From Gemmatimonadota bacterium (GTDB lineage Bacteria; Gemmatimonadota; Gemmatimonadetes; Gemmatimonadales; Gemmatimonadaceae), in NCBI GenBank assembly GCA_003134685.1, contig PLCA01000002.1, positions 459,966 to 523,965 of the forward strand: 64,000 bases of DNA, given 5' to 3'. The position numbers and the translations under genes were made by a program. How positions within the stretch are numbered: position 1 is the first letter of the stretch; every line of letters begins with the position of its first letter. This document shows, one piece after another, positions 1 through 64,000 of this stretch. Under the pieces are notes generated by a model. It worked only from the letters and a program-made list of their open reading frames with translations. It was not told where the DNA came from and did no database searches.

Positions 1-3
1 CTG

Positions 4-672
4 ATGGCTGGCACTCGCTCGGTGGTCTCAGTCGACGAGACAGCGAGGGAAGGTCTTCTCGCGAAGAGCAGTGCCGCGCTTCGCGCCTTCGCGGGGGCGG
101 TGCGCCCACTAAGTCATCCAATGGCGCTCGAGTCCGCGTTCCACAGTTACTTCGCCTTCGAAGCCGCGCATCCCGACGAGGTGAGGAAGCCGTTGTTGTA
201 CTTTGTCGACTACGGATTGCCGAGCACCGAGCCGCGCGGCTACATCTTCGACATGCGGGCGCTGACGATTCTCGAAGGCCCATTCGCGGTCGCCCACGGC
301 CGTGGATCGTCGCGGACACAATATGGTATCCCGACCCGCTTCTCGAATTCGCCGGGCAGCGCCGCGACCTCGCTCGGGCTTTACCTCGCGGAGCACACCT
401 ACGCGTTCCATGGCCACACTGGTGGGCGGTCGTACAGCTCCATCGGACTGCGCCTGAAAGGTGTGTCCGGAAACTTCAACGACAACGCACTCGCGAGGGG
501 CGTCGTGGCTCACGGCGCGCCCTATGTGACCGCGGTCAGAGCTGGACGGAGTGAGGGTTGTCCCGCGATGGAACAGGGGCGCGCTCAGCGCGTGCTTCCG
601 GAACTCGCAGATGGCGGCATGGTGTTTCTCTTCGCGCCGAACCAGGAATGGATGGCGGTCTCGGCGAATTAG
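4..672 (+). CDS. murein L,D-transpeptidase catalytic domain protein (YkuD_2 type)
   Basis: This is probably a cell-wall L,D-transpeptidase-like enzyme. The C-terminal half carries the YkuD_2 layout: a FNDNALARGVVAHGA segment with His170, then RSEGCPAM with the expected catalytic Cys186. The protein has 222 residues, which fits the family. No signal peptide is visible at the N-terminus. The ATG at base 4 lies at the window edge, so the true start may be upstream and the gene may be 5'-partial. The next gene, tag, follows on the same strand after about 43 bp. The family call rests on the His and Cys motifs and the spacing between them. The substrate is inferred. Confidence 0.8.
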   Translation: MAGTRSVVSVDETAREGLLAKSSAALRAFAGAVRPLSHPMALESAFHSYFAFEAAHPDEVRKPLLYFVDYGLPSTEPRGYIFDMRALTILEGPFAVAHGRGSSRTQYGIPTRFSNSPGSAATSLGLYLAEHTYAFHGHTGGRSYSSIGLRLKGVSGNFNDNALARGVVAHGAPYVTAVRAGRSEGCPAMEQGRAQRVLPELADGGMVFLFAPNQEWMAVSAN

Positions 673-715
673 GCCGCGAACAAACCGTGACCCAGGCGGA
701 ACAGGAGCTCGCTGA

Positions 716-1291
716 ATGACGGATCGCCATCGCTGCGCCTGGGCGGAAGGCGACCAGCTGATGCGCGCCTATCATGACGAGGAATGGGGCGTCCCCCAGC
801 TCGACTCCCGCATGCTATGGGAAATGTTGATGCTGGAAGGATTCCAGGCCGGCCTGGCCTGGATCATCGTGCTGCGAAAACGAGAGGCGTTCCGCAAAGC
901 CTTCGCCGGATTCGACCCGAAGAAAGTCGCTCGATTCAGCGAGGCGAAAATAGAACGCTTGATGGCCGACACCGGCATCATCCGCGCGCGGGCCAAGATC
1001 GAAGCGACGATCCGGGGCGCTCAGATCTTCCGCGAGATGGAAGACCGGGGTGAGAGCTTCAGCGACTTCTGCTGGTCTTTCACCGACGGCAAGGTGGTGA
1101 AGGGCGACGGCCGCAGCGCGATCGCAACGTCGCCCCTGTCCGAGCAAATCTCCAGGGAGATGAAGCGCCGCGGCTTCAAGTTCGTCGGCCCGACGATCGT
1201 CTATGCCTGGATGCAGGCCGTCGGCATCGTCAACGACCATTCCAGCAGCTGCTTCCGGCGCGCTCAGGTCAACGATCTAAAATCCGCATAA
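716..1291 (+). CDS. tag: DNA-3-methyladenine glycosylase I
   Basis: Base-excision repair enzyme that removes 3-methyladenine from alkylated DNA. The protein has 191 residues, typical of Tag. The zinc-binding residues of the family are visible: Cys7 (RCAWA), His20 (YHDEEWG), and His175 and Cys179 in NDHSSSCFRR near the C-terminus. The helix-hairpin-helix region FVGPTIVYAWMQAVGIVNDH is well conserved. An AGGAG ribosome site lies about 10 bases before the ATG. It follows the L,D-transpeptidase on the same strand and is convergent with the cupin gene. The call is firm. Confidence 0.95.
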   Translation: MTDRHRCAWAEGDQLMRAYHDEEWGVPQLDSRMLWEMLMLEGFQAGLAWIIVLRKREAFRKAFAGFDPKKVARFSEAKIERLMADTGIIRARAKIEATIRGAQIFREMEDRGESFSDFCWSFTDGKVVKGDGRSAIATSPLSEQISREMKRRGFKFVGPTIVYAWMQAVGIVNDHSSSCFRRAQVNDLKSA

Positions 1292-1356
1292 CAAACCCTG
1301 GATCAACTTCGGTCCACTGATCTTCAGCCATCACGGGTGAGAAGGTTCAGTTTCTG

Positions 1357-1887
1357 CTACCGCTTCCGCTTGGACGCAAACTCTCCGGTCGGCGGGCCTT
1401 CGACAAAGTTCACGTCCCAGGCGCCGTCGACGGTTATGAACAGCACGGTGCCCTCGTTGGGCTTCGTCCACGCCTCATGCACCATCTTCGCGGGCATGAA
1501 GTTGAAGGAGCCCGGCCCGAGCTCGATGCGCTTCCCGGCCGAGTCCATGACGAACGTTCCACTCACGATCGTGTGCGTCTCGTTGGCGGTGTGCCAGTGC
1601 TTGGAGACGTGGAAATCGCGCGGCACGCGGAGCAGGAGCTGTGTCGCATGCGACGACGGGTCGACGCGAAGGATCGAGATCTCTGGGGAACGCGCGCCAA
1701 GTTTGGGAAAGATTCGTTGCCACCGAACGGCGTGATACTTCACGAACTCCGGCGCGGCGGCGTTGGCCGCGCGAGGGCTAGGAGCGGTACCGGTTCCTTG
1801 CGCGGCGATCGCTACCGGCGCGGCTAGAGCAATTCCGTTTGTCAGACCCCAAAATATGATGGCCGTGAAAGACCTGGACGAATGCAT
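1357..1887 (-). CDS. exported cupin-domain protein
   Basis: A 176-residue protein with an N-terminal signal-peptide-like segment (about residues 1-30) and a single cupin domain. The metal-binding set HxH-(3)-E-His is present as His97, His99, Glu103 and His137, so a mononuclear metal site is expected. The reaction is unknown because cupins range from dioxygenases to sugar-binding proteins. A strong GAGGAGG ribosome site precedes the ATG on the minus strand. Just upstream of that lies a truncated attC-like sequence (1904-1943) that separates it from the esterase, so this gene may once have been an integron cassette. Function beyond the fold is not claimed. Confidence 0.75.
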   Translation of the reverse strand: MHSSRSFTAIIFWGLTNGIALAAPVAIAAQGTGTAPSPRAANAAAPEFVKYHAVRWQRIFPKLGARSPEISILRVDPSSHATQLLLRVPRDFHVSKHWHTANETHTIVSGTFVMDSAGKRIELGPGSFNFMPAKMVHEAWTKPNEGTVLFITVDGAWDVNFVEGPPTGEFASKRKR

Positions 1888-1903
1888 CTGAACCTCCTCG
1901 GAG

Positions 1904-1943
1904 AATCGTCAAAGGTGCTTGTCGGCTGCTACGTACGTTAGGC
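1904..1943 (-). repeat. truncated attC-like half site
   Basis: Read on the minus strand, this starts with GCCTAAC and continues as a near copy of the first third of the attC sites at 14991-15082 and 15526-15617 (shared pattern GCCTAACG.ACGT.GCAG..GAC.AGCAC). It then breaks off before the central hairpin and the second arm. It lies directly after the esterase stop codon and before the cupin start, exactly where an attC would be between two cassettes. No second arm (GTTRRRY) is present. Confidence 0.55.
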
Positions 1944-1962
1944 CCACGCCTTCATTTGCCTC

Positions 1963-2838
1963 TCATTCCCGAGGATCGCCACTGAACTGTCGGACAAAGT
2001 CACGCACGATTGAGAACACCGCGTCGCCGGGCTCGCTGAGATTGCGGATCGCGCTGTAGTGGGTCCTGCCCGGAAGAACCTTATACTGCGCCCAGTTGCC
2101 CAACGCCCGTGAGTCCTCGACGAACTTCATGTCGGTCCTCAGCACGGGAGGTTGCTCCTTCTCGCTCTCCGCGATCAGAAACAGAAATGGTGGCAATCCA
2201 GCCCGCACGTGACGGATCGGCCAGTGTTCCAGGTACGTGTCCAGGCTCCCGTAGATCCTGTTGTCGGAGTCCCGCCTGAAACTCTCTTCGACTCGGCTGC
2301 GGCTATATTGCTTCAAGGCTTGCTCCAATTCGTCGTCCCACATGATAGATCCCATTGGGATGACGCCGCGCAGGTCGCTCGTCTTTAACCCGAGTCGAGC
2401 GAGGTAGTGTTCGTCCATACCCACGAGCGCGACTAACATGGCTCCCGAGCTGTGCCCTACTAGGAACAACTTGAGCGGATCGCCACCACGAGCCTGAATA
2501 TTTTTTCGCACCCAAGCCACGGCAGCCGCCACATCCTCCGCCTGCGCCGGCCAAGGCTGCGCCGGCGCCAGCCGATAGTTCACGTTTGCGCATGCGATAC
2601 CGGCGCCGGGAAAGGGTGCGCACACCTTCCGATAATCCTCGTCCGCCTTGTCACCGCTGGTGAGGCTGCCGCCGTGAACGAAGATCACCGTCGGAAACCG
2701 CTTGCCCGTTGGAAGCGATAAATCCAGACCCTGGTTCGGATCTGGACCATACTTTAGCTCTCGCTCCGAGCCTTGAGCGACACCTGCGTTGCTCGCAACC
2801 GCTAACCAGAGAAACATCACTGGCAGCCAAGCCATCAA
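1963..2838 (-). CDS. exported alpha/beta hydrolase (BD-FAE/HSL-like esterase)
   Basis: A 291-residue serine hydrolase with a signal peptide (about residues 1-22). The oxyanion motif HGG sits at 55-57, the nucleophile elbow GHSSG has Ser130, and a late His lies in GRTHYSAI. This order (HGG, GxSxG, C-terminal His) is that of the hormone-sensitive lipase/carboxylesterase branch, which acts on short acyl esters. The substrate is not readable. It lies 46 bp downstream of the lactonase gene on the same strand, so the two may be co-transcribed. Its stop codon is followed by a truncated attC half, which suggests possible cassette origin. Confidence 0.82.
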   Translation of the reverse strand: MMAWLPVMFLWLAVASNAGVAQGSERELKYGPDPNQGLDLSLPTGKRFPTVIFVHGGSLTSGDKADEDYRKVCAPFPGAGIACANVNYRLAPAQPWPAQAEDVAAAVAWVRKNIQARGGDPLKLFLVGHSSGAMLVALVGMDEHYLARLGLKTSDLRGVIPMGSIMWDDELEQALKQYSRSRVEESFRRDSDNRIYGSLDTYLEHWPIRHVRAGLPPFLFLIAESEKEQPPVLRTDMKFVEDSRALGNWAQYKVLPGRTHYSAIRNLSEPGDAVFSIVRDFVRQFSGDPRE

Positions 2839-2884
2839 GGGCGCTCCTGACGCGAGACCGCGAGCGTGCCGCTCAACTCCTGCG

Positions 2885-4087
2885 TCAAGTCGTCCCCCCC
2901 GCCCGCGTCAGGAACCGCAGGCACACTGGACGCGGTAAAGCGATCCGCTGCCGCGTGGGTGTCAACCGGCCGCTCTCCTGATCGCGCCCGAACACGACAA
3001 CGGAATCGGACCGCTGATTGGCGACGAGCAGCCACCGGCCGGTCGGATCCAGGCTGAAATTGCGCGGCCAGTCACCGTCCGTCGAGACCACCTGCTCGAG
3101 CGCGAGCGCGCCCGTCGACTCCGCCACGGAGAACACGGCGAGACTGTTGTGGCCGCGGTTCGACACGTACAACGTGCGCCCGGATGGCGCGATGTGGATG
3201 TCGGCCGGGTAATTCACGCCGGTCCATCCGGCCGGGACGGTCGAGTGGACGTCGAGCGGAGACAGTGCCCCGCGCTCGGCGTCGAAGCGCAGCGTGGCCA
3301 CCGTGGAATCGAGCTCACACGCGACATACACCAGCGGCAAGGTCGGATGAAAAGCGATGTGGCGCGGGCCCGCGCCGGGGCGCATGACCCCGTCGCCAGC
3401 CTCGATGTGACGCAGCGATTTTCCTTCGAGGTCGAGACGGTAAACGTACACGCGGTCGACGCCGAGGTCTGCGGCGAGCGCGAAGCGGTTAGAGGGGTCC
3501 GCAACGATGCAGTGAGCGTGCGGCGCCTCCTGACGCTCAGCATTCGGTCCGCTACCCGTGTGCTTCTCCACGTGAGTCGCCGACGCGAGGGATCCATCGG
3601 CCCCGATCGGGAGGAGCGCGACACTGCCCCCGTTGTAGTTGGCGACGAGCACGACCCGGCCGTTACGGTCCACGCTCACGAAGCAAGGCGCAGCACCTTC
3701 CGATGCCTGCTCGTCAAGTCGGGTGAGCGCACCGGTCTTCCTCGCGATCGCGAAGGCGCTCACCGCACCGGTCGCCCTCCCGTTGTACTTATCGATTTCA
3801 TTCACGGCGTAGAGAACGCGGCCGTTCGGGTGGATGGCGAGGAACGACGGGTTTGCGCCGGCGTCCACCGAGCCGACTTGCCGTAGTTGACCTGAGCGCC
3901 GGTCCATGCGGAGGAGATAGATGCCGTCACGCTGGGCGCCTTCGGTATACGTCCCTATGTAGAGGAGTTCACCGTCCGGCTGCGACTCCTCGCGAGTGAG
4001 ACTCTCCGAGCCACGCGCGAGCGCGACGAGACCGACCGCTGACGCGGCCAGGAAGTCGCGCCGCGACGGCTCGCGAGGGTTGATCAC
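2885..4087 (-). CDS. Tat-exported lactonase family beta-propeller (6-phosphogluconolactonase-like)
   Basis: A 400-residue protein of the YbhE/Pgl-type lactonase family. It is a seven-bladed propeller with recurring motifs such as LYIGTYTEG, HIAFHPTLPLVYVACE, SGRTLYVSNRGHNSLAVF and WLLVANQRSDSVVVF. The N-terminus has a twin-arginine signal (SRRDFLA) followed by a hydrophobic stretch, so the protein acts outside the cytoplasm. The cytosolic pentose-phosphate role of Pgl is therefore unlikely, and an exported lactone or sugar-acid substrate is more plausible. The start codon is GTG. A 40-codon ORF with a signal-like sequence ends across this start (overlap GTGA). The esterase follows downstream. 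Confidence 0.85.
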   Translation of the reverse strand: MINPREPSRRDFLAASAVGLVALARGSESLTREESQPDGELLYIGTYTEGAQRDGIYLLRMDRRSGQLRQVGSVDAGANPSFLAIHPNGRVLYAVNEIDKYNGRATGAVSAFAIARKTGALTRLDEQASEGAAPCFVSVDRNGRVVLVANYNGGSVALLPIGADGSLASATHVEKHTGSGPNAERQEAPHAHCIVADPSNRFALAADLGVDRVYVYRLDLEGKSLRHIEAGDGVMRPGAGPRHIAFHPTLPLVYVACELDSTVATLRFDAERGALSPLDVHSTVPAGWTGVNYPADIHIAPSGRTLYVSNRGHNSLAVFSVAESTGALALEQVVSTDGDWPRNFSLDPTGRWLLVANQRSDSVVVFGRDQESGRLTPTRQRIALPRPVCLRFLTRAGGTT

Positions 4088-4206
4088 CGGCGCCTCGGCA
4101 GTTGAGTCACTGTGACTTCGGCCGATCCTGCCGGGCGCGCCGCAAGCACGAGCGAAATCCCAGCGATCACGAATGCGGGTATGCTAGATCGAGTATCTGT
4201 TGTCAT
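4084..4206 (-). CDS. possible 40-residue signal-peptide-like leader ORF
   Basis: A short ORF starting at ATG 4206. It reads like a signal peptide: MTTDTRSS, then a hydrophobic core AFVIAGISLVLAA, then small residues. Its stop codon overlaps the GTG start of the lactonase by four bases (GTGA), a layout that allows translational coupling. The lactonase already has its own Tat signal, so fusion by a frameshift is not needed to explain it. It may be a true small protein, a translational leader, or chance. Confidence 0.3.
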   Translation of the reverse strand: MTTDTRSSIPAFVIAGISLVLAARPAGSAEVTVTQLPRRR

Positions 4207-4368
4207 TGTGCGATCCAGGTTAATGCTACCATCGGCGCGGATGGTCAACCCTCTCGCCTGATCTCGCGTTTGGTGCCGAGGTGCGCCTCCTCTGTCCACC
4301 GCGGCGGCGGCGGTGCAGATTGGCGTGCCGCCGTTCGCTGGTCGTGACCCCTGAGCCCTGGACCGCAC

Positions 4369-7300
4369 ATGCAACGACTCATCCCGCTCGCGCTTCTTCT
4401 CGCTTTCGTCTGCGTCCCCATCGCCGCACGCAGCCAGGAGTCTCGCGTACTCGTCTTCTCCAAGACGGCCGGATTCCGCCACAGCTCCATCGGCGTCGGC
4501 CTCGCCGCTATCCGAAAGCTCGGACAGGAGAATGGGTTCTCCGTCGACGCGACCGAAGACGCCAGCGCGTTCACCTCGAAGAATCTCGCGCGATACCGCG
4601 CCGTCGTCTGGCTGAACACAACCGGCGATGTGCTGAACGCCGCGCAGCAGGACGATTTCGAGCGCTACATCCAGGCCGGTGGCGGATACGTGGGAGTTCA
4701 TTCCGCTGCGGACACAGAGTACGACTGGCCGTGGTACGGCAGACTCGCGGGCGCCTGGTTCAACGGTCATCCTGGCAATCCCAACGTTCGCAAAGCTACG
4801 TACCGGGTTCTCGACAAGAGTCACCCGTCCACCGAGGGATTTCCCGACACGTTGGTGCGAGAAGACGAGTTCTACAACTTCAAGTCGATCGATCCGACAA
4901 TCCACGTGCTCATCGAGATCGACGAAAAAAGTTACGAGGGCGGGACGAACGGTGACCACCATCCAATGAGCTGGTACCACGATTTTGATGGCGGGCGGGC
5001 GTGGTACACGAACATGGGTCACACCGAGGCTACCTATTCCGAGCCGCTCTTCCTGCGGCACCTCCTCGGCGGACTACGCTACGCGATGGGGACGGGGAAG
5101 ATCGACTTCGGCCGAGCGCGGCCAGAGGAGAATCGCTTCACGAAAGTAGTTCTCGCCGAGAAGCTGGACGAACCGGTCGAGCTCGCCGTCCTTCCCGGCG
5201 AGCGTGTGCTCTTCATCGAGCGACACGGTTACGTCAACCTGTATTCGCCGGCGACCGGTCGCGTGAGACGGATCGCGACGATTCCCGTCAGCACGAAATA
5301 CGCGGACAGCAGTCAGGCGGAGGACGGCCTGCTCGGACTCGCCGCCGATCCCAACTTCGCCACGAACGGCTGGGTCTACATGTACTACTCGCCTGCCGGC
5401 CCCGAGTCGAAGAACGTGCTCGCTCGCTACCATATGAAGGGAGACTCGCTCGAGCTCGGCTCGCGCAAGATTCTTCTCGAGATTGGAACGCAGCGTCTGA
5501 AATGCTGTCACACCGGCGGCTCCATTGCCTTTGACGGCAAAGGCAACCTCTACGTCTCTACCGGCGACAACTCGAACCCGTTCGCATCCGGCTACGCACC
5601 CGTCGACGAACGGCCCGGGCATATGCCATGGGACGCGCAGAAATCCTCCGCGAACACGAACGACCTTCGCGGCAAGATTATCCGCATCCATCCCGAGCCC
5701 GACGGTACGTACGCCATCCCCAAGGGAAATCTCTTTCCGCCGGGGACGGCGAAGACGCGACCGGAGATTTACACGATGGGCCACCGCAATCCCTATCGGA
5801 TCTCGGTGGACTCACACACCGGATTCCTCTACTGGGGCGACGTCGGTCCCGACGCGAACGTTGACTCCGTCGGACGCGGCCCGCGCGGCTATGACGAGAT
5901 CAATCAGGCGCGGAACGCCGGCAACTACGGCTGGCCGTACTTCGTTGCGAACAACCAGGCGTATTATAGAACCACTTTCTCGGATTCGGTGACAGTGGTG
6001 CCGGGAGAGAAGTTCGATCCCGCGCATCCAATCAATCGCTCACCCAACAACACCGGCCTCACCGAGCTGCCGCCCGCACGCGGCGCTTACATCTGGTATC
6101 CGTACGCAGCGTCTCCGGAGTTCCCGATTGTTGGCAGCGGCGGACGTGCATCCGCGGCAGGCCCGGTATTTCATAGGAATGATTTCCGCAACGCGGCCAG
6201 ACCTTTCCCGCAGTACTACGACGGAAAGCTTTTCATCTACGAATTCATGCGCCACTGGATCATGGCAGTCAGTATGGACACAAATGGTGACCTTGTGTCC
6301 ATAGAACGCTTCATGCCTAACGCGAAATTCAGTGCTCCGATCGAGATGGAGTTCGCGCCGAGCGGAGATATGTATGTTCTGGAGTACGGTACCGTCTGGT
6401 TCAAGGGCAACGACGACGCGCGGCTCGTTCGCATCGAGTACAACGCAGGCAATCGCAAGCCAATTGTAGCTGTTGCGGTTGATCCGGCGGCCGGCGCGCT
6501 TCCGATGCGTGTGAAGCTTTCCTCGGCGGGCACCATGGACCTCGACGAGGATTCACTGAAATACACGTGGACCATCTCGCGGAAAGGCGGTGCCGTGTTG
6601 CAGCAGCTGAACGAACCCAACCCGTCGTTTACCTTCACTCGGCCGGGTGCGTACACGGCGTCGCTCACAGTGACCGATGCTCATGGCGCGCACTCGACTG
6701 CAGACGTGCCGATCGTGGCCGGCAACGAGCCGCCCAACGTCGGTATCGATCTTGTTGGCACCAACGGGACGTTCTTCTTCCCCGGAATTCCGGTCCGCTA
6801 TGCGGCGCAGGTGACGGATCGTGAGGACGGCTCGCTGAGGAGCGGAACCATCCCGGCGGGTCGAGTGAGTGTAAGCGCGCAGTATCTGAAGGACGGGTCC
6901 GCGTCTAGCGGAATCGCGACGGGGAGGAGACTGATCGAGGGAAGTGACTGCCTATCCTGTCACCAGTTCAATAGGAAATCCATCGGCCCCGCGTACGTGG
7001 ATGTCGCGGGGAAGTATCACGACGACAAAACGGCGACAGCGCGTCTCGTCCGGAAGATCCGTGAAGGGGGATCCGGCGTGTGGGGCAAGGTTGCGATGGC
7101 CGCACACCCCGCGCTCACCAACGAGCAGGCATCGGCGATGGTCGCCTACATCCTGAGCCTCGCCGACCCGAAGACGAGCGCGCCCTCACTTCCTGTCCGA
7201 GGCGCATATGTCCCGCCAGCCGGGTCGGGTGATGCACCCCAGGGGGCACTCGTGCTGCGCGCATCGTACGCCGACCGCGGCGCGAACGGAATGCCCGCGA

Positions 7301-7758
7301 TCACGAAGGAGAAGACGATCGTCCTCCGCTCGCCGAACGTGGTGGTTGCGAGTGGTGAACTATCGGAGGGAGTGTCGAAGCAGAGCGTGCCGGAGCTCCC
7401 GGTGGAGATCACCGTCGTGAATCGGTCGGGTGCGTCCGTCGCGTTGAAGCAGATCGACCTGACAGGCGTGGGCGCAGTCGTATTCACCGCGGTGGCGCCA
7501 GCTCAATACCAGGCGAAGGGCGGCAAGATAGAAGTGCACCTCGACTCGCCGAGCGGTGCCTTGCTGGGTGAGAGCGAGCTGATTCGCCCGACCGCCGATC
7601 CGGCCGCGCCCCCTTCACAACTTCGCACGGCGCTCAAGCCGATGTCGGGACTGCACGACGTGTATCTTGTTTTCCGGAATCCCGATGCAAAGAGCGATGG
7701 ATTCCTGTTTGGGGTGTTGACGGCAGCTTTCGAAGCGGCGGCGAGGTCACCAAGGTAG
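4369..7758 (+). CDS. exported multidomain ThuA / PQQ-dependent sugar dehydrogenase / PKD / cytochrome c / C-terminal beta domain protein
   Basis: A 1129-residue exported protein. A signal peptide (about 1-22) is followed by a ThuA-like domain (about 25-240, with VFSKTAGFRHSSI and GGGYVGVHSAAD). Next comes a soluble-glucose-dehydrogenase-type propeller (about 260-650, with QAEDGLLGLAADPNF and EIYTMGHRNPYRI), then a PKD domain (about 695-775). A mono-haem cytochrome c domain with CLSCH (Cys861, Cys864, His865) spans about 850-930, and a beta-rich carbohydrate-binding-like domain ends the protein. The fusion suggests a sugar oxidase that passes electrons to its own haem in the periplasm. PQQ use is inferred from the family. 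The gene is divergent from the lactonase and convergent with the DUF1801 gene. Confidence 0.85.
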   Translation: MQRLIPLALLLAFVCVPIAARSQESRVLVFSKTAGFRHSSIGVGLAAIRKLGQENGFSVDATEDASAFTSKNLARYRAVVWLNTTGDVLNAAQQDDFERYIQAGGGYVGVHSAADTEYDWPWYGRLAGAWFNGHPGNPNVRKATYRVLDKSHPSTEGFPDTLVREDEFYNFKSIDPTIHVLIEIDEKSYEGGTNGDHHPMSWYHDFDGGRAWYTNMGHTEATYSEPLFLRHLLGGLRYAMGTGKIDFGRARPEENRFTKVVLAEKLDEPVELAVLPGERVLFIERHGYVNLYSPATGRVRRIATIPVSTKYADSSQAEDGLLGLAADPNFATNGWVYMYYSPAGPESKNVLARYHMKGDSLELGSRKILLEIGTQRLKCCHTGGSIAFDGKGNLYVSTGDNSNPFASGYAPVDERPGHMPWDAQKSSANTNDLRGKIIRIHPEPDGTYAIPKGNLFPPGTAKTRPEIYTMGHRNPYRISVDSHTGFLYWGDVGPDANVDSVGRGPRGYDEINQARNAGNYGWPYFVANNQAYYRTTFSDSVTVVPGEKFDPAHPINRSPNNTGLTELPPARGAYIWYPYAASPEFPIVGSGGRASAAGPVFHRNDFRNAARPFPQYYDGKLFIYEFMRHWIMAVSMDTNGDLVSIERFMPNAKFSAPIEMEFAPSGDMYVLEYGTVWFKGNDDARLVRIEYNAGNRKPIVAVAVDPAAGALPMRVKLSSAGTMDLDEDSLKYTWTISRKGGAVLQQLNEPNPSFTFTRPGAYTASLTVTDAHGAHSTADVPIVAGNEPPNVGIDLVGTNGTFFFPGIPVRYAAQVTDREDGSLRSGTIPAGRVSVSAQYLKDGSASSGIATGRRLIEGSDCLSCHQFNRKSIGPAYVDVAGKYHDDKTATARLVRKIREGGSGVWGKVAMAAHPALTNEQASAMVAYILSLADPKTSAPSLPVRGAYVPPAGSGDAPQGALVLRASYADRGANGMPAITKEKTIVLRSPNVVVASGELSEGVSKQSVPELPVEITVVNRSGASVALKQIDLTGVGAVVFTAVAPAQYQAKGGKIEVHLDSPSGALLGESELIRPTADPAAPPSQLRTALKPMSGLHDVYLVFRNPDAKSDGFLFGVLTAAFEAAARSPR

Positions 7759-7763
7759 TTCCC

Positions 7764-8261
7764 TCAGCTCACCGCTTTCTTCACGAGCGCGCCGATCCTT
7801 GCCTCGTCGGCAGCGGTCAACTCCTTCAGCGCAAAGCCGGTCGGCCACATGTGGCCTTCATCAAGGGTCGCCTTGTCGCTGAAGCCGAGCGTTGCGTACC
7901 TCGTCTTGAACTTCTGCGCGTCTTGGAAGAAGCAGACGACCTTGCCGTCCTTGGCATACGCGGGCATCCCGTACCAGAGTTTCGGCGAGAGCCCTGGTGC
8001 GCTGGCCTTGATGATGGCATGGAGGCGCTCGCCCATGGCGCGATCCGGTGCCGGCATCGCGGCGAGCTTCGCGAGCACGGCGCTTTCCTCGCCCTCCTTT
8101 CCTGCGTGCGAGCCGGGGCGCGCGTCGGACTTCAGCTCTTGGGCGCGCTCCCGCATCGCTGCTCGTTCCTCGTCCGTGAATCCCTTGGACGCCTTGCCAA
8201 TCGCGGTGGTGCTCTTGGCGGATTTCTGCGTGTGCTTCTTTTCTGGTTTCTTTTCAGCCAC
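7764..8261 (-). CDS. DUF1801 domain protein
   Basis: A 165-residue cytoplasmic protein. The first 30 residues are Lys- and Ser-rich and low in complexity. A helical segment [18 protein letters not shown] follows, then a DUF1801 domain (about 60-165) with the typical [20 protein letters not shown]. This fold is related to the YdhG/frataxin-like iron chaperone group, but the role here is unknown. It is convergent with the ThuA gene, with only five bases between the stop codons. Confidence 0.8.
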
Positions 8262-8320
8262 AGTGTCCGCTGACCTCGGTGAGAGCGCTTAAGAACAAAT
8301 CGAACGCGGAGTGTCTATCG

Positions 8321-9787
8321 TCAGCGACGGTGACCTGGTGCGCGTACCGCCTTCCCCGGCGCGACGCCCTCGACTGCCCGCCCGTCCGCGACAACTGGCA
8401 CACCGTTCACGATCACGTATTGAATCCCAACAGGCGATAGCGACGGCTCTCGGTAGGTCGAGCGATCCAGCACCGTCGCTGGGTCAAAAATGGTGATATC
8501 CGCGTCTGCGCCAACACGCAGGCGCCCCTTCTGCCGCATCGCCGGCACTCGCGCCTCGAGTCGCTGCGCCGGCATGAGCGTCATTTTGCGGATTGCTTCC
8601 ATCAACGAGAGCGAGTGCGCCTCGCGTACGTAGCGGCCAAGCACCTTCGAGAAAGTTCCTGTTGTCCGCGGATGCCCAGTGCCGCTCTGCCAGTATGCGT
8701 CGCTCGCAATGATGGTAAGTGGACTGTTTATCGCGACAGCGACCATCTGCTCCGTGTTGGTATGCACCACAACCGGCCCACCGATCTTGCTATACCTCTC
8801 AAAGCTCTCGCGATTCAATCGCTCGCCGGTACGCGGCCATTCCAACTCGGCCAAACGCTCATCGGGAGCGGCCTTATAAGTGTCCTGTATGGTTGCGGAT
8901 TGAATCTCTGTCATTCCGGCCGCATAAGGATACGCCTCCGTGGTCACGTCCCGTCCGTGAGCTCGCGCGTCACTGATCATGTCGAGCATCACCGGCGTTT
9001 CGGCAAGGCCGGCACTATTGATGTGCACGACATGCAATGGAGCACCGGTTTCGCCGGCGAGCGCAAGCGCTTCTTTGAGGCCAGTGATGCCAGGGGTAAT
9101 GTGCACGTGTACTGGTGTCTTGGTCCTTGCGGCGACGCGGAACACGGCCAACAGCTCATCTCGCGTTGCTGCCGGCGTGTACGGAAACCCTGCGCCGATG
9201 TCGACCGCGCCTTCGCTGAGACCAGTCTCAATGCGTTTCGCGATCTCGGCAATCTGTGCCGGCGACGCAGCGCGATAGGCTCCGTCGCTCACCGGCATCC
9301 AGGTGCCGGAATCGTGCATCACCAACATCCTGACTTTGATGTGGCCGATGCTGACGCCGTAGTTGATTCGCTCGCCGGCACTTCGCTCGCGGTACCAGGC
9401 ATCGACATCCGACGTTCCGAGCTCGAGCTCCAGCGCTGTCGTAACGCCGTCCAGCGAATAGAACCGATATGTCTCGGGCGTCTGTCCGTGAGCGTGAATG
9501 TCGATGAAGCCAGGGGCGACGACGAGGCCGCGCGCGTCGATCGTGTCCCGGCCGCGCACGGCTTGCGTCGTGATGACGGCGATTCGTCCGTCGAGGAGCC
9601 CGATATTGCGGACCGCATCGAGTTCGGAGGCCGGATCCATCACGTGTCCGCCGAGAATCACGCGGTCGTAGACGGTGTTCGCTGTGGTCTGCGCCGAGAG
9701 CGTGGTCACCTGCAGTGCGAGCAAGAGCGTGAGCATGGCCGGCGGCGCGCTAACGCCAACGTCCGTTAGACCGCATGGCGCAGTCAT
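8321..9787 (-). CDS. exported amidohydrolase, N-acyl-D-amino-acid deacylase type
   Basis: A 488-residue metal-dependent amidohydrolase. The family entry motif GFIDIHAHG is clear, and the C-terminus has the composite domain residues GRLRVGADADITIFDP. The overall pattern is closest to D-aminoacylase/N-acyl-D-glutamate deacylase, enzymes that free D-amino acids from N-acyl forms. A signal peptide becomes regular only from Met18 (MLTLLLALQVTTLSAQ), so translation may start at 9736. The longer start overlaps the upstream gene by ATGA, which argues for coupling. The choice between starts is open. Substrate is inferred from the family only. Confidence 0.8.
   Translation of the reverse strand: MTAPCGLTDVGVSAPPAMLTLLLALQVTTLSAQTTANTVYDRVILGGHVMDPASELDAVRNIGLLDGRIAVITTQAVRGRDTIDARGLVVAPGFIDIHAHGQTPETYRFYSLDGVTTALELELGTSDVDAWYRERSAGERINYGVSIGHIKVRMLVMHDSGTWMPVSDGAYRAASPAQIAEIAKRIETGLSEGAVDIGAGFPYTPAATRDELLAVFRVAARTKTPVHVHITPGITGLKEALALAGETGAPLHVVHINSAGLAETPVMLDMISDARAHGRDVTTEAYPYAAGMTEIQSATIQDTYKAAPDERLAELEWPRTGERLNRESFERYSKIGGPVVVHTNTEQMVAVAINSPLTIIASDAYWQSGTGHPRTTGTFSKVLGRYVREAHSLSLMEAIRKMTLMPAQRLEARVPAMRQKGRLRVGADADITIFDPATVLDRSTYREPSLSPVGIQYVIVNGVPVVADGRAVEGVAPGKAVRAPGHRR
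9748..9773. repeat. short palindrome resembling collapsed attC ends
   Basis: The palindrome CTAACGccaacgtcCGTTAG (9750-9769) has, on the minus strand, the form GTCTAAC...GCGTTAG. The first part fits the attC consensus RYYYAAC. It lies about 10 bases after the stop codon of the small membrane protein gene and just before the likely internal start of the amidohydrolase. It has the ends of an attC site without the body. It may be a deletion remnant or chance. Confidence 0.3.
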
Positions 9788-10023
9788 CGCGCCTGCGACC
9801 CGCTCCCGCCAAGAGTGCTCGACGCGCCAAGCAGGAAGCCGAAATCATAGAGCCGACCCCGATTGTGGACTTCGTAGATCCGCACGCCGGGATTGAACAG
9901 GCTGATGAGGAACGTGATGGGGCAAATGAGGCCATGCCAGAGACCGGCCCAAAACCCCGCCGGCCGCGCGCCTGATATCTGGTACTTCGAATTCGGACCT
10001 GCGACGGCGAGCACATTGGCCAT
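9784..10023 (-). CDS. small membrane protein, function unknown
   Basis: About 79 residues from the ATG at 10023. A longer reading from 10086 would overlap the 3' end of the VPS10 gene, so the inner start is preferred. The centre has one strongly hydrophobic segment (FWAGLWHGLICPITFLISLF) followed by NPGVRIYEVHNRGRLYDFGFLLG. This looks like a one- or two-pass membrane protein of a conserved small family, but I cannot name it. Its stop overlaps the long amidohydrolase start by four bases (ATGA). Confidence 0.6.
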   Translation of the reverse strand: MANVLAVAGPNSKYQISGARPAGFWAGLWHGLICPITFLISLFNPGVRIYEVHNRGRLYDFGFLLGASSTLGGSGSQAR

Positions 10024-10058
10024 TGTAGCGACGGAGCCTCTCGGAAAGTTGTGATGGT

Positions 10059-13000
10059 TTAACGCTTTGCAGACAGCGCGCTCCATCGCGCCATGACATC
10101 CTTGTACTGCGCTCTCGCCTTCGTCACGGCATCGACCTCTCTCGCGGTTGGGGCGACATCGGCTCCCTGCATCGCCATCGCCGCTGCCATCATTGCCGCT
10201 CGTACACTCTCCAAAGTGGGCGGCCCACTCGGCGCCTGGCGGAACCCGAACCCCGGCCTCGCGCTCCGCGTTGGTGCCGGCGCGATTGAGTCGATCTGCG
10301 ACTTCAACGCGGCGTCGCTTGCACTCGTCAGTCGATCGGACATCTTGCGCGCCGCCACGTACGCCGCGCGCAGCGCTTCAGCTCCGTCGTACATCTCACG
10401 CGAAAGGCTCGCAACCTGCGCCATCGCTGACGCGGGAGTTTTCACACGAGGATCGAGCACGAGCCTGAGCGGCTGCGTGTAGATCTTGCCGTCGGCCACG
10501 AGGCGCACCGTGTAGGCGCCGGGAGGCGCCCACGGCGTAGTTGTCACGAGGTACGTTCGATGCGGAACCGCTCCGCCCTCCGACTGGCTAGTGGCATCGA
10601 TGGGATCGTAGCGCATGTCCCAGGTGAATCGATGCATTCCCGCGCGCGACGAGAGCACAAGGTTCGGAGCTGCCCAATAGAGCGGAACCGAACAGTGCGG
10701 CGCGCTGGTATTTCGCTGGCAGATCTTGTCGTACGCCTCTGGATTCAGTGCCGGATCCGGCCCGGGAATCGTATCGCTGCTAGAGTACGTGCGAATGACT
10801 TTCCCACCCGCATCCACGATCTGGAGGCTGACAGTGCCGGCATTCGCGCCGAGGTTGTAATCGATGATCGCACCGGCCGGCGGATTCTCGCCCGCTGGAA
10901 CCTCCGGCGGCCACGGCGTTGGATCGTTTTCCGCGAAACGCACGCGGACTGCTGTTGCGGGCTTCACGAGATATGATGAGGACCGCGCGTTGCCCGCGGT
11001 CGCCATCGCCCGCAGCGGCGTCACGTTGTCGAGAATCCAGAAACCTCGGCCGTGTGTTGCGGCGATGAGATCCGAGCAGAGACAGGCGGAGTCGTCCTTC
11101 AATTGAAGGTCGCGCACGGAGATCGCCGGCATGTTGATGCGAAGTGATTGCCAGTGGTCGCCATCATCGTAGGAGACCCATACCTGGGTGTCCGTGCTTC
11201 CATATAGAAGGCCCTTCACCCTCGGATCTTCGCGGATCGAGTTCGTCACCCCGCCCGGGGTGATACCAGTGTTGATTTCTGTCCAGGTACGCCCGCCGTC
11301 GTGCGTCCGCCACAAGTGGGGATTCATGTCGTCGACTCGCATCGTATTGGCGGCTGCGTACGCCGTGTTCACGTCGAAGTGCCCCGCTTCAATGTTGAAG
11401 ATGCGCGTCCATGGCTTGATCTGCGGTGGCGTAACGTTCGTCCACTTCGCGCCACCGTCTGTCGTCACCTGAATGTTGCCATCGTCGGTGCCCGCCCAGA
11501 TGACGTTGATGTTCTTCGGCGAGGGCGAGAGCGCCGTGATCGTTCCGAGCGGTGCGGGTGTGACTCCGCTCGCGTACTTGCCTGCGTTGGCCGGCACGCT
11601 CCAGGTCTGCCGAGCGAGGTCGGGGCTGATGCGCGTCCAGTCCTTGCCGCCATTCGTCGTCTTCCATACCGCGTTGGAGACGTAGTACAACGTGTTCGGA
11701 TCGAGCGGCGACCAGTTGATCGGCATCGTACGAACGTTGCGGTTGTAGCTCTCGCCGTTCGGGCCTTTGCCGCTCATGTCGGGGCCGACGGCTGTCGTCT
11801 GGGATGTCTTGCGATTGTACAGCGACACATTAGTGCGCGCGCTTCCGTAGACGAGGTCCGGATCCTTCGGGTCCGGCGCGGCGATTCCGTATTCCTGGAT
11901 GTTCGCGGGATGCCAGTCGTGGAAGGTGATCATCCCGTCGGGTGAGCGGCTGTCCACGCAGGCGGAACCCGAATCCTGCTGTCCGCCGCATACGCGATAC
12001 GCGAAAGTATTGTCCGTGGAGACGTGATACATCGCCGCCGTTGGCTGCGTGTACCAGTTGCTCCACGACGTGCCCCGGTTGGCCGAGACGACGCCGCCCT
12101 GATCGGAGATCACGAGGATGATGTCTGTGTTGTTCGGATTGACCCACACCCGCTGGTAGTCATCGCCTCCCGGCGACCCACGCACGGCGGTCCATGTGAC
12201 GCCGCCGTTCTCGGAGCGCCACATGACCACCGATGCGCTGTAGATCACGTTCTCATTTTTCGGATCGACGGTGACTGTCGGAAGGTCGCCGCCGCCGATA
12301 CGCGCGAGCGGGCGCGGATCCATGACGCGAGTCGAGTCGCTTATGACGGGAGCCCAGTGCTCGCCGCCGTCGGTAGTCTTGTAGAGGTTCACCACGCCCG
12401 TAACGTTGTTGGTCGGTGTCGCCGTGGCTGCGAGCGCATAGATCACCTTCGAGTTGCTCGGCGCGATCGCGATGTTCGCCTGAATCACGCTGGGAAGGCC
12501 ATTGGTGAGTTGGTTCCACGTCGTGCCGCCGTCGGTGGACTTGTAGACGCCGTTGGCCGCGCCACCGAATCCCTGCCCTTCGATAAAGCTTTGCTGCTGC
12601 TGCCAGAGCACCGCGTAGACGATGTTCGGATTGGCCGGATCGATGCGCACGTCGTTGCCGCTCGTGTATTCGTCCTTGTAGAGGACCTTCTCGAACGTTT
12701 GTCCGCCGTCGGTGGAGCGGAAGATTCCACGCTCCTCGTTTGGCCCGTAGGGATGGCCGAGTGCCGCGACGAAAAGGCGGTTGGGGTTTTTCGGATCGAC
12801 GTCGATGTACGCGATCATCTGGCTGTTGCGGAGCCCGAGGTGAATCCACGTCTTGCCGGCGTCGGTGGACTTGTACATACCGTCACCGGTAGCGAGATCG
12901 GGACGAATGATTCCCGCGCCGCTCCCTACGTAGATGATGTTCGGGTCGGATGGCGCGACTGCGATGGCACCGATCGATCCCGTGGGCTGGTCGTCGAAGA

Positions 13001-13244
13001 GCGGGAACCAGTTGGAGCCGAAGTCGGTCGAGCGCCAGATTCCGCCATTGTCGAAGGAGATGTAAAAGGTGTTTGGTTGCGACGGCACGCCCGCCACGGC
13101 GCGCCCTCGGCCCGCGCGAAACGGTCCGATGTGGCGCCAGTGCATCTCGGCGGTCGGATTGACGAGTGATTGTGCGTCAATGGTGGGGGCGAAGGTCGCG
13201 AGGGAAGCGATGAGAAGGCTTAAGCGAAGGGGCGACGCGCGCAC
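10059..13244 (-). CDS. exported VPS10/sortilin-like BNR-repeat propeller protein
   Basis: A 1061-residue protein with a signal peptide (about 1-25). Many Asp-box/BNR repeats follow, e.g. STDFGSNW, STDAGKTW, STDGGTTW, TTDGGEHW, TNGGKDW, TTDGGAKW and HDGGRTW, which form one or two large beta-propellers like those in VPS10/sortilin and sialidase-fold proteins. The last 300 residues are outside the propeller and include a beta domain and a helical tail. Such proteins are often annotated as glycosyl hydrolases, but no catalytic residues can be assigned. It is followed by the small membrane protein gene and the amidohydrolase on the same strand, possibly one transcript. Confidence 0.85.
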   Translation of the reverse strand: MRASPLRLSLLIASLATFAPTIDAQSLVNPTAEMHWRHIGPFRAGRGRAVAGVPSQPNTFYISFDNGGIWRSTDFGSNWFPLFDDQPTGSIGAIAVAPSDPNIIYVGSGAGIIRPDLATGDGMYKSTDAGKTWIHLGLRNSQMIAYIDVDPKNPNRLFVAALGHPYGPNEERGIFRSTDGGQTFEKVLYKDEYTSGNDVRIDPANPNIVYAVLWQQQQSFIEGQGFGGAANGVYKSTDGGTTWNQLTNGLPSVIQANIAIAPSNSKVIYALAATATPTNNVTGVVNLYKTTDGGEHWAPVISDSTRVMDPRPLARIGGGDLPTVTVDPKNENVIYSASVVMWRSENGGVTWTAVRGSPGGDDYQRVWVNPNNTDIILVISDQGGVVSANRGTSWSNWYTQPTAAMYHVSTDNTFAYRVCGGQQDSGSACVDSRSPDGMITFHDWHPANIQEYGIAAPDPKDPDLVYGSARTNVSLYNRKTSQTTAVGPDMSGKGPNGESYNRNVRTMPINWSPLDPNTLYYVSNAVWKTTNGGKDWTRISPDLARQTWSVPANAGKYASGVTPAPLGTITALSPSPKNINVIWAGTDDGNIQVTTDGGAKWTNVTPPQIKPWTRIFNIEAGHFDVNTAYAAANTMRVDDMNPHLWRTHDGGRTWTEINTGITPGGVTNSIREDPRVKGLLYGSTDTQVWVSYDDGDHWQSLRINMPAISVRDLQLKDDSACLCSDLIAATHGRGFWILDNVTPLRAMATAGNARSSSYLVKPATAVRVRFAENDPTPWPPEVPAGENPPAGAIIDYNLGANAGTVSLQIVDAGGKVIRTYSSSDTIPGPDPALNPEAYDKICQRNTSAPHCSVPLYWAAPNLVLSSRAGMHRFTWDMRYDPIDATSQSEGGAVPHRTYLVTTTPWAPPGAYTVRLVADGKIYTQPLRLVLDPRVKTPASAMAQVASLSREMYDGAEALRAAYVAARKMSDRLTSASDAALKSQIDSIAPAPTRSARPGFGFRQAPSGPPTLESVRAAMMAAAMAMQGADVAPTAREVDAVTKARAQYKDVMARWSALSAKR

Positions 13245-13349
13245 GGATTAATCCTCGTGAAATGGACCGACTGTCGAGATAAGCTGACGAGAAGGGGTTT
13301 GCGTCGCCAGAGTGGTTTGCGATCGGCGCCTTCGCTCCTGCTCGCTCGG

Positions 13350-13492
13350 AAGTGGAAAAAAGCAGCTCATTGCCGTCGGGATCATCGACCTGGAGCACGT
13401 CGTAACGCCCAAGTTCAGCTCCGCGGGGGTATCCATCAGAAAACGGCAACGCGGCGATCTTGTCTCCATGTTCCGGGATGGCAGCATCTGAA
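13350..13492 (-). pseudogene. C-terminal fragment of a VOC/glyoxalase-fold protein
   Basis: Minus-strand translation reads PEHGDKIAALPFSDG, then GRYDVLQVDDPDGNELLFS. This is the typical last beta-alpha-beta module of VOC/glyoxalase proteins (HG.KI..P, DPDGN..L.F). No start codon or first half of the domain is present. The reading begins right at the stop codon of the alpha/beta hydrolase and then runs on into the 5' end of the VPS10 gene. It is best read as a broken gene remnant at the end of the cassette block. Confidence 0.6.
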
Positions 13493-13493
13493 A

Positions 13494-14294
13494 TCAGGCC
13501 ACGAGAAATTCGTCGGTCACCCGCACAAGCTCGTCGGGGCGCGTCCAGATGAGCGCGTGGTTAGCGCCGGCGACAATCACGAGCCGAGAACCAGCGATAC
13601 CATCGTGCAGCATCTTCGCGTGGTGGATCGGTACCGCCTTGTCGTTCGATCCGGCGATGACGAGCGTCGGGCATCTGATCTCGGCGAGGCGGAGTCTGCT
13701 GTCGAACGCCAGCATCTCCTTCCACGCGGACAGCATCAATGTCCGGTCCTGGCTTGCAATGAGGGCGACGAGCCAATCGCCGCGTTGCCTACCAAGGTCC
13801 TTCGCGCCCTGGGAAACGACGAACTTTGCAAACCGCTTCATGCCAAGAGTGTGAATGAGAACCGGCGCGAGATGACCCTCGAGCTTCTCGCGAAAACTCG
13901 CCATGTTGAAAGCATAGGTGCAGGCGAGCACGAGGCGGTTGCAGCGCTCGGGATGGTCGAGAACGAGTTGTTGCGCAATCGCGCCGCCCTGCGAGTAGCC
14001 GAGCACCGCGGTAGAGTCGATGCCGAGATGGTCAAGCAGGCGCGCTAGGTCGGATGCGAGCTGCACCGCTGTGTACGGCGGCGGAAACCTGCGACTCCGC
14101 CCGTGGCCACGCAGGTCTGGAACGATCACGCGATGTAGCATTGCGAAATGCTCGATGACCGGGTCGAACATCTCTCCGGTGGCCATCAACCCGTGGACGA
14201 GCAGGAGGGGCGGCCCCGATCCGCGCTCGGTGAAGTAGAGAAGATCTGAGGTTGGATTGCGCGCGCTCACGTGCCTCCGAGGAGCCAACACCAT
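13494..14294 (-). CDS. alpha/beta-fold hydrolase (putative integron cassette gene)
   Basis: A 266-residue cytoplasmic alpha/beta hydrolase. It has an HG oxyanion motif (34-35, LLVHGLMATG), a nucleophile elbow GYSQGG with Ser101, an acid in GSNDKAVP and the final His in GANHAL. The layout is that of the epoxide-hydrolase/haloperoxidase-like group; the substrate is unknown. It begins 43 bp after the end of the attC-like site 14337-14429, and all neighbours to its left side are on the same strand. No clear attC follows it; a VOC gene remnant does. Confidence 0.85.
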   Translation of the reverse strand: MVLAPRRHVSARNPTSDLLYFTERGSGPPLLLVHGLMATGEMFDPVIEHFAMLHRVIVPDLRGHGRSRRFPPPYTAVQLASDLARLLDHLGIDSTAVLGYSQGGAIAQQLVLDHPERCNRLVLACTYAFNMASFREKLEGHLAPVLIHTLGMKRFAKFVVSQGAKDLGRQRGDWLVALIASQDRTLMLSAWKEMLAFDSRLRLAEIRCPTLVIAGSNDKAVPIHHAKMLHDGIAGSRLVIVAGANHALIWTRPDELVRVTDEFLVA

Positions 14295-14336
14295 TTCACG
14301 GCGAGCAACAAGGTTCTAGCGGAAGACCTCCGGTCC

Positions 14337-14429
14337 GCCCAACGCCCAAGCTCAGCTGCGGACGAATCAATCATCGCGAGCGCAGCCAGCTTCCGCAAAT
14401 CGACCGACGGCTGCAGCGCCTTGTTAGGG
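14337..14429 (-). repeat. attC-like recombination site A
   Basis: A 93 bp imperfect palindrome. On the plus strand it starts GCCCAAC at 14337 and ends GTTAGGG at 14423, matching RYYYAAC...GTTRRRY apart from the last base. Inner arms around GCTGC pair across the element. Its body resembles site D (shared GCTGCGG.CGAATCAA and GCAAATCG.CCG). It sits after the DUF1569 stop and before the alpha/beta hydrolase. Confidence 0.75.
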
Positions 14430-14485
14430 TGCGCTGCGTCGCGATGCCACGACGGCCCGACAGTCCGCATCGTGCCGACTACTCG

Positions 14486-14938
14486 CTAGACACCGAATTG
14501 GCGCAGGTGGTGGTCGAGATGCTTATACATCAACTCCGCCCACTGGTCCGGCGTGAGCCGGCCGAAGAAGGGGTGAGGATGTGTGGTGCACCTAGCCGCC
14601 CCGCCGACGGCGAACCGATCGATCAACCCGCCGAGACGCGTGCGCTCCGGCTCGAAGTCGCGCGCGTCGCTGACGACGAGATCCGGCGCCGTCGGGGAGT
14701 TCGGACGCATCGGTTCGTCGTTGCCGAGAGCGAACCGTTTGATCAACGGACCGATGATGCGTCCGATCAGCACGCGAGGCGGCCGTCGGTCGCCGAGCGC
14801 CATCTCCAGTCCCGCCGAACAATGGGCGATCGCCTGCGCGACAGTCATCGTGCCCCACAGCCGTTGCTGCCCGGGCTGCAACCGTTGGAGCCGTGCCTGA
14901 ACGTCATCGACAGCCGTCGGTTCGAAGAGAGTTCGCAT
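14486..14938 (-). CDS. DUF1569 (DinB-superfamily) protein, putative cassette gene
   Basis: A 150-residue protein with the DinB/DUF1569 pattern: an N-terminal helix, then LWGTMTVAQAIAHCSAGLEMAL with a likely metal-ligand His. A middle segment with THPHPFFGRLT precedes the closing YKHLDHHLRQFG, which holds the other His ligands. DinB-fold proteins are four-helix metal-binding proteins, some of them thiol-dependent transferases; this one's reaction is unknown. It lies between attC-like sites B and A, the usual one-gene cassette layout. Confidence 0.85.
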   Translation of the reverse strand: MRTLFEPTAVDDVQARLQRLQPGQQRLWGTMTVAQAIAHCSAGLEMALGDRRPPRVLIGRIIGPLIKRFALGNDEPMRPNSPTAPDLVVSDARDFEPERTRLGGLIDRFAVGGAARCTTHPHPFFGRLTPDQWAELMYKHLDHHLRQFGV

Positions 14939-14990
14939 GCGATCCAGGACGAGGCGTGCGTAGTAGGGAAATGCTCGAAGCCTAGGCGCA

Positions 14991-15082
14991 ACCTAACGCC
15001 CTAGTCCAGCTGCAAGCACAGTACAACCATCGCGGCGAAGCCGCATCCGAAAAGTGCTCGTCAGCTGCAACGTTCGTTAGGC
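14991..15082 (-). repeat. attC-like recombination site B
   Basis: A 92 bp element. On the plus strand it starts ACCTAAC (14991) and ends GTTAGGC (15076-15082). CAGCTGC in each arm pairs, and the centre holds a GCGGCGAAGCCGC hairpin. It is nearly identical to site C over the whole length. The stop codon of the membrane protein gene lies inside it at 15061, as is often seen in integron cassettes. Confidence 0.85.
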
Positions 15083-15504
15083 GGCGGGTGGCCTTCCCGC
15101 GTGCTGGGCCAGAACGCCGCTGCGAGCAGCGTGAGACTCGCGACACATAGAATGCCCGTGGCCACTTGAAAAGGCACGGCGCCAAAGTAGCGCGTACCCA
15201 TTAACCAAAACAATGTGGGTGGCAGTGTCGCAACCGCTAATGCCACGGCGCGCGTGACGACCTTCGCCCATGAAGCGCCGTACGGGGCCGCGTAGGTGGT
15301 AAGCGCGCCGAGTGGCAGCAGAAGTATGCCCACTACAACGTGATTGAGAAGCATCGGCGGGGTGAGCCAGGCCACGGCTGCGGGGAGTGCAGCGCGCGCC
15401 ACCAACCGAGCGATGACTGGCGTCACGGCGAGATGCAGCAAACCCAGGGTGCACAGTAGGATTCCGCTTGTCCGCAAGACGAGCACCCGCATGCGTTCGG
15501 TCAT
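15061..15504 (-). CDS. four-helix membrane protein, putative cassette gene
   Basis: A 147-residue hydrophobic protein with about four membrane segments (approximately 10-32, 48-70, 82-103 and 112-133) and short polar ends. I do not recognise a named family. It starts right after attC-like site C and ends inside attC-like site B, so it is a complete single-gene cassette. Small membrane proteins of unknown role are common cargo in chromosomal integrons. Confidence 0.75.
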   Translation of the reverse strand: MTERMRVLVLRTSGILLCTLGLLHLAVTPVIARLVARAALPAAVAWLTPPMLLNHVVVGILLLPLGALTTYAAPYGASWAKVVTRAVALAVATLPPTLFWLMGTRYFGAVPFQVATGILCVASLTLLAAAFWPSTREGHPPPNERCS

Positions 15505-15525
15505 AACCGCTCCTCTTGCTCGTCC

Positions 15526-15617
15526 GCCTAACGCCTTAGGTCAGCCGCAAGCACGTTACAACCATTGCGGCGAAGCCGCATCCGAAAAGTGCTTGTCAGC
15601 TGCAATGTTCGTTAGGT
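15526..15617 (-). repeat. attC-like recombination site C
   Basis: A 92 bp element that starts GCCTAAC (15526) and ends GTTAGGT (15611-15617), both matching the consensus. The centre GCGGCGAAGCCGC and the arms CAGC.GC are as in site B, with about a dozen differences between the two. It separates the VOC gene from the four-helix membrane protein gene. Confidence 0.85.
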
Positions 15618-15633
15618 AGCGTCGGCGCGATCC

Positions 15634-15999
15634 CTATGGGGCCGCTTGGTAAAACTGCAAGCAGACACCCGACGGCAGAATCATGTGGAACTCCCGGCGC
15701 CCCCAACTCTTCATCTCAAGGGGCCCAACCTCCGCTGCGGCCGTCCGGTACTCCCCGTAAAGGGCCTCGAGATCGTCCACGCCGATGCTCGCGCTCGCAT
15801 TCTCTGCCCACACGCGATTGCTGTTCTGGACCAAATTGAACTCGATGTGGCCACGCCGCACGCCCGCCATCTCGCCGCCCTGCCACGTGACGGCAAAGCC
15901 GAGCTGCTCGCTGTAGAACCGCAGCGCGTCAGCCAAATTGGGTCCCCCTGGGACGAGGGGCGTGACCGTGAGCAGAGTGGCCTGAGAGACGGTGGGCAT
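15634..15999 (-). CDS. VOC/glyoxalase-fold protein, putative cassette gene
   Basis: A 121-residue single-unit VOC protein: TPLVPGGPNLADALRFYSEQLGF at the start, then HIEFNLVQNSN, and MILPSGVCLQFYQ at the end. The N-terminal motif lacks the usual metal His of true glyoxalases, so it may be a binding protein of the bleomycin-resistance/PhnB-like group rather than an enzyme. It is flanked by attC-like sites D (upstream) and C (downstream), so it forms a complete cassette. Confidence 0.85.
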   Translation of the reverse strand: MPTVSQATLLTVTPLVPGGPNLADALRFYSEQLGFAVTWQGGEMAGVRRGHIEFNLVQNSNRVWAENASASIGVDDLEALYGEYRTAAAEVGPLEMKSWGRREFHMILPSGVCLQFYQAAP

Positions 16000-16028
16000 T
16001 GTTCTTCTCCGCGTGAAAGCGTGTCGCT

Positions 16029-16107
16029 ACCTAACGCCTTCAGTTAAGCTGCGGGCGAATCAAATAAGATGCGAGCGTAGCGAGCTTCATCAAATCGCCC
16101 GTCAGCT

Positions 16108-16123
<16 letters not shown>
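16029..16123 (-). repeat. attC-like recombination site D
   Basis: A 95 bp element. On the minus strand it reads GCCTAACACTCGTTGAAGC at the start and GCTTAACTGAAGGCGTTAGGT at the end. This is the same arm layout as the well-known aadA-type attC (TCTAAC..TTC..GCCGAC / CGGCTTAA..CAAGCGTTAGA). It fixes the cassette orientation: attC follows genes read on the minus strand. A TGA stop for the upstream reading frame lies inside it at 16108. Confidence 0.85.
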
Positions 16124-16270
<147 letters not shown>

Positions 16271-16639
16271 TCAGCCTTCCAGCGCTTCGACGCGAACGGC
16301 CGTCCCGTAGCACAATACCTCCGTCACGCCTTTCATCAACTCGTTCGCGTCATATCGGATGCCGATCACTGCGTCTGCCCCCGCCATATGCGCTTGGACC
16401 AACATCGTGTCGAAAGCCTGCTTGCGGGTTCGTTCAGCGAGTTCCGTAAAGAGCGAGATATTGCCACCAAGCAGCGTCTGCAAGCTGGCGCCGACGGTCC
16501 CGAAAACTGATCGGGACCGCACGACAACACCACGTACCACGCCCAGATTGTCCACAATTCGGAATCCAGGCACGTCGAAGCCGGTCGTTGTCATGTTGTA
16601 CGGAATGTCCGCTACCTGCGAATGGATGATGGAAGGCAT
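16271..16639 (-). CDS. YbjQ family protein, putative cassette gene
   Basis: A 122-residue protein of the YbjQ/UPF0145 family, with GFRIVDNLGVVRGVVVRSRS, TLLGGNISLFTELAE, QAHMAGADAVIGIRYD and a final CYGTAVRVE. The family forms a small oligomeric fold, once linked to heavy-metal binding, with no settled function. The N-terminus is about 15 residues longer than usual. It begins shortly after a GTTAGGC boundary at 16692, as expected for a cassette gene. Confidence 0.9.
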   Translation of the reverse strand: MPSIIHSQVADIPYNMTTTGFDVPGFRIVDNLGVVRGVVVRSRSVFGTVGASLQTLLGGNISLFTELAERTRKQAFDTMLVQAHMAGADAVIGIRYDANELMKGVTEVLCYGTAVRVEALEG

Positions 16640-16691
16640 GGGTCACGTTACTGGTGAGTGGTCAAGTGTCTTAGCAACGTCAGCAATGTCG

Positions 16692-16796
16692 GCCTAACGC
16701 CCAAGTTCAGCTGCGAGCGATTCTACAATTGGTCCACATATAGTATTTCCGCGCCGCAGGCGAAACGCTCGAAGAGCGATCAACCCAATTAGCGTC
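16692..16796 (-). repeat. degenerate attC-like site E
   Basis: The plus strand starts with a perfect GCCTAAC (16692) followed by GCCCAAGTTCAGCTGCGAGCG, an attC arm like that of site A. The expected GTTRRRY about 95-105 bases away is degenerate (CAATTAGCG near 16788). It lies between the GNAT stop (16844) and the YbjQ cassette, so the GNAT gene may be the first cassette of the block. Confidence 0.5.
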
Positions 16797-16843
16797 CCCG
16801 TGCACCCGGGCCCGCGAGCTCCGTCCTCCGGGAGGTCACGAGA

Positions 16844-17416
16844 CTATTGAGCTTGCGCTGCTGCCTCTGACACGCGCTCTCCTGACCTGGCATTTTCTGC
16901 CGCGACCACCTCATCGGCAGGCACACTCTGCCCCAGCCGCTTCGCGAAAATCAGCTTGTCATCACCGGGCTTGTAGTATTCCGGAATCTTTCCCACGAGC
17001 TCGTAACCTGTCTTCTCGTAAAACTGAATCGTCCCGCCATAGGTCTCTTGGGACGATGTTTCAATCAGTAGCATCTTCCCCCCGCGGCGCACGGTCTCCT
17101 CCTCCGTGAACTTTAGCAGGCGCTTCCCGACTCCCCCACGATGCTTCGACTTGTCGACCGCGATCCAGTACAGATCGAATGTCGATTCCGTCAGCGGCGT
17201 CGGACCGAACGACACGTAGCCCAGTACCTCCGAGCTGTCGGCGTCACGCGCCTCCAGAACGTACGTGAGATATCCACTGTGCTCGCCGAGCTCCAGCCAC
17301 TCGTCAATCAACTCGAGCGCGGTCGCGACTTCCTCAGGTGTGAAATTCCCGGCGTTCTCGAGAATCCTGAACACGCCGCTGCGGTCGGCCGCAACGAGCG
17401 GCCTGATGGTCCGATT
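16844..17416 (-). CDS. GNAT family N-acetyltransferase
   Basis: About 190 residues from the ATG at 17416 (MNRTIRPL...). A longer reading from 17464 would start inside a 38 bp tandem repeat and adds only MPVLAAPPQLIVFEP, so the inner start is preferred. GNAT motifs are present: YVSFGPTPLTESTFDLYWIAVD (strands 4-5), the acetyl-CoA loop SKHRGGVGKRLLKF, and IQFYEKTGYELVGKIPEYY. The substrate is unknown. It is followed by a degenerate attC-like site and preceded by three 38 bp repeats. Confidence 0.85.
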   Translation of the reverse strand, partial: NRTIRPLVAADRSGVFRILENAGNFTPEEVATALELIDEWLELGEHSGYLTYVLEARDADSSEVLGYVSFGPTPLTESTFDLYWIAVDKSKHRGGVGKRLLKFTEEETVRRGGKMLLIETSSQETYGGTIQFYEKTGYELVGKIPEYYKPGDDKLIFAKRLGQSVPADEVVAAENARSGERVSEAAAQAQ

Positions 17417-17433
17417 CATCGGTTCGAATACTA

Positions 17434-17545
17434 TTAGCTGTGGAGGTGCGGCGAGAACGGGCATTTGTTGATTAGCTGTGGACGTGCGGCGAGGACGGGC
17501 ATTCTTTGATAAGCTGTGAAGGTGCGGCGCGGGCTGGCATGCTCG
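17434..17545. repeat. three tandem 38 bp repeats upstream of the GNAT gene
   Basis: Three head-to-tail copies begin at 17434, 17472 and 17510. The unit is TTAGCTGTGGAGGTGCGGCG plus 18 more bases; copies 1 and 2 differ at four positions and copy 3 is more diverged. On the minus strand each unit carries ATGCC at the same place, so it repeats a possible start region. The period is not a multiple of three. Confidence 0.85.
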
Positions 17546-17553
17546 TATTCCAA

Positions 17554-18951
17554 TTATATCTGAAGCGATCTGCCGAGCACGCCGAGCGCGGCTTCCTTTA
17601 CAGCTTCGCTCAGCGTCGGGTGCGAATGTACCGTGATTCCAATGTCTTCGGATGATCCGCGGTACTCGAACGCCAGCACCGCCTCCTGGATCAGCTCCGA
17701 CACCCCCGGCCCTATCATGTGGGCGCCGAGCAGCTCGTCGGTGTCGGCGTCGGCGATGAACTTGACGAAACCCGCGGTGTCACCCGCGGTGCGCGCCCGC
17801 GCATTCGCGGAGAAGGGAAACTTGCCCGTCTTGTACTTCCGCCCGCTCGCCTTCACCTCATGCTCGGCCAATCCAACCGTCGCGATCTCAGGCCAGGTGT
17901 ACACCACCGAGGGCATCGACTTGTAATCGATGTGTGACTTCTGCCCCGCGATCACTTCGACCGCGACGACTCCTTCGTCCTCTGCCTTATGCGCGAGGAG
18001 CTTCCCGCCGACCACGTCTCCGATCGCGTAAACGTTGGGGATGTTGGTGCGCATCTGAGCGTCCACCAGAATCTCGCCCCGCTTGCTGACGCCGAGACCC
18101 AGCGCTGCCGCATCGATTCCGGTCATCGCTGACTTCCGGCCAACCGAAACCAACACATAGTCCGCCTCGATCTTCTCCGACTTTCCATCCTTCTCGACGT
18201 CGACGAGCACCCGATTCGCGTCGATCTTCGCGCCCGTGACTTTCGACCCGACACGAATATCGAGCCCCTGCTTCCGAAAGATCTTGTCCGCTTCCTTGAT
18301 GATCTCTTCGTCGTTGCCGGGAAGTATCGTCGGCATCAGCTCGACGACAGTCACCTTCGCTCCGAGCCGGCGCCAGACGGATCCGAGCTCGAGCCCGATC
18401 ACGCCGCCGCCGATTACCAGCAGGTGCTTCGGCACCTCAGGAATCTTGAGGGCTCCGATATTCGAAAGCACCCGCTTCTCGTCGAACTTGAGAAACGGCA
18501 GCTCCACCGAAACGGAGCCGGTCGCAATGATAACATTCTTCGCGCGATACGATTCTGCTTTGCCGTCAGTGCCGGCAACGTCGATGACGTTTCCTTTCTT
18601 CAAAGTCCCGCGACCTTTCGCCCACATGACCTTGTTCTTCCTGAACAGGTATTCGACTCCCCTCGTGTTCGCCCCCACGACGGCGTCCTTCCGCTTCATC
18701 ATCGTCCCCAGGTCCAGCTTCACATCGCCGATCGTCACCCCGTGCTCGGCCGCGTGCAGCCGCGCAAACTCATAGTGCTCCGAAGATGTGAGCAGCGCCT
18801 TCGATGGAATGCACCCGACGTTGACGCACGTGCCGCCAAGGGTCTTGTCCATCTCGATGCAAACTGTGTTGAGGCCCAGCTGGCCGGCGCGTATTGCTGC
18901 TACATATCCACCGGGTCCGCCGCCGATGATCGCTACATCGCAGTCGACCAT
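17554..18951 (-). CDS. lpdA: dihydrolipoyl dehydrogenase (E3)
   Basis: A 465-residue FAD flavoprotein that reoxidises dihydrolipoamide on 2-oxoacid dehydrogenase complexes, with NAD+ as acceptor. The FAD-binding GGGPGG is at 10-15, the redox disulfide is Cys42/Cys47 in GGTCVNVGCIPSK, and the NAD motif VIGGGVIGLELGS lies near 180. The C-terminal active-site region HSHPTLSEAVKEAA is intact. The start codon directly follows the stop of the E2 gene (no gap), so the two are translated from one message. The call is firm. Confidence 0.97.
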   Translation of the reverse strand: MVDCDVAIIGGGPGGYVAAIRAGQLGLNTVCIEMDKTLGGTCVNVGCIPSKALLTSSEHYEFARLHAAEHGVTIGDVKLDLGTMMKRKDAVVGANTRGVEYLFRKNKVMWAKGRGTLKKGNVIDVAGTDGKAESYRAKNVIIATGSVSVELPFLKFDEKRVLSNIGALKIPEVPKHLLVIGGGVIGLELGSVWRRLGAKVTVVELMPTILPGNDEEIIKEADKIFRKQGLDIRVGSKVTGAKIDANRVLVDVEKDGKSEKIEADYVLVSVGRKSAMTGIDAAALGLGVSKRGEILVDAQMRTNIPNVYAIGDVVGGKLLAHKAEDEGVVAVEVIAGQKSHIDYKSMPSVVYTWPEIATVGLAEHEVKASGRKYKTGKFPFSANARARTAGDTAGFVKFIADADTDELLGAHMIGPGVSELIQEAVLAFEYRGSSEDIGITVHSHPTLSEAVKEAALGVLGRSLQI

Positions 18952-20226
18952 CTATTCGATAAGCATCGCGGCCGGATCTTCGATGAGCTCCTTCACGCGT
19001 ACGAGGAACAGCACCGCCTGCTGGCCTTCGACGATGCGGTGGTCGTAAGAAAGCGCGATGTACATCATCGGCCGGATCACGACCTGGCCATTCACTGCAA
19101 CAGGCCGGTCCTGCGTCTTGTGAAGGCCGAGTATGCCGACCTGCGGATAGTTGATGATCGGCGTCGAGACGAGAGAGCCGAATACACCACCATTTGTGAT
19201 CGTGAAAGTTCCGCCGGTGAGATCATCCATGGTGAGCTTGCCGTCGCGCGCGCGCTTGGCGACCTCCGCAATCTCGCGACTCAAGTCGATCGTTCCCTTG
19301 CGATCCGCATCCTTGACGTTGGGAACGACCAGCCCCTGCTCGGATGCGACCGCGATTCCCATGTTGACGTAGTGCTTGTAGATGATGCTGTCGCCATCCA
19401 CCTGCGAGTTGACCGTCGGGAACTGCTTCAATGCCTGACACGCCGCGCGCACAAAGAACGGCATGAACGTCAGCTTGACGCCGTGCTCCTTCTCGACCTT
19501 CTCTTTATACTTCTCGCGCAGCGCGTTGATCGCCGACATATCGACTTCGTTGAACGTCGTGAGATGAGCTGTCGCGTGCTGCGACTGAAGCAGATTCTCA
19601 GCGATGCGCTTCCGGCGCGTGGACATCTTCTCGCGTGTCTCGCGCTCGCCCGGCGCCGCGCCATTTCCGCCACGCGAAGGCGAACTCGGAGTGGCGGTCG
19701 AGGCCCGCGCGGCCACGGGTGCTCGCTCAGCACCGGCAGGTGCGGCCAGCACGTCCGGTTTCGACACGACGCCACCGCGCCCGGTTCCGGCAATCGCCGC
19801 GATGTCGATTCCGCGCTCGTCAGCAATTCGACGCGCCGCCGGTGATGACTTGGTCGTTCCAGATTGGGCAGCAGGAGGAGGAGGAGGCGCACTGCGCGAA
19901 GACGCGGGTGGCGCAGCAGGCGTCGGAGCTGGGGCCTGAGCCTGGCTCGCCGGCGCTCCTGCCTGCGCCGCGCCAACGCCAGCAGGGATGGCAGTCTCGT
20001 CCAGCTCGCCAAGCACGTCGTCCACGTGCACGACTTCACCCTCGTTCTTCAACCGCTTGGCGAGAACACCGGGTTTGAGTGCCGGGACTTCTACGGTGAT
20101 CTTGTCGGTCTCGAGATCGACAAGCGTATCGCCGGCGGCAACGACGTCACCCTCCTTCTTGACCCACCGGGACACGGTGGCTTCGACGATCGACTCGCCT
20201 AGAGGGGGAACTTTTATGGGGAGCAT
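18952..20226 (-). CDS. sucB: dihydrolipoyllysine-residue succinyltransferase (E2 of 2-oxoglutarate dehydrogenase)
   Basis: A 424-residue E2 subunit. The lipoyl domain spans 1-77 with lipoylated Lys42 in ETDK. A long Ala/Pro linker (about 80-125) leads to the E3-binding domain (about 125-165, ARRIADERGIDIAAIAGTG). The catalytic domain (about 200-424) ends with the active-site YDHRIVEG. ETDKITVEVPA and the short domain order fit the succinyl- rather than the acetyl-transferase branch. It pairs with lpdA downstream. The E1 gene (sucA) is not adjacent: upstream is a divergent oxidoreductase. Confidence 0.93.
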   Translation of the reverse strand: MLPIKVPPLGESIVEATVSRWVKKEGDVVAAGDTLVDLETDKITVEVPALKPGVLAKRLKNEGEVVHVDDVLGELDETAIPAGVGAAQAGAPASQAQAPAPTPAAPPASSRSAPPPPPAAQSGTTKSSPAARRIADERGIDIAAIAGTGRGGVVSKPDVLAAPAGAERAPVAARASTATPSSPSRGGNGAAPGERETREKMSTRRKRIAENLLQSQHATAHLTTFNEVDMSAINALREKYKEKVEKEHGVKLTFMPFFVRAACQALKQFPTVNSQVDGDSIIYKHYVNMGIAVASEQGLVVPNVKDADRKGTIDLSREIAEVAKRARDGKLTMDDLTGGTFTITNGGVFGSLVSTPIINYPQVGILGLHKTQDRPVAVNGQVVIRPMMYIALSYDHRIVEGQQAVLFLVRVKELIEDPAAMLIE

Positions 20227-20291
20227 TCAGTCTGATCCGGGCGGATGGAAATCAAAGTCGGTATCTTCGTCATGCGTGTCGCTCTACCTAC

Positions 20292-20410
20292 GGAACGTAT
20301 GACTCTTGAATACGTAGGTGACGCCTATAGAACGTATCAATTCACTAACACTTATGTGATGCGCATAGAACGTATGATGCGGAACGTATGATGCGATAAC
20401 GTATGATGCG
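20292..20410. repeat. short direct repeats GAACGTATGATGCG in a divergent promoter region
   Basis: Tandem copies of GAACGTATGATGCG occur at 20368-20381, 20382-20395 and, with ATAACG at its start, 20396-20410. Two degenerate copies (GAACGTATGACT near 20293 and GAACGTATCAAT near 20329) lie upstream. They fill the 210 bp gap between sucB (minus) and the oxidoreductase (plus). They could be operator sites or slippage repeats. Confidence 0.8.
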
Positions 20411-20436
20411 ACTGAATATAACGCTCCGATAATCGC

Positions 20437-21486
20437 GTGCGAGGACTCACCATCTCGGCGCACGGCGGGCTCGACCAGATCGAGTACCGCACCGATCTGC
20501 CGAAGCCGGAGCCCAAGCTCGGCGAGATCCGCGTCCGCGTCAGAGCGGCGGCGCTCAACCATCTGGACCTGTTCGTCGTCGCCGGAATGCCGGGGGTCAA
20601 GATCACCCCACCCTGGATTCTCGGGGCCGACGCCACGGGAGTCGTGGACGCCATCGGCGACCTCAGAGGAACCTCTGACAACCAGCTCAAGGTCGGCGAC
20701 ACTGTCATCGTCAACCCGGGCCTGAGCGACCATACCTGCGAGTTTTGCCAGGCCGGCGAGCACTCGCTCTGCGTCCACTTCAAGCTGCTCGGAGAGCACG
20801 CGCCCGGAACGCTGGCGGAATACATCGTGATTCCGGCGCACAACGCGCGCAGCATTCCGAAAGACAGGCCGGTCGAGCAAGCCGCTGCGTTCACCCTCTC
20901 CACCCTTACCGCGTGGCGAATGGTCGTGACACGCGCCCGCGTCAAGAAAACCGACAACGTTCTGATCTGGGGAATCGGCGGCGGAGTCGCGCTGGCCGCG
21001 CTCGAGATCGTGCGCACAATCGGCGCGACGCCGTGGGTCACATCCCACAGCGACGAGAAGCTGGCGCTGGCGCGTGGACTGGGCGCCGAGCATGTGATCA
21101 ACTACGCGACGACCGACGTGGGAAAGGAGATCAGGGCGCGCACGAACAAGCGCGGAGTGGATGTCGTGTTCGACACCGTCGGCGAAGCTACCTGGGCGCA
21201 GTCACTCGGCGCGCTCGCGAGGCGCGGCCGACTGGTGACGTGCGGCGCGACGTCGGGCCCGATCGTTCAGATGGATGTTCGACGGCTCTTCTGGAATCAG
21301 TGGGACATCATGGGCTCGACGATGGGGAACGACGCCGAATTCGACGCCGTCACCAGCGAATTTCACGCGGGCCACTTGATGCCCCTCGTCGATTCGGTGT
21401 TCGACATCTCGCAGGGACGACAGGCATTCGAGCGGCTCCAGAGCGGCCAGCAGTTCGGCAAGATCGTCGTGCGGATTCCTGACTGA
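20437..21486 (+). CDS. zinc-type medium-chain dehydrogenase/reductase
   Basis: A 349-residue MDR-family oxidoreductase with a GTG start. The structural zinc lobe HTCEFCQAGEHSLC (about 97-110) is present. The catalytic zinc Cys near position 40 of typical alcohol dehydrogenases is missing (NHLDLFVVAGMPG), so it is closer to the quinone reductase-like or ADH-like branch. The cofactor motif WGIGGGVALAALE is near 180. The substrate is unknown. It lies behind the GAACGTATGATGCG repeats and overlaps the next gene's start by one base (TGATG). Confidence 0.85.
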   Translation: MRGLTISAHGGLDQIEYRTDLPKPEPKLGEIRVRVRAAALNHLDLFVVAGMPGVKITPPWILGADATGVVDAIGDLRGTSDNQLKVGDTVIVNPGLSDHTCEFCQAGEHSLCVHFKLLGEHAPGTLAEYIVIPAHNARSIPKDRPVEQAAAFTLSTLTAWRMVVTRARVKKTDNVLIWGIGGGVALAALEIVRTIGATPWVTSHSDEKLALARGLGAEHVINYATTDVGKEIRARTNKRGVDVVFDTVGEATWAQSLGALARRGRLVTCGATSGPIVQMDVRRLFWNQWDIMGSTMGNDAEFDAVTSEFHAGHLMPLVDSVFDISQGRQAFERLQSGQQFGKIVVRIPD

Positions 21487-21764
21487 TGGTGGACGATGAT
21501 CCCGCGAAACGGACACGGGCGGGCGGCGATCAGCCACCTGACAAAGGCCTCGCGCAGTACAGTGCCGGCGAGCTGCAACAGATCCGCGACGAGTTTACAT
21601 CCGGGAAAATGCCCCTCTGTCCCCGCTGCAGTGTCGCAATGTCGCGCCGCGAGATCGGGGGCGGGTCTTTCGGTCTGGGTTATGCGCGCCAGCGAGACTG
21701 GCTGATCTGCGGTAAATGCCGCCGCAGCGCGATCTTCGACGTACACCGCGGAACCCGAACTTAA
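21486..21764 (+). CDS. small zinc-ribbon protein, function unknown
   Basis: A 92-residue protein with two CxxC knuckles (CPRC and CGKC) about 30 residues apart in its second half, which suggests one zinc ribbon. The first half is charged and low in complexity. The start codon shares a base with the stop of the oxidoreductase gene, so it is probably translated from the same message. I do not recognise a named family. Confidence 0.7.
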   Translation: MVDDDPAKRTRAGGDQPPDKGLAQYSAGELQQIRDEFTSGKMPLCPRCSVAMSRREIGGGSFGLGYARQRDWLICGKCRRSAIFDVHRGTRT

Positions 21765-21866
21765 AAGGGGCGAAATAAGGCGCGCACCGGTATCTTTGCG
21801 GGGTATTCCGGTCCCATTAGAGTGTCACGAGACTCGAGCGCGAACCCCGCTTTACCCAAACTCCAA

Positions 21867-23234
21867 ATGACGTCATTTCGACGCCTCGCGACAACGGGCG
21901 CCCTGCTGTGTTTCGCCGCTGCTGATCTTCGCGCCCAGGTCATCGAGCGACCCGTTCCCTTCGACAGCGCCGGGCAGGTGGTCGTCATGACGCCGTACAT
22001 CGCCGAGCGCGCCGCGTTGCGCGCTCCATGGTGGCCCGTCTCGGGAGACTTCACCGAAGCCCGGCTGTACACCGTCAACGACTCGAGTTACGTGCTCACG
22101 GTGGGGCGCCGATCGGGGGTCATCGAGCGCTACGCGATCACGTCGGTAGATCGCGACGCGATTCGCGCGATCGTGTCACGACTGCCGCACGACGTGATCA
22201 CCGCGCGGAACGAAGCCCGCAATGCCTTCGTCAAGAACCAGGCGCTTCTCGGCATTTTTGCGTACGGACCAGCGTTCTCGCTCTCAATCGCCGACAACGG
22301 AGCCGGCGCTGCCGCCGGATACTTCGTCGTTGCCGGTGGAACGTTTTTCGCCGCATCCGAGATCTCCCGGAGAATGTTTATCTCGCGCGCGCAAAGCGAC
22401 CTCGCCTTCAACATGGGGCACAACGGAACCCTCGCTGGCTGGGCGGCCTTGTACGTCTTGAACGGGAGCAAACGCCCTCAAGCCGCGGGTGCATTCATCG
22501 GAGGACTGGCGGGGGCGGCCTTGGGGCTGAGCGCCGGCCGCAACATGACTGAAGCCGATGCCGTTGGATCTGCATTCGGTTCCGACATGGGCGCGCTCAT
22601 CGGCTGGGGAACGACAGAGGCAATAAGAGGAAAGGAGACGTGCACCTTCGACCCTGTCTCGTTTGTGGAGACCTGCACGCGCACGCTCTCGAATCGCACC
22701 GAGGTAGCGATGATTCTTGCCTCGGGAATCGTCGGCTATCCGCTAGGTCTGCTCTATCCGCGCAACGCGCGTTATCATGTCACGCCTGGCGACATTCAGA
22801 CACTGTGGGGTACGGCGCTCCTCGGCATGACGACGACCAGCGCATTTCTGGGCGCGAAAAGCAGTGGGCGCGCGCGCGCCGCGACCGCGACGACAGGCGG
22901 AGTTCTCGGGATCATCGCCGGCGACAGGTTCCTGGTTCAGCGTTACGATCACAGCCGCACCGACGGGGGACGCGTCGTCCTGGGCACCGTGGCTGGCGGA
23001 CTGATGGGGGCCGGTGTCGCGACCCTCTTCAATACCGATAATCCGGATCCGCATTTCGTCCTCGGGCTCGCGGCGGTCGGTGGCCTGGCCGGGACCATCA
23101 TTACGGAGCACTATCTGGACCCGTCCTCCGACGCCGGACCTCCGCGGTTTCATGTAACTTTCAACCCTGCGAGCATCGCGCTCCTGGCCGCCCGCTCCCC
23201 AGGGAATCACGCCCTACTCAATGTGAGGTTCTAG
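21867..23234 (+). CDS. exported or membrane glycine/alanine-rich protein, unknown
   Basis: About 455 residues from ATG 21867, which gives a clean signal peptide (MTSFRRLATTGALLCFAAADLRAQ). An in-frame GTG at 21822 would add a polar leader and is less likely. After a small beta-rich region (about 20-100), the chain has repeated Gly/Ala-rich hydrophobic stretches such as GAFIGGLAGAALGLSAG and GTVAGGLMGAGVATLF. These recall glycine-zipper segments or a small outer-membrane barrel. No family is recognised. Its last base overlaps the GTG start of the next gene. Confidence 0.65.
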   Translation: MTSFRRLATTGALLCFAAADLRAQVIERPVPFDSAGQVVVMTPYIAERAALRAPWWPVSGDFTEARLYTVNDSSYVLTVGRRSGVIERYAITSVDRDAIRAIVSRLPHDVITARNEARNAFVKNQALLGIFAYGPAFSLSIADNGAGAAAGYFVVAGGTFFAASEISRRMFISRAQSDLAFNMGHNGTLAGWAALYVLNGSKRPQAAGAFIGGLAGAALGLSAGRNMTEADAVGSAFGSDMGALIGWGTTEAIRGKETCTFDPVSFVETCTRTLSNRTEVAMILASGIVGYPLGLLYPRNARYHVTPGDIQTLWGTALLGMTTTSAFLGAKSSGRARAATATTGGVLGIIAGDRFLVQRYDHSRTDGGRVVLGTVAGGLMGAGVATLFNTDNPDPHFVLGLAAVGGLAGTIITEHYLDPSSDAGPPRFHVTFNPASIALLAARSPGNHALLNVRF

Positions 23235-24037
23235 TGGACACCACGACGACACTCACCTTCAGCGACAGAATGCAGGGCAGCTTCGAGCAGCTCTATCGCT
23301 ACGTGCCCGCACTCTTCGGCGCGCTGGTCATCCTCTTTGCCGGCTATCTCCTGGCGAGATTGCTGGAAAAGGGAACCGACCGTTTGATGAAAAGAATCCA
23401 TCTCAACACCATCCTCGAGCGGGGCGGTGTGATGGAGGCGGTGGAACGGTCGGGCTCGCGCGTCAACCCGACGCGCGTCGCGGGAAGTCTCGTCTTCTGG
23501 TTCGTGATGTTCGCGGTGATGCTCGTCGCCGCCAACGCGCTAGGACTCCAGTCGCTTGCCAACGTCTTCTCCGAGCTGGTGAGCTACATCCCGAGCGTCA
23601 TCGCCGCGATCGTAATCATGATCGTCGGCATCGTGCTCGGCAGCTTCGTCGGCGGTCTGATCATGGCGTCGGCCGGAGGACTCCACGGCGGACCGACACT
23701 GGCGCGCGTTGGAAAGGGCGGCGTCGTCCTGCTCGCTGCCTTCATGGCATTGCAGGAGCTGGGCGTAGCCACGGAGATCGTCACGACTGCGTTCGCGATT
23801 CTGTTCGGTGCGATCGCGTTCGCGATATCGCTTGCCTTCGGGCTCGGCAATCGCGAGCTCGCCGGCGAAGTCACGCGCAAATGGTACGGGCGCTACAAGG
23901 AAGAGCGCGACAACATCGAGCGCGAGAATCGCGATCTCGACAGGGCCGAAGGAATCGAGACGACTGAAGAGTACGTGCGACCCACCTACGGGATTCGTAA
24001 CACCGGCCCGCACGACGTAGTCCGCCCACCCGAGTGA
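23234..24037 (+). CDS. MscS-related TM-helix membrane protein
   Basis: A 267-residue membrane protein with four or five hydrophobic helices. It carries two copies of the conserved TM-helix repeat found near mechanosensitive channels (LFAGYLLARLLEKGTDRLMKR and IVIMIVGIVLGSFVGGLIMA). The MscS beta domain is absent. The C-terminus is a charged, coiled-coil-like tail. The start is GTG and overlaps the previous stop by one base. The next gene overlaps by four bases (GTGA). A role in osmotic response is only inferred. Confidence 0.8.
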   Translation: MDTTTTLTFSDRMQGSFEQLYRYVPALFGALVILFAGYLLARLLEKGTDRLMKRIHLNTILERGGVMEAVERSGSRVNPTRVAGSLVFWFVMFAVMLVAANALGLQSLANVFSELVSYIPSVIAAIVIMIVGIVLGSFVGGLIMASAGGLHGGPTLARVGKGGVVLLAAFMALQELGVATEIVTTAFAILFGAIAFAISLAFGLGNRELAGEVTRKWYGRYKEERDNIERENRDLDRAEGIETTEEYVRPTYGIRNTGPHDVVRPPE

Positions 24038-25494
24038 CCTCACCCGCCGCGGAATCACCAGGAGTGACGTCCGCGACAAGAGAGCTCGTGAGAGCGCTGT
24101 CGCTCCGCGATGCGATCGCGCTCGTCCTCACCGTCATTGGCACGGGTGTCTTCCTCAAGACCGCGCCGATGGCGCAGCTCGTGGGAAGTCCGTCCAAGGT
24201 ATTGCTCGCCTGGCTCGCCGCCGGACTTCTGTCACTTGCCGGCGCGCTGACCTACGCCGAGCTCGGCGCGATGATGCCCGAGGCGGGCGGTGAGTACGTG
24301 TTCCTGCGCGAAGCGTACGGCGACCTTCCCGCGTTTCTATTCGGCTGGTCGCTGGTGATGATCATGGCGAGCGGAGGACTCGCCGCGGTCTCGACTGCGC
24401 TCGCATCGTTTCTCGCTTCGTTCATTCCGCTCGATGCGGTCTTTACCACACACGATTTTCACACGCTGGGGCAAGTCGTGCACTGGCGACTCGGCATCCA
24501 GCAGGTCGTGGCGGTAGCGGTGATTCTTCTCTTTTCCTGGGTGAATTCGCGCGGCATTCAGTTGGGTCGCCGAGTTCAATGGTCTGCGACGATCGCCAAG
24601 CTGGGCGGGACAGCCGTCATCGTGCTCGGCGCGTTTCTCCTTTCACGCTCCGGATCCTGGGAGCATCTGAAGATGCCCGTCACGGCGGGAATCGCGCCCA
24701 CCGGAGTGGGCGCGTTCGGCGCCGCAATGCTCGCGGCTCTCTGGGCGTATCAGGGATGGTCGAACGTACCGATGATGGCGGGTGAGATCGAAAAACCGGA
24801 GCGAAATATCCCGCGCGCGCTAATCTTCGGCATGCTGATCGTGATCGTCGTGTATCTCATCACGAATCTCGCGTACTTCTACGCCCTGCCCTTCAGTGAG
24901 ATACTGACGTCAAACTCGACTGCGTACCGAGATGCGCTTCCGGTTGCCGCCAGGGCCGCGCAGACATTCTCGTCGTACGGCGCGCAGATCGTGTCGGTGG
25001 CGTTCATCATCGCCGCCATCGGAGCGCTCAACGGAATCACCATGATGAATGCGCGCGTTCCGTTCGCGATGGCGCGCGACGGACTCTTCTTCGGCCCGCT
25101 GGCGAATTTGAGCGCAACATCCAACGTGCCGGTTAACGCGATCTGGTTCCAGGGGATCTGGGCGTGCGTGCTCGCGCTGTCGGGGACCTTCGATCAGATC
25201 ACGACGTCGGTGATCTTCGCCGTCTGGGTCTTCACCGCGTTGGTCGGGTCGTCGCTCTTCGTGCTGCGGAGAAAGCTGCCTGCGGCTCCCCGCCGATACC
25301 GCACACCGGGTTATCCGGTCGTGCCGGCGCTCTTCGTGCTGGTGGCCCTGTGGTTGGTAATCAACGCCTTGACGGCCTCTCCGGTGGAATCCGCGGCGGG
25401 GCTTGTCCTCATCGCCCTCGGCCTGCCGTTGTATTTCTACTTTCGCGCGTCGGGCTGGTTAAGTCGGGCGCGGATGAAGGAAAGGCCGCACTAG
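24034..25494 (+). CDS. APC-superfamily amino acid permease
   Basis: A 486-residue transporter with about 12 membrane helices. The N-terminal signature is typical of the APC family (LSLRDAIALVLTVIGTGVFL, then YAELGAMMPEAGGEYVFLREAYG), as is the later YQGWSNVPMMAGEIEKPERNIP. It imports or exchanges amino acids at the inner membrane; the substrate cannot be read. A GTG start overlaps the preceding gene by four bases. It is convergent with the serine hydrolase gene. Confidence 0.9.
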   Translation: MTSPAAESPGVTSATRELVRALSLRDAIALVLTVIGTGVFLKTAPMAQLVGSPSKVLLAWLAAGLLSLAGALTYAELGAMMPEAGGEYVFLREAYGDLPAFLFGWSLVMIMASGGLAAVSTALASFLASFIPLDAVFTTHDFHTLGQVVHWRLGIQQVVAVAVILLFSWVNSRGIQLGRRVQWSATIAKLGGTAVIVLGAFLLSRSGSWEHLKMPVTAGIAPTGVGAFGAAMLAALWAYQGWSNVPMMAGEIEKPERNIPRALIFGMLIVIVVYLITNLAYFYALPFSEILTSNSTAYRDALPVAARAAQTFSSYGAQIVSVAFIIAAIGALNGITMMNARVPFAMARDGLFFGPLANLSATSNVPVNAIWFQGIWACVLALSGTFDQITTSVIFAVWVFTALVGSSLFVLRRKLPAAPRRYRTPGYPVVPALFVLVALWLVINALTASPVESAAGLVLIALGLPLYFYFRASGWLSRARMKERPH

Positions 25495-25503
25495 GCGGCG
25501 CTG

Positions 25504-26760
25504 TCACCGTGAAGTCGCCGCGCCGCTCACGATCGCAAGTGCCACCGCTTGCTGAAGCGGTCCGACATCAGGAAAATATCCGCGCGCGTCTGTGCCCATG
25601 TTCTGCCGATTCGTGAGCAGCACTATCGACAGCCTGTATTGAGGAACGCCGGCCACGTAAGTGCCGGTGAACCCCGTGTGCGAGAAGCTCCCCGCCGGCA
25701 GATAACTCGGTGCCTCCCATCCGAGGTAGTTCTGATATTTGTCGCGCTCGAGGAACGTGTCGATTGTTTCGGGACGAATGTACTGCCGCCCGCCGTAGCT
25801 CCCCCGGTTGTTCAACAGGTCGAGAAGCACCCGCAGATCCGCGGCGGTCGAAAAGAGCCCCGCGTGTCCCGCCACGCCGCCATTTGCGTATGACGAATTG
25901 CCGTCGTCGACCTCGCCCACGAGCACTCGCTGCCGCCAGCCATTCCAGGCTGTCGGATCGCCGCGACAGCGATAGCCGAATGTCGAATCGTACACCATGT
26001 GATGCTCGTACACGTTGCCCTGCTCCGTCGCCGCGAATTCAGAGAAGCCGCGTGTCTTCGGGTTGAACGCGGTGGATCGGAGCCGCAACGGCCCGTACAG
26101 ACTGTCGCCGAGAAATCTGTCGAGCGGCTCCCCGCTCACCCGCTCCACGATATAACCGAGAAGCATGAAGCCGAGATCGCTGTAGTGCCGCGCATCGCCG
26201 ACGCCCCATTCGAGTGGCATGTCGCGAATGACGGCGTAGGTCTGCGCACTGTTTGCGGCATGATAATAAAGCGGCTGCCACTGCACGAGACCCGCCGAGT
26301 GCGAGAGCAGATGCCGGACGGTGATGCTGTCGAGGTGTGGCCCCCGAAAATCCGGCAGGTAGCGCGACACGGGGGCGTCGAGATCGATGCTGCCCCAGTT
26401 GGCGAGTAGCATTATTGCCATGGTCGTTGCCATCACTTTGGTGACCGACGCGAGATCGAACATCGTCGAGGTTCGCATCGCCGGCGGCGAGGCGAGCCGA
26501 TGTCCTTCGTAGTCGTTGAGCTGAGCATACCCGAATGCGCGCTCGTGCACGACTCGCCCATCCTTGGCGACCAGGAACACCGCACCGGGAATCAGCGTTC
26601 CGACCGCCGCACCGATCAGCGAGTCCGCAGTCGCCATCCCGCGCGCGAGAGCCGGATCCGCCGCAGCGACGCTTGAGCCCGCCGGAACGTAAGCTCCGCT
26701 GCAGGCATCCGTCGCGCAAAGGATAACGGCGATGGCAGAACAGAATGAAGACGTCTTCAT
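25504..26760 (-). CDS. exported serine hydrolase of the beta-lactamase class C/esterase family
   Basis: A 418-residue protein with a signal peptide. It has the class C/PBP-like triad: SVTK with Ser105 and Lys108, a YSD motif replacing YxN (HYSDLGFMLLGYIVERVSG), and HTG in place of KTG (FSHTGFTG). This is the pattern of beta-lactamase-family esterases and peptidases rather than of true AmpC. Its start is 2 bp from the stop of the GH13 gene, so the two are probably one operon. A role in peptidoglycan recycling or ester hydrolysis is possible. Confidence 0.87.
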   Translation of the reverse strand: MKTSSFCSAIAVILCATDACSGAYVPAGSSVAAADPALARGMATADSLIGAAVGTLIPGAVFLVAKDGRVVHERAFGYAQLNDYEGHRLASPPAMRTSTMFDLASVTKVMATTMAIMLLANWGSIDLDAPVSRYLPDFRGPHLDSITVRHLLSHSAGLVQWQPLYYHAANSAQTYAVIRDMPLEWGVGDARHYSDLGFMLLGYIVERVSGEPLDRFLGDSLYGPLRLRSTAFNPKTRGFSEFAATEQGNVYEHHMVYDSTFGYRCRGDPTAWNGWRQRVLVGEVDDGNSSYANGGVAGHAGLFSTAADLRVLLDLLNNRGSYGGRQYIRPETIDTFLERDKYQNYLGWEAPSYLPAGSFSHTGFTGTYVAGVPQYRLSIVLLTNRQNMGTDARGYFPDVGPLQQAVALAIVSGAATSR

Positions 26761-26761
26761 A

Positions 26762-28414
26762 TCAGCGATTTAATCTGAACGCACAGAACCCGTGCGCCGC
26801 AATCGAGTCGAGGGTGACGGGTTTCCCGTCGGCCGCAATCATCGCTCCCATGCAACCACCTTCAGGATCCGCGTAGATCGGCTCGATCCGATATGGCCCA
26901 CTGCCCGCACCAGCCGACGAAAGCACAATCCCGAATCGATCAACCGCATGATCGCTAAAATTGAGCGCGATCAGGATCGTCTCGTCACTCGTAGATCGCA
27001 CGAACGCGGCGCCGGCGGCATCGCTCGTTGTCGCAATGTCCAGAGTTCCACCACTCAACGCGGAGTGTGCGTTTCGGAAGTGAATCAGCCGGCGATAGTG
27101 ATTTAGCAACGAACCGCGATCATGATCCTGCGCCGCGACGTTCTTCGTCATCCAGTCGGGTTGCAAACTCTCCCACGCGGTCCCACTGGTAAACCCGCCA
27201 TTCGAGTCCGCGCTCCACTGCATTGGCGTGCGGATCGTCTCGTCGGGCTTCGCTCCGATCATCCCGATCTCTTCACCGTAGTAGACGAACGGCAGGCCGG
27301 GCAGCATGAGCATCGCGCTCGCCGCAACCCTCGCCTTTGCGGCGTCACCGCCAAGCACCGTCATGACACGCGGCTGATCGTGATTGGTTAGAAAAGATGA
27401 CCACCGCCCCGCGGGAAAAGTCGCGTTCGCTTCCCGGATTGCCTGGTTGAACGGAGCCGCCCTTCCGGTGCGCGCAGCCTCGACCGTCGCGCCCGCCACG
27501 CCAAACGCGAAGTACGCGTCGAGCTGGTCGGGATAGTACGTGGCGAGAACTCGCGCCGACCCGTCGGACATCTCGCCAATCGTGAACGATCCGGGGGCCT
27601 CGCTCCGAATCGTGTTGCCGAACTGCCTCAGGACATCGTGAGTGCCGCGCGTGTGCGCCAGCTGGTTGCCGTCTTCCACCAGATACGGAATCGCATCGAA
27701 GCGAAAACCATCCGCGTGCATGTCCTTGAGCCAGTACGCGGCGACCTTCTGCATTTCCTGGAGGACGGCCGGCGTTTCGTAGTTGAGGTCGGGCATTCCG
27801 CCCCAGAAGAGCCCGTAGTAATACTCGTCGCGCACCGGCGATTTGTGCCACACCTCCTGTCCCCATGTTGACGGCTGTTGCGGCTTCACGCTCGACCAGC
27901 GGTACCAGCTCCGGTACGGACTAGCCGGGTCGCGAAGCGCTGACTGAAAAAAGGGATGCTCACTGGACGAGTGGTTCGGAACGAAATCCACTATCACGTG
28001 AATCCCTCGGCGGTGCGCCTCCTGCACGAGCTTCCGAAAATCCTCGTCGCTGCCGTAGTGGGGATCGACGTGGTAGTAGTCGGTCACGTCGTATCCGTGA
28101 TAGCTCACGGACTTGTCGATCGGCATCAGCCAGATGCATTTGGCGCCGAGGCTCGCACTGCTGGCCGGATTCCCGTCGTTGATATAGTCGAGACGCGCGG
28201 CGAGTCCGCGCAGATCCCCGATTCCGTCGCCATCGGCGTCCGCAAAGGAGCGCACGAACACCTCGTAGCACACGCCGTCTCGCCACCATTGCGTCACGGC
28301 ACCAGGCGCGCCGGCCACTCGCGTTGAAGCCGTGCTGCTCGCACAGGCGGCCGCGAGACAGGTGGATACGAAGACGGCAAGCCGTCTCGCGAGAGTCAAG
28401 CGACTCGTTCGCAT
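26762..28414 (-). CDS. GH13 alpha-amylase-family lipoprotein
   Basis: A 550-residue glycoside hydrolase. The N-terminus is a lipoprotein-type signal ending at Cys24 (LAAAC). The four GH13 regions are present: VDFVPNHSS (143-150), GFRFDAIPYL with nucleophile Asp240, IGEMSD with acid/base Glu281, and FLTNHDQPR with Asp346. The C-terminal beta domain is short. It resembles the oligo-1,6-glucosidase/trehalose synthase branch, but the specificity is not determined. The serine hydrolase follows 2 bp downstream. Confidence 0.9.
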   Translation of the reverse strand: MRTSRLTLARRLAVFVSTCLAAACASSTASTRVAGAPGAVTQWWRDGVCYEVFVRSFADADGDGIGDLRGLAARLDYINDGNPASSASLGAKCIWLMPIDKSVSYHGYDVTDYYHVDPHYGSDEDFRKLVQEAHRRGIHVIVDFVPNHSSSEHPFFQSALRDPASPYRSWYRWSSVKPQQPSTWGQEVWHKSPVRDEYYYGLFWGGMPDLNYETPAVLQEMQKVAAYWLKDMHADGFRFDAIPYLVEDGNQLAHTRGTHDVLRQFGNTIRSEAPGSFTIGEMSDGSARVLATYYPDQLDAYFAFGVAGATVEAARTGRAAPFNQAIREANATFPAGRWSSFLTNHDQPRVMTVLGGDAAKARVAASAMLMLPGLPFVYYGEEIGMIGAKPDETIRTPMQWSADSNGGFTSGTAWESLQPDWMTKNVAAQDHDRGSLLNHYRRLIHFRNAHSALSGGTLDIATTSDAAGAAFVRSTSDETILIALNFSDHAVDRFGIVLSSAGAGSGPYRIEPIYADPEGGCMGAMIAADGKPVTLDSIAAHGFCAFRLNR

Positions 28415-28618
28415 CGCAAAGGGAGATCCTGCTCCTTCCCTCTCATTCCTTGAATGTGCCGCCTCCTGATGGGGTTTGTTAGCGCCGCGACAGCAACCCC
28501 CATCTTTAGGCTGGCGACCCTTACCCCCTTTGTATTACTGTGAACGCCGGTGCCGGGGGCCCTTTTGACACTCCTTGATCGTGGGCCGATCCGACAACGA
28601 AATCGACGAGGATATTCT

Positions 28619-29323
28619 TTGGTACGTTCCTGCTTCGTTTTTCTCGCGTTCGTCGCCCTCACCACTGCCTGTTCTCCGGCAAAGCCTGAGCAAGCTCCGA
28701 GTCCCAAGGTGGTTCACGATACCGTCACGGTCCGTGATCCCGAACTGGACAAGCGCGTATCGCGCCTCGAGCTGCAGCTGCTGGCGCGTGACGCGCAAAT
28801 CGAGGATCTCCAGACGCGCCTCGAGGACACGCAAGCCGAAGTCGTACGGGCGATGGCCAAACTGCAATCAGTGGCGAGCCGCGCGCAGGCCGCATCGGCA
28901 ATGGCCGAGGCCGAAGTCGCGCTTCAGACGATGAAAGCGGGCGCGCCGACGGACCCTCCCGAGGCGGCGCAGGTCGCGAGATTCGTCCAACGGAGCGCCA
29001 CGGAATTCGACAAGGCGAACTATGGGGGTGCGCTCTATCTGGCTAATCAGGCCAAAACGGTTGCGTTGGGATATCGCGGGCGCCTCGGAGTAAACACTGA
29101 AGGCGCGCGTCCGGGCGAAACGCTGTTCGCGGTGCCCATCAAACTGAAGACAACGAGTAGGGGAAACGTGCGCGCAGGACCGGGCACCAACTTCGCAGTC
29201 TCGTTCCTCGCTGAGCCTGGTAGCTCCATCATCGGCTACTCGTACGCCGATGAATGGGTTCGCATTAGCGATGACACCGGGCGAACGGGCTGGATTCACC
29301 AGACCCTCGTCTCGCGACCCTAG
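28619..29323 (+). CDS. exported SH3-domain protein with coiled coil
   Basis: About 234 residues from a TTG start at 28619, preceded by GACGAGGA. An in-frame GTG at 28550 would put a long polar leader before the signal. A hydrophobic signal ends at a possible lipid-attachment Cys18 (weak lipobox TTAC). A coiled coil follows (about 40-105, RVSRLELQLLARDAQIEDLQ), then a helical region and a bacterial SH3 domain at the end (GNVRAGPGTNFAVSFL, DEWVRISDDTGRTGWIH). Such proteins often bind cell-wall peptides. It is divergent from the GH13 operon. Confidence 0.75.
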   Translation: MVRSCFVFLAFVALTTACSPAKPEQAPSPKVVHDTVTVRDPELDKRVSRLELQLLARDAQIEDLQTRLEDTQAEVVRAMAKLQSVASRAQAASAMAEAEVALQTMKAGAPTDPPEAAQVARFVQRSATEFDKANYGGALYLANQAKTVALGYRGRLGVNTEGARPGETLFAVPIKLKTTSRGNVRAGPGTNFAVSFLAEPGSSIIGYSYADEWVRISDDTGRTGWIHQTLVSRP

Positions 29324-29327
29324 CTAG

Positions 29328-31067
29328 CTACCCTGTCTTCTTGAGTCGGCGGGCGCGCACGGTACGGTCGCGTCCTTCTCTCTTCGCCTGATATAGCGCC
29401 TCGTCGGCGATGGCGATGATCGCCTCCGCGTCGTCCGCGTCCTCGGGGAAGCTGGCGACGCCGATGCTCAACGTAATTTTCCTTCCATTGAACTTCTTGG
29501 CCGCCACCCGCGCGCGAATGTGCTCGGCGGTGTCCAGCGCATCGGCGATTGCCGTGTCAGGCAGCACTATTACGAACTCTTCGCCACCGTAGCGCGCGCA
29601 GCAATCGACCTTGCGCGTCGAATCACGCATGATCTCCGCGATCATCTGCAGCACTTCGTCGCCCGCCGGGTGTCCGAACGCGTCGTTGTACTGCTTGAAG
29701 TGATCGACATCCCCCACCAGGACTGAGAAGAAGTGCTTCCCCTTCTTGAACCGCGCGACTTCGTCGTCAAGACGCTTCATCAACGAACGGTGATTCGAGA
29801 GGCCGGTGAGGCTGTCCGTCGTCGAGAGCAGCTCGAGCTCCTCGTTTTTCTTCAGTAGTGTCTCGTTGATGCGATCGAGCTCGAGTCGACCTTCGCGCAG
29901 GCGGTAGACCATGTGGTTGAACACTTCGGTCAGGTAGCCGATTTCGCCACCGCCCGGAGCCGCTGGGAGGTCCACCGCGAGATCTCCGGCCGCGACTTCT
30001 CCGGCAGCCTTTGTCAGGCGGTCGAGCGGCCGGGAAATCAGGCGTCCGAGCCGGTATGCGGCTAAGGTCACGACGGCGAGCAGAAACGCGATCACGAGCA
30101 GAGCGACGTCGCGGAACCGGCTTACCTGCTGGAACGCCGCTTCGCCCGAGATCTCGGAGATCACTAGCCAGTTTACCTGCGGGACGTACTCGAGAGTGCC
30201 GATGACATCTCGGCCGCCAAAGCTCGTGAAGGCGAACGGAGCGCGGGCGCGCTCTTTCAGCTTCTTCATCGTCGGCGGCGGGATGGGATTTTTTATCATC
30301 TCGTCGGACATTCGGTCTGAGCTGGCTATCGCCGCGCCTCTGAGGTTGACCAGATGGACCGCGCCTGTGCTATCCGGCGCGAAGGATCGCAGGAGCATCT
30401 GCACCGGCGCGAGATTCAGCTCTGCCGCGAAAGCGCCGAGGAGACGCCCATCGGCGCGCTGCGCGGGAACAGCGACGATCAGCTTGGCTCTGCCCGACTT
30501 CGGATCCCAGTACGCGTCGCCGACGATCTGATTGTCCGATTTCAGCGAAGCCTGCCAATCTGCCGGAAGAGGGACCTTCGTCACTTCACCCGCGCTGGTG
30601 GCGATGACGTTCCCATCCAGATCGAGCACCATGAGCCTCTCGAAGTCGCTGAACCTCTCGTGGAGCGAGACCAGGTAGTCACGAAGCCGGCCTTCGGTGG
30701 GCGTGCCGGGCGTCTTGCCGGCACCATGTTCCAGTGTGATCACCACTTCGTCCGATCCGGCGAAAACGCGCAGATCGTAGAGCCGTTCCCTCAGCCAGAC
30801 ACCGGTTGCGCGGGCGCTCTGAGCACTGCTGGAGAGAAGATCTTCATCGATCTTCTTCTCGAGCGCGCGACGATTCTGTGTATAGAAGACGCCAAGCATG
30901 GTCCCCGCGGGCAGCAATGCCGCGGCCACCGCGAACGCGAGAATTCTGCTGCGCAGGCTCTCGAGGCGCGGGAAGGGAAGCGGGAATTTGTTCCGCGCGC
31001 GAGGCGTGATTTGCGCCGCGCTGTGAGGAGCGTCCATGGTTCCGGGTTCGGATGTCGGGAAGGGCAT
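29328..31067 (-). CDS. membrane diguanylate cyclase with extracellular sensor and HAMP domain
   Basis: A 579-residue protein that should make cyclic di-GMP from GTP. A first membrane helix (about 40-60) is followed by a dCache-like periplasmic sensor (about 65-320), a second helix (about 325-345), HAMP (about 345-400), a short coiled coil and the GGDEF domain. The active site is GGEEF at 494-498. An RxxD inhibitory site (RKVD) lies five residues before RYGG, so product feedback inhibition is likely. It is convergent with the SH3 protein gene, with four bases between them. Confidence 0.92.
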   Translation of the reverse strand: MPFPTSEPGTMDAPHSAAQITPRARNKFPLPFPRLESLRSRILAFAVAAALLPAGTMLGVFYTQNRRALEKKIDEDLLSSSAQSARATGVWLRERLYDLRVFAGSDEVVITLEHGAGKTPGTPTEGRLRDYLVSLHERFSDFERLMVLDLDGNVIATSAGEVTKVPLPADWQASLKSDNQIVGDAYWDPKSGRAKLIVAVPAQRADGRLLGAFAAELNLAPVQMLLRSFAPDSTGAVHLVNLRGAAIASSDRMSDEMIKNPIPPPTMKKLKERARAPFAFTSFGGRDVIGTLEYVPQVNWLVISEISGEAAFQQVSRFRDVALLVIAFLLAVVTLAAYRLGRLISRPLDRLTKAAGEVAAGDLAVDLPAAPGGGEIGYLTEVFNHMVYRLREGRLELDRINETLLKKNEELELLSTTDSLTGLSNHRSLMKRLDDEVARFKKGKHFFSVLVGDVDHFKQYNDAFGHPAGDEVLQMIAEIMRDSTRKVDCCARYGGEEFVIVLPDTAIADALDTAEHIRARVAAKKFNGRKITLSIGVASFPEDADDAEAIIAIADEALYQAKREGRDRTVRARRLKKTG

Positions 31068-31230
31068 CGTTTATAGACGATTGACCCCTCGCCGGGCCAC
31101 CGAGCCTTGATCGCGAAGCCCATTTGTTCGACAAAAGCCGTCTTGGAAACACTTGGCGGGATTCTGCTCACAAACGTGATACTCACTTCGCAATCGTCAA
31201 CGACTGGGTAACTACCGGCTCAGCAATAAT

Positions 31231-31896
31231 TTACGACGCCAAGCGATTGATGTCGGCCATCTCCAGGATTGGTGCCGAGTATCCGCGATGCGCGACTGTC
31301 AACATAGCGCGCCCGAGCCGTTCGGTCGTGGTAATCATTGTCGGCGCGACTCGGCTCAGTATGGGGTAGAGCGGCCTGAGCCCAAAATACATCGCGTTGT
31401 ACCACCGCGTTGCCGACCGAATTCCATGAAGCGGTATGACGGCGCCAGGTCGAAACATGTACGCCGCTTTGAACGGTAGCGACAGCAGCGCGTTCTCGGT
31501 CCGTCCCTTTACTCGCGCCCACATCACGCGGCCTCGCTCGCTGCTGTCAGTGCCCGCGCCCGACACATAGATGAAAGTCAAACCGGGACTCGTCCGCACG
31601 AGGGCCTTGGCTACGCTGGTCGTGAGATCGTAAGTCACGCGCGTGTACTGCTCCTCGGTCATGCCGAGCACCGAGACGCCGAGGCAGAAAAGGCAGGCGT
31701 CGAAACCGGTTAGTTGCGGCTCGAGAGGAGCAAGATTCGCGAGATCAGGGCAAACGAGCTCGCTGAGTTTCGCGTGCTTCTGCCCGGTTGGCCGTCGGCC
31801 AACGGTGACTACTCTCGCCATGTCAGAATCGATCAGGCACTCGCGGAGGACGCCCTGACCGATCATTCCCGTTGCGCCAAAAAGGAGGACTTTCAC
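31231..31896 (-). CDS. NAD(P)-binding Rossmann protein (epimerase/SDR-like)
   Basis: About 221 residues from GTG 31896. This start is chosen because the nucleotide-binding motif VKVLLFGATGMIGQGVLREC begins there and because it overlaps the carbonic anhydrase stop by four bases (GTGA). The fold matches NAD(P)H-binding atypical SDR proteins (HTATIP2-like), with FIYVSGAGTDSSERGRVMWARVKG and YMFRPGAVIP. The substrate is unknown. Translation is probably coupled to the carbonic anhydrase. Confidence 0.8.
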   Translation of the reverse strand: MKVLLFGATGMIGQGVLRECLIDSDMARVVTVGRRPTGQKHAKLSELVCPDLANLAPLEPQLTGFDACLFCLGVSVLGMTEEQYTRVTYDLTTSVAKALVRTSPGLTFIYVSGAGTDSSERGRVMWARVKGRTENALLSLPFKAAYMFRPGAVIPLHGIRSATRWYNAMYFGLRPLYPILSRVAPTMITTTERLGRAMLTVAHRGYSAPILEMADINRLAS

Positions 31897-32507
31897 GACT
31901 CGAAGAACTCGACCAGGCCTGTTTCCAGTGAATACTCGGCGCCGACGACGAGCAACCCTTCGCGCTGGATCAGTTCCTCGAGCACCTGAGAGCCATGGCG
32001 CAGGTGATCTACGGAAGCGCGGATGTTGGCTCGAACTGCCTCTCTGACCAAGGCGTTCGAATCGTTCCTGAGCTCGGTATGCAAGAGGCTCTCGACCGAC
32101 GGTCGCAACCGGTCGACGATCGCCCGCATGTTGTGCGACTGATTTTCCGTCGGGGTGCGCAGCTCCTCGAGGGTTGCCAGAATCGCCCCGCACTGCGAGT
32201 GGCCGAGGACGACTACGAGTCGAGTGAAGTAGCGCGCCGCGGAAAATTCGACGCTGCCAACCTGGGAGGGAGCGACGATGTTGCCGGCGACGCGAATTAC
32301 GAACAGGTCCCCGAGGCCCTGATCGAACACGATCTCTGCTGGAACGCGCGAATCAGAGCAGCCGAGGATGATAGCGAAGGGCTGTTGGCCGGCCGCAAGC
32401 TCGACGCGTCGAGTGTGGCTTACGAACGCGTCCGAGCCACGCACGTTCGCGGCGAATCTGAGATTGCCTTCCCGCAGGCGTTCGAGCGCTTCACGCGATG
32501 GGATCAT
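31893..32507 (-). CDS. beta-carbonic anhydrase
   Basis: A 204-residue zinc enzyme that interconverts CO2 and bicarbonate. The beta-class ligands are Cys50 and Asp52-Arg54 (CSDSR), His103 and Cys106 (GHSQCG). The start used (MIPSREALERLREGNLRF) gives a complete domain. Four bases at the start overlap the stop of a 31-codon ORF encoding a perfect lipoprotein signal (LALAACAKG). A one-base frameshift would therefore make this a membrane-anchored periplasmic enzyme. The NAD(P)-binding gene follows with a GTGA overlap. Confidence 0.95.
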   Translation of the reverse strand: MIPSREALERLREGNLRFAANVRGSDAFVSHTRRVELAAGQQPFAIILGCSDSRVPAEIVFDQGLGDLFVIRVAGNIVAPSQVGSVEFSAARYFTRLVVVLGHSQCGAILATLEELRTPTENQSHNMRAIVDRLRPSVESLLHTELRNDSNALVREAVRANIRASVDHLRHGSQVLEELIQREGLLVVGAEYSLETGLVEFFES

Positions 32508-32599
32508 CGATTATCCGGTCTGGCTGGCCCTTTCGCGCACGCTGCCAGCGCGAGAGCGAGAGCGAGAGAAAACGCGACCGATGGTCGGATGAAATGCAT
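32504..32599 (-). CDS. 31-residue lipoprotein-signal ORF overlapping the carbonic anhydrase start
   Basis: The short ORF MHFIRPSVAFSLALALALAA-C21 ends with a textbook lipobox (LAAC) and nine more residues. It then stops in ATGA, overlapping the carbonic anhydrase start by four bases. It is either a tiny lipoprotein translationally coupled to the enzyme, or the true N-terminus of a periplasmic lipoprotein carbonic anhydrase interrupted by a frameshift or sequencing error. Periplasmic beta-carbonic anhydrases with signal peptides are known, which favours the second reading. Confidence 0.5.
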   Translation of the reverse strand: MHFIRPSVAFSLALALALAACAKGPARPDNR

Positions 32600-32816
32600 G
32601 CGGGATTCCCAATTAAGCGTTTTCGTGCGCTCTGACAACCGGGGTCGTTGGTTGCCAAGCGCTGGGGTCCTTTGCAAGCACCGTACGAGCGTGTGAGGTG
32701 AAGCGTGAGACTCAGACATCACTTGCTCGCGCACAGCTACCGCAACATTTCGGCTGCCGTTTGGAGACGCCGCGGATTCCATCGATGAAAAGGTGATGAA
32801 ATCCCTCAATCGATCT

Positions 32817-33062
32817 CTATCTTCCACCGCCGCGACGCAGACGACCGCCAAGCGTTGCTGCCCACAAGTTCAAGCCAATCGACAAACCAATCAGGACTCC
32901 GCGCACTGCATCGATTGCGTCTGGCCCGAGATTGCCGGTCACCAGCACGAACCTGGGCCACACAAGGGCGGGTACCAGAAACGCCATGCCCATCATCATG
33001 ATCTGTTTTGGATCCTTCGCCTGACTTCTGAAAATCATTTTGAGCTCTCCACCGGGGTTCAA
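32817..33062 (-). CDS. small two-helix membrane protein
   Basis: An 81-residue protein, or 73 residues if it starts at the inner Met of MIFRSQAKDPKQ. It has two hydrophobic helices (about 25-42 and 52-72) and a basic C-terminus (GGRLRRGGGR). It overlaps the upstream membrane protein by four bases, so it is the last gene of a three-gene unit with the XRE regulator. No family is recognised. Confidence 0.65.
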   Translation of the reverse strand: MNPGGELKMIFRSQAKDPKQIMMMGMAFLVPALVWPRFVLVTGNLGPDAIDAVRGVLIGLSIGLNLWAATLGGRLRRGGGR

Positions 33063-33280
33063 TCGGTCAGGAAATACCAGGTCATTGACGTCAACTTCAC
33101 CACAACAATGGTTGCGGCGACCGCGAACAGGTCCCAGCTCCAGATTCCATTCACGAAATAGCGGTAGGCGAAGAGCACGACCGCTACCATTCCTCCGACT
33201 ACGCTGGCGAGACTCGTCGAACGCTGGCGGTGGTTGAGGAAACGCTCATCAATCACGTTTCCGAGGACGGGAATCCTCAT
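33059..33280 (-). CDS. small two-helix membrane protein
   Basis: A 73-residue protein with two membrane helices (about 24-42 and 48-68) separated by a short loop (YFVNGIWSWD). It overlaps both neighbours by four bases: the XRE regulator upstream and the second small membrane protein downstream. Small regulators of this type often control an adjacent membrane protein, but the function here is unknown. Confidence 0.7.
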   Translation of the reverse strand: MRIPVLGNVIDERFLNHRQRSTSLASVVGGMVAVVLFAYRYFVNGIWSWDLFAVAATIVVVKLTSMTWYFLTD

Positions 33281-33489
33281 TTCTTGCCCTCCAGAGTGAA
33301 GATCTGATCAACCGAAAGGTCGAAGGTCCGCGCGAAGTTGAGTGCCAGAAGCAGGCTCGGCACGTAACGGTCGCGCTCGATCGAGTTGATGCTTTGGCGT
33401 GAGACTCCGACGGCGTCGGCGAGCTGTTGCTGGGTCCAGCCGCGAATGCTGCGCAGCTCTTTGACCCGGTTTCGGATGACCGTTGTCAT
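33277..33489 (-). CDS. XRE-family helix-turn-helix regulator
   Basis: A 70-residue one-domain DNA-binding protein. The helix-turn-helix is WTQQQLADAVGVSRQSINSIERDRYVPS, and the tail LNFARTFDLSVDQIFTLEGKK is typical of the compact XRE type. It heads a three-gene unit with two small membrane proteins, all joined by four-base overlaps, and probably regulates that unit. It is divergent from gyrA, and the 301 bp between them hold promoter signals. Confidence 0.9.
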   Translation of the reverse strand: MTTVIRNRVKELRSIRGWTQQQLADAVGVSRQSINSIERDRYVPSLLLALNFARTFDLSVDQIFTLEGKK

Positions 33490-33688
33490 GTCAAGTTAGC
33501 TTTCCACTGCCAACGATAAGCGTGGACGGAGAAAGTGTCAAGTGGCCTTTACGTCGCAGCGCAACCAATTGCCACTGCTGAGCTTGAAAGAATCACAAAT
33601 CTTTACGATGACAGCGGGCAACTTTGTCTGAAACCCGTCGCCTGCTCTAACCGCTTGTCACGTAGCTACTTACGTTCTGTGACCCCAA

Positions 33689-33717
33689 TTGATTTTTTGA
33701 GCGTCGAGAGCTACATT
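33689..33717 (+). promoter_or_regulatory. candidate sigma-70-type promoter for gyrA
   Basis: TTGATT (33689-33694) and TACATT (33712-33717) are separated by 17 bases in a locally AT-rich stretch about 70 bases before the gyrA ATG. An inverted repeat GGAGG...CCTCC lies just downstream (near 33734-33755) in the leader. The rest of the 301 bp gap (33490-33790) contains an inverted repeat GTCAC/GTGAC near 33657-33683 and no gene that I can support. Confidence 0.45.
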
Positions 33718-33790
33718 CCGGACTACTTCTAGAGGAGGCCTTTTTGTCCTCCAGCCCCGCCTCCGAACCCAGTAGCAACCACCGGATTCA

Positions 33791-36313
33791 ATGACGGCTC
33801 CGAACAACAGAGAGCGCATCCTCCCGCGCCTCATTCACGAAGAAATCAAAGAATCGTTCATCAACTATTCGATGAGCGTCATCGTCTCTCGGGCACTTCC
33901 GGATGTGCGCGATGGACTCAAGCCGGTGCACCGCCGCGTGCTCTACGCGATGAACGAGCTCGGTCTCGTTCCGGGCCGCCCCTATAAGAAGTCAGCGACC
34001 GTCGTCGGCGACGTGCTCGGCAAGTACCACCCGCACGGTGACAGCTCGGTTTATGACGCCCTAGTGCGCATGGTGCAGGACTTCTCGCTCCGCTACCCGC
34101 TGGTCGATGGACAGGGAAACTTCGGTAGCGTTGATGGAGATCCTGCGGCGGCCTACCGCTACACCGAAGCGCGCCTTACTCGCGTCGCGATGGAGATGCT
34201 GGCCGATATCGACAAGAACACCGTCGATTTCGCGCCCAACTTCGATGACAGGTTGCAGGAGCCGAAGGTTCTTCCGTCGGCCATCCCCAACCTCGTCGTG
34301 AACGGTTCCTCGGGCATCGCGGTCGGCATGGCGACGAACATTCCGCCCCACAACCTCGGCGAAGTCGTCTCCGCGCTCACCGCGTTGATCGACGATCCGG
34401 AGCTGACGCCCACCGATATCAGAAAACTGATCAAGGGCCCTGACTTCCCGACGGGCGGTTACATCTACGGCCGCGCCGGAATCAAGGATTACCAGGAGAC
34501 TGGTCGGGGACGCATCGTCATGCGCGCCCGCGCCGTGATCGAGGAGAAGGAATCCTCGAACAAGTCCCAGATCGTGGTCACCGAGCTCCCCTACCAGGTC
34601 AACAAGGCGAAGCTGATCGCCGACATGGCGGAGTTGGTGAAAGATGGCAAGCTCGAAGGCATCTCGGCGCTCCGCGACGAGTCCGACAAGGACGGCATGC
34701 GCGTCGTCATCGAGCTCAAGCGCGATTCGATTCCTCGCGTGGTGCTCAACCAGCTCTACAAGCACACGGTGATGCAGTCGACGTTCGGCGTCATCATGCT
34801 GGCGCTGGTGCCCGATTCGCACACGACGCAGCTAGTGCCGAAGATCATGCCGCTCAAGGAAGTGCTCGAGCACTACCTCACGCACCGGCATCAGGTCGTC
34901 GTCCGCCGCACGCAGTTCGAGCTCGACAAGGCGCTCGAGCGCGAGCACATCCTCGAGGGTCTCAAGATCGCCGTCGACAACATCGACGCGGTCATCAAGC
35001 TCATTCGTGCGGCGCAGGACACGCCGACGGCGAGCACGCAGCTTCAGAAGCGGTTCAAGCTGAGCGAGCGGCAGGCAGAGGCGATCCTCAACATGCGCCT
35101 CGCCAAGCTCACTGGCCTGGAGATAGAGAAACTCGACAGCGAGCTCAAGGAAGTCCGCGCGTTCGTCAAGGAGATGCGCGATATCCTCGCGTCCAGGCCG
35201 CGCCGGCTCAAGATCATCCGCGACGAGCTGCAGCAGGTGGCGGACAAGTACGGCGATGAGCGCAGATCCGAGATCACGAGCGACGAAGGCGAGTTCACGA
35301 TCGAGGACCTGATCGCCGAAGAGGACATGGTCATCACCATCTCCCACTCTGGTTACATCAAGCGCACCTCGGTCTCGACGTATCGCAAGCAGCGTCGTGG
35401 AGGCCGCGGACTGAGCGGTGCGGGGCTCAAGGACGAAGACTTTGTGACTCGCCTCTTCATCGGCTCGACGCACGATTACATCCTCTGCTTCACGGATGAC
35501 GGCCGGTGCTTCTGGCTCAAGGTCCACGAAGTCCCGCAGGCGGGCCGAGCGGCGAAGGGAAAGCCGATCGTCAATCTGATCAACGTCTCACCGGAGACGG
35601 AGATCAAGGCGATGGTTCCCGTCCGCGAGTTCTCGGACACGCAGTTCCTCATCTTCTGCACAAAAAACGGCACCGTGAAGAAGAGCGCCCTATCTCAGTA
35701 TTCCAATGTTCGTCAAACGGGCATCAAAGCCATAAAGATCGACCAGGGCGATGAGCTGATCGACGTGCAGGTGACGAGCGGCTCGAACGACATCGTTCTC
35801 GCCACGCGCCATGGTCTCTCGGTGCGTTTTCACGAGATGGACGTGCGCGAGATGGGCCGCGACACGACGGGCGTGAAAGGCGTGGAGCTGCGAGAAGGCG
35901 ACTCGGTAATCGGCATGGTCGTCGTCAAGCGCGACGCGACGCTGCTGGTGGTCACCGAGCGCGGCCTCGGGAAGTGCTCCAACATTGCTGATTACCGGGT
36001 GCAGAAGCGCGGCGGGAAGGGCATCATCACAGTCAACAGAACCGAAAAAACGGGCGATGTTGTTGCCCTGATGGAAGTTCTGCCCGCGGACGAGATAATG
36101 ATCATCACAAAACATGGTGTGATCATCCGCAGTTCAGTCTCTCAGGTGAGAGTGACCGGGCGTATCGCGCAGGGGGTCAAACTCGTCAATCTCGACGAAG
36201 GAGATCTCGTGACAGCCGTCGCCCGCGTCGTCCCCGAAGATGAGGCCGAAGGCTCGGAAAATGGCATACCCGCCACCGAGACCGAGCAGGTCGAGGCCCT
36301 CAACGACGAATGA
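33791..36313 (+). CDS. gyrA: DNA gyrase subunit A
   Basis: An 840-residue type IIA topoisomerase subunit that cuts and rejoins DNA and, with GyrB, introduces negative supercoils. The catalytic tyrosine is Tyr124 ([11 protein letters not shown]). The quinolone-resistance region reads [10 protein letters not shown], with Ser85 and Asp89 at the positions of E. coli Ser83 and Asp87, the susceptible form. The C-terminal domain has the GyrA box QRRGGRG near 535, which supports gyrase rather than topoisomerase IV. The tail is acidic. gyrB is not in the window. The stop codon overlaps the start of a diguanylate cyclase gene. Confidence 0.98.
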
Positions 36314-37446
36314 AGATCAAGCGTTCCCACCTGGTTCATGAGCTCGCGGAAATAGAGAAGCTGCGCACGGCACTGCGTAAAGCAGAATCCGAGGTGCAGC
36401 GCCTGCTCGACGAAGCCGCGGCGCGCGGAGCGCTCGTTGACATCCTCCACGACGTCATGGGCTCGCTCTCCATGGGTGAGCTGTTCCACATGCTGGCGCG
36501 CCGTCTCGCGCGCGCGCTCAACCTGAGCCACTCGTCCGTCATTTTCGCCAAGTCCGGCGACCGTCTGGGAACCGTCGCATCCGCCCACGAAGACCCGCAG
36601 TTAGAGAACCTTCAAGTCGAACTGGACAAGTATCCGGAGATCGAGGCCGCCCTCGCGAGCGAGCAGCCGGTTTTGATTCCCGACATCTGGCACTCCGATG
36701 CCTACAGGGCGCTGCGCGAGGCGTGGGAGAAGGACGGCAGCGTCATCTCCGTACGCTCGATCATCGCGCTGCCCTTCCGGCTCGATCTCGATCGCACCGG
36801 CGTGTTCCTGCTCCGCCGCACCGCTGAGAAGGCGTCGCTGAACGAAGCCGACGTCGATTTTGCGGAAACCGTGGTCAAGAGTGCGATGAACGCCATGCGT
36901 CGCGCGCACATGGTGGAGGTCACGCAGGCCGACAATCTCCGCCTCGAGGCGCTCGCGCGCACCGACCCGCTCACCCAGCTGCTCAACCGCCGGGCGCTGC
37001 TCGCACAGCTGGGGACGGAAGTGGAGCGCACGCGCCGCTACAACGCCCCGCTCAGCATCCTGATGATCGACGTCGACGAATTCAAGGATGTGAACGACAC
37101 GTACGGGCATCTCGCCGGCGACCAGGTGCTCGTCGAAGTCGCGCTCTTGCTCGCGCGCACCGCGCGCAGCGTCGATTCGGTCGCCCGCTATGGCGGCGAC
37201 GAGTTCGTGATTGCCGTTCCCGAGACGGGCGAAGCAGGCGCGATTGCGTTCGCGGAGAGACTCCGCGACAAGATCCAGTCGCACCCGTTCGACATCGGAA
37301 AGGGCGATCCGCTCCGCCTCACGGTGAGCATCGGCGTCGCCGATTTCCCCGAGCCACAGGTGGAGACGGCCGAAGATCTGCTCGACTGCGCCGACCGCGC
37401 ACTCTACCGTGCCAAGGCCGGCGGACGTAATCTGGTCTGCGTCTAA
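36310..37446 (+). CDS. GAF-GGDEF diguanylate cyclase
   Basis: A 378-residue cytoplasmic protein. A short N-terminal coiled coil (about 10-40) is followed by a GAF sensor (about 40-195) and a GGDEF domain (about 210-378) with an intact active site GGDEF at 295-299. An RxxD inhibitory site (RSVD) lies five residues upstream. It should make cyclic di-GMP in response to a small ligand or redox state. The ATG overlaps the gyrA stop by four bases, so it is read from the gyrA message, an unusual partner. Confidence 0.92.
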
Positions 37447-37507
37447 TATCTCGGCGTCGAGCAAGGGCTCGCTGACAGGTCCACAAAAAACCAAAGCAGG
37501 GAGCCAT

Positions 37508-37537
37508 AAGCTCGAAAGCTGCTTAGCTTTTTAGCTT
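37508..37537 (+). terminator. hairpin after the gyrA-GGDEF unit
   Basis: The arms AAGCTCGAAAGCT (37508-37520) and AGCTTTTTAGCTT (37525-37537) pair at 11 of 13 positions around a 4-base loop, about 60 bases after the GGDEF stop. The T-run lies in the arm rather than after it, so it is a likely but not standard terminator. Confidence 0.4.
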
Positions 37538-37572
37538 CCATAACCACTGCTCCGCTCACGCCGGCTACGCCA

Positions 37573-38610
37573 ATGCCTACTCTCCGCATCTCTTCGCTAA
37601 TCCCTTGCTCGGCACTGATTCTTCTCGCGGGCTGTGTCGCCGAGTCCGGACAAAAGGAAGCTTCGCCCGATTCGACAGCTCTTGCGCCCATTGTAACAGT
37701 TACCCCAGTCAACCGTGGCACTCACGGAATGGCCGAGCGGGTGTTGTGGGCGTTCTCGCCGGACAGAAAGTCTGTTCTCGTAGTGGCTGATCCCGGCGGT
37801 GTGGAGAACGAGCCCGTTCCGAATGGGTTTTTCTTCGGCGACGAGGCGCGCGGATTCCAGACGCAGATGGACAGCGTGTGGGACGTGGCGCCGTCGCCCG
37901 ACTGGAAGTGGATCGGATTCGGGCGCGCGTACACGGTCGTGGCCGGTGGTGGAACCGGAACCGATCTGCTGACGGACGTTTCGCGCCGCACCTCGATCGA
38001 TACCGCGACGCTCCGCGCCGGTTCGTTCCCCGCGAGCGGGATGTCGATGGCGCGAGCCGTCGCGCAGCCGGGCGTCATCCACATTCCCGACAATCCGCGC
38101 GTGCAGGCGGCGGCCGATAGCTCCGCGCCCAGGTTATTTCCCGTCGCCCGCGGCTGGCGTGTTCGCTGGACCACCGATGGGTCCACACTCGCACTCGGCA
38201 ACAGTCCAGCGCGCGCGGTGGACAACGAGCCGAGTCAGACCTGGTCTGCGCTCGATCCGGCGACGGGCGCGCAGCATGGGACGTTGCCCTCGAGCGCGAA
38301 GCTAGCCGATGTAAAGTTCACCGGCGGTCCGACGCTGGATCGGTCGCTGCCGATTGACATGAATCAATCCCCGGCAATTCAGATCCAGCGTGGTAACCAG
38401 ACTTTCAACATTCAGAGCGAGCGTGGCGTGATCACGCTCGTCGAAACGACGCCGGCGGCTGCCAATAAAGCTGCGCCGCGAGTGGTCGGCGCGGGGATCG
38501 CTCTCGCCGCGACTGCGGGGGGACGCTACATCATTGCGCTCGCACCGCGGGCGAAACCCGATCCCAATGAGATCGCGATTGAGCCCGTGGTGTACACGGT
38601 CACTTGGTAG
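37573..38610 (+). CDS. hypothetical lipoprotein
   Basis: A 345-residue protein with a lipoprotein signal (LILLAGC, Cys21). The rest is beta-rich with segments such as VLWAFSPDRKSVLVVADPGG and WRVRWTTDGSTLALGNSP, which resemble WD40/TolB-like propeller blades, but no complete motif is visible. I do not recognise a family. It follows the gyrA-GGDEF unit on the same strand after a hairpin and is convergent with the CoA-binding protein gene. Confidence 0.7.
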   Translation: MPTLRISSLIPCSALILLAGCVAESGQKEASPDSTALAPIVTVTPVNRGTHGMAERVLWAFSPDRKSVLVVADPGGVENEPVPNGFFFGDEARGFQTQMDSVWDVAPSPDWKWIGFGRAYTVVAGGGTGTDLLTDVSRRTSIDTATLRAGSFPASGMSMARAVAQPGVIHIPDNPRVQAAADSSAPRLFPVARGWRVRWTTDGSTLALGNSPARAVDNEPSQTWSALDPATGAQHGTLPSSAKLADVKFTGGPTLDRSLPIDMNQSPAIQIQRGNQTFNIQSERGVITLVETTPAAANKAAPRVVGAGIALAATAGGRYIIALAPRAKPDPNEIAIEPVVYTVTW

Positions 38611-38670
38611 CAGAGTAAAGGCTGCTTCGTTTCGGGTATTGGATGCCAGTTCTTCGCAACAACCCCGGCC

Positions 38671-39126
38671 CTACTTCCCGATTCTGCGCAGCTCAACTAG
38701 CAGACAATGGTCCTGGACGACATCGATGCCCGCACGTGCGAGCTTTTCCGCGGCGGCGTCGTTCCTGATCCCGAGTTGGAACCAGACTGACCTGGGCTTT
38801 TTGGCGATGATGTCGTCGACGTGCGGCGGGATGTCCTGCGGTCGCCGGAAGACGTTGACCATGTCGATTTTGCCCGGAATGTCGGCGAGCTTCCGGTAGA
38901 CCTTCCTCCCCATGATCTCGTTGAGCTCCTTGTAGTAAACCGGGACGGGGACGATCTCGTACCCAACGCGCTCCGCGTGCTCAGGGACATAGTACGCGGG
39001 CTGGTCGGGATCGGGCTTGATGCCGAGCACGGCGATGCGATGCGTATTCTCCAGTAGGTCTTTTATCTGCGCCGGCGATTCAATCAGATGATCTCGCCAC
39101 TTCGCGCCGTCAACTTGTGCCGTCAT
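38671..39126 (-). CDS. CoA-binding domain protein (YccU-like)
   Basis: A 151-residue Rossmann-fold protein of the CoA_binding_2 family. It has HRIAVLGIKPDPDQPAYYVPEHAERVGYEIVPV, MVNVFRRPQDIPPHVDDIIA and VWFQLGIRNDAAAEKLARAGIDVVQDHCLL, the last with the conserved Cys. The family binds CoA or a related nucleotide and resembles the succinyl-CoA ligase alpha subunit; no reaction is established. It is a single gene, divergent from the saccharopine dehydrogenase-like gene. Confidence 0.9.
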   Translation of the reverse strand: MTAQVDGAKWRDHLIESPAQIKDLLENTHRIAVLGIKPDPDQPAYYVPEHAERVGYEIVPVPVYYKELNEIMGRKVYRKLADIPGKIDMVNVFRRPQDIPPHVDDIIAKKPRSVWFQLGIRNDAAAEKLARAGIDVVQDHCLLVELRRIGK

Positions 39127-39268
39127 TTCCTCGTCGATTGCCGGCCCAGTTCCCGTTTCGAAACCTCACCGGATTGAATGCTCGCCGCGCGGGGTGACGC
39201 GAATCACATCGTCCCGGTAAATTGCAAGAGCGAGTCCAGCTCAAAAAATTTCCGGAGATCCACACGTA

Positions 39269-40414
39269 ATGCGAATGTTAGTTCTTGGCGCCGGGCTGCA
39301 GGGCTCCGCCTGCGCGTATGATTTGTTGCAAAATCCTGATGTAAAAGAAGTTCGCCTCGCCGATCTTCACACTGGCCACCTCCCGCAATTCCTCGCGCCG
39401 TTCTCCGGCGAGCGCCTGATCTTCACGCCGCTCGACGTGCGCGACAAGGAAGCGGTGCTCGCGCTGATGCGGCAATCCGACGCGGCGATGAGCGCGATCC
39501 CGTACTACTTCAATTTCGAGCTGGCCCAGCTTGCCGTCGAAGCCGGCGTGCACTTCTCGGATCTCGGTGGAAATACCGATATCGTGGTCAAGCAGAAGAC
39601 ACTGGACGCGGCCGCGAAGAAGAAGGGGATCACCATTATCCCCGACTGCGGCCTGGCGCCCGGAATGGTCAACATCCTGGCGGAGTACGGCATCCGGCAG
39701 CTCGATACGGTCGAGACCGTTCGCATTTTCGTTGGCGGACTGCCGCAGCGTCCCGAGCCGCCGCTCAACTATCAGATCGTCTACTCGCTGGAAGGAGTGC
39801 TTGACTACTACACGACGCTCTCGTGGGTGCTGCGCAAAGGGAAGCGCACGCAGGTAAAAGCGCTGTCGGAGCTCGAGGTCGTCAACTTCGGCGGATCGCT
39901 GGGCGAGCTCGAGGGTTTTCACACGGCGGGCGGCCTTTCGACGATGGCGTCCCGTTACGAAGGAAAGATTCCGACGATGGAATACAAGACGCTCCGCTAT
40001 CCCGGCCACGCGCGCATCATGGAAGCAATTCGAGAGCTGGGCCTGCTCGAGTTGACCCCAGTCGACGTGAAGGGAGTGAAAGTCGTTCCGCGCGATCTCG
40101 TGGTGGCCGCCATGGGTCCGCGTCTCACCAAACCGAACGCGTACGACCTGGTCGCGCTCCGCGTCTACACCGAGGGCACCAAGGACGGGAAGCCCAAGCG
40201 GATCGGGTGGGAGATGGTGGACTACTACGACGAGGAGAACGGCATCAGCGCCATGGAGCGCTCGACCGGCTACTCGCTCTCGATCACGGGACAGATGCAG
40301 GCGCGCGGAGAGATCGGAAAGACGGGCGTATTCACTCCCGACGAGGCAATGCCGGCGGAGAAGTACATCCGGGAGCTGGCCGCGAGAGGGGTTATGATCA
40401 GGGAGATGCGCTAG
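39269..40414 (+). CDS. saccharopine dehydrogenase-family oxidoreductase (lysine 6-dehydrogenase-like)
   Basis: A 381-residue NAD(P)-dependent enzyme. The N-terminal Rossmann motif GAGLQGSACAYDLL (7-20) is followed by VRLADL and DVRDKEAVLALM. The C-terminal domain includes IPDCGLAPGMVNILAEYGI and EGFHTAGGLSTM, as in the saccharopine/lysine 6-dehydrogenase group. It probably oxidises lysine or a related amino acid, but substrate is not proven. A 273 bp inverted-repeat region follows it. Confidence 0.85.
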   Translation: MRMLVLGAGLQGSACAYDLLQNPDVKEVRLADLHTGHLPQFLAPFSGERLIFTPLDVRDKEAVLALMRQSDAAMSAIPYYFNFELAQLAVEAGVHFSDLGGNTDIVVKQKTLDAAAKKKGITIIPDCGLAPGMVNILAEYGIRQLDTVETVRIFVGGLPQRPEPPLNYQIVYSLEGVLDYYTTLSWVLRKGKRTQVKALSELEVVNFGGSLGELEGFHTAGGLSTMASRYEGKIPTMEYKTLRYPGHARIMEAIRELGLLELTPVDVKGVKVVPRDLVVAAMGPRLTKPNAYDLVALRVYTEGTKDGKPKRIGWEMVDYYDEENGISAMERSTGYSLSITGQMQARGEIGKTGVFTPDEAMPAEKYIRELAARGVMIREMR

Positions 40415-40451
40415 AACTGATATCTATCGCGACCCAGCACCGCGAAGTGCT

Positions 40452-40667
40452 AACTGAACGGGATCCGAGATCTGGCAACTGCAAGTACAACTGAACGGGA
40501 TCCGAGATCTCAGAAGCGTAGATATCAGGTTTTAGTAACTACGCTGCGACGTATCTGAGTGGCGTCATCGCACAGGCGGTCCGTTGTACTCGGATATGCG
40601 AGCAATATGGTCAGAGCGCGGTGACTACCTACTGAGATCTATGCCTCTGAGATCTCGGATCCCGTTC
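40452..40667. repeat. long inverted repeat with an extra direct copy, between convergent genes
   Basis: The left arm 40493-40530 (GAACGGGATCCGAGATCTCA...) and right arm 40628-40667 are complementary at about 33 of 38 positions, with a loop near 100 bases. A partial third copy of the arm (AACTGAACGGGATCCGAGATCT) lies at 40452-40473. A smaller inverted pair GATATCTA/TAGATATC is nested at 40424-40525. It could fold as a large hairpin (bidirectional terminator) or be a small non-autonomous mobile element. No ORF is supported in it. Confidence 0.75.
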
Positions 40668-40687
40668 TTTTTCAGTCGATGCCGGGT

Positions 40688-41104
40688 TCAATGTTCAGCG
40701 AGCACATAGATGGCAGAAAGAACCAGAAGAAAGTACGGCACGAGCGCAGCCGCGCCGGCGTAATCCTTCGATACGCGTTGACCGAAGAAGAGCGCGATGA
40801 TGTTGACGCCAGCGACCACCGCGCCGAGATATGCCACCACGGAATCGTGGGTCAGAAGCAACAGCGCACAACCGACCGCGCTCAGTGCCCCGGCGGACAC
40901 CTCGAGGATCGTGATGACGATGAACATCGGGCCGACCGTGCCGGCAAGCGGACTCCGCGCGAAATGCTCATCGAGGTACGCTCGATTTCCTCTTCGATCC
41001 ACGACCTTGTCTATCCCCGACTGAAGAAACAGCACGGCGAGAAACGCGGAGACGAGTATCTGCAGGATGTGTGATGCCGCGTCGGGCGAGTGCACATTTG
41101 GCAT
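40688..41104 (-). CDS. DoxX-like small membrane protein
   Basis: About 138 residues from ATG 41104 (MPNVHSPDAAS...). An earlier in-frame start at 41155 gives an unlikely Cys/Asn-rich leader. There are four hydrophobic helices (about 15-33, 60-80, 85-105 and 115-135), and FLAVLFLQSGIDKVVDRRGN in the first one resembles DoxX-family proteins. The role is unknown; DoxX proteins have been linked to respiration and redox stress. It is divergent from the L,D-transpeptidase gene and ends next to the inverted repeat. Confidence 0.7.
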   Translation of the reverse strand: MPNVHSPDAASHILQILVSAFLAVLFLQSGIDKVVDRRGNRAYLDEHFARSPLAGTVGPMFIVITILEVSAGALSAVGCALLLLTHDSVVAYLGAVVAGVNIIALFFGQRVSKDYAGAAALVPYFLLVLSAIYVLAEH

Positions 41105-41155
41105 GTAGTTATTGTAGCATGATCTGGCGGACACTGTCCAATTCGGAAACGGCAC

Positions 41156-41956
41156 ATGACGAGACGCGATACATCGATGCGAACACCTCAGACAGCGTCC
41201 ACTCCGACTGTTCGGCGATCTCGACTCGCCCTTCTGGCGTTGGTCCTCGCGTGCCGGCAGGGATTGCCCGCGCCCCGCGCTGAGATCGACGCGTCACGAC
41301 AACTGGTGGTCGTGATCACGCCCAGCTGGACATCTACCGTCGGCGCCATGACGCGATTCGAGCGCGCAACTCCAACGTCAGCCTGGACCCGGCGGGAGTC
41401 GGCGATTCCGCTCGTAGTCGGCCGCACCGGGATCGCGTGGGGCGTTGGTTTCGACAACGTATCGGCCGACGGTCCGCACAAGCACGAAGGAGATGGAAAA
41501 GCTCCGGCCGGCATTTTCCCGCTCGACACGGCCTTTGGATTTGCGCCCCGCGACTCCGCGCAGAACGTGCAATTGGCCTACGTGCAACTGCTCTCCACCA
41601 CCGACTGCGTCGACGACACTGCCTCGGCCCATTACAACACAGTTGTCGACAGAGCCGCGGTCCCCAGCGTCGACTGGAACAGCGCCGAGCACATGCGACA
41701 GGTGCCTCAGTACGAGATCGGAGTGATCGTCGGGTACAATGCGTCACCGCCGGTGAAAGGCCGCGGCTCCTGCATCTTCCTCCACATCTGGGCCGGCCAG
41801 GATTCGCACACCGCCGGATGCACGGCGTTCGATCAAGCCAAGCTGGGTGAAGTGATCGCGTGGCTCGATCCGCATAAAAGGCCACTACTAGTACAGCTCA
41901 CCGCTGACCAATACGAAAGGCTTAAGACGGGTTGGAGGCTGCCCGCGATTGAATGA
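41156..41956 (+). CDS. L,D-transpeptidase (YkuD-like) lipoprotein
   Basis: A 266-residue exported protein with a lipoprotein-type signal (VLAC, Cys33). The start may be the inner Met8. The catalytic region GRGSCIFLHIWAGQDSHTAGC holds His210 and nucleophile Cys222 in the spacing of YkuD domains (HxW...S/T..GC). GDGKAPAGIFPLDTAFG is also typical of the family. It probably forms 3-3 cross-links or modifies peptidoglycan. The window holds a second, unrelated-type L,D-transpeptidase at its left end. Confidence 0.88.
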   Translation: MTRRDTSMRTPQTASTPTVRRSRLALLALVLACRQGLPAPRAEIDASRQLVVVITPSWTSTVGAMTRFERATPTSAWTRRESAIPLVVGRTGIAWGVGFDNVSADGPHKHEGDGKAPAGIFPLDTAFGFAPRDSAQNVQLAYVQLLSTTDCVDDTASAHYNTVVDRAAVPSVDWNSAEHMRQVPQYEIGVIVGYNASPPVKGRGSCIFLHIWAGQDSHTAGCTAFDQAKLGEVIAWLDPHKRPLLVQLTADQYERLKTGWRLPAIE

Positions 41957-41989
41957 AGTTGTCCAGACGATCCGGCCGGTCGAAGGCCA

Positions 41990-44491
41990 TTACATCACTG
42001 CCCTAAGTCCGAAGCTAAGCGTCCGTCCGGGCACGACCGTAACGTTGTCCGGCTCGCCGTGCTGTCTGTTGAGAAGGTTCTCGCCACTCAAGTTGAGCGA
42101 GAGCCCGCGGTACAAGGTCCTGCCGATGCTCGCACGCAGTCGAGTAACGCCGCTGTATTTCAGCCAGTAGTTGCGCAACTGCTGGCCAACCAGCTCCGCA
42201 TCGGTCTGCGCGGAATTCGAGAACGCTCCGGCGAGCGCGATTCGGTCGTAGTCGATCCAATCCCACGATCGAGATGCCATCACAAAGGTGGTCCACCCTC
42301 CGCCGGTCCACGCGGCCGAAACGCTTCCAGTCCGTTCGGGCACCTCGAGCATTCTATCGCCGACCCGCAGGTCCCCGACGTAACCCTGTGCCACCTGCCG
42401 GACTCTGCTATCGACCGTAGAGAACGTTCCGTTCAGCGCCAGCGAGGCGATGTTCAAATCGCTCTTCACCTCCCACCCGCGATTGGTGATCTCCCCGACG
42501 TTCTGGAACAGGTACGAGATGCGCCGGTCCTCCGGGGCCACCGGCGACTGCGGATATCCCCCCGCCGGCGGCGGTCCCTGATTGGGATCGCTGGCGGCCG
42601 CGTATGCGACGCGCTGGATCAATCCCGAGGCGAGCTGGTCGTAGCGCGTCAGTTGCAGGCCGAACGTCTTGCCGACGTAGAGATCAATTCCCGTTTCAAT
42701 CCCCGACTGCTCCTCCGGCGCAAGACTCAGGAGCCGCGCCTGTCCGCGCGGATCGAACCACGCGGTTTCGCGCATCGAAGTTGTCGCCGGACGAATGCCG
42801 CGACCATACGCCGAGCGGAGCTTGACCGTGAGCAGTCCGTAGTCGTGCAGCACCGCTGCCCCAAGCATCGGGAGCATCGACACCGTGCGGTTGCTGCCAA
42901 GGGTCTCGTTGCGCTCGACGCGAAGGCCAGCGGTGATGTATCCCGCGTCGCGCCAGGACACATTCGCCTGCGCTACACCCGCGCTCGTCCACCGGCGCAC
43001 GACCGACGCGACCGCCGAGCCGTTCGCCGTCTGAACGGAGACCGTGTCGGGCTGCGAGCGGAAATCGAGCAGCGAATTCTCCCCGGAAAACGTCAATGTC
43101 GTCGCGAGCTTGTCGGCGTCGCCGAGCCTGGCGATGCTGCTCAAGCGAAGGGTCCCGAGATTCGCGTTCCCGCCCGCAGTGCCGAGGTCCGGTCCGGATG
43201 CCGAGGGAAGCGGGGTGTGATAGTCGACAAGATTCATGAGCCTGCTTCCGTCGAAGCCGGCGACAATCGCATGCGTCCAGCGTTCGCTCTGAACGATCGT
43301 TGCGGTCCCGCCCAACGTGTACTCCTGCACCGATTGCGGTGTAGCCTGTCCGATTCGAGTGGCGCTCACGGAATCACGGAAGAGCGGGCTCGACGGATCT
43401 GCCGACTCGCTCACAAAGATTCTTGCAGTGCCCGTCGCAATCAGCCTGGACCGCACCAGGCGAAATCCCGCGTTCCCCGTCGTATGCCGCGCAAATGCCC
43501 CCGGCAGATACTCACCGACTCCGCCGGACGTGAAACTCGCGCTGCCGGATTGGGCGCTCGATCCTTCCCGGACGGTGATCGCATGATCCTGCGTGATAGC
43601 CGAGCGAGGCATGTACGCGCTCGATGCCGCGCCGACCGCGGATCGCGCCACGGTACTCGCACCACCGTTGGAGCCATCGTGCCGGGTCACGATGTTGATC
43701 ACGCCGCTGATCGCGTCCGATCCGTAGAGCGCGGCTCCCTGGGGGCCGCGAATCACTTCGATGCGCTCGACCGTCTCGGGCGTGAACTGGGTGATCAGCA
43801 GTGGATTCGCCAGCTCGATTCCATCCACGTAGATCTTCGGATAGCTGGAACCGAAAGAGCTGGTCCCTCTGATGCTCCCGTAATGCGCGACCAGCGATGT
43901 CGGCGCGCTCTGCCAGACCCACAGCCCTGGCACCAGGTCGCTCAAAGCCTGCGCGAGATTGCCCTCCGCATAGCGGGAGAGCTCAGCGCCGCTGACGACG
44001 TTCATCGCCACGGTGAGCCGGCGAACAGGGGCCTCGATCGCGCCGCCCGTCACGACGACGCGGTCCAGAACGCGCGGCACACGCTCGCTTTGTTCGCTGT
44101 TGCCCGGCGTTTCTGAAGGCGTGAGCACGACGTGCTCGCCCCCTGCGGAAATCGGAAGGACTGGCGTTCCCCGGAGCAGAAGGCCGAGTGCCTCTCCAAC
44201 AGGAATTGCGTCGAATGAGGCACAGACTCTGTTGTCGAGCGGAATGGCTTCCGACACGTAGGAGAGACGGATCCGCGCGTCTGACGAGACGCGATCCAGA
44301 GCATCCCGCAGCGAGATGTCTCGCACGTGCAGCGAGACGCGCCGGTCGAGCGGGGCACTCCACGTTTGCAGCGATGCCAGGAGTGAGCTGGACGTGGAGC
44401 ACGATTGCGCGCGGACGGGCGACGCGACCAATATGGCCCCGGCGACCAGCAATACTATCGGGCGTCGGCCGCGCGAACGTATTGCGCTCAC
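41990..44491 (-). CDS. TonB-dependent receptor with N-terminal STN signalling domain
   Basis: About 833 residues from GTG 44491, chosen because it places a normal signal peptide (RPIVLLVAGAILVASPVRAQ) at the N-terminus and leaves the FecR 3' end free. Mature domains are an STN domain (about 30-110, VSLHVRDISLRDALDRVSSD), a plug (about 150-280, with RIEVIRGPQGAALYGSDAISGVINI) and a 22-strand barrel. STN domains contact a FecR partner, and fecR lies 13 bp upstream. It imports a TonB-dependent ligand of unknown identity and may signal to the ECF factor. Confidence 0.9.
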   Translation of the reverse strand: MSAIRSRGRRPIVLLVAGAILVASPVRAQSCSTSSSLLASLQTWSAPLDRRVSLHVRDISLRDALDRVSSDARIRLSYVSEAIPLDNRVCASFDAIPVGEALGLLLRGTPVLPISAGGEHVVLTPSETPGNSEQSERVPRVLDRVVVTGGAIEAPVRRLTVAMNVVSGAELSRYAEGNLAQALSDLVPGLWVWQSAPTSLVAHYGSIRGTSSFGSSYPKIYVDGIELANPLLITQFTPETVERIEVIRGPQGAALYGSDAISGVINIVTRHDGSNGGASTVARSAVGAASSAYMPRSAITQDHAITVREGSSAQSGSASFTSGGVGEYLPGAFARHTTGNAGFRLVRSRLIATGTARIFVSESADPSSPLFRDSVSATRIGQATPQSVQEYTLGGTATIVQSERWTHAIVAGFDGSRLMNLVDYHTPLPSASGPDLGTAGGNANLGTLRLSSIARLGDADKLATTLTFSGENSLLDFRSQPDTVSVQTANGSAVASVVRRWTSAGVAQANVSWRDAGYITAGLRVERNETLGSNRTVSMLPMLGAAVLHDYGLLTVKLRSAYGRGIRPATTSMRETAWFDPRGQARLLSLAPEEQSGIETGIDLYVGKTFGLQLTRYDQLASGLIQRVAYAAASDPNQGPPPAGGYPQSPVAPEDRRISYLFQNVGEITNRGWEVKSDLNIASLALNGTFSTVDSRVRQVAQGYVGDLRVGDRMLEVPERTGSVSAAWTGGGWTTFVMASRSWDWIDYDRIALAGAFSNSAQTDAELVGQQLRNYWLKYSGVTRLRASIGRTLYRGLSLNLSGENLLNRQHGEPDNVTVVPGRTLSFGLRAVM

Positions 44492-44504
44492 CGCGTAACT
44501 GGTC

Positions 44505-45572
44505 CTAGTACCGAGCTCCAGACGCCGTTGCCCGATAGAGTATCGCGACGTTTCCCTTTCGCTCGATGCGCGCACCGAGCGAAAGGGCGATGACATTGAG
44601 AACTCTGTCAACCGGCTCACCAGAAAAAGATGCGGTCAGGTGAAGATTCGCGAGCGAGGAATCCGCCACCCGTAGCTGTACTCCGTACCATCGGTAAAGT
44701 TCTGCACCTACAAGAACGAGCGGTGCATCGCGAAAGACAAGGCGCCCCTGAGTCCAGGCGAGGTCATCGTCGGAAACAACCGATCTTTCGATCAGCACGA
44801 CCCCCTTTGTGTCTACGGTGGCGCGATCGCGCGCGTTGAGAATCTGGTCCCGGTCGCGATCCTCGGCTGGTCCGATCGATACCATTCCCGAATCCACGAC
44901 TACCCGAGTGCCCGCGCTGTCGTCGTTGTCGACCGAAAAGGCGGTTCCGACGTCCTGGATGACGATCTTCCCGGCTTTCACCGTGAACGGATGCGCCGGA
45001 TCGTGGACCACACTGAAGTAGGCTACGCCATCGATTAGGACGAGCCGATCCCGGTTATCCGGCCCGAGGGAAGGGACAAGCAGTCGGCTGGTCGGCCCGA
45101 GAAGGACCGTGGTTCCATCTTTGAGCACGACCTGCCGCCGCTCGCCAACAGAGGTGGCGTAGGTCTGAACGTCCGCATCCGCGCGCGACCGGCGGACGTT
45201 CTGCCAGAGCATCGTCCCACCGAAGATGATGATCGCCGCCGCAGCCACCCGCAGCAGCCCACTGACGCTGCGATCAGGACTGGCACTTGCGAGCCGCGGG
45301 GCGAACGGAATGACCTTCGGTTCATTGAAGCGGGACTTCGCGTATTCGAGCGCGCCCTCTACGTCGATGTCAGGCGAGTCCTCGTATGCTACATTCGCAA
45401 GCACGGACTCGAGCAGCCGCACGACCTTGATCCGATGGGGATCGGCTTCAACCCATCGCTCTGTCGCTTCGGCCTCCCCGCCGCCAGCTTCACCCGTCAG
45501 GTAGCGTGCAATACGCTCCCAATCGTCTGGGCTGATATAGGCGGAACCCTCGTCCGGTTTCGACATATTCAT
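44505..45572 (-). CDS. FecR-family anti-sigma/transmembrane regulator
   Basis: About 355 residues; start codons at 45587 (GTG), 45572 and 45566 (ATG) are all possible, and 45572 is used here. An N-terminal cytoplasmic region with a DUF4880-like segment (DDWERIARYLTGEAGGGEAEATERWVEADP) is followed by a membrane helix (about 105-125) and the FecR domain (about 130-240, GERRQVVLKDGTTVLLGPTS). A C-terminal STN-like module follows (about 275-350, LYRWYGVQLRVADSSLANLHLTASF). It should hold the divergent ECF sigma factor until the receptor signals. Confidence 0.9.
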   Translation of the reverse strand: MNMSKPDEGSAYISPDDWERIARYLTGEAGGGEAEATERWVEADPHRIKVVRLLESVLANVAYEDSPDIDVEGALEYAKSRFNEPKVIPFAPRLASASPDRSVSGLLRVAAAAIIIFGGTMLWQNVRRSRADADVQTYATSVGERRQVVLKDGTTVLLGPTSRLLVPSLGPDNRDRLVLIDGVAYFSVVHDPAHPFTVKAGKIVIQDVGTAFSVDNDDSAGTRVVVDSGMVSIGPAEDRDRDQILNARDRATVDTKGVVLIERSVVSDDDLAWTQGRLVFRDAPLVLVGAELYRWYGVQLRVADSSLANLHLTASFSGEPVDRVLNVIALSLGARIERKGNVAILYRATASGARY

Positions 45573-45608
45573 TAATAAGACAGACACCCGAACCGGACGC
45601 TACCCTAC

Positions 45609-46196
45609 TTGGACACAAACAACGCGAGCGAGCGGGATCTGCGGGAGCGCATCCGGGCCGGGGACGAGGGCGCCTTCGATGCCGTTTTCCGGTCGCACTA
45701 TCCGCACCTCGTGCGAATGGCGGAGTCGGTCGTTCGCGAGCGCGCACTCGCCGAGGAGATAGCGCAGGATGTCATGCTCGAGTTGTGGCGCCGCCGCGAA
45801 TCGCTCGTAGTTGAACAAACTTTTCGCGCCTATCTCATACGATCCACCCGCAATCGGGCGCTCAATCATGTTCGACACCAGCGAATCGTTGCGCGCGAGG
45901 CCGCCTTTGCGGCCCTCGACTCTCCAAGCTCGCCGTCCGCGGAAGAAGAGGTCCTTGGTGTCGAGCTCGAGCGTGCGATACGTGATGCGATAGAAGGACT
46001 TTCGGAGAATTGCCGGGAAGTCTTTCAGTTGAGTCGCCAGAGCGGCCTCAAGTACGCCGAGATTGCGAGCACGCTTGAGATCTCCATCAAGACGGTTGAG
46101 AAGCGAATGGGGCAAGCCCTCTCGGAGCTGCGCGAGCGCCTCGCGCCGTGGATGCCCGGCGCGAGGGGAGAAAGCGGGCGGAAAACGCCGGTGTAG
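45609..46196 (+). CDS. ECF sigma factor (FecI-like)
   Basis: A 195-residue sigma-70-family factor with a TTG start. Region 2 spans about 15-85 (DAVFRSHYPHLVRMAESVV, EEIAQDVMLELWRRR, RAYLIRSTRNRALNHVR) and region 4 about 130-185 (CREVFQLSRQSGLKYAEIAS, ISIKTVEKRM). It is divergent from fecR with a 36 bp gap and should direct transcription of the fecR-TonB unit and perhaps of the lipoprotein gene that follows. Confidence 0.92.
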   Translation: MDTNNASERDLRERIRAGDEGAFDAVFRSHYPHLVRMAESVVRERALAEEIAQDVMLELWRRRESLVVEQTFRAYLIRSTRNRALNHVRHQRIVAREAAFAALDSPSSPSAEEEVLGVELERAIRDAIEGLSENCREVFQLSRQSGLKYAEIASTLEISIKTVEKRMGQALSELRERLAPWMPGARGESGRKTPV

Positions 46197-46212
46197 GGTA
46201 TCCAAGGGCTCA

Positions 46213-46279
46213 AGTGTCTCTCCTTCCAGAAGCAATTGCGCGCGGCTCAGAAACGCGCAGTCCAACTTTCGGAGACACT
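46213..46279 (+). promoter_or_regulatory. inverted repeat overlapping a ribosome binding site
   Basis: AGTGTCTC (46213-46220) and GAGACACT (46272-46279) are perfectly complementary. The second arm contains the GGAGA ribosome site of the lipoprotein gene that starts at 46282. Paired in RNA, they would hide that site. It could also be a promoter-region operator. Confidence 0.4.
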
Positions 46280-46281
46280 CT

Positions 46282-47259
46282 ATGCCCAGTCCACTCAGAA
46301 TTCTTTTCATAGCTGGTGCGGGTGCGGTCATGGCCGCATGCGCGACCGACAATGCTACCTCACCGGTTGCCTCGTCACTGGCGGCCGCTGCTCTCGTCTC
46401 GGCTCCACTCAGCTTCGGCGCGACCAATAGCAGCTTTGTTGGAAACTCGGCGCCAACCAATGCGTTTGTGCCAACGGGAATGGCCGTTGGCGAAAGCTCC
46501 GGCGATCATGGAGGCCCCGGCTGGGGCGAATTCATGGGCGGCGGAATCGGGGAAGCCTTTATCGGAGGTCTTGGGTTTGGGCCCGGAATTGGCAGAGGCC
46601 CGTTCGAGAATTTCGGCAGACGTGAAGCCGGAGACTCCGACAGTGAGGAATCCGATGCTTTCGACCACTCCGATAACTGCGCCTTTTCATCGACCACGAA
46701 TCGGGTCGAATGCGCGACAATCACCCATGATGGACTCACCATAACCCGCTCGTTCTCGTTCCTGGACGCGCTGGGGGTGGTTCAGCAGGCGTTCGACACC
46801 GCCAAGACCAACACCGTCAACATCAAGAAGAGCGTGAGCGGCACCGTCACTCACCACGAGACGGCCACGAGCACGGTCAACGGGTCCAGTGACCTGACTG
46901 TGTCCGGCCTCGCATCAGGCAGCACGCAGCGCACCGTGAGCGACACATCGGCAGGAACAGATGCGACAACGGGCACTCGGAACGGAGTGGCGTTCACGGC
47001 ATCGCGATCGGCGGGTGACACCACAACGGCGCTCGTGATACCGATTCAGAATGACCATCCGACCTATCCTACTGCTGGCACAATTGTTCGGTCGATGACG
47101 GCTACGGTCACAATGACTGGCCAGACTCCTTCGATGTCATCGAGGCGGGAAGTCATCACGTTCGACGGATCGGCGACTGCCAAGGTCGTCATCACTCAGG
47201 ACGGAGTCACCAAGAACTGCACAAAGCCGCTGCCACACGGACGGCTGACTTGCGCGTAG
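46282..47259 (+). CDS. hypothetical lipoprotein with glycine-rich segment
   Basis: A 325-residue protein from ATG 46282, which has GGAGA before it. A lipoprotein signal ends at Cys20 (VMAAC). A Gly/Phe-rich low-complexity part (about 70-110, GGGIGEAFIGGLGFGPG) and an acidic stretch follow. The rest is Thr/Ser-rich beta structure with Cys pairs, like many surface-exposed proteins. No family is recognised. It follows the ECF sigma gene on the same strand, and an inverted repeat covers its ribosome site. Confidence 0.7.
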   Translation: MPSPLRILFIAGAGAVMAACATDNATSPVASSLAAAALVSAPLSFGATNSSFVGNSAPTNAFVPTGMAVGESSGDHGGPGWGEFMGGGIGEAFIGGLGFGPGIGRGPFENFGRREAGDSDSEESDAFDHSDNCAFSSTTNRVECATITHDGLTITRSFSFLDALGVVQQAFDTAKTNTVNIKKSVSGTVTHHETATSTVNGSSDLTVSGLASGSTQRTVSDTSAGTDATTGTRNGVAFTASRSAGDTTTALVIPIQNDHPTYPTAGTIVRSMTATVTMTGQTPSMSSRREVITFDGSATAKVVITQDGVTKNCTKPLPHGRLTCA

Positions 47260-47457
47260 TCGGTATAGATACGGGTTCGTTGGCGCACCCAGCGCGAATC
47301 CCGTAGTGCACCTTCAGTCCGGTCTTCACTCGCACGGGCCGGGCTGCTGGTGCCTTTTCGCTGAGCTTGCTTTGACGCGGCGATCAGGTTGTGGCGCGAA
47401 CAGCAAGCTGCAACGTTCGGTCAGCTCAAGCTGACGTCTTGTTCAGTTGCAGTTCTA

Positions 47458-47808
47458 TCAGGCGGATCTCGCCCCGTCAGATTTCGCGATGCGCTTGGCC
47501 CGTTCGCAAAGTGTCCGGAGCTCGGGTTGGGAGAGATCTTCCCATTGGGCTGGAATCGGAATGAGCCGCCGCTTTTCGTGGAGCGACTCGAATGTCAGCC
47601 AGCCGGCTCCGTAGCCCTCGGAGAGGGTGATGCGGCGTTGGCTCGTGGTGCGCCGTTCCGACCCGCTTCGGCGCTCAGTTCCGCCCCAGGCGAAATACTG
47701 CGGACGGCGCCGATCCGACTCGCACATCCGCCGCTCCATCTTGGTCGGCTGTGAGTCCCAGACCTGCCAGTACGCGCCATCTCTGTCCACGAAAGTCCGA
47801 TATGACAT
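47458..47808 (-). CDS. hypothetical small basic protein
   Basis: A 116-residue Arg-rich protein starting MSYRTFVDRDGAYWQVWD, with a run of basic residues (GTERRSGSERRTTSQRR) and a second part GAGWLTFESLHEKRRLIPIP. It reads as a real cytoplasmic protein, but I do not recognise it. A small hairpin (GATGCC/GGCATC, near 47868-47886) lies upstream. The gap before it (47260-47457) contains no supported gene. Confidence 0.6.
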   Translation of the reverse strand: MSYRTFVDRDGAYWQVWDSQPTKMERRMCESDRRRPQYFAWGGTERRSGSERRTTSQRRITLSEGYGAGWLTFESLHEKRRLIPIPAQWEDLSQPELRTLCERAKRIAKSDGARSA

Positions 47809-47980
47809 TATTTATCACCTCACGCGCGGCGGCCTCACGCGTCTGCTGATCAGTCGTGCAGGAAAGATGCCATTTCCTGGCATCCGGGAAACTGACTTAA
47901 ATATATGTTTCCCAAGGGGTTATCCTCTTTGAATACTACCCCCGTACCGCGCCAAAGATAGGGCTTATCCGGTTAGAATT

Positions 47981-49525
47981 TTACCTTCCGAAGTCCGCCA
48001 ATGTCTCACTCATGACGTCGATCATGGCCTTGGCAGTCCATCGGTCCCGACCATTGTAGAGGAAGGAGAAGGCCAGGACTTCACCATTTACGGCCGTGAC
48101 GTACCCGGCCAACGCAATGACGTCGTTGGTGGTGCCAGTCTTGGCGTGGAGGTTTCCCTCGGCTGGGGTGTTCCGCATGCGCCGCTTCAGGAGCTCGGAG
48201 TCGCCGGCCACCGGGAGCGAGGAGTGGAGCCAAGGACCCCATGCGGCGCGGTGGGCATAGCCCAGTAGTTGGACCTGCGCTCGCGGCGTCACGCGATCGA
48301 TGGTCGAGAGGCCGCTACCGTCTTTGAAGACGAGACTGCCGGTGTCCACGCCTACCTTGGTGGCGAAAAACGAATCTAGGACGGCGCTGGCGTTCGCCAC
48401 TGTTCCGACCGCGTCACGCTGTGGACCGCGCGCTGCGTCCCTGAACAACAATTCGGCGTAGTGGTTGATGCTCTCCCGGTTCATCGCCGCGATCATGCTT
48501 GCGAGTGGCGGAGAACGCAGGCTCGCGACCTTGACCCCCGTGGGAGGAGTCTTGCCGAGGCGGATTCCGCCGTCGACTTTGACCCCGCGCGCGATCAGGG
48601 CGTTCAAGAACGCGCCGGTAGCGAAGCTCGCCGGATCTTCGACGATGTAGACATATCTGCGCGTGCTGGTTCGCGATCCAATCGATCCGTTGGCGACGAT
48701 CGTACCGTTGCCCTGCTTTCGGAATGAGAGCCGCGCTCCGCCGCCCGCCACTGTGCGAACGTTGGCAACAAGCGGGATCGCGCTCGTGGAGGGCTCGAGG
48801 ACGACGGTCGCCGAGCTGCCCGGCGCGCTTGGCGTCACCGCGACCACGACCACATTCTCATTCAGCGAGAGCGCGGATACCCGCGCGGCGTAGGACGCCT
48901 GGAGATAGCGCGCGAGCCATCCCTCCGGAACCTTCTGGTCGTCGAACCCCGATGCATCGCCGATGACGCTGCCGGTCACGTGCTTGATACCGTTCGACGC
49001 GACGAGATCGGCGAGACGATTCATCGGAGCCGATGGACCGCCCGGCAGAAATTTGCCGGAAAGAGCAGGATCGCCATCGCCTCGGATGTAAAGATTTCCG
49101 GTGAGCGTTCCGTCGGGACCGACGGGCGCGTCACGCAGCGCGTCAGTGCTGAACTGGTAGTTCGGCCCAAACCGCTCGAACGCGATCGCGCTCGTCAACA
49201 GCTTCATGGTCGATGCGGGAAGCATCTGCTCGCCCGCGTTGTTCGCGTAGAGCGTGTCGCCGCGAGTGAGCGACACCACCATCGCGCCCCACATTCCTCC
49301 GCGAATGCGTCCAGCGAGTCCGCCGAGCGTTGCGGCCAGGTCGGCCGAGCTCCGCGGCGTGCCGTACCGGACAACGGGAACGGCGGGCGGCCTGTTACGG
49401 CCGGGTCTCCGTACGCGGCGTCGGGAGGTAGTTGCCCTTTTGGTCTGTGCCTCGAGAATGGCTGGAGCGGCGGCGCAGACGGTGAGCGCCACTAGAATTG
49501 CGATTCGAATTTTACGAGAGAACAT
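47981..49525 (-). CDS. dacB: D-alanyl-D-alanine carboxypeptidase/endopeptidase (PBP4 type)
   Basis: A 514-residue exported penicillin-binding protein of the S13 family that trims or cuts peptidoglycan peptides in the periplasm. A signal peptide (1-27) is followed by an Arg/Pro-rich segment, then the SxxK motif STMK (Ser105, Lys108), an SIN motif (ESINHYAELL) and KTG in HAKTGTTND. The large insertion between SxxK and SxN is typical of PBP4. It is divergent from the small membrane protein gene of the oxidase cluster. Confidence 0.93.
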   Translation of the reverse strand: MFSRKIRIAILVALTVCAAAPAILEAQTKRATTSRRRVRRPGRNRPPAVPVVRYGTPRSSADLAATLGGLAGRIRGGMWGAMVVSLTRGDTLYANNAGEQMLPASTMKLLTSAIAFERFGPNYQFSTDALRDAPVGPDGTLTGNLYIRGDGDPALSGKFLPGGPSAPMNRLADLVASNGIKHVTGSVIGDASGFDDQKVPEGWLARYLQASYAARVSALSLNENVVVVAVTPSAPGSSATVVLEPSTSAIPLVANVRTVAGGGARLSFRKQGNGTIVANGSIGSRTSTRRYVYIVEDPASFATGAFLNALIARGVKVDGGIRLGKTPPTGVKVASLRSPPLASMIAAMNRESINHYAELLFRDAARGPQRDAVGTVANASAVLDSFFATKVGVDTGSLVFKDGSGLSTIDRVTPRAQVQLLGYAHRAAWGPWLHSSLPVAGDSELLKRRMRNTPAEGNLHAKTGTTNDVIALAGYVTAVNGEVLAFSFLYNGRDRWTAKAMIDVMSETLADFGR

Positions 49526-49716
49526 CGTCAGCGGTTGAGCGTTGGAAAATCAACTACGGAAGAAGATGGGAACGGACGGACATCAGTTGGCGAGAACGGT
49601 GCCAGAGTCGCGACGCGTGCTCTCATCTGACGGGCAGCCGCGTCGCTTGGAATATACCCGGCGGTTGCGTATTTTCCCCGAACGAAACTTGCACCCAATC
49701 GCAGCAGAGGACACCG

Positions 49717-50220
49717 ATGGCTGAGCGGCCGCACAATTTTCTGCGCGAAGGCGTGATCACCGGTTTCATCGGCGCGACGGCGATCGCAATCTGGTTCCTC
49801 GTCGTCGACACGATTGGTGGACGTCCCTTCTACACTCCGATATTCCTCGGCAAGGGCGTCGTCAGCGTTCTGGGAAAGAACATGATGGGCGACACCGCGT
49901 TCACGCAGGTGCTGGGCTACACGATCTTCCACTACGTCGCTTTTTTCATCGTGGGAATCCTGCTGACTGTGATCGTGCACCAAGCCGAGCGCACACCGGG
50001 AATCCTGGCCGGCTTGGTCGTGGCGGTAGTGATCATGTCGCTCGGCTTCTACATGATCGCGGCGGCTTTCGCTCAGTCGGCGCTCGGCCAGATCGCCTGG
50101 GTTCAGGTTTTTGTGGCCAATCTCGTGGCGACGACGCTGATGCTCGGTTATCTGTGGCGGAAGCACCCGAGGCTGGAGCGGCAGCTGAAGCAGGCGCTCG
50201 AAGGAACTGACGACGATTAG
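49717..50220 (+). CDS. four-helix membrane protein next to the oxidase operon
   Basis: A 167-residue protein from ATG 49717, with GCAGAGG upstream. It has four membrane helices (about 12-32, 62-85, 92-115 and 122-145) and polar ends. It faces the oxidase operon and shares four bases with the stop of ctaG. I do not recognise a family, but its place suggests a link to the respiratory chain or its assembly. Confidence 0.7.
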   Translation: MAERPHNFLREGVITGFIGATAIAIWFLVVDTIGGRPFYTPIFLGKGVVSVLGKNMMGDTAFTQVLGYTIFHYVAFFIVGILLTVIVHQAERTPGILAGLVVAVVIMSLGFYMIAAAFAQSALGQIAWVQVFVANLVATTLMLGYLWRKHPRLERQLKQALEGTDDD

Positions 50221-51050
50221 GCGGTCGACGGCTTCCAGTCTACCTGAGCGCCCGCGGTCGAGTCTTCGCCGCGGGCGTTCCATTTGAAGAACACCACCGT
50301 CATGATGATGATGAAGATGAGCCCGCCCGGGATCCACATGATGAGCGCGCCAAGCAGCTGATCCTCGAGCGGAGAAAGTGGCAGCACGCGCGGTGCGGCG
50401 CTGTATGCGGGATAAAGCACGTGGTCAGCCATCGCGATGTACACGGCGACGATCGACATCGGGATGCTCATCAGGAAGGCGTAGAGCATTTGCCCCGGAT
50501 ACGCGAGCCGCGGCAGCTCCGGAAGCTGGCTCATGAGCGGCCACCACATCAGCACCGCGGCAACCATGAACATCAGGTGCTCGAGGATGTGCAGATTGTG
50601 ATTCGCCATCGCCGCATTGTAGAACTGCGGCAGATGCCACACCGCGATCATGAGGTTGAAGACGACGAAGCAGATTGGCGCCCGCGTAAAAAATCGCGCG
50701 ATGGGCGCAATGCGAGGCCGTGACAATACCGGGCGCAACATCCAACCGGGCACTCCGGCCAGCAGCAGCGGCGGCACCGCCAGCGTTATCAAAAGATGCT
50801 GGACCATGTGCGCGCTGAAGAGATAGTCATCGCTCAGATCGTGAATCGGACCGTTGAGCGAGGCGAACAACAGTAGCAGGCCGGAGAAGTAGTAAATCTT
50901 CTGGGAGCGGGTTGGCTCTTGCCGGAATCTGCGGGACGCCCAGATGTAGAGCGCGCCGAGCGCTGCGATACCGATGGCGGTACTGGGGTGAACAGACCAT
51001 CGCCACCAGCTGAGATTGGCGATTGGATGCAGCAGCGCCAGAAACAACAT
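50217..51050 (-). CDS. ctaG: caa3-type oxidase assembly protein CtaG
   Basis: A 277-residue membrane protein with seven helices of the caa3_CtaG family. Typical parts are LNGPIHDLSDDYLFSAHMVQHLLITLAVPPLLL and HNLHILEHLMFMVAAVLMWWPL, with conserved His residues likely to handle copper. It helps assemble the copper centres of caa3 oxidase. It is the last gene of the operon, 1 bp after the subunit IV stop. Confidence 0.92.
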   Translation of the reverse strand: MLFLALLHPIANLSWWRWSVHPSTAIGIAALGALYIWASRRFRQEPTRSQKIYYFSGLLLLFASLNGPIHDLSDDYLFSAHMVQHLLITLAVPPLLLAGVPGWMLRPVLSRPRIAPIARFFTRAPICFVVFNLMIAVWHLPQFYNAAMANHNLHILEHLMFMVAAVLMWWPLMSQLPELPRLAYPGQMLYAFLMSIPMSIVAVYIAMADHVLYPAYSAAPRVLPLSPLEDQLLGALIMWIPGGLIFIIIMTVVFFKWNARGEDSTAGAQVDWKPSTA

Positions 51051-51051
51051 G

Positions 51052-51426
51052 CTACATGATCTTGATGTGGAGATGTCCGAAAAGGAAGAGCAACCCGATC
51101 AGCGTGATACTCGCCACCAGGAGGGGACCGGTGAAGAGCACTCGGAAGAGTCTGTGATCGTACTTGAGGTGCATGTAGAACATCACGACGATCGTAAACT
51201 TCAACCCCGAGAGAAACAGCAACGTGGGTACGAACCCCCGTGAGGCGGCGAAGGAAGGAAGGTAAAAGGCCCAGACCTCACCGACCGTGATCAGCGTGAG
51301 TATGAGGGCGACCTTCCAGTAGATGGACCAGTCCGGATGGGCGTGCTCTTCTTCCGCGCGCGGCGTGTGTGCCTGCCCTTCGGCCGAATCCGGGAGATTG
51401 GTCATGCTGGCGTGAGAGTCCATCAT
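51052..51426 (-). CDS. ctaF: cytochrome c oxidase subunit IV
   Basis: A 124-residue membrane protein with three helices (about 35-55, 65-85 and 95-120), of the small subunit-IV type seen in caa3 oxidases: IYWKVALILTLITVGEVWAF, then SGLKFTIVVMFYMHLKYDHRLFR. It lies between subunit III and ctaG in the operon. Confidence 0.85.
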   Translation of the reverse strand: MMDSHASMTNLPDSAEGQAHTPRAEEEHAHPDWSIYWKVALILTLITVGEVWAFYLPSFAASRGFVPTLLFLSGLKFTIVVMFYMHLKYDHRLFRVLFTGPLLVASITLIGLLFLFGHLHIKIM

Positions 51427-51435
51427 TCCTGCCGG

Positions 51436-52110
51436 TTACTTGATGAGATAAACGAGCGTGAAAATCACGATCCAGATTACGTCGACGAAGTGCCAGTAAA
51501 GGGCGGCGATGTCAACGAGCAGCGAATCCTTGGAGCCCAGACCACGCCGGTAATCGATTGCGAGCAGTGTTACCAGCCAAATCACGCCCGCGGTCACGTG
51601 CGCGCCGTGGAAGCCGGTGAGCGTGAAGAAGGAAGAGCCAAACAGGTTTGTCCGAATCGAAAGCCCTTCGTGGACGAAGGACGTGAACTCGAACGCCTGG
51701 AATCCGAGAAAAGTCGCGCCGGCGATCGCCGTCATCCAGAGCCACAGCTTGGAATTCCCGAGCACCCGCTCACCCCGCGTGTGCTTAGGCTTTTCCTTGT
51801 TCTGCACGGCGGCCAGAGCCAGCACCATGAATAGCGACGACATGAGAAGCACGAATGTCGAAGCCGAGGTCACCGGAATGTTGAGAATCGGCTTGAATAC
51901 GTGTCCGGTAGCGGGATCCGTCCACGTCTCGTGCGGGAACGGACCGACGATGCTCCGTCCCTTGTAAATCAGATATGTCGATATCAACGAGACGAAGAGC
52001 ATGCACTCAGAACCGATGAAGGCCCAGATGGCGACCTTGCGGCTGTCGAGACCCAGCGTCGTGTAGTGGTGCGAAGTGGGCGCGCTCGTGTGCGCGACGG
52101 ATGCGGGCAT
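51436..52110 (-). CDS. ctaE: cytochrome c oxidase subunit III
   Basis: A 224-residue membrane protein with five helices, typical of the shorter bacterial subunit III. It has KVAIWAFIGSECMLFVSLISTYL at the start and GSSFFTLTGFHGAHVTAGVIW and ALYWHFVDVIWIVIFTLVYLI at the end, with the conserved His/Glu residues. It lies 3 bp after subunit I. Confidence 0.95.
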   Translation of the reverse strand: MPASVAHTSAPTSHHYTTLGLDSRKVAIWAFIGSECMLFVSLISTYLIYKGRSIVGPFPHETWTDPATGHVFKPILNIPVTSASTFVLLMSSLFMVLALAAVQNKEKPKHTRGERVLGNSKLWLWMTAIAGATFLGFQAFEFTSFVHEGLSIRTNLFGSSFFTLTGFHGAHVTAGVIWLVTLLAIDYRRGLGSKDSLLVDIAALYWHFVDVIWIVIFTLVYLIK

Positions 52111-52113
52111 TTT

Positions 52114-53967
52114 CTAGTGGTGCTCCGGCTCGAGCGGGCTCAGGAGCCAGCTGTAGAGAGAAAAGATCATTAATGCGGCGCCGACACCGATGAGCGCGCG
52201 CGAGGAAATGAGTCCGCAGAACATGACGATCAGGCCCAGTGCCACGAGGAGCGGCTTGATGGTGCTGTACGGCATTATGATCCCGAGGTCAGCCGCGGTC
52301 TTGCCTTCCTGCGAGTTGATGCGCGCGTCCTCGTAGTCGACTTCCTTTCCTTCCCACAGCGGATACCTGCTCGTCACGGTCGGGATCTTGGCGAAGTTGT
52401 ACTCCGGTGGAGGGCTGGGAATCGTCCACTCCAGCGTTCCCGCGCCCCACGGATTGGATCCCGCGATCTCTCCGCGCTTCCTGCTCACCAAGAAGTTGTA
52501 GATGAAGATCAGCATCGCGATGGGGAAGATCATCGCGCCGGCTGTGGACAGCGCGTTGAACAGATCCCAGCCCTGTCCCGAATCATAGGTATAGATGCGG
52601 CGGGGCATGCCGAGCATTCCCGAGAAGTGCATCGGGAAAAAGGTGAGGTTCATCGCGATGAAGGTGAGCCAGAAGTGAATCTTGCCCAGCTTCTCGTCCA
52701 TCAGCCGCCCGGTGATCTTCGGGAAGTAATGGTAGAGACCGGCGAAGATGCCCATGATCGAGCCGCCGAACAGCACGTAGTGGAAGTGCGCGACGATGAA
52801 GTACGTGTCGGTCTGCTGCAGATCCGCCGGCGGCGATGCGTGCATGATCCCGGAGATTCCGCCGATCGTGAACAAGGCGACTAGCCCGATTCCGAAAAGC
52901 ATCGCGGTCGTGTAACGGATCGCCCCCTGTGCCATGGTCGCGATCCAGTTGAAGATCTTCACCCCGGTCGGGATCGCGATGAGCATCGTCGTCAGGCCGA
53001 AGAACGTATCGGCGATCGGGCCCATTCCCACCGCGAACATGTGATGGGCCCAGACGCCGAAGCCCAGCACGGCGATGAGGATGCCCGAGTAGACCATCAC
53101 CGGGTAACCGAACAGCGGCTTCTTCGAGTACGTCGGCAGCACTTCGGAGACGAGTCCGAATGCCGGGAGGACAAGGATGTAGACCTCCGGGTGCCCGAAG
53201 ATCCAGAACAGATGCTGCCAGAGCAGTGGATCGGCGCCCGCGCTCACGGTGTTGTAGAAGTTCGTACCGAAGAAGCGGTCGAACAGCAGGAACACCAGCG
53301 CGATCGTGATAACGGGGAACGCCAGCACCAGCAGCACCTGAACGATAAACGCCATCCAGGTGAACATCGGCATCCGCATGAGCGTCATGCCGGGCGCGCG
53401 CAGGTTGATGATCGTCGTCAGGAAGTTGAACGCCGCCGCCAGCGACGAGATGCCTAGTATCTGGAGTCCGATTACCCAGAAGTCGATGTTGATTCCGGGC
53501 GAGTAGGCCCTGGTCGTGAGCGGCGCGTAGCCGAACCAACCGCCGTTCGGCGCCACCGCGAAGAAAATCGGAATCGTGATGAAGATTCCGCCGAACAGAT
53601 AAACCCAGTAGCTGAATGCGTTGAGTCGCGGGAAGGCGACGTCGCGGGCACCGATCTGGAGCGGAATCAGGAAATTGAAGAACACTGCCGAGAGCGGCAT
53701 GATCGCGAGGAAGATCATGGTCGTCCCGTGCATCGTGAAGAGCTGGTTGTAGAACTCGGCCGACACGAGGTGCTGGTTCGGGGCGCCGAGCTGCGCGCGG
53801 ATGATGATTGCCTCCACTCCGCCGAACATGAAGAAGAAGAGCGCGGTGTAGAGATACAGAATGCCGATGCGCTTGTGGTCTACGGTGCTGAGCCAGCTCC
53901 AGAGCCCTGAGTGCTCTCCGTAGGCATCAGGGGAATGTTCCGGGGCCGGGCGTGCGGTCGTTGCCAA
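52114..53967 (-). CDS. ctaD: cytochrome c oxidase subunit I
   Basis: A 617-residue membrane protein with the haem a / haem a3-CuB centre that reduces oxygen. The metal ligands are present: MHGTTM (haem a His), WIFGHPEVYI (CuB His and the cross-linked Tyr), VWAHHMF (CuB His pair) and AHFHYVLFG (haem a3 and a His). The length and the C-terminal extension fit the caa3/A-type family. It is the second gene of the operon. Confidence 0.97.
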   Translation of the reverse strand: MATTARPAPEHSPDAYGEHSGLWSWLSTVDHKRIGILYLYTALFFFMFGGVEAIIIRAQLGAPNQHLVSAEFYNQLFTMHGTTMIFLAIMPLSAVFFNFLIPLQIGARDVAFPRLNAFSYWVYLFGGIFITIPIFFAVAPNGGWFGYAPLTTRAYSPGINIDFWVIGLQILGISSLAAAFNFLTTIINLRAPGMTLMRMPMFTWMAFIVQVLLVLAFPVITIALVFLLFDRFFGTNFYNTVSAGADPLLWQHLFWIFGHPEVYILVLPAFGLVSEVLPTYSKKPLFGYPVMVYSGILIAVLGFGVWAHHMFAVGMGPIADTFFGLTTMLIAIPTGVKIFNWIATMAQGAIRYTTAMLFGIGLVALFTIGGISGIMHASPPADLQQTDTYFIVAHFHYVLFGGSIMGIFAGLYHYFPKITGRLMDEKLGKIHFWLTFIAMNLTFFPMHFSGMLGMPRRIYTYDSGQGWDLFNALSTAGAMIFPIAMLIFIYNFLVSRKRGEIAGSNPWGAGTLEWTIPSPPPEYNFAKIPTVTSRYPLWEGKEVDYEDARINSQEGKTAADLGIIMPYSTIKPLLVALGLIVMFCGLISSRALIGVGAALMIFSLYSWLLSPLEPEHH

Positions 53968-53980
53968 GTCTTGTCTCCGG

Positions 53981-55417
53981 TTACTTCAATGCGGTTAGAT
54001 AAGCGACGATGTCGGCGATCTGCTGATCGCTGAGGCCGCCGGTTGCCGACGTGACTTTCGCCTTGAGAACAGGATCGTATTCGTCGAGGCCGAGTGTCGG
54101 CATGATGACTTCAGGCTTCATTGCGCGGGCGTTCTTGATCCATAGCGCTAGATACGCGGCGGTATTGGGAAAACGACCCGCCGCGATCGCGATTCGCGAC
54201 CCGACGTGGGTCAGATTTGGACCAGTTGTGCCCATCGCCATTGGGTTGCCGGCAATCGCGTGACAACCGATGCATGCAGCGCCGCTGAAGATCTTCAACC
54301 CGCGCTGCGCATTCCCCGTAAGTCCCGCCGTGAACTTGAGGCCCGGTGGTATTGGCGTGTGCGGAATCGCGTAGTCGGGAACCTTCTCGCGCGGGAAGAT
54401 GTAGCCGGGTTGCGCGACGGCGGCGGACGCCGCAGCCACGGATGGAAACTGAGCAGCTCCAAGGCGTGCCCCCGGATTTGCCTCGGCGTTCTGAGGACGC
54501 GGAATCGCCGGCTGTGTCCCGCCGACCGCACCGGTGCCGGAGCTTTGTCGCGCAATGCCGTGCGCCGCCGCCTGGGCGGCCTGCGTCGGTGAATTCGGGC
54601 CGCCTGGAGTCGTCACTGCAGGCCCCTCATGTGGCGGCGGAATGGGACCCGTCGTGGGCGCGGCGGGACCAACTGCGCCAAACCGCGCCGGCATTTTCTG
54701 TCCCGCCACCCACGACTCGAACTGTTGCGGAGTCACCGTGAAAACCCTGAAGCGCATGTTGGCGTGCGACGCGCCGCAGAACTCCACACAGAATCCGTTC
54801 CACACGTTGCCGGCGATGGAAGTGTCGGGTGTGTACCAGATGTAATTCGTGCGATTTGTTATGACGTCGCGCTTTCCGCCGAGCTGCGGGGCCCAGAACG
54901 AGTGAATCACGTCCGCCGAGCGGAGCCTGAAATTCACCGTGCGTCCGACCGGGAGGTAGATCTCGTTCGCCGTCGTCACGCCGTAATCGGGATAGCGAAA
55001 CTCCCACCACCACTGGTGCCCCGTCACATCGATCTCGAGCGAGCCGGGCGCGGCCTGCGCCTGAGTGATGAAGATCGTCCTGACCGTCGGAACGGCGATG
55101 AACACCAGGATAATCGCCGGGATCAGCGTCCACGCGATCTCGAGCTTGGTGCTGCCATGGGTCTGCGGCGGCGTCCCCTGGTTCTCTCTGCGCCGGTACC
55201 TGAACACGACGTAGATGAGAGCCACTTCGACGAGGATGAAAACAATCGTGCCCAGCAGCAGCAGGCGATCCCAGAGGAAATCGATCTCCCGTCCGAGATC
55301 GGTGTGGGGAGTGAGGGTGGAATTGGGATGCGCTTCGTTACAGGAGATGGCCGCGACGACAAGCGCCGCGACAAATGCGTAGGATGCAAGCCGCCGGAGG
55401 CGGGCAGAACCATTCAT
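53981..55417 (-). CDS. ctaC: cytochrome c oxidase subunit II fused to cytochrome c (caa3 type)
   Basis: A 478-residue lipoprotein-like subunit (signal ending near Cys26). Two membrane helices are followed by the CuA domain with IHSFWAPQLGGK and CVEFCGASHANM, the CuA ligands. A Pro/Ala-rich linker (about 260-345) leads to a cytochrome c domain at the C-terminus with CIGCH (Cys382, Cys385, His386) and axial Met439. The fusion lets the oxidase take electrons directly. It is the first gene of the ctaCDEF-ctaG operon. Confidence 0.97.
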   Translation of the reverse strand: MNGSARLRRLASYAFVAALVVAAISCNEAHPNSTLTPHTDLGREIDFLWDRLLLLGTIVFILVEVALIYVVFRYRRRENQGTPPQTHGSTKLEIAWTLIPAIILVFIAVPTVRTIFITQAQAAPGSLEIDVTGHQWWWEFRYPDYGVTTANEIYLPVGRTVNFRLRSADVIHSFWAPQLGGKRDVITNRTNYIWYTPDTSIAGNVWNGFCVEFCGASHANMRFRVFTVTPQQFESWVAGQKMPARFGAVGPAAPTTGPIPPPHEGPAVTTPGGPNSPTQAAQAAAHGIARQSSGTGAVGGTQPAIPRPQNAEANPGARLGAAQFPSVAAASAAVAQPGYIFPREKVPDYAIPHTPIPPGLKFTAGLTGNAQRGLKIFSGAACIGCHAIAGNPMAMGTTGPNLTHVGSRIAIAAGRFPNTAAYLALWIKNARAMKPEVIMPTLGLDEYDPVLKAKVTSATGGLSDQQIADIVAYLTALK

Positions 55418-55516
55418 GCGAAGAAAATCCTGTTCTCGTCGAGTGAAGAGCGTCTCACCTTCGCCGGGTGAAACACTTACGGATTTTTTCTGACTGAAGC
55501 ACGTAGAAACTAACCT

Positions 55517-55738
55517 TCAAGCGTCCGTTGCGGGAGTTGCCCTTGGCGCCGTCATTGCCTCGGGGTTGAGCAAACTGTCGAGCTGGCCGCGCGTCATCAG
55601 CCCACGCTCGCAAACGAGATCGTAAACCCCTCGCCCCGTCTCGAGCGCTTCCTTCGCGATCTCGGTAGTCGTCTCGTAGCCTAGCACCGGAACGAGCGCG
55701 GTGATGAGGCCGACCGACTGTTCGACGAAGCTACGCTA
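55517..55738 (-). pseudogene. C-terminal remnant of an aspartase/fumarase-family gene
   Basis: The minus strand translates to SFVEQSVGLITALVPVLGYE and TTTEIAKEALETGRGVYDLV, then a GLMTRGQLDSLLNPEAMT-type ending. This matches the last about 70 residues of aspartate ammonia-lyase/class II fumarase (GYE.AT.IAKEAL..G, LDE.L.PE.MT). A stop codon (TAG) lies just before the homologous part, and the first about 400 residues are absent. It lies next to two asparaginase-family genes. The 474 bp between ctaC and the isoaspartyl peptidase (55418-55891) hold this remnant and no other gene I can support. Confidence 0.75.
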
Positions 55739-55891
55739 CGTTCAGCGTTCGCGGTAATTCCCTCCACGCAGCGGTTCTGTGGGGGAGGGGATTTCATGCG
55801 TAGCGGGAAGCTATACTGGCCGAATACCTTATTGAAGTCACTCGCCCGCCCCGCGAGGCAGGCGCCGCAACGATCCCCGTCCACCAGGAAT

Positions 55892-56917
55892 ATGCAGCGC
55901 TCTCTGCTTCGGCTGGCCGCATGCGCCGGCCTCTTCGCTTCGCTTTGTTTCCCATCCGCACTGCGTTCACAGGCGGCATCCGCGGCCAGCTTCGTGATGG
56001 TGATTCACGGTGGCGCCGGCACCATCCTCCGGTCCAGCATGACGCCCGAGATGGAGAAGGCATACATCGATACGCTCACGATCGCGCTGCGCACCGGTTA
56101 TCAGATTCTCTCGCGGGGAGGCACCAGCCTCGACGCCGTCGAAGCGGCGATCAGAGTGATGGAAGACTGTCCGCTGTTCAATGCGGGGAAAGGCGCGGTG
56201 TTCACGGCGAACGGCGTCAACGAGCTCGATGCGTCGATCATGGACGGCAAGACGCTGAATGCCGGCGCGGTCGCCGCTGTTGAGCACGTCAGGAATCCGA
56301 TCTCGCTGGCGAGACTGGTAATGGAGAAATCACCCCACGTGATGATGGTCGGAAGTGGCGCCGAGGAATTCGCGAAAACTCAGGGAGTAAAACTCGTTCC
56401 GCCGTATTATTTCTGGACTGACCGCCGCTGGCGAGCATACGAGCGCGAGAAAGCGCGTGAGGATAGCGGGAAGACTGGCGCGGCTCCCGACGTCGACAAG
56501 AAGTTCGGAACCGTGGGAGCCGTGGCACTCGACCGGGCCGGGAATCTTGCTGCCGGAACGTCAACGGGCGGGACGGACATGAAGCGCTACGGCCGCGTCG
56601 GAGATTCTCCGATCATCGGTGCCGGCACGTACGCCAACAATTTGAGCTGCGCCGTCTCCGGCACCGGCGACGGAGAGTTCTTCATTCGCAACAACGTCGC
56701 GGCCGACATCTGCGCGCGCGTTCGCTACAGCGGAGTCTCGCTCCAGCAGGCCGCGGACGATGTCGTGATGAAGGAGCTCGTGGCGCAGAACGGCGGAGGC
56801 GGAGTGATCGCGATGGATCGGAAGGGGAACATCGCCACGCCCTTCAACACTCCGGGAATGTACCGCGCATGGGTGACGAGTGACGGAACAATCACGGTAA
56901 AAATCTACGGCGATTGA
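55892..56917 (+). CDS. iaaA: exported isoaspartyl peptidase/L-asparaginase (Ntn hydrolase)
   Basis: A 341-residue precursor from ATG 55892, which places a signal peptide (MQRSLLRLAACAGLFASLCF) at the front. An in-frame ATG at 55796 adds a non-signal leader. The plant-type asparaginase fold is clear: HGGAGTI, NAGKGAVFTANG, DASIMDG, and the autocleavage site before Thr207 in FGTVGAVALD, followed by [15 protein letters not shown]. It splits isoaspartyl dipeptides and asparagine after self-cleavage. It precedes a second Ntn-hydrolase gene. Confidence 0.93.
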   Translation: MQRSLLRLAACAGLFASLCFPSALRSQAASAASFVMVIHGGAGTILRSSMTPEMEKAYIDTLTIALRTGYQILSRGGTSLDAVEAAIRVMEDCPLFNAGKGAVFTANGVNELDASIMDGKTLNAGAVAAVEHVRNPISLARLVMEKSPHVMMVGSGAEEFAKTQGVKLVPPYYFWTDRRWRAYEREKAREDSGKTGAAPDVDKKFGTVGAVALDRAGNLAAGTSTGGTDMKRYGRVGDSPIIGAGTYANNLSCAVSGTGDGEFFIRNNVAADICARVRYSGVSLQQAADDVVMKELVAQNGGGGVIAMDRKGNIATPFNTPGMYRAWVTSDGTITVKIYGD

Positions 56918-57013
56918 CGTTGTCGCCCTGAAAAGCGGAAGCCGGGATTAACCTTCGTCACCCAAAAAGTGTAGATCGCGTTTTTCAAAGAAACACCTAA
57001 CGGAGAGCAGCAA

Positions 57014-58156
57014 ATGGAAATCTCGAGAAGGAAATTCTTAGGAACCAGTGCCGCGGCTGCTGCTGCACTCACGTTCGACCGCAGCGCGAGCGCCGCCACT
57101 CCGCGGATCTCGGTCATCGACAGGGCGAGGGTTTCGGAGCCGGCATTCCAGCCCGTCGTGGTCGCGTCCGCAAACGGCATCCGCGGCGTCGCGCGCGCTT
57201 ACGATATGATCACCCGTCAGAACGCCGACACGCTGGACGCGATCATCGCGGGCGTCAACATCCAGGAGCTCGATCCCGAGGATCAGTCGGTTGGGCTGGG
57301 CGGTCTGCCGAATGAAGAAGGAGTGGTGCAGCTCGATGCCTCGTGCATGCACGGGCCGACGAAGCGCGCCGGATCCGTCGGCGCGCTCGAAGACATCGCG
57401 ACACCATCGCTCGTCGCGAAGGCCGTGATGGACTACACAGATCACATCATGCTGGTGGGCGCGGGCGCGAAGAAGTTTGCGCTCGAGATGGGATTCAAGG
57501 AGCAGAATCTTCTCACTGAAAAGAGCAGGCGCGACTGGCTCCGCTGGAAAGCGTGCCTCAACCCGGTAGACAACTGGCTCGACACCCGGAGTGACAGTGC
57601 AGCTTCGCCTCCGCCAACCGCGAGCCTGTCGTTTGATGATCCGCTTCACGTGAAATTCACCACCGGGACCATCAACATGAACGCGGTGAATGCCGCGGGA
57701 GACATGTCCTCGGTCACGACGACCAGTGGACTGTCGTGGAAGGTGCCGGGAAGAGTTGGCGATTCGCCGATCATCGGCGCGGGACAATACTGCGACAACA
57801 GCGTGGGCGCGGCGGGATCCACCGGGCGCGGTGAAGCGAACATCAAAGTCTGCGGCGCGTTCCTGATCGTCGAGTTCATGCGGCAAGGGATGTCACCGGA
57901 CCAGGCGTGCATGAAGACAATCGATCGAGTGATCGCAATGACCGAACGGAGGTTGCTCGATCCTGCCGGCCGCCCGCTATTCGACCTGCAGTTCTATGCC
58001 TTGCACAGGGACGGGCGGTTCGGCTCGGCCACCGCCTACGAGGGCGCCCGCTTTTCGGTCGCCGATGCCAGCGGTGCCCGGCTCGTTCCGATGAAGTTCA
58101 AGTTCGCGCGATCGGAGAGACCGCAGATGCCTGAAGTCAGGTGTCGCCGAGCTTGA
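57014..58156 (+). CDS. Tat-exported glycosylasparaginase (Ntn hydrolase)
   Basis: A 380-residue precursor with a twin-arginine signal (SRRKFLG at 4-10). The family features are [33 protein letters not shown], the expected nucleophile Thr219 in [10 protein letters not shown], and [17 protein letters not shown]. It belongs to the N4-(beta-N-acetylglucosaminyl)-L-asparaginase group, which removes asparagine-linked sugar. GGAG precedes the ATG. It lies 96 bp after the isoaspartyl peptidase gene and overlaps the end of the convergent chemoreceptor gene by 20 bases. Confidence 0.9.
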
Positions 58157-59510
58157 AGGTGCCAACCAGGTCCGAAATGCGCCCCGAGGCGTCGGTCAGC
58201 GCGGCGGCCACGGTTGCGAGATCGGCGATGTTCCGGCTTTGCTCCTCGTCCGAGACTGCCACGTCGTGCATCGCGCGCGAGAACGCGCTCGTGCCGTAGG
58301 ATAGGCCCGCCAGACGTTGGGTCATGAGCGAGATCAGCTCGTTCGATTCACGAACGGCTCTCTCGATGCGACCGCTCAGGTCTTCTCCTTCGACCGTGCC
58401 CTCCTCGACGCGCGAAAGCGACTGGCGTCCGGCGCGCGTTGCCTCGAGGGCCTGTTCGACCGTGGCCACTGTGCGCGATGTCGCCTCGCGCGACTGCACG
58501 ACGCTGTCCACCATCTCCTGAACGAGCGACGTCGTGCGTTGAGCGGCGTCTGCGGAGCTGCTCGCGAGGCGCCGGACCTCGCTCGCGACCACCGCGAAAC
58601 CATGACCGTGCTCACCGGCGCGCGCTGCTTCCATCGCCGCGTTGAGCGCGAGGAGCTTCGACTGCCTGGCGATTTTCTGCACGAGCACGAGGAACGCTCC
58701 GATCTCGTCCACCGCCGCCGACATCGCATCGATTCCTTCGGCGCTCTCTAGCGCATCGGAAGCAAGAGACTGGAGCGAGCTCGCGGTACGCTCGAGGCGC
58801 ATCCGGTTTTCGCGCGCCAGCTGCCGCAGTGCCTGATCCCGTCGCAATCCTTCCTGTGCCGCTTCGCGAAGATTTCCAGAGATCTCGACCAACTTTGTCG
58901 CTTCGGCCATCAATTCCTTGATCGCCCGCTCGCGCGTGACGGCGTCCTGGCTCAGTGCGTTGGTCGTCGCGGCGCCATCGCGGGCTGATGCCGCGGCGGA
59001 CACGGATGCCTTGGCAACCTGTGATGCCAGCTCGCTGTTGTCATCGGCGGAGCTCCGCATCTTGCTGGCTACGCCCCTCAGCTCGGTGAGCATCGATATC
59101 GTCGATCTGGTGAGGCGGTCGACGGTCCGGTTGGAAGCCGAAGGCTTGTAGTTGCTCGAAAGATCACCCTTTGCGATGGCCTCGTGCGTGCGCGCGAGCT
59201 CGGCGGCCGGCCCACTAACGTGCTGACGAACGAAGATCAGCGCGGCCCAGACAGTGGCGGCGAGCGCGACTCCGATCCAGAGGACAGCAATCGCGAGCGC
59301 CAACTCGACACCGCCGACCGACAGCAGATCCTCACGCGTACCCGCGGGAATCTGGCGATAGACCTGCCAGCAGATTCCGCCGAGACCGATGAGAAACACC
59401 GATCCGAAAGTGATGCTCGTGCCGAGCGCGCGGCGCTGCAACGCGCTGAAGAACGGCTTGAGTAAGCCGGCGGAAGGGCGCGGAACGAGAGGGAGCGGCG
59501 TTGCTGTCAT
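58137..59510 (-). CDS. methyl-accepting chemotaxis protein without a sensor domain
   Basis: A 457-residue receptor with two membrane helices (about 30-48 and 68-92) that enclose only about 20 periplasmic residues, so no normal ligand-binding domain is present. A HAMP-like segment (about 95-145) and a long signalling domain follow, with the hairpin tip [24 protein letters not shown] that contacts CheW and CheA. No other chemotaxis gene lies in the window. It could sense membrane state or work with a partner. Confidence 0.88.
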
Positions 59511-59588
59511 CTGGAGGTGCGATTGTTGAACGACTCGGTCAGCCGCGCCGGAGATGAAACTCCGTCGCTCAGCCGCTAGTTTGTACAG

Positions 59589-62051
59589 ATGGAAAATTCG
59601 GCAACACGGAACGACCCTCTCCCCTCAGACGCCGTCACTTACGATCCATCGGCGATCGAGCAGAAGTGGCAGCGCATCTGGCAGGAGCGTGGCACGAACC
59701 ACACGGATCTGCAGCGCGCCCAAAGGCCGTTCTATGCCCTGATGATGTTTCCCTATCCGTCCGCCGAAGGACTCCACGTCGGGAATCTTTTTGCGTTCAC
59801 AGGGAACGACATTTATGGACGATTCCAGCGTCTCATCGGACACAACCTCTTCGAGCCGCTCGGGTATGACGCTTTCGGGATTCATTCGGAGAATTATGCC
59901 CTCAAGGTCGGGCAGCATCCGATGGACCTCATCCCGAACAACATCGCCAACTTCCAGCGCCAGCTGGAACGAGCCGGGTTGATGGTCGATTGGCGCTACA
60001 AGCTCACTACAACGGATCCCAGCTACTACAAGTGGACGCAGTGGCTCTTCCTCCAGCTATTCGAGCAGGGGCTCGCCTACAAAAAGCAGGCGGCGGTCAA
60101 CTGGTGTCCCGACTGCAAGACGGTGCTGGCCAACGAACAGGTTGTAGGCGGGCTGTGCGAGCGCAGCAAGACGCCAGTCGAGCAGCGGCTCCTCGAGCAG
60201 TGGTTCTTCCGCATCAGCGACTACGCACCGAGACTGCTGGAGAATCTCGACCACATCGATTGGTCGGAGACCACCAAGACCGCGCAGCGAAACTGGATTG
60301 GTCGCTCCGAAGGGGCGGAAATCGCCTTCGAAGCGGAGAACGTGGCGGGCGGCGAGTGCGAGATCCGCGTCTTCACAACCCGGCCTGACACGATTTACGG
60401 GGCCACGTACCTGGTTCTCGCTCCGGAGCATCCTCTTGTTGACGGGCTCGTGAAGCCGGCCGAGCGGAAAAGGCTGAACGCGTACCGCGAGAAGACGAAG
60501 AAGCAGGACATCATCACCCGAAAGACGAGCACCGAGAAGACCGGGGTCTTCACCGGGTCCTACGCCATCAATCCGGCGACGGAGAAGCAGATTCCGATCT
60601 GGGTCTCCGACTACGTGCTGATGGAGTACGGGACGGGCGCGATCATGGGAGTGCCAGGCCACGATCAGCGCGACTTCGAGTTCGCGACCAAGTTCGAGCT
60701 TCCGATCGTGCGCGTGGTTTGCGGCGAGCGCGAGGATGCGAGCACGCCGCTGCACGAGGCGTTCACGGAGTGCGAATCCGGCACTCTGGTCAACTCCGGC
60801 ATGTTCGATGGATTCCGGGTCGAGGCCGCGAAAAAAGCAATAGTGGAGTTGCTCTCCAAGAGTGGTGCGGCCAAGCCCATCGTTCACTACCGTCTCCACG
60901 ACTGGTGCATCTCACGGCAGCGGTACTGGGGTCCGCCGATTCCGATCATCTACTGCGAAGCATGCGGAGTGGTGCCGGTGCCGGAGAAGGACCTGCCGGT
61001 CGTGTTGCCGTTCATTGAGGATTTCAAGCCAGACGATTCTGGAGTGTCGCCGCTGGCGCGTCACGAGGAGTGGTATCGCGTCGAGTGCCCGAAGTGCGGC
61101 AAGATGGGACGGCGCGAGACGGATGTGTCGGACACATTTCTCGACAGCGCCTGGTATTTCCTGCGCTACCCGAGTGTCGGGCGCGACGAAGTACCGTTCG
61201 ACAAGAGCATCACCAAGAAGTGGCTACCCGTGAACTCGTACATCGGCGGCAACGAGCACGCGGTGCTGCACCTGCTGTATTCCAGGTTCATCACGATGGC
61301 TCTACACGACGCAGGGCATCTGGAGTTCGAGGAGCCCTTCACGCGCTTTCGCGCGCACGGTCACATCATCCGTGAAGGCGCGAAGATGTCGAAGACGCAG
61401 GGCAACATCGTGAACCCCGACGAGTACATCGAGCACTGGGGCGCCGACGCGTTCCGCACGTACCTCATGTTCCTCGGGCCGTACGAGCAGGGCGGCGATT
61501 TCCGCGATCAGAGCATCTCGGGACCCCGCCGTTTCCTCGACCGGATGTTCGCATCGGTCCAGAGCATGTCGAGCGACGGCTCGCCGGATCATTCGGTGAT
61601 GCGCAAGCTACATCAGACGATCAGGAAGGTCAGTGAGGACATTCCGCGTCTGAGCTACAACACCGCGGTCGCCGCGATGATGGAGTACATGAACGTTCTC
61701 CGCAAAGGGGAGCGGACGCCCCATCGCGACGAAGTGCTGCCGCTGATTCCGCTGGTGTCGCCGTTCGCGCCGCACATCGCGGAGGAGCTGTGGGAGCAGA
61801 CGGGGGGAACCGGGAGCGTATTCGACTCGGCGTGGCCGGCGTTCGACCCCGCGCTCGCAATGGACGATTCGATCGAGCTCGTCGTTCAGGTGAACGGCAG
61901 AGTGCGGGGCAAGATCACTGTCGCGCGTGACATCGGTGAGAAGGCCGCACTGGTTGCCGCGCTGGCGGAGCCGACCGTGGCGAAATTCGCTGTCGACACC
62001 CCGAAGAAGGTCATCTTCGTTCCCGGACGGCTGATCAACATCGTCGTCTGA
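59589..62051 (+). CDS. leuS: leucyl-tRNA synthetase
   Basis: An 820-residue class I synthetase that charges tRNA-Leu. The HIGH-type site is [12 protein letters not shown] (about 57-68), and the KMSKS-type site is AKMSKTQGN (about 598). Between them lies the CP1 editing domain with [21 protein letters not shown], plus zinc-ribbon Cys pairs (CPDC, and CEAC). The anticodon-binding and C-terminal domains ([12 protein letters not shown]) are complete. It is divergent from the chemoreceptor gene. The call is firm. Confidence 0.98.
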
Positions 62052-62106
62052 GGCAGTTGCAGTCTGTTCAGTTGCTATCTGTTCAGATGCAATTCGGTTG
62101 TCTGGT

Positions 62107-62871
62107 CTACTCGTACATCTCGTTGAGATCTGCATTCGCGAGATCAACGAGGAAGCCGCCGATCCGATCCGTCACCGCGCGCAGAAACTTCTCGCCTTTC
62201 TCCTGAGTGGACGCCGCAGGATTCCCGGTGCCGGTATCATCCGTGACCTTCGACCATTGTCGCGGCGTCCACGCCCACCCATCTCGCAGCCCGGCTATGC
62301 GGAACTTTCTCGCTTTGCCGGGGCCCGCCTCGGGTAACGGCCGCAGCAAATCCGGTTCGAGAGCCATCATCAGGCTCGTCTCCATCTCGCCGGCGTGGTC
62401 GCCGGGCTCGTCGAAGAAGTCAGCCCCCTTCACGCACGTCCACCAGTTGATGGTGCAGATAAACAGGTCGAGCTTCGGCTGCAGCTCCCGAATCATTTGC
62501 CTGAAATCGTTGCCGCCGTGCCCGTTGAGAATCAGCAGCTTTTTCACGCCCTGCCCCGCGATCGCCGAAGCGAGGTCGGTGAGCAACGCGAGCTGTGTGC
62601 TCGGATTCATGTTCAGCGCGAGCCTGAGATCGAGCTGGCCGGTGTTGACCCCGAAAGGAACCGTCGGCAACACCACGACCTTTGCCCCTTTCTTCCACGC
62701 GATCTCGGCTGCGCGCTCGGCGATCGCGCCGGTCTCGTAGTTGTCGGTGCCGTAAGGCAGATGATAGTTGTGCGGCTCGGTCGCGCCCCAGGGGAGAATC
62801 GCGACTTCGAATGGCGTGTCCTTGACCGTTTTCCAATTGGAGCCGGCGAGAACGTATGGGCGTGGTGGCAT
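62107..62871 (-). CDS. creatininase-family amidohydrolase
   Basis: About 254 residues from ATG 62871; longer in-frame starts add a non-conserved leader. The metal site of the family is present: WGATEPHNYHLPYGTDN with Glu32, His34 or His37 and Asp43, then NGHGGND, and GDHAGEMETS with the late Glu. Members cleave cyclic amides or formamides (creatinine, FAPy, mycofactocin peptide); the substrate here is not determined. It is a single gene, convergent with leuS. Confidence 0.9.
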   Translation of the reverse strand: MPPRPYVLAGSNWKTVKDTPFEVAILPWGATEPHNYHLPYGTDNYETGAIAERAAEIAWKKGAKVVVLPTVPFGVNTGQLDLRLALNMNPSTQLALLTDLASAIAGQGVKKLLILNGHGGNDFRQMIRELQPKLDLFICTINWWTCVKGADFFDEPGDHAGEMETSLMMALEPDLLRPLPEAGPGKARKFRIAGLRDGWAWTPRQWSKVTDDTGTGNPAASTQEKGEKFLRAVTDRIGGFLVDLANADLNEMYE

Positions 62872-63001
62872 CAGTGATGGTAGCAAAGGGGAGCAGTCCG
62901 GCACCAGTGCGGACGATCTCCCGCTTGCGAGATCAACAGGGTCAACCAACATTGACCGATCATCGAGTCCCGCTGTGAATCGTCCTGCCGGAGACATCCC
63001 A

Positions 63002-64000
63002 ATGGTGTTCCAGACACATTCCCGTCGTTTTCTTGCCCTGTTGGGCGCTGTGCTCGTGTCGTCAACGCTGTCTTGCCGCCGTGCCAGTAACGAGCCGCAA
63101 AACGAGATCGCGCGGCGTGGCGACGATGTGCTGGCAACGGGATCGATGGCGACAATCATGGACAGCGTGCCGGGCGACGCAATCCTCGCCAGCGGTGATG
63201 TGAGCTTCGGCGGGGTAACCGGCGGGGATTATCTGGGAGCGGGTGGCAAGCAGGTAATCACCGGGCGCATCCATGGATCGCTACGGGCAGCCGGTGGTCA
63301 GGTTCACGTCGCCGCTGCTGTCGATCGGAACGCCACTATCGCGGGCGGTGCTGTCGGCCTGGATTCCGCGGCGGTCATAGCCAAGAACGCCTATCTCATG
63401 GGAGGGACGGTTCAGGTCGACGGGACAGTGCGCGGAGCGCTCCTGGCGTCAGGTGGCATGATCATACTGAACGGCGTGGTTGGACGCGATGTCGAGGTCG
63501 CCGGGGGAGCGCTTCGTATCGGACCGCACGCGCAGATCGCGGGAAACCTTCGCTATCGCGTGCCGGCAGGAAAGGTCCGCATTGATCCAGCCGCGCGCAT
63601 CACCGGGACCGTTACCGCTATTCCGGTCTCAGGCAGGTGGGGACTCAAGCGCGTGCTCTGGTTTCTCGGCCTCCTCATGATGGGTGCAGTCGCGGTCGCT
63701 CTTTTCCCCGGCTTTATGGCGGAGGCGGCCGAGATACTCCCTCAGCGTCCGGGCCGGTCGGCTCTGTTCGGTCTGGGATGGGCGATCCTGGTCCCAATTG
63801 CCATTTGCGTCGCGGCCATTACGATCGTCGGGCTACCACTCGCGCTCCTTACGGCCGCCATCTACGCAATCATGGTGTGCCTGGCGACCGTCCCGTTCGC
63901 CGTTTGGCTGGGGCAGCTACTGCTCGGCGCGCGCGCCCGAAAAGGGCGTGAAGGAGCGCTCATGAACTTTTTCCTTGGCGGGTTCCTTCTGCTCGTGGTG
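63002..64000 (+). CDS. exported bactofilin-like polymer-forming protein, 3'-truncated by the window
   Basis: An open frame of 333 codons from ATG 63002 (with GGAG upstream) runs off the window end without a stop. The N-terminus is a signal ending at a Cys (STLSC, Cys25). A right-handed beta-helix-like bactofilin region follows (about 40-215, with repeats such as GDYLGAGGKQVITGRIHGSL and VDGTVRGALLASGGMIILNG). At least two membrane segments are then seen (about 222-240 and 258-300). Bactofilins form filaments on membranes. The signal plus C-terminal helices suggest a periplasmic-facing version. Confidence 0.8.
   Translation, partial: MVFQTHSRRFLALLGAVLVSSTLSCRRASNEPQNEIARRGDDVLATGSMATIMDSVPGDAILASGDVSFGGVTGGDYLGAGGKQVITGRIHGSLRAAGGQVHVAAAVDRNATIAGGAVGLDSAAVIAKNAYLMGGTVQVDGTVRGALLASGGMIILNGVVGRDVEVAGGALRIGPHAQIAGNLRYRVPAGKVRIDPAARITGTVTAIPVSGRWGLKRVLWFLGLLMMGAVAVALFPGFMAEAAEILPQRPGRSALFGLGWAILVPIAICVAAITIVGLPLALLTAAIYAIMVCLATVPFAVWLGQLLLGARARKGREGALMNFFLGGFLLLVV

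Follow-up and report, generated by a model that had tools for sequence, protein, structure and literature searches.

The closest described systems are the intervening sequences (IVS) of 23S rRNA, from which the widespread IVP/S23 protein family is mainly known. In Coxiella the IVS carries an S23p gene with tandem heptamers of GACAGAT upstream of the ORF, and it is cut by RNase III (PMC4990558). The 23S IVS is also covered in PMC2672173, and IVP has been found in rRNA insertions of CPR bacteria (PMC11270868). PF05635, the Pfam family of IVP, is related to Avd (PMC10053308). Eighteen IVP genes have been recorded in cas loci (PMC3936711). A four helix bundle gene flanked by guanylate kinase and nicotinate-nucleotide adenylyltransferase genes has been described (PMC5524665), and four helix bundle genes were among the strain-specific genes of an Arthrospira strain (PMC8700078). 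These and the following papers are cited from partial text.

Heptameric repeats have been described separately. Xanthomonas has GGGAATC repeats, of which Xcc contains 70 inverted pairs, and Nostoc has GGGGA(C/T)T heptamers; both are mostly unconnected with mobile elements (PMC4692102). TAACTGA repeats were found in Beggiatoaceae (PMC4679880), and the Geobacter metallireducens families GGGACCG and MTYCTGA were interpreted as regulator sites (PMC2700814). The terms "helix bundle" and "S23" do not occur in the available portions of PMC4692102 and PMC4679880, nor "helix bundle" in that of PMC2700814. A link between IVP and inverted heptamer arms was not found in the available portions of the open-access literature; subscription papers lay mostly outside the search, so its novelty is provisional.

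The window, the whole 64,000-nt stretch of DNA that was analysed, contains a repeat which is very probably a miniature IVP hairpin element that lacks the gene. Repeat search, folding and genome copies place the whole miniature, a hairpin with outer tandem units and without an assigned strand, at 40415-40672. The sequence-only reading had set its limits at 40424-40667; the repeat itself is real and the wider bounds are the better ones. No gene lies inside. The inverted repeat has arms of 58 nt that are 79% complementary, with 59 nt between them. The 5' arm of the hairpin core (40493-40550, + strand; repeat search, folding and lag analysis) consists of degenerate heptads in which a TCAG/TAG motif recurs. 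It is followed by the loop (40551-40609, +) and by the 3' arm, its reverse complement (40610-40667, -; repeat search and folding). The 38-base arms with about 33 matching positions that had been described earlier correspond to 40493-40530 and 40630-40667, where 33/38 matches and a 99-base loop were counted by eye. The third partial copy reported in front of them is due to a 22-nt stretch, the arm unit AACTGAACGGGATCCGAGATCT, being directly repeated without mismatch, with an outer tandem copy at 40452-40473 (+) and an arm-proximal second copy at 40489-40510 (+). GGATCC and AGATCT palindromes are present in each arm unit, as had been noticed.

The element begins straight after the stop codon of a saccharopine-dehydrogenase-like ORF (39269-40414, +). 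This ORF faces a 155-aa ORF with a weak, below-cutoff MauE match (40688-41155, -), which bears out the convergent setting that was first proposed. Folding of both strands, which the sequence-only reading had suggested, gave structures far more stable than shuffles. The RNA fold of 40415-40690 had a free energy of -121.5 kcal/mol (z -7.1; 0/200 dinucleotide shuffles equally stable) and the opposite strand had a z of -6.9. Two simple identities were considered and rejected. A known RNA family was set aside as there were no Rfam matches at gathering score in the whole 64,000-nt window, and a simple terminator was set aside as a consensus scan of the element found no terminator-like site. The repeat is not a strict 23S rRNA IVS, since it has no Rfam match and sits between protein genes.

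Lag 7 was the highest lag overall in the window element, and 15/2000 shuffles reached the same height. Within the single arms lag 15 was highest in each, and the arms are just weakly heptameric; together with the missing gene, this counts against the reading as an IVP miniature. The heptamer arms of the window copy are described as degenerate, while its relatives have clear inverted tandem heptamers.

The genome of the window (G000; C-numbers denote its contigs, other G- and L-numbers the other genomes and the loci compared) is 3.63 Mb in 16 contigs and 98.4% complete. A 276-nt element query gave 82 BLAST HSPs in this host genome. The 18-nt arm unit had 93 matches at up to 3 mismatches, compared to 0 for a reversed control pattern. 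The family occupies approximately 30 places with non-homologous flanks, and the 29 beyond the window were inspected. Most are copies of approximately 190-360 bp with a hairpin core like that of the window. Tandem arm units (~30 bp) in variable number flank most copies on one or both sides. The place at C5:667902 consists of one arm unit alone, and the copy at C5:95526 is one-sided. Five of the 29 places (L070, L079, L080, L086 and L087) have related GGGCGGGAGGCGTC-type arms. Lag 7 was highest in 19/27 host-genome copies. Flanking genes were crude longest-ORF calls, by which 22/29 places were free of any overlapping ORF of at least 90 aa. With the other seven excluded, the gene setting was tandem in 11 places, convergent in 8 and divergent in 3. 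Single copy had been named as the outcome that would refute a mobile or REP-like element; the copies are many, dispersed and on unrelated flanks, so that refutation fails.

The tandem units, palindromes, intergenic position and copy number recall REP, BIME and REPIN arrays. Such arrays go with a RAYT (Y1 tyrosine) transposase. An array upheld by such an enzyme, which had been listed among the first candidates, is nevertheless extremely improbable. The host genome has no match to PF01797 (Y1_Tnp/RAYT), while the same search was positive in 5/14 control genomes, and both the units and the hairpin are much longer than REPs.

The copy at C12:570138-570796 has a 141-aa ORF where the loop would be. 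This ORF matched PF05635 (23S_rRNA_IVP) in Pfam with an E value of 1.8e-28 and was above the cut-off for TIGR02436, four helix bundle protein. Solved relatives are XCC0516 (2gsc, E 2.7e-35) and 2rld. PF05635 had eight matches in the host genome, representing seven loci, as two matches are halves of one broken gene. This is the single IVP gene at C5:601122-601465 (L095/L096), a broken full-length element. All seven loci are bracketed by inverted repeats, which fall into three arm types. The IVP gene in the loop of one copy, together with the inverted repeats at 7/7 IVP loci, makes a miniature the best reading of the window repeat.

Full-length elements with a PF05635 gene in the hairpin loop include C12:570138-570796, C11:129951 and C12:645229. 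Gene-less miniatures of approximately 190-260 bp are known for two of the three arm types. The second arm type (ACTACCGGCCGGGGGC) has both IVP-bearing and gene-less copies, the latter of approximately 190 bp. This second type, that of the IVP locus at C5:596419, recurs gene-less at C16:139310-139501 and C12:586603-586797, and also in G156. With these miniatures, two arm types independently show IVP-bearing and gene-less forms. A single IVP carrier was present among the copies with closely related GGATCC-type arms, which counts against the reading as a miniature. The IVP loci L089 and L094 have related GGGCGGGAGGCGTC/GGGGTGGGAGGTGTC arms. Where dN/dS was measurable without saturation (L097/L099) it was 0.06 for IVP, indicating purifying selection. 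A separate dispersed repeat family was observed at L257:4620-4790 and 4936-5150 (G000:C5:599620-600150). Its pieces occur in G159, G161 and G046 as inverted pairs with a few hundred bases between them, a 205-bp stretch (4577-4782) being replaced by approximately 50 bp in G159, and the family has no heptameric look.

The window element is short and ORF-less, has inverted repeats and is present in many copies on unrelated flanks, all features of a MITE. An ordinary MITE would have arisen by deletion from an insertion sequence with a DDE transposase and would be moved by that transposase, with IVP as a chance passenger. Size, terminal inverted repeats, dispersal and absence of an ORF agree with this. 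However, no longer copy with the ends of the window element and a gene other than IVP was found among the 82 host-genome HSPs; in this assembly, 98.4% complete, the IVP-bearing copy was the only larger relative found with those ends. IVP also lies in hairpins of three host arm classes and of many phyla, which makes a chance passenger unlikely. An ordinary MITE is thus very unlikely. The MITE-like form suggested by the sequence-only reading holds for the dispersed copies and their unrelated flanks, but not for a transposase-bearing parent, as the larger relative carries IVP/S23.

The gene-less IVP hairpin miniature was also supported by IVP loci beyond the host genome. PF05635 was present in 125/151 genomes sampled from the order. 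Inverted flanks were tested against mononucleotide shuffles at 37 loci of the order, seven from the host genome and 30 others, and shifted placements on the same contigs were used as additional controls for this set and for the multi-phylum set below. The flanks exceeded the 99.9th percentile of shuffles at 34/37 loci and at 0/141 control placements; at the other three loci they were not significant. Period 7 was the highest lag on 38/74 flanks of these loci and on two control flanks.

When a collection of 84,980 species was scanned with one degenerate motif, 587 matches were confirmed. The best 80 of these were used as the multi-phylum set, which is not unbiased for that reason. They belong to many phyla and include ANME-1 archaea. 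L181 and L234 were excluded for short flanks, and 78 loci were tested. Inverted flanks were significant at 69/78 of these loci drawn from the best 80 of 587, compared to 2/134 controls, and not significant at nine. In the same best-80 set the highest period was 7 or 14 on 116/156 flanks (20/268 control flanks), and a few loci, for example from Brucella and ANME-1, had 8-mer arms. The IVP gene of L281 (Geobacter sp. AOG1, G172) is flanked by inverted 6-mers of the AAAGGT type, not 7-mers. The arm heptamers differ between IVP loci, yet they agree within each locus. The best partner of a 5' flank among the 78 3' flanks was its own at 58/78 loci of the best-80 set, and the observed mean own-flank pairing was reached by 0/10000 permutations. 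A weak heptamer motif near TCAGGNG was found in the 5' arms, with its complement in the 3' arm. Its information was 2.79 bits over 61 arms compared to a maximum of 2.17 among 20 column-shuffled sets, and 2.66 bits in a 58-arm set compared to 1.99 shuffled. Inverted arms, in most cases built of tandem 7-mers, generally enclose the PF05635 genes that lie outside rRNA.

Near the IVP locus L159 an inverted pair of Acido-Lenti-1 RNAs (RF01687) was observed at L159:4892-4937 (-) and 5084-5129 (+), approximately 150 bp apart. The Acido-Lenti-1 RNA could itself form the end of an element.

IVP loci on closed plasmids gave the same picture. At 12/12 plasmid loci, chosen by the authors from 24 records, the inverted arms beat all 200 mononucleotide shuffles each. 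Phage records gave no match. In three cyanobacterial plasmids (L316, L317 and L324) the IVP hairpins were observed amid cas genes on the same strand; in two of these loci the neighbours are cas6 and cas4, in the third cas10 and cmr3. This placement suggests that these three hairpins are insertions inside cas operons.

The heptamer arrays could instead be primary, with slippage and template switching making inverted arrays anywhere and an IVP gene being captured between them. Many bacteria have an excess of heptameric repeats, for which slippage has been proposed in the portions available of PMC4692102 and PMC4679880. Nostoc sp. CHAB 5715 (G169, the genome of L214) has 424 exact triple GGGGANT heptamer matches, compared to 0 for the reversed control, and just 8 IVP matches. 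Against such an origin, IVP is centred in matched arms at most loci of the best 80 of 587, over many phyla, and each IVP locus has its own heptamer. For two arm types, miniatures occur alongside copies that bear IVP, and control placements on the same contigs were without arms. Captured genes between primary arrays are considered unlikely.

The history of the element was followed in related genomes. The family was present in 9/61 genomes, host included, and all nine are among 19 genomes of the same genus. The window site was compared in the 18 other genomes of the genus, 11 of which were uninformative. In G161, G046, G156 and G155 a hairpin is present at the orthologous site with its arms altered on both sides. 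The site is empty in G157, with approximately 22 bp between the two genes. It is rearranged in G104, with tandem GCGGACT-like units, and in G159 a contig break falls within the element. The copy at C8:55135 is missing at the orthologous site in G046. In G159, where unknown bases adjoin, the copy at C8:58969 carries fewer tandem units. These differences in presence and absence, as read from aligned sites, support past mobility. Flanks of the empty sites are approximately 74-85% identical, and at such identity insertion boundaries and target-site duplication are not definable. G046 (93% completeness) has 17 element matches and 0 IVP matches, so IVP is either dispensable for keeping copies or was lost.

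Covariation was assessed over 26 copies and orthologs. The RNAalifold consensus split the inner stem into small hairpins, and the outer helix alone was used for the pair count. In this outer arm 9/25 pairs were changed on both sides, and 0/500 shuffles had as many, although the helix was drawn from the same alignment and the slid controls favour it somewhat. Own arms paired only slightly better than swapped arms of the same 26 sequences (28.5 compared to 26.5; 179/20000 permutations), which indicates that much of the hairpin in this recently spread family is inherited. The structured RNA of the sequence-only reading thus stands as a hairpin kept through compensatory change, and does not stand as a member of an Rfam family.

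Alternatively, the element could have been domesticated to serve the two convergent genes, as a bidirectional terminator or as an RNA structure at their 3' ends, a role that is compatible with the preferred explanation. In favour of this, the element directly follows a stop codon and has convergent genes on its two sides, its hairpin is kept at the site in G161, G046, G156 and G155, and 9/25 pairs show compensatory change. However, it is missing in G157, no terminator-like site was found by the consensus scan, and other copies lie between tandem (11/22) and divergent (3/22) genes. Such a role is therefore quite unlikely as the explanation.

The explanation considered likely overall is a gene-less IVP hairpin miniature together with the following mechanism. 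A neighbouring transcript would read through the element and its RNA would form the long hairpin. By analogy with the Coxiella 23S rRNA intervening sequence, RNase III may cut the transcribed hairpin, which would make insertion after stop codons or within operons cheap. IVP from full-length copies would bind the repeated hairpin, as RNA or as single-stranded DNA. Binding could help the hairpin to spread, with miniatures mobilised in trans. Slippage would alter the heptamer number, and fold-back template switching would keep the arms matched. IVP is not known to have catalytic activity. The IVP-assisted spread of the element is possible, and is proposed here at somewhat less than probable.

The general tie between IVP and heptamer hairpins is of interest beyond the window. 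Most non-rRNA IVP genes lie inside inverted-heptamer hairpins, which are thereby a likely substrate for the IVP protein. Hairpin insertion is a simple account of IVP genes in operons, for example in cas loci. IVP hairpins are also a candidate source of bacterial heptameric repeats and may be the source of the long-noted excess of 7-letter repeats in bacterial genomes. A joint reading is offered tentatively. IVP/S23 genes might constitute an unrecognised, near-universal class of recombinase-less selfish hairpins with inverted-heptamer arms matched by fold-back copying. Remnants without the gene might then be the source of much of the bacterial heptamer excess, and IVP genes in cas loci would be insertions and not immune components. 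STRR is the name applied to heptameric repeats of the Nostoc type. If the joint reading is true, the heptamer excess concerned would include the Nostoc STRR-type repeats, GGGAATC of Xanthomonas and the "global regulator sites" of Geobacter.

Several known systems resemble the element in part. REP, BIME and REPIN arrays are likewise extragenic palindromes in tandem, but here there is no RAYT and the hairpin is much longer. MITEs share short length, absence of an ORF, terminal inverted repeats and many dispersed copies, whereas the parent of the window element carries IVP and no transposase. Heptameric SSR and STRR families also consist of tandem heptamers, often in inverted pairs (PMC4692102, PMC2700814, portions available), and a Nostoc heptamer of the GGGGA(C/T)T type was observed here to flank IVP genes. 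Avd of diversity-generating retroelements has a four-helix-bundle fold related to IVP (PMC10053308, portions available). The 23S rRNA IVS of Leptospira and Coxiella, with short ORF-less forms in Salmonella, is likewise a hairpin whose loop contains a PF05635 gene. It occurs in ORF-bearing and ORF-less versions, as here (PMC4990558 and PMC2672173, portions available). In contrast to the IVS, LSU rRNA was absent from all of the best 80 of 587 IVP loci, in other phyla; the window element is intergenic, the families are dispersed and inverted heptamer arms lie on both sides. What is new here is this non-rRNA variant of the intervening-sequence kind and its gene-less miniature form.
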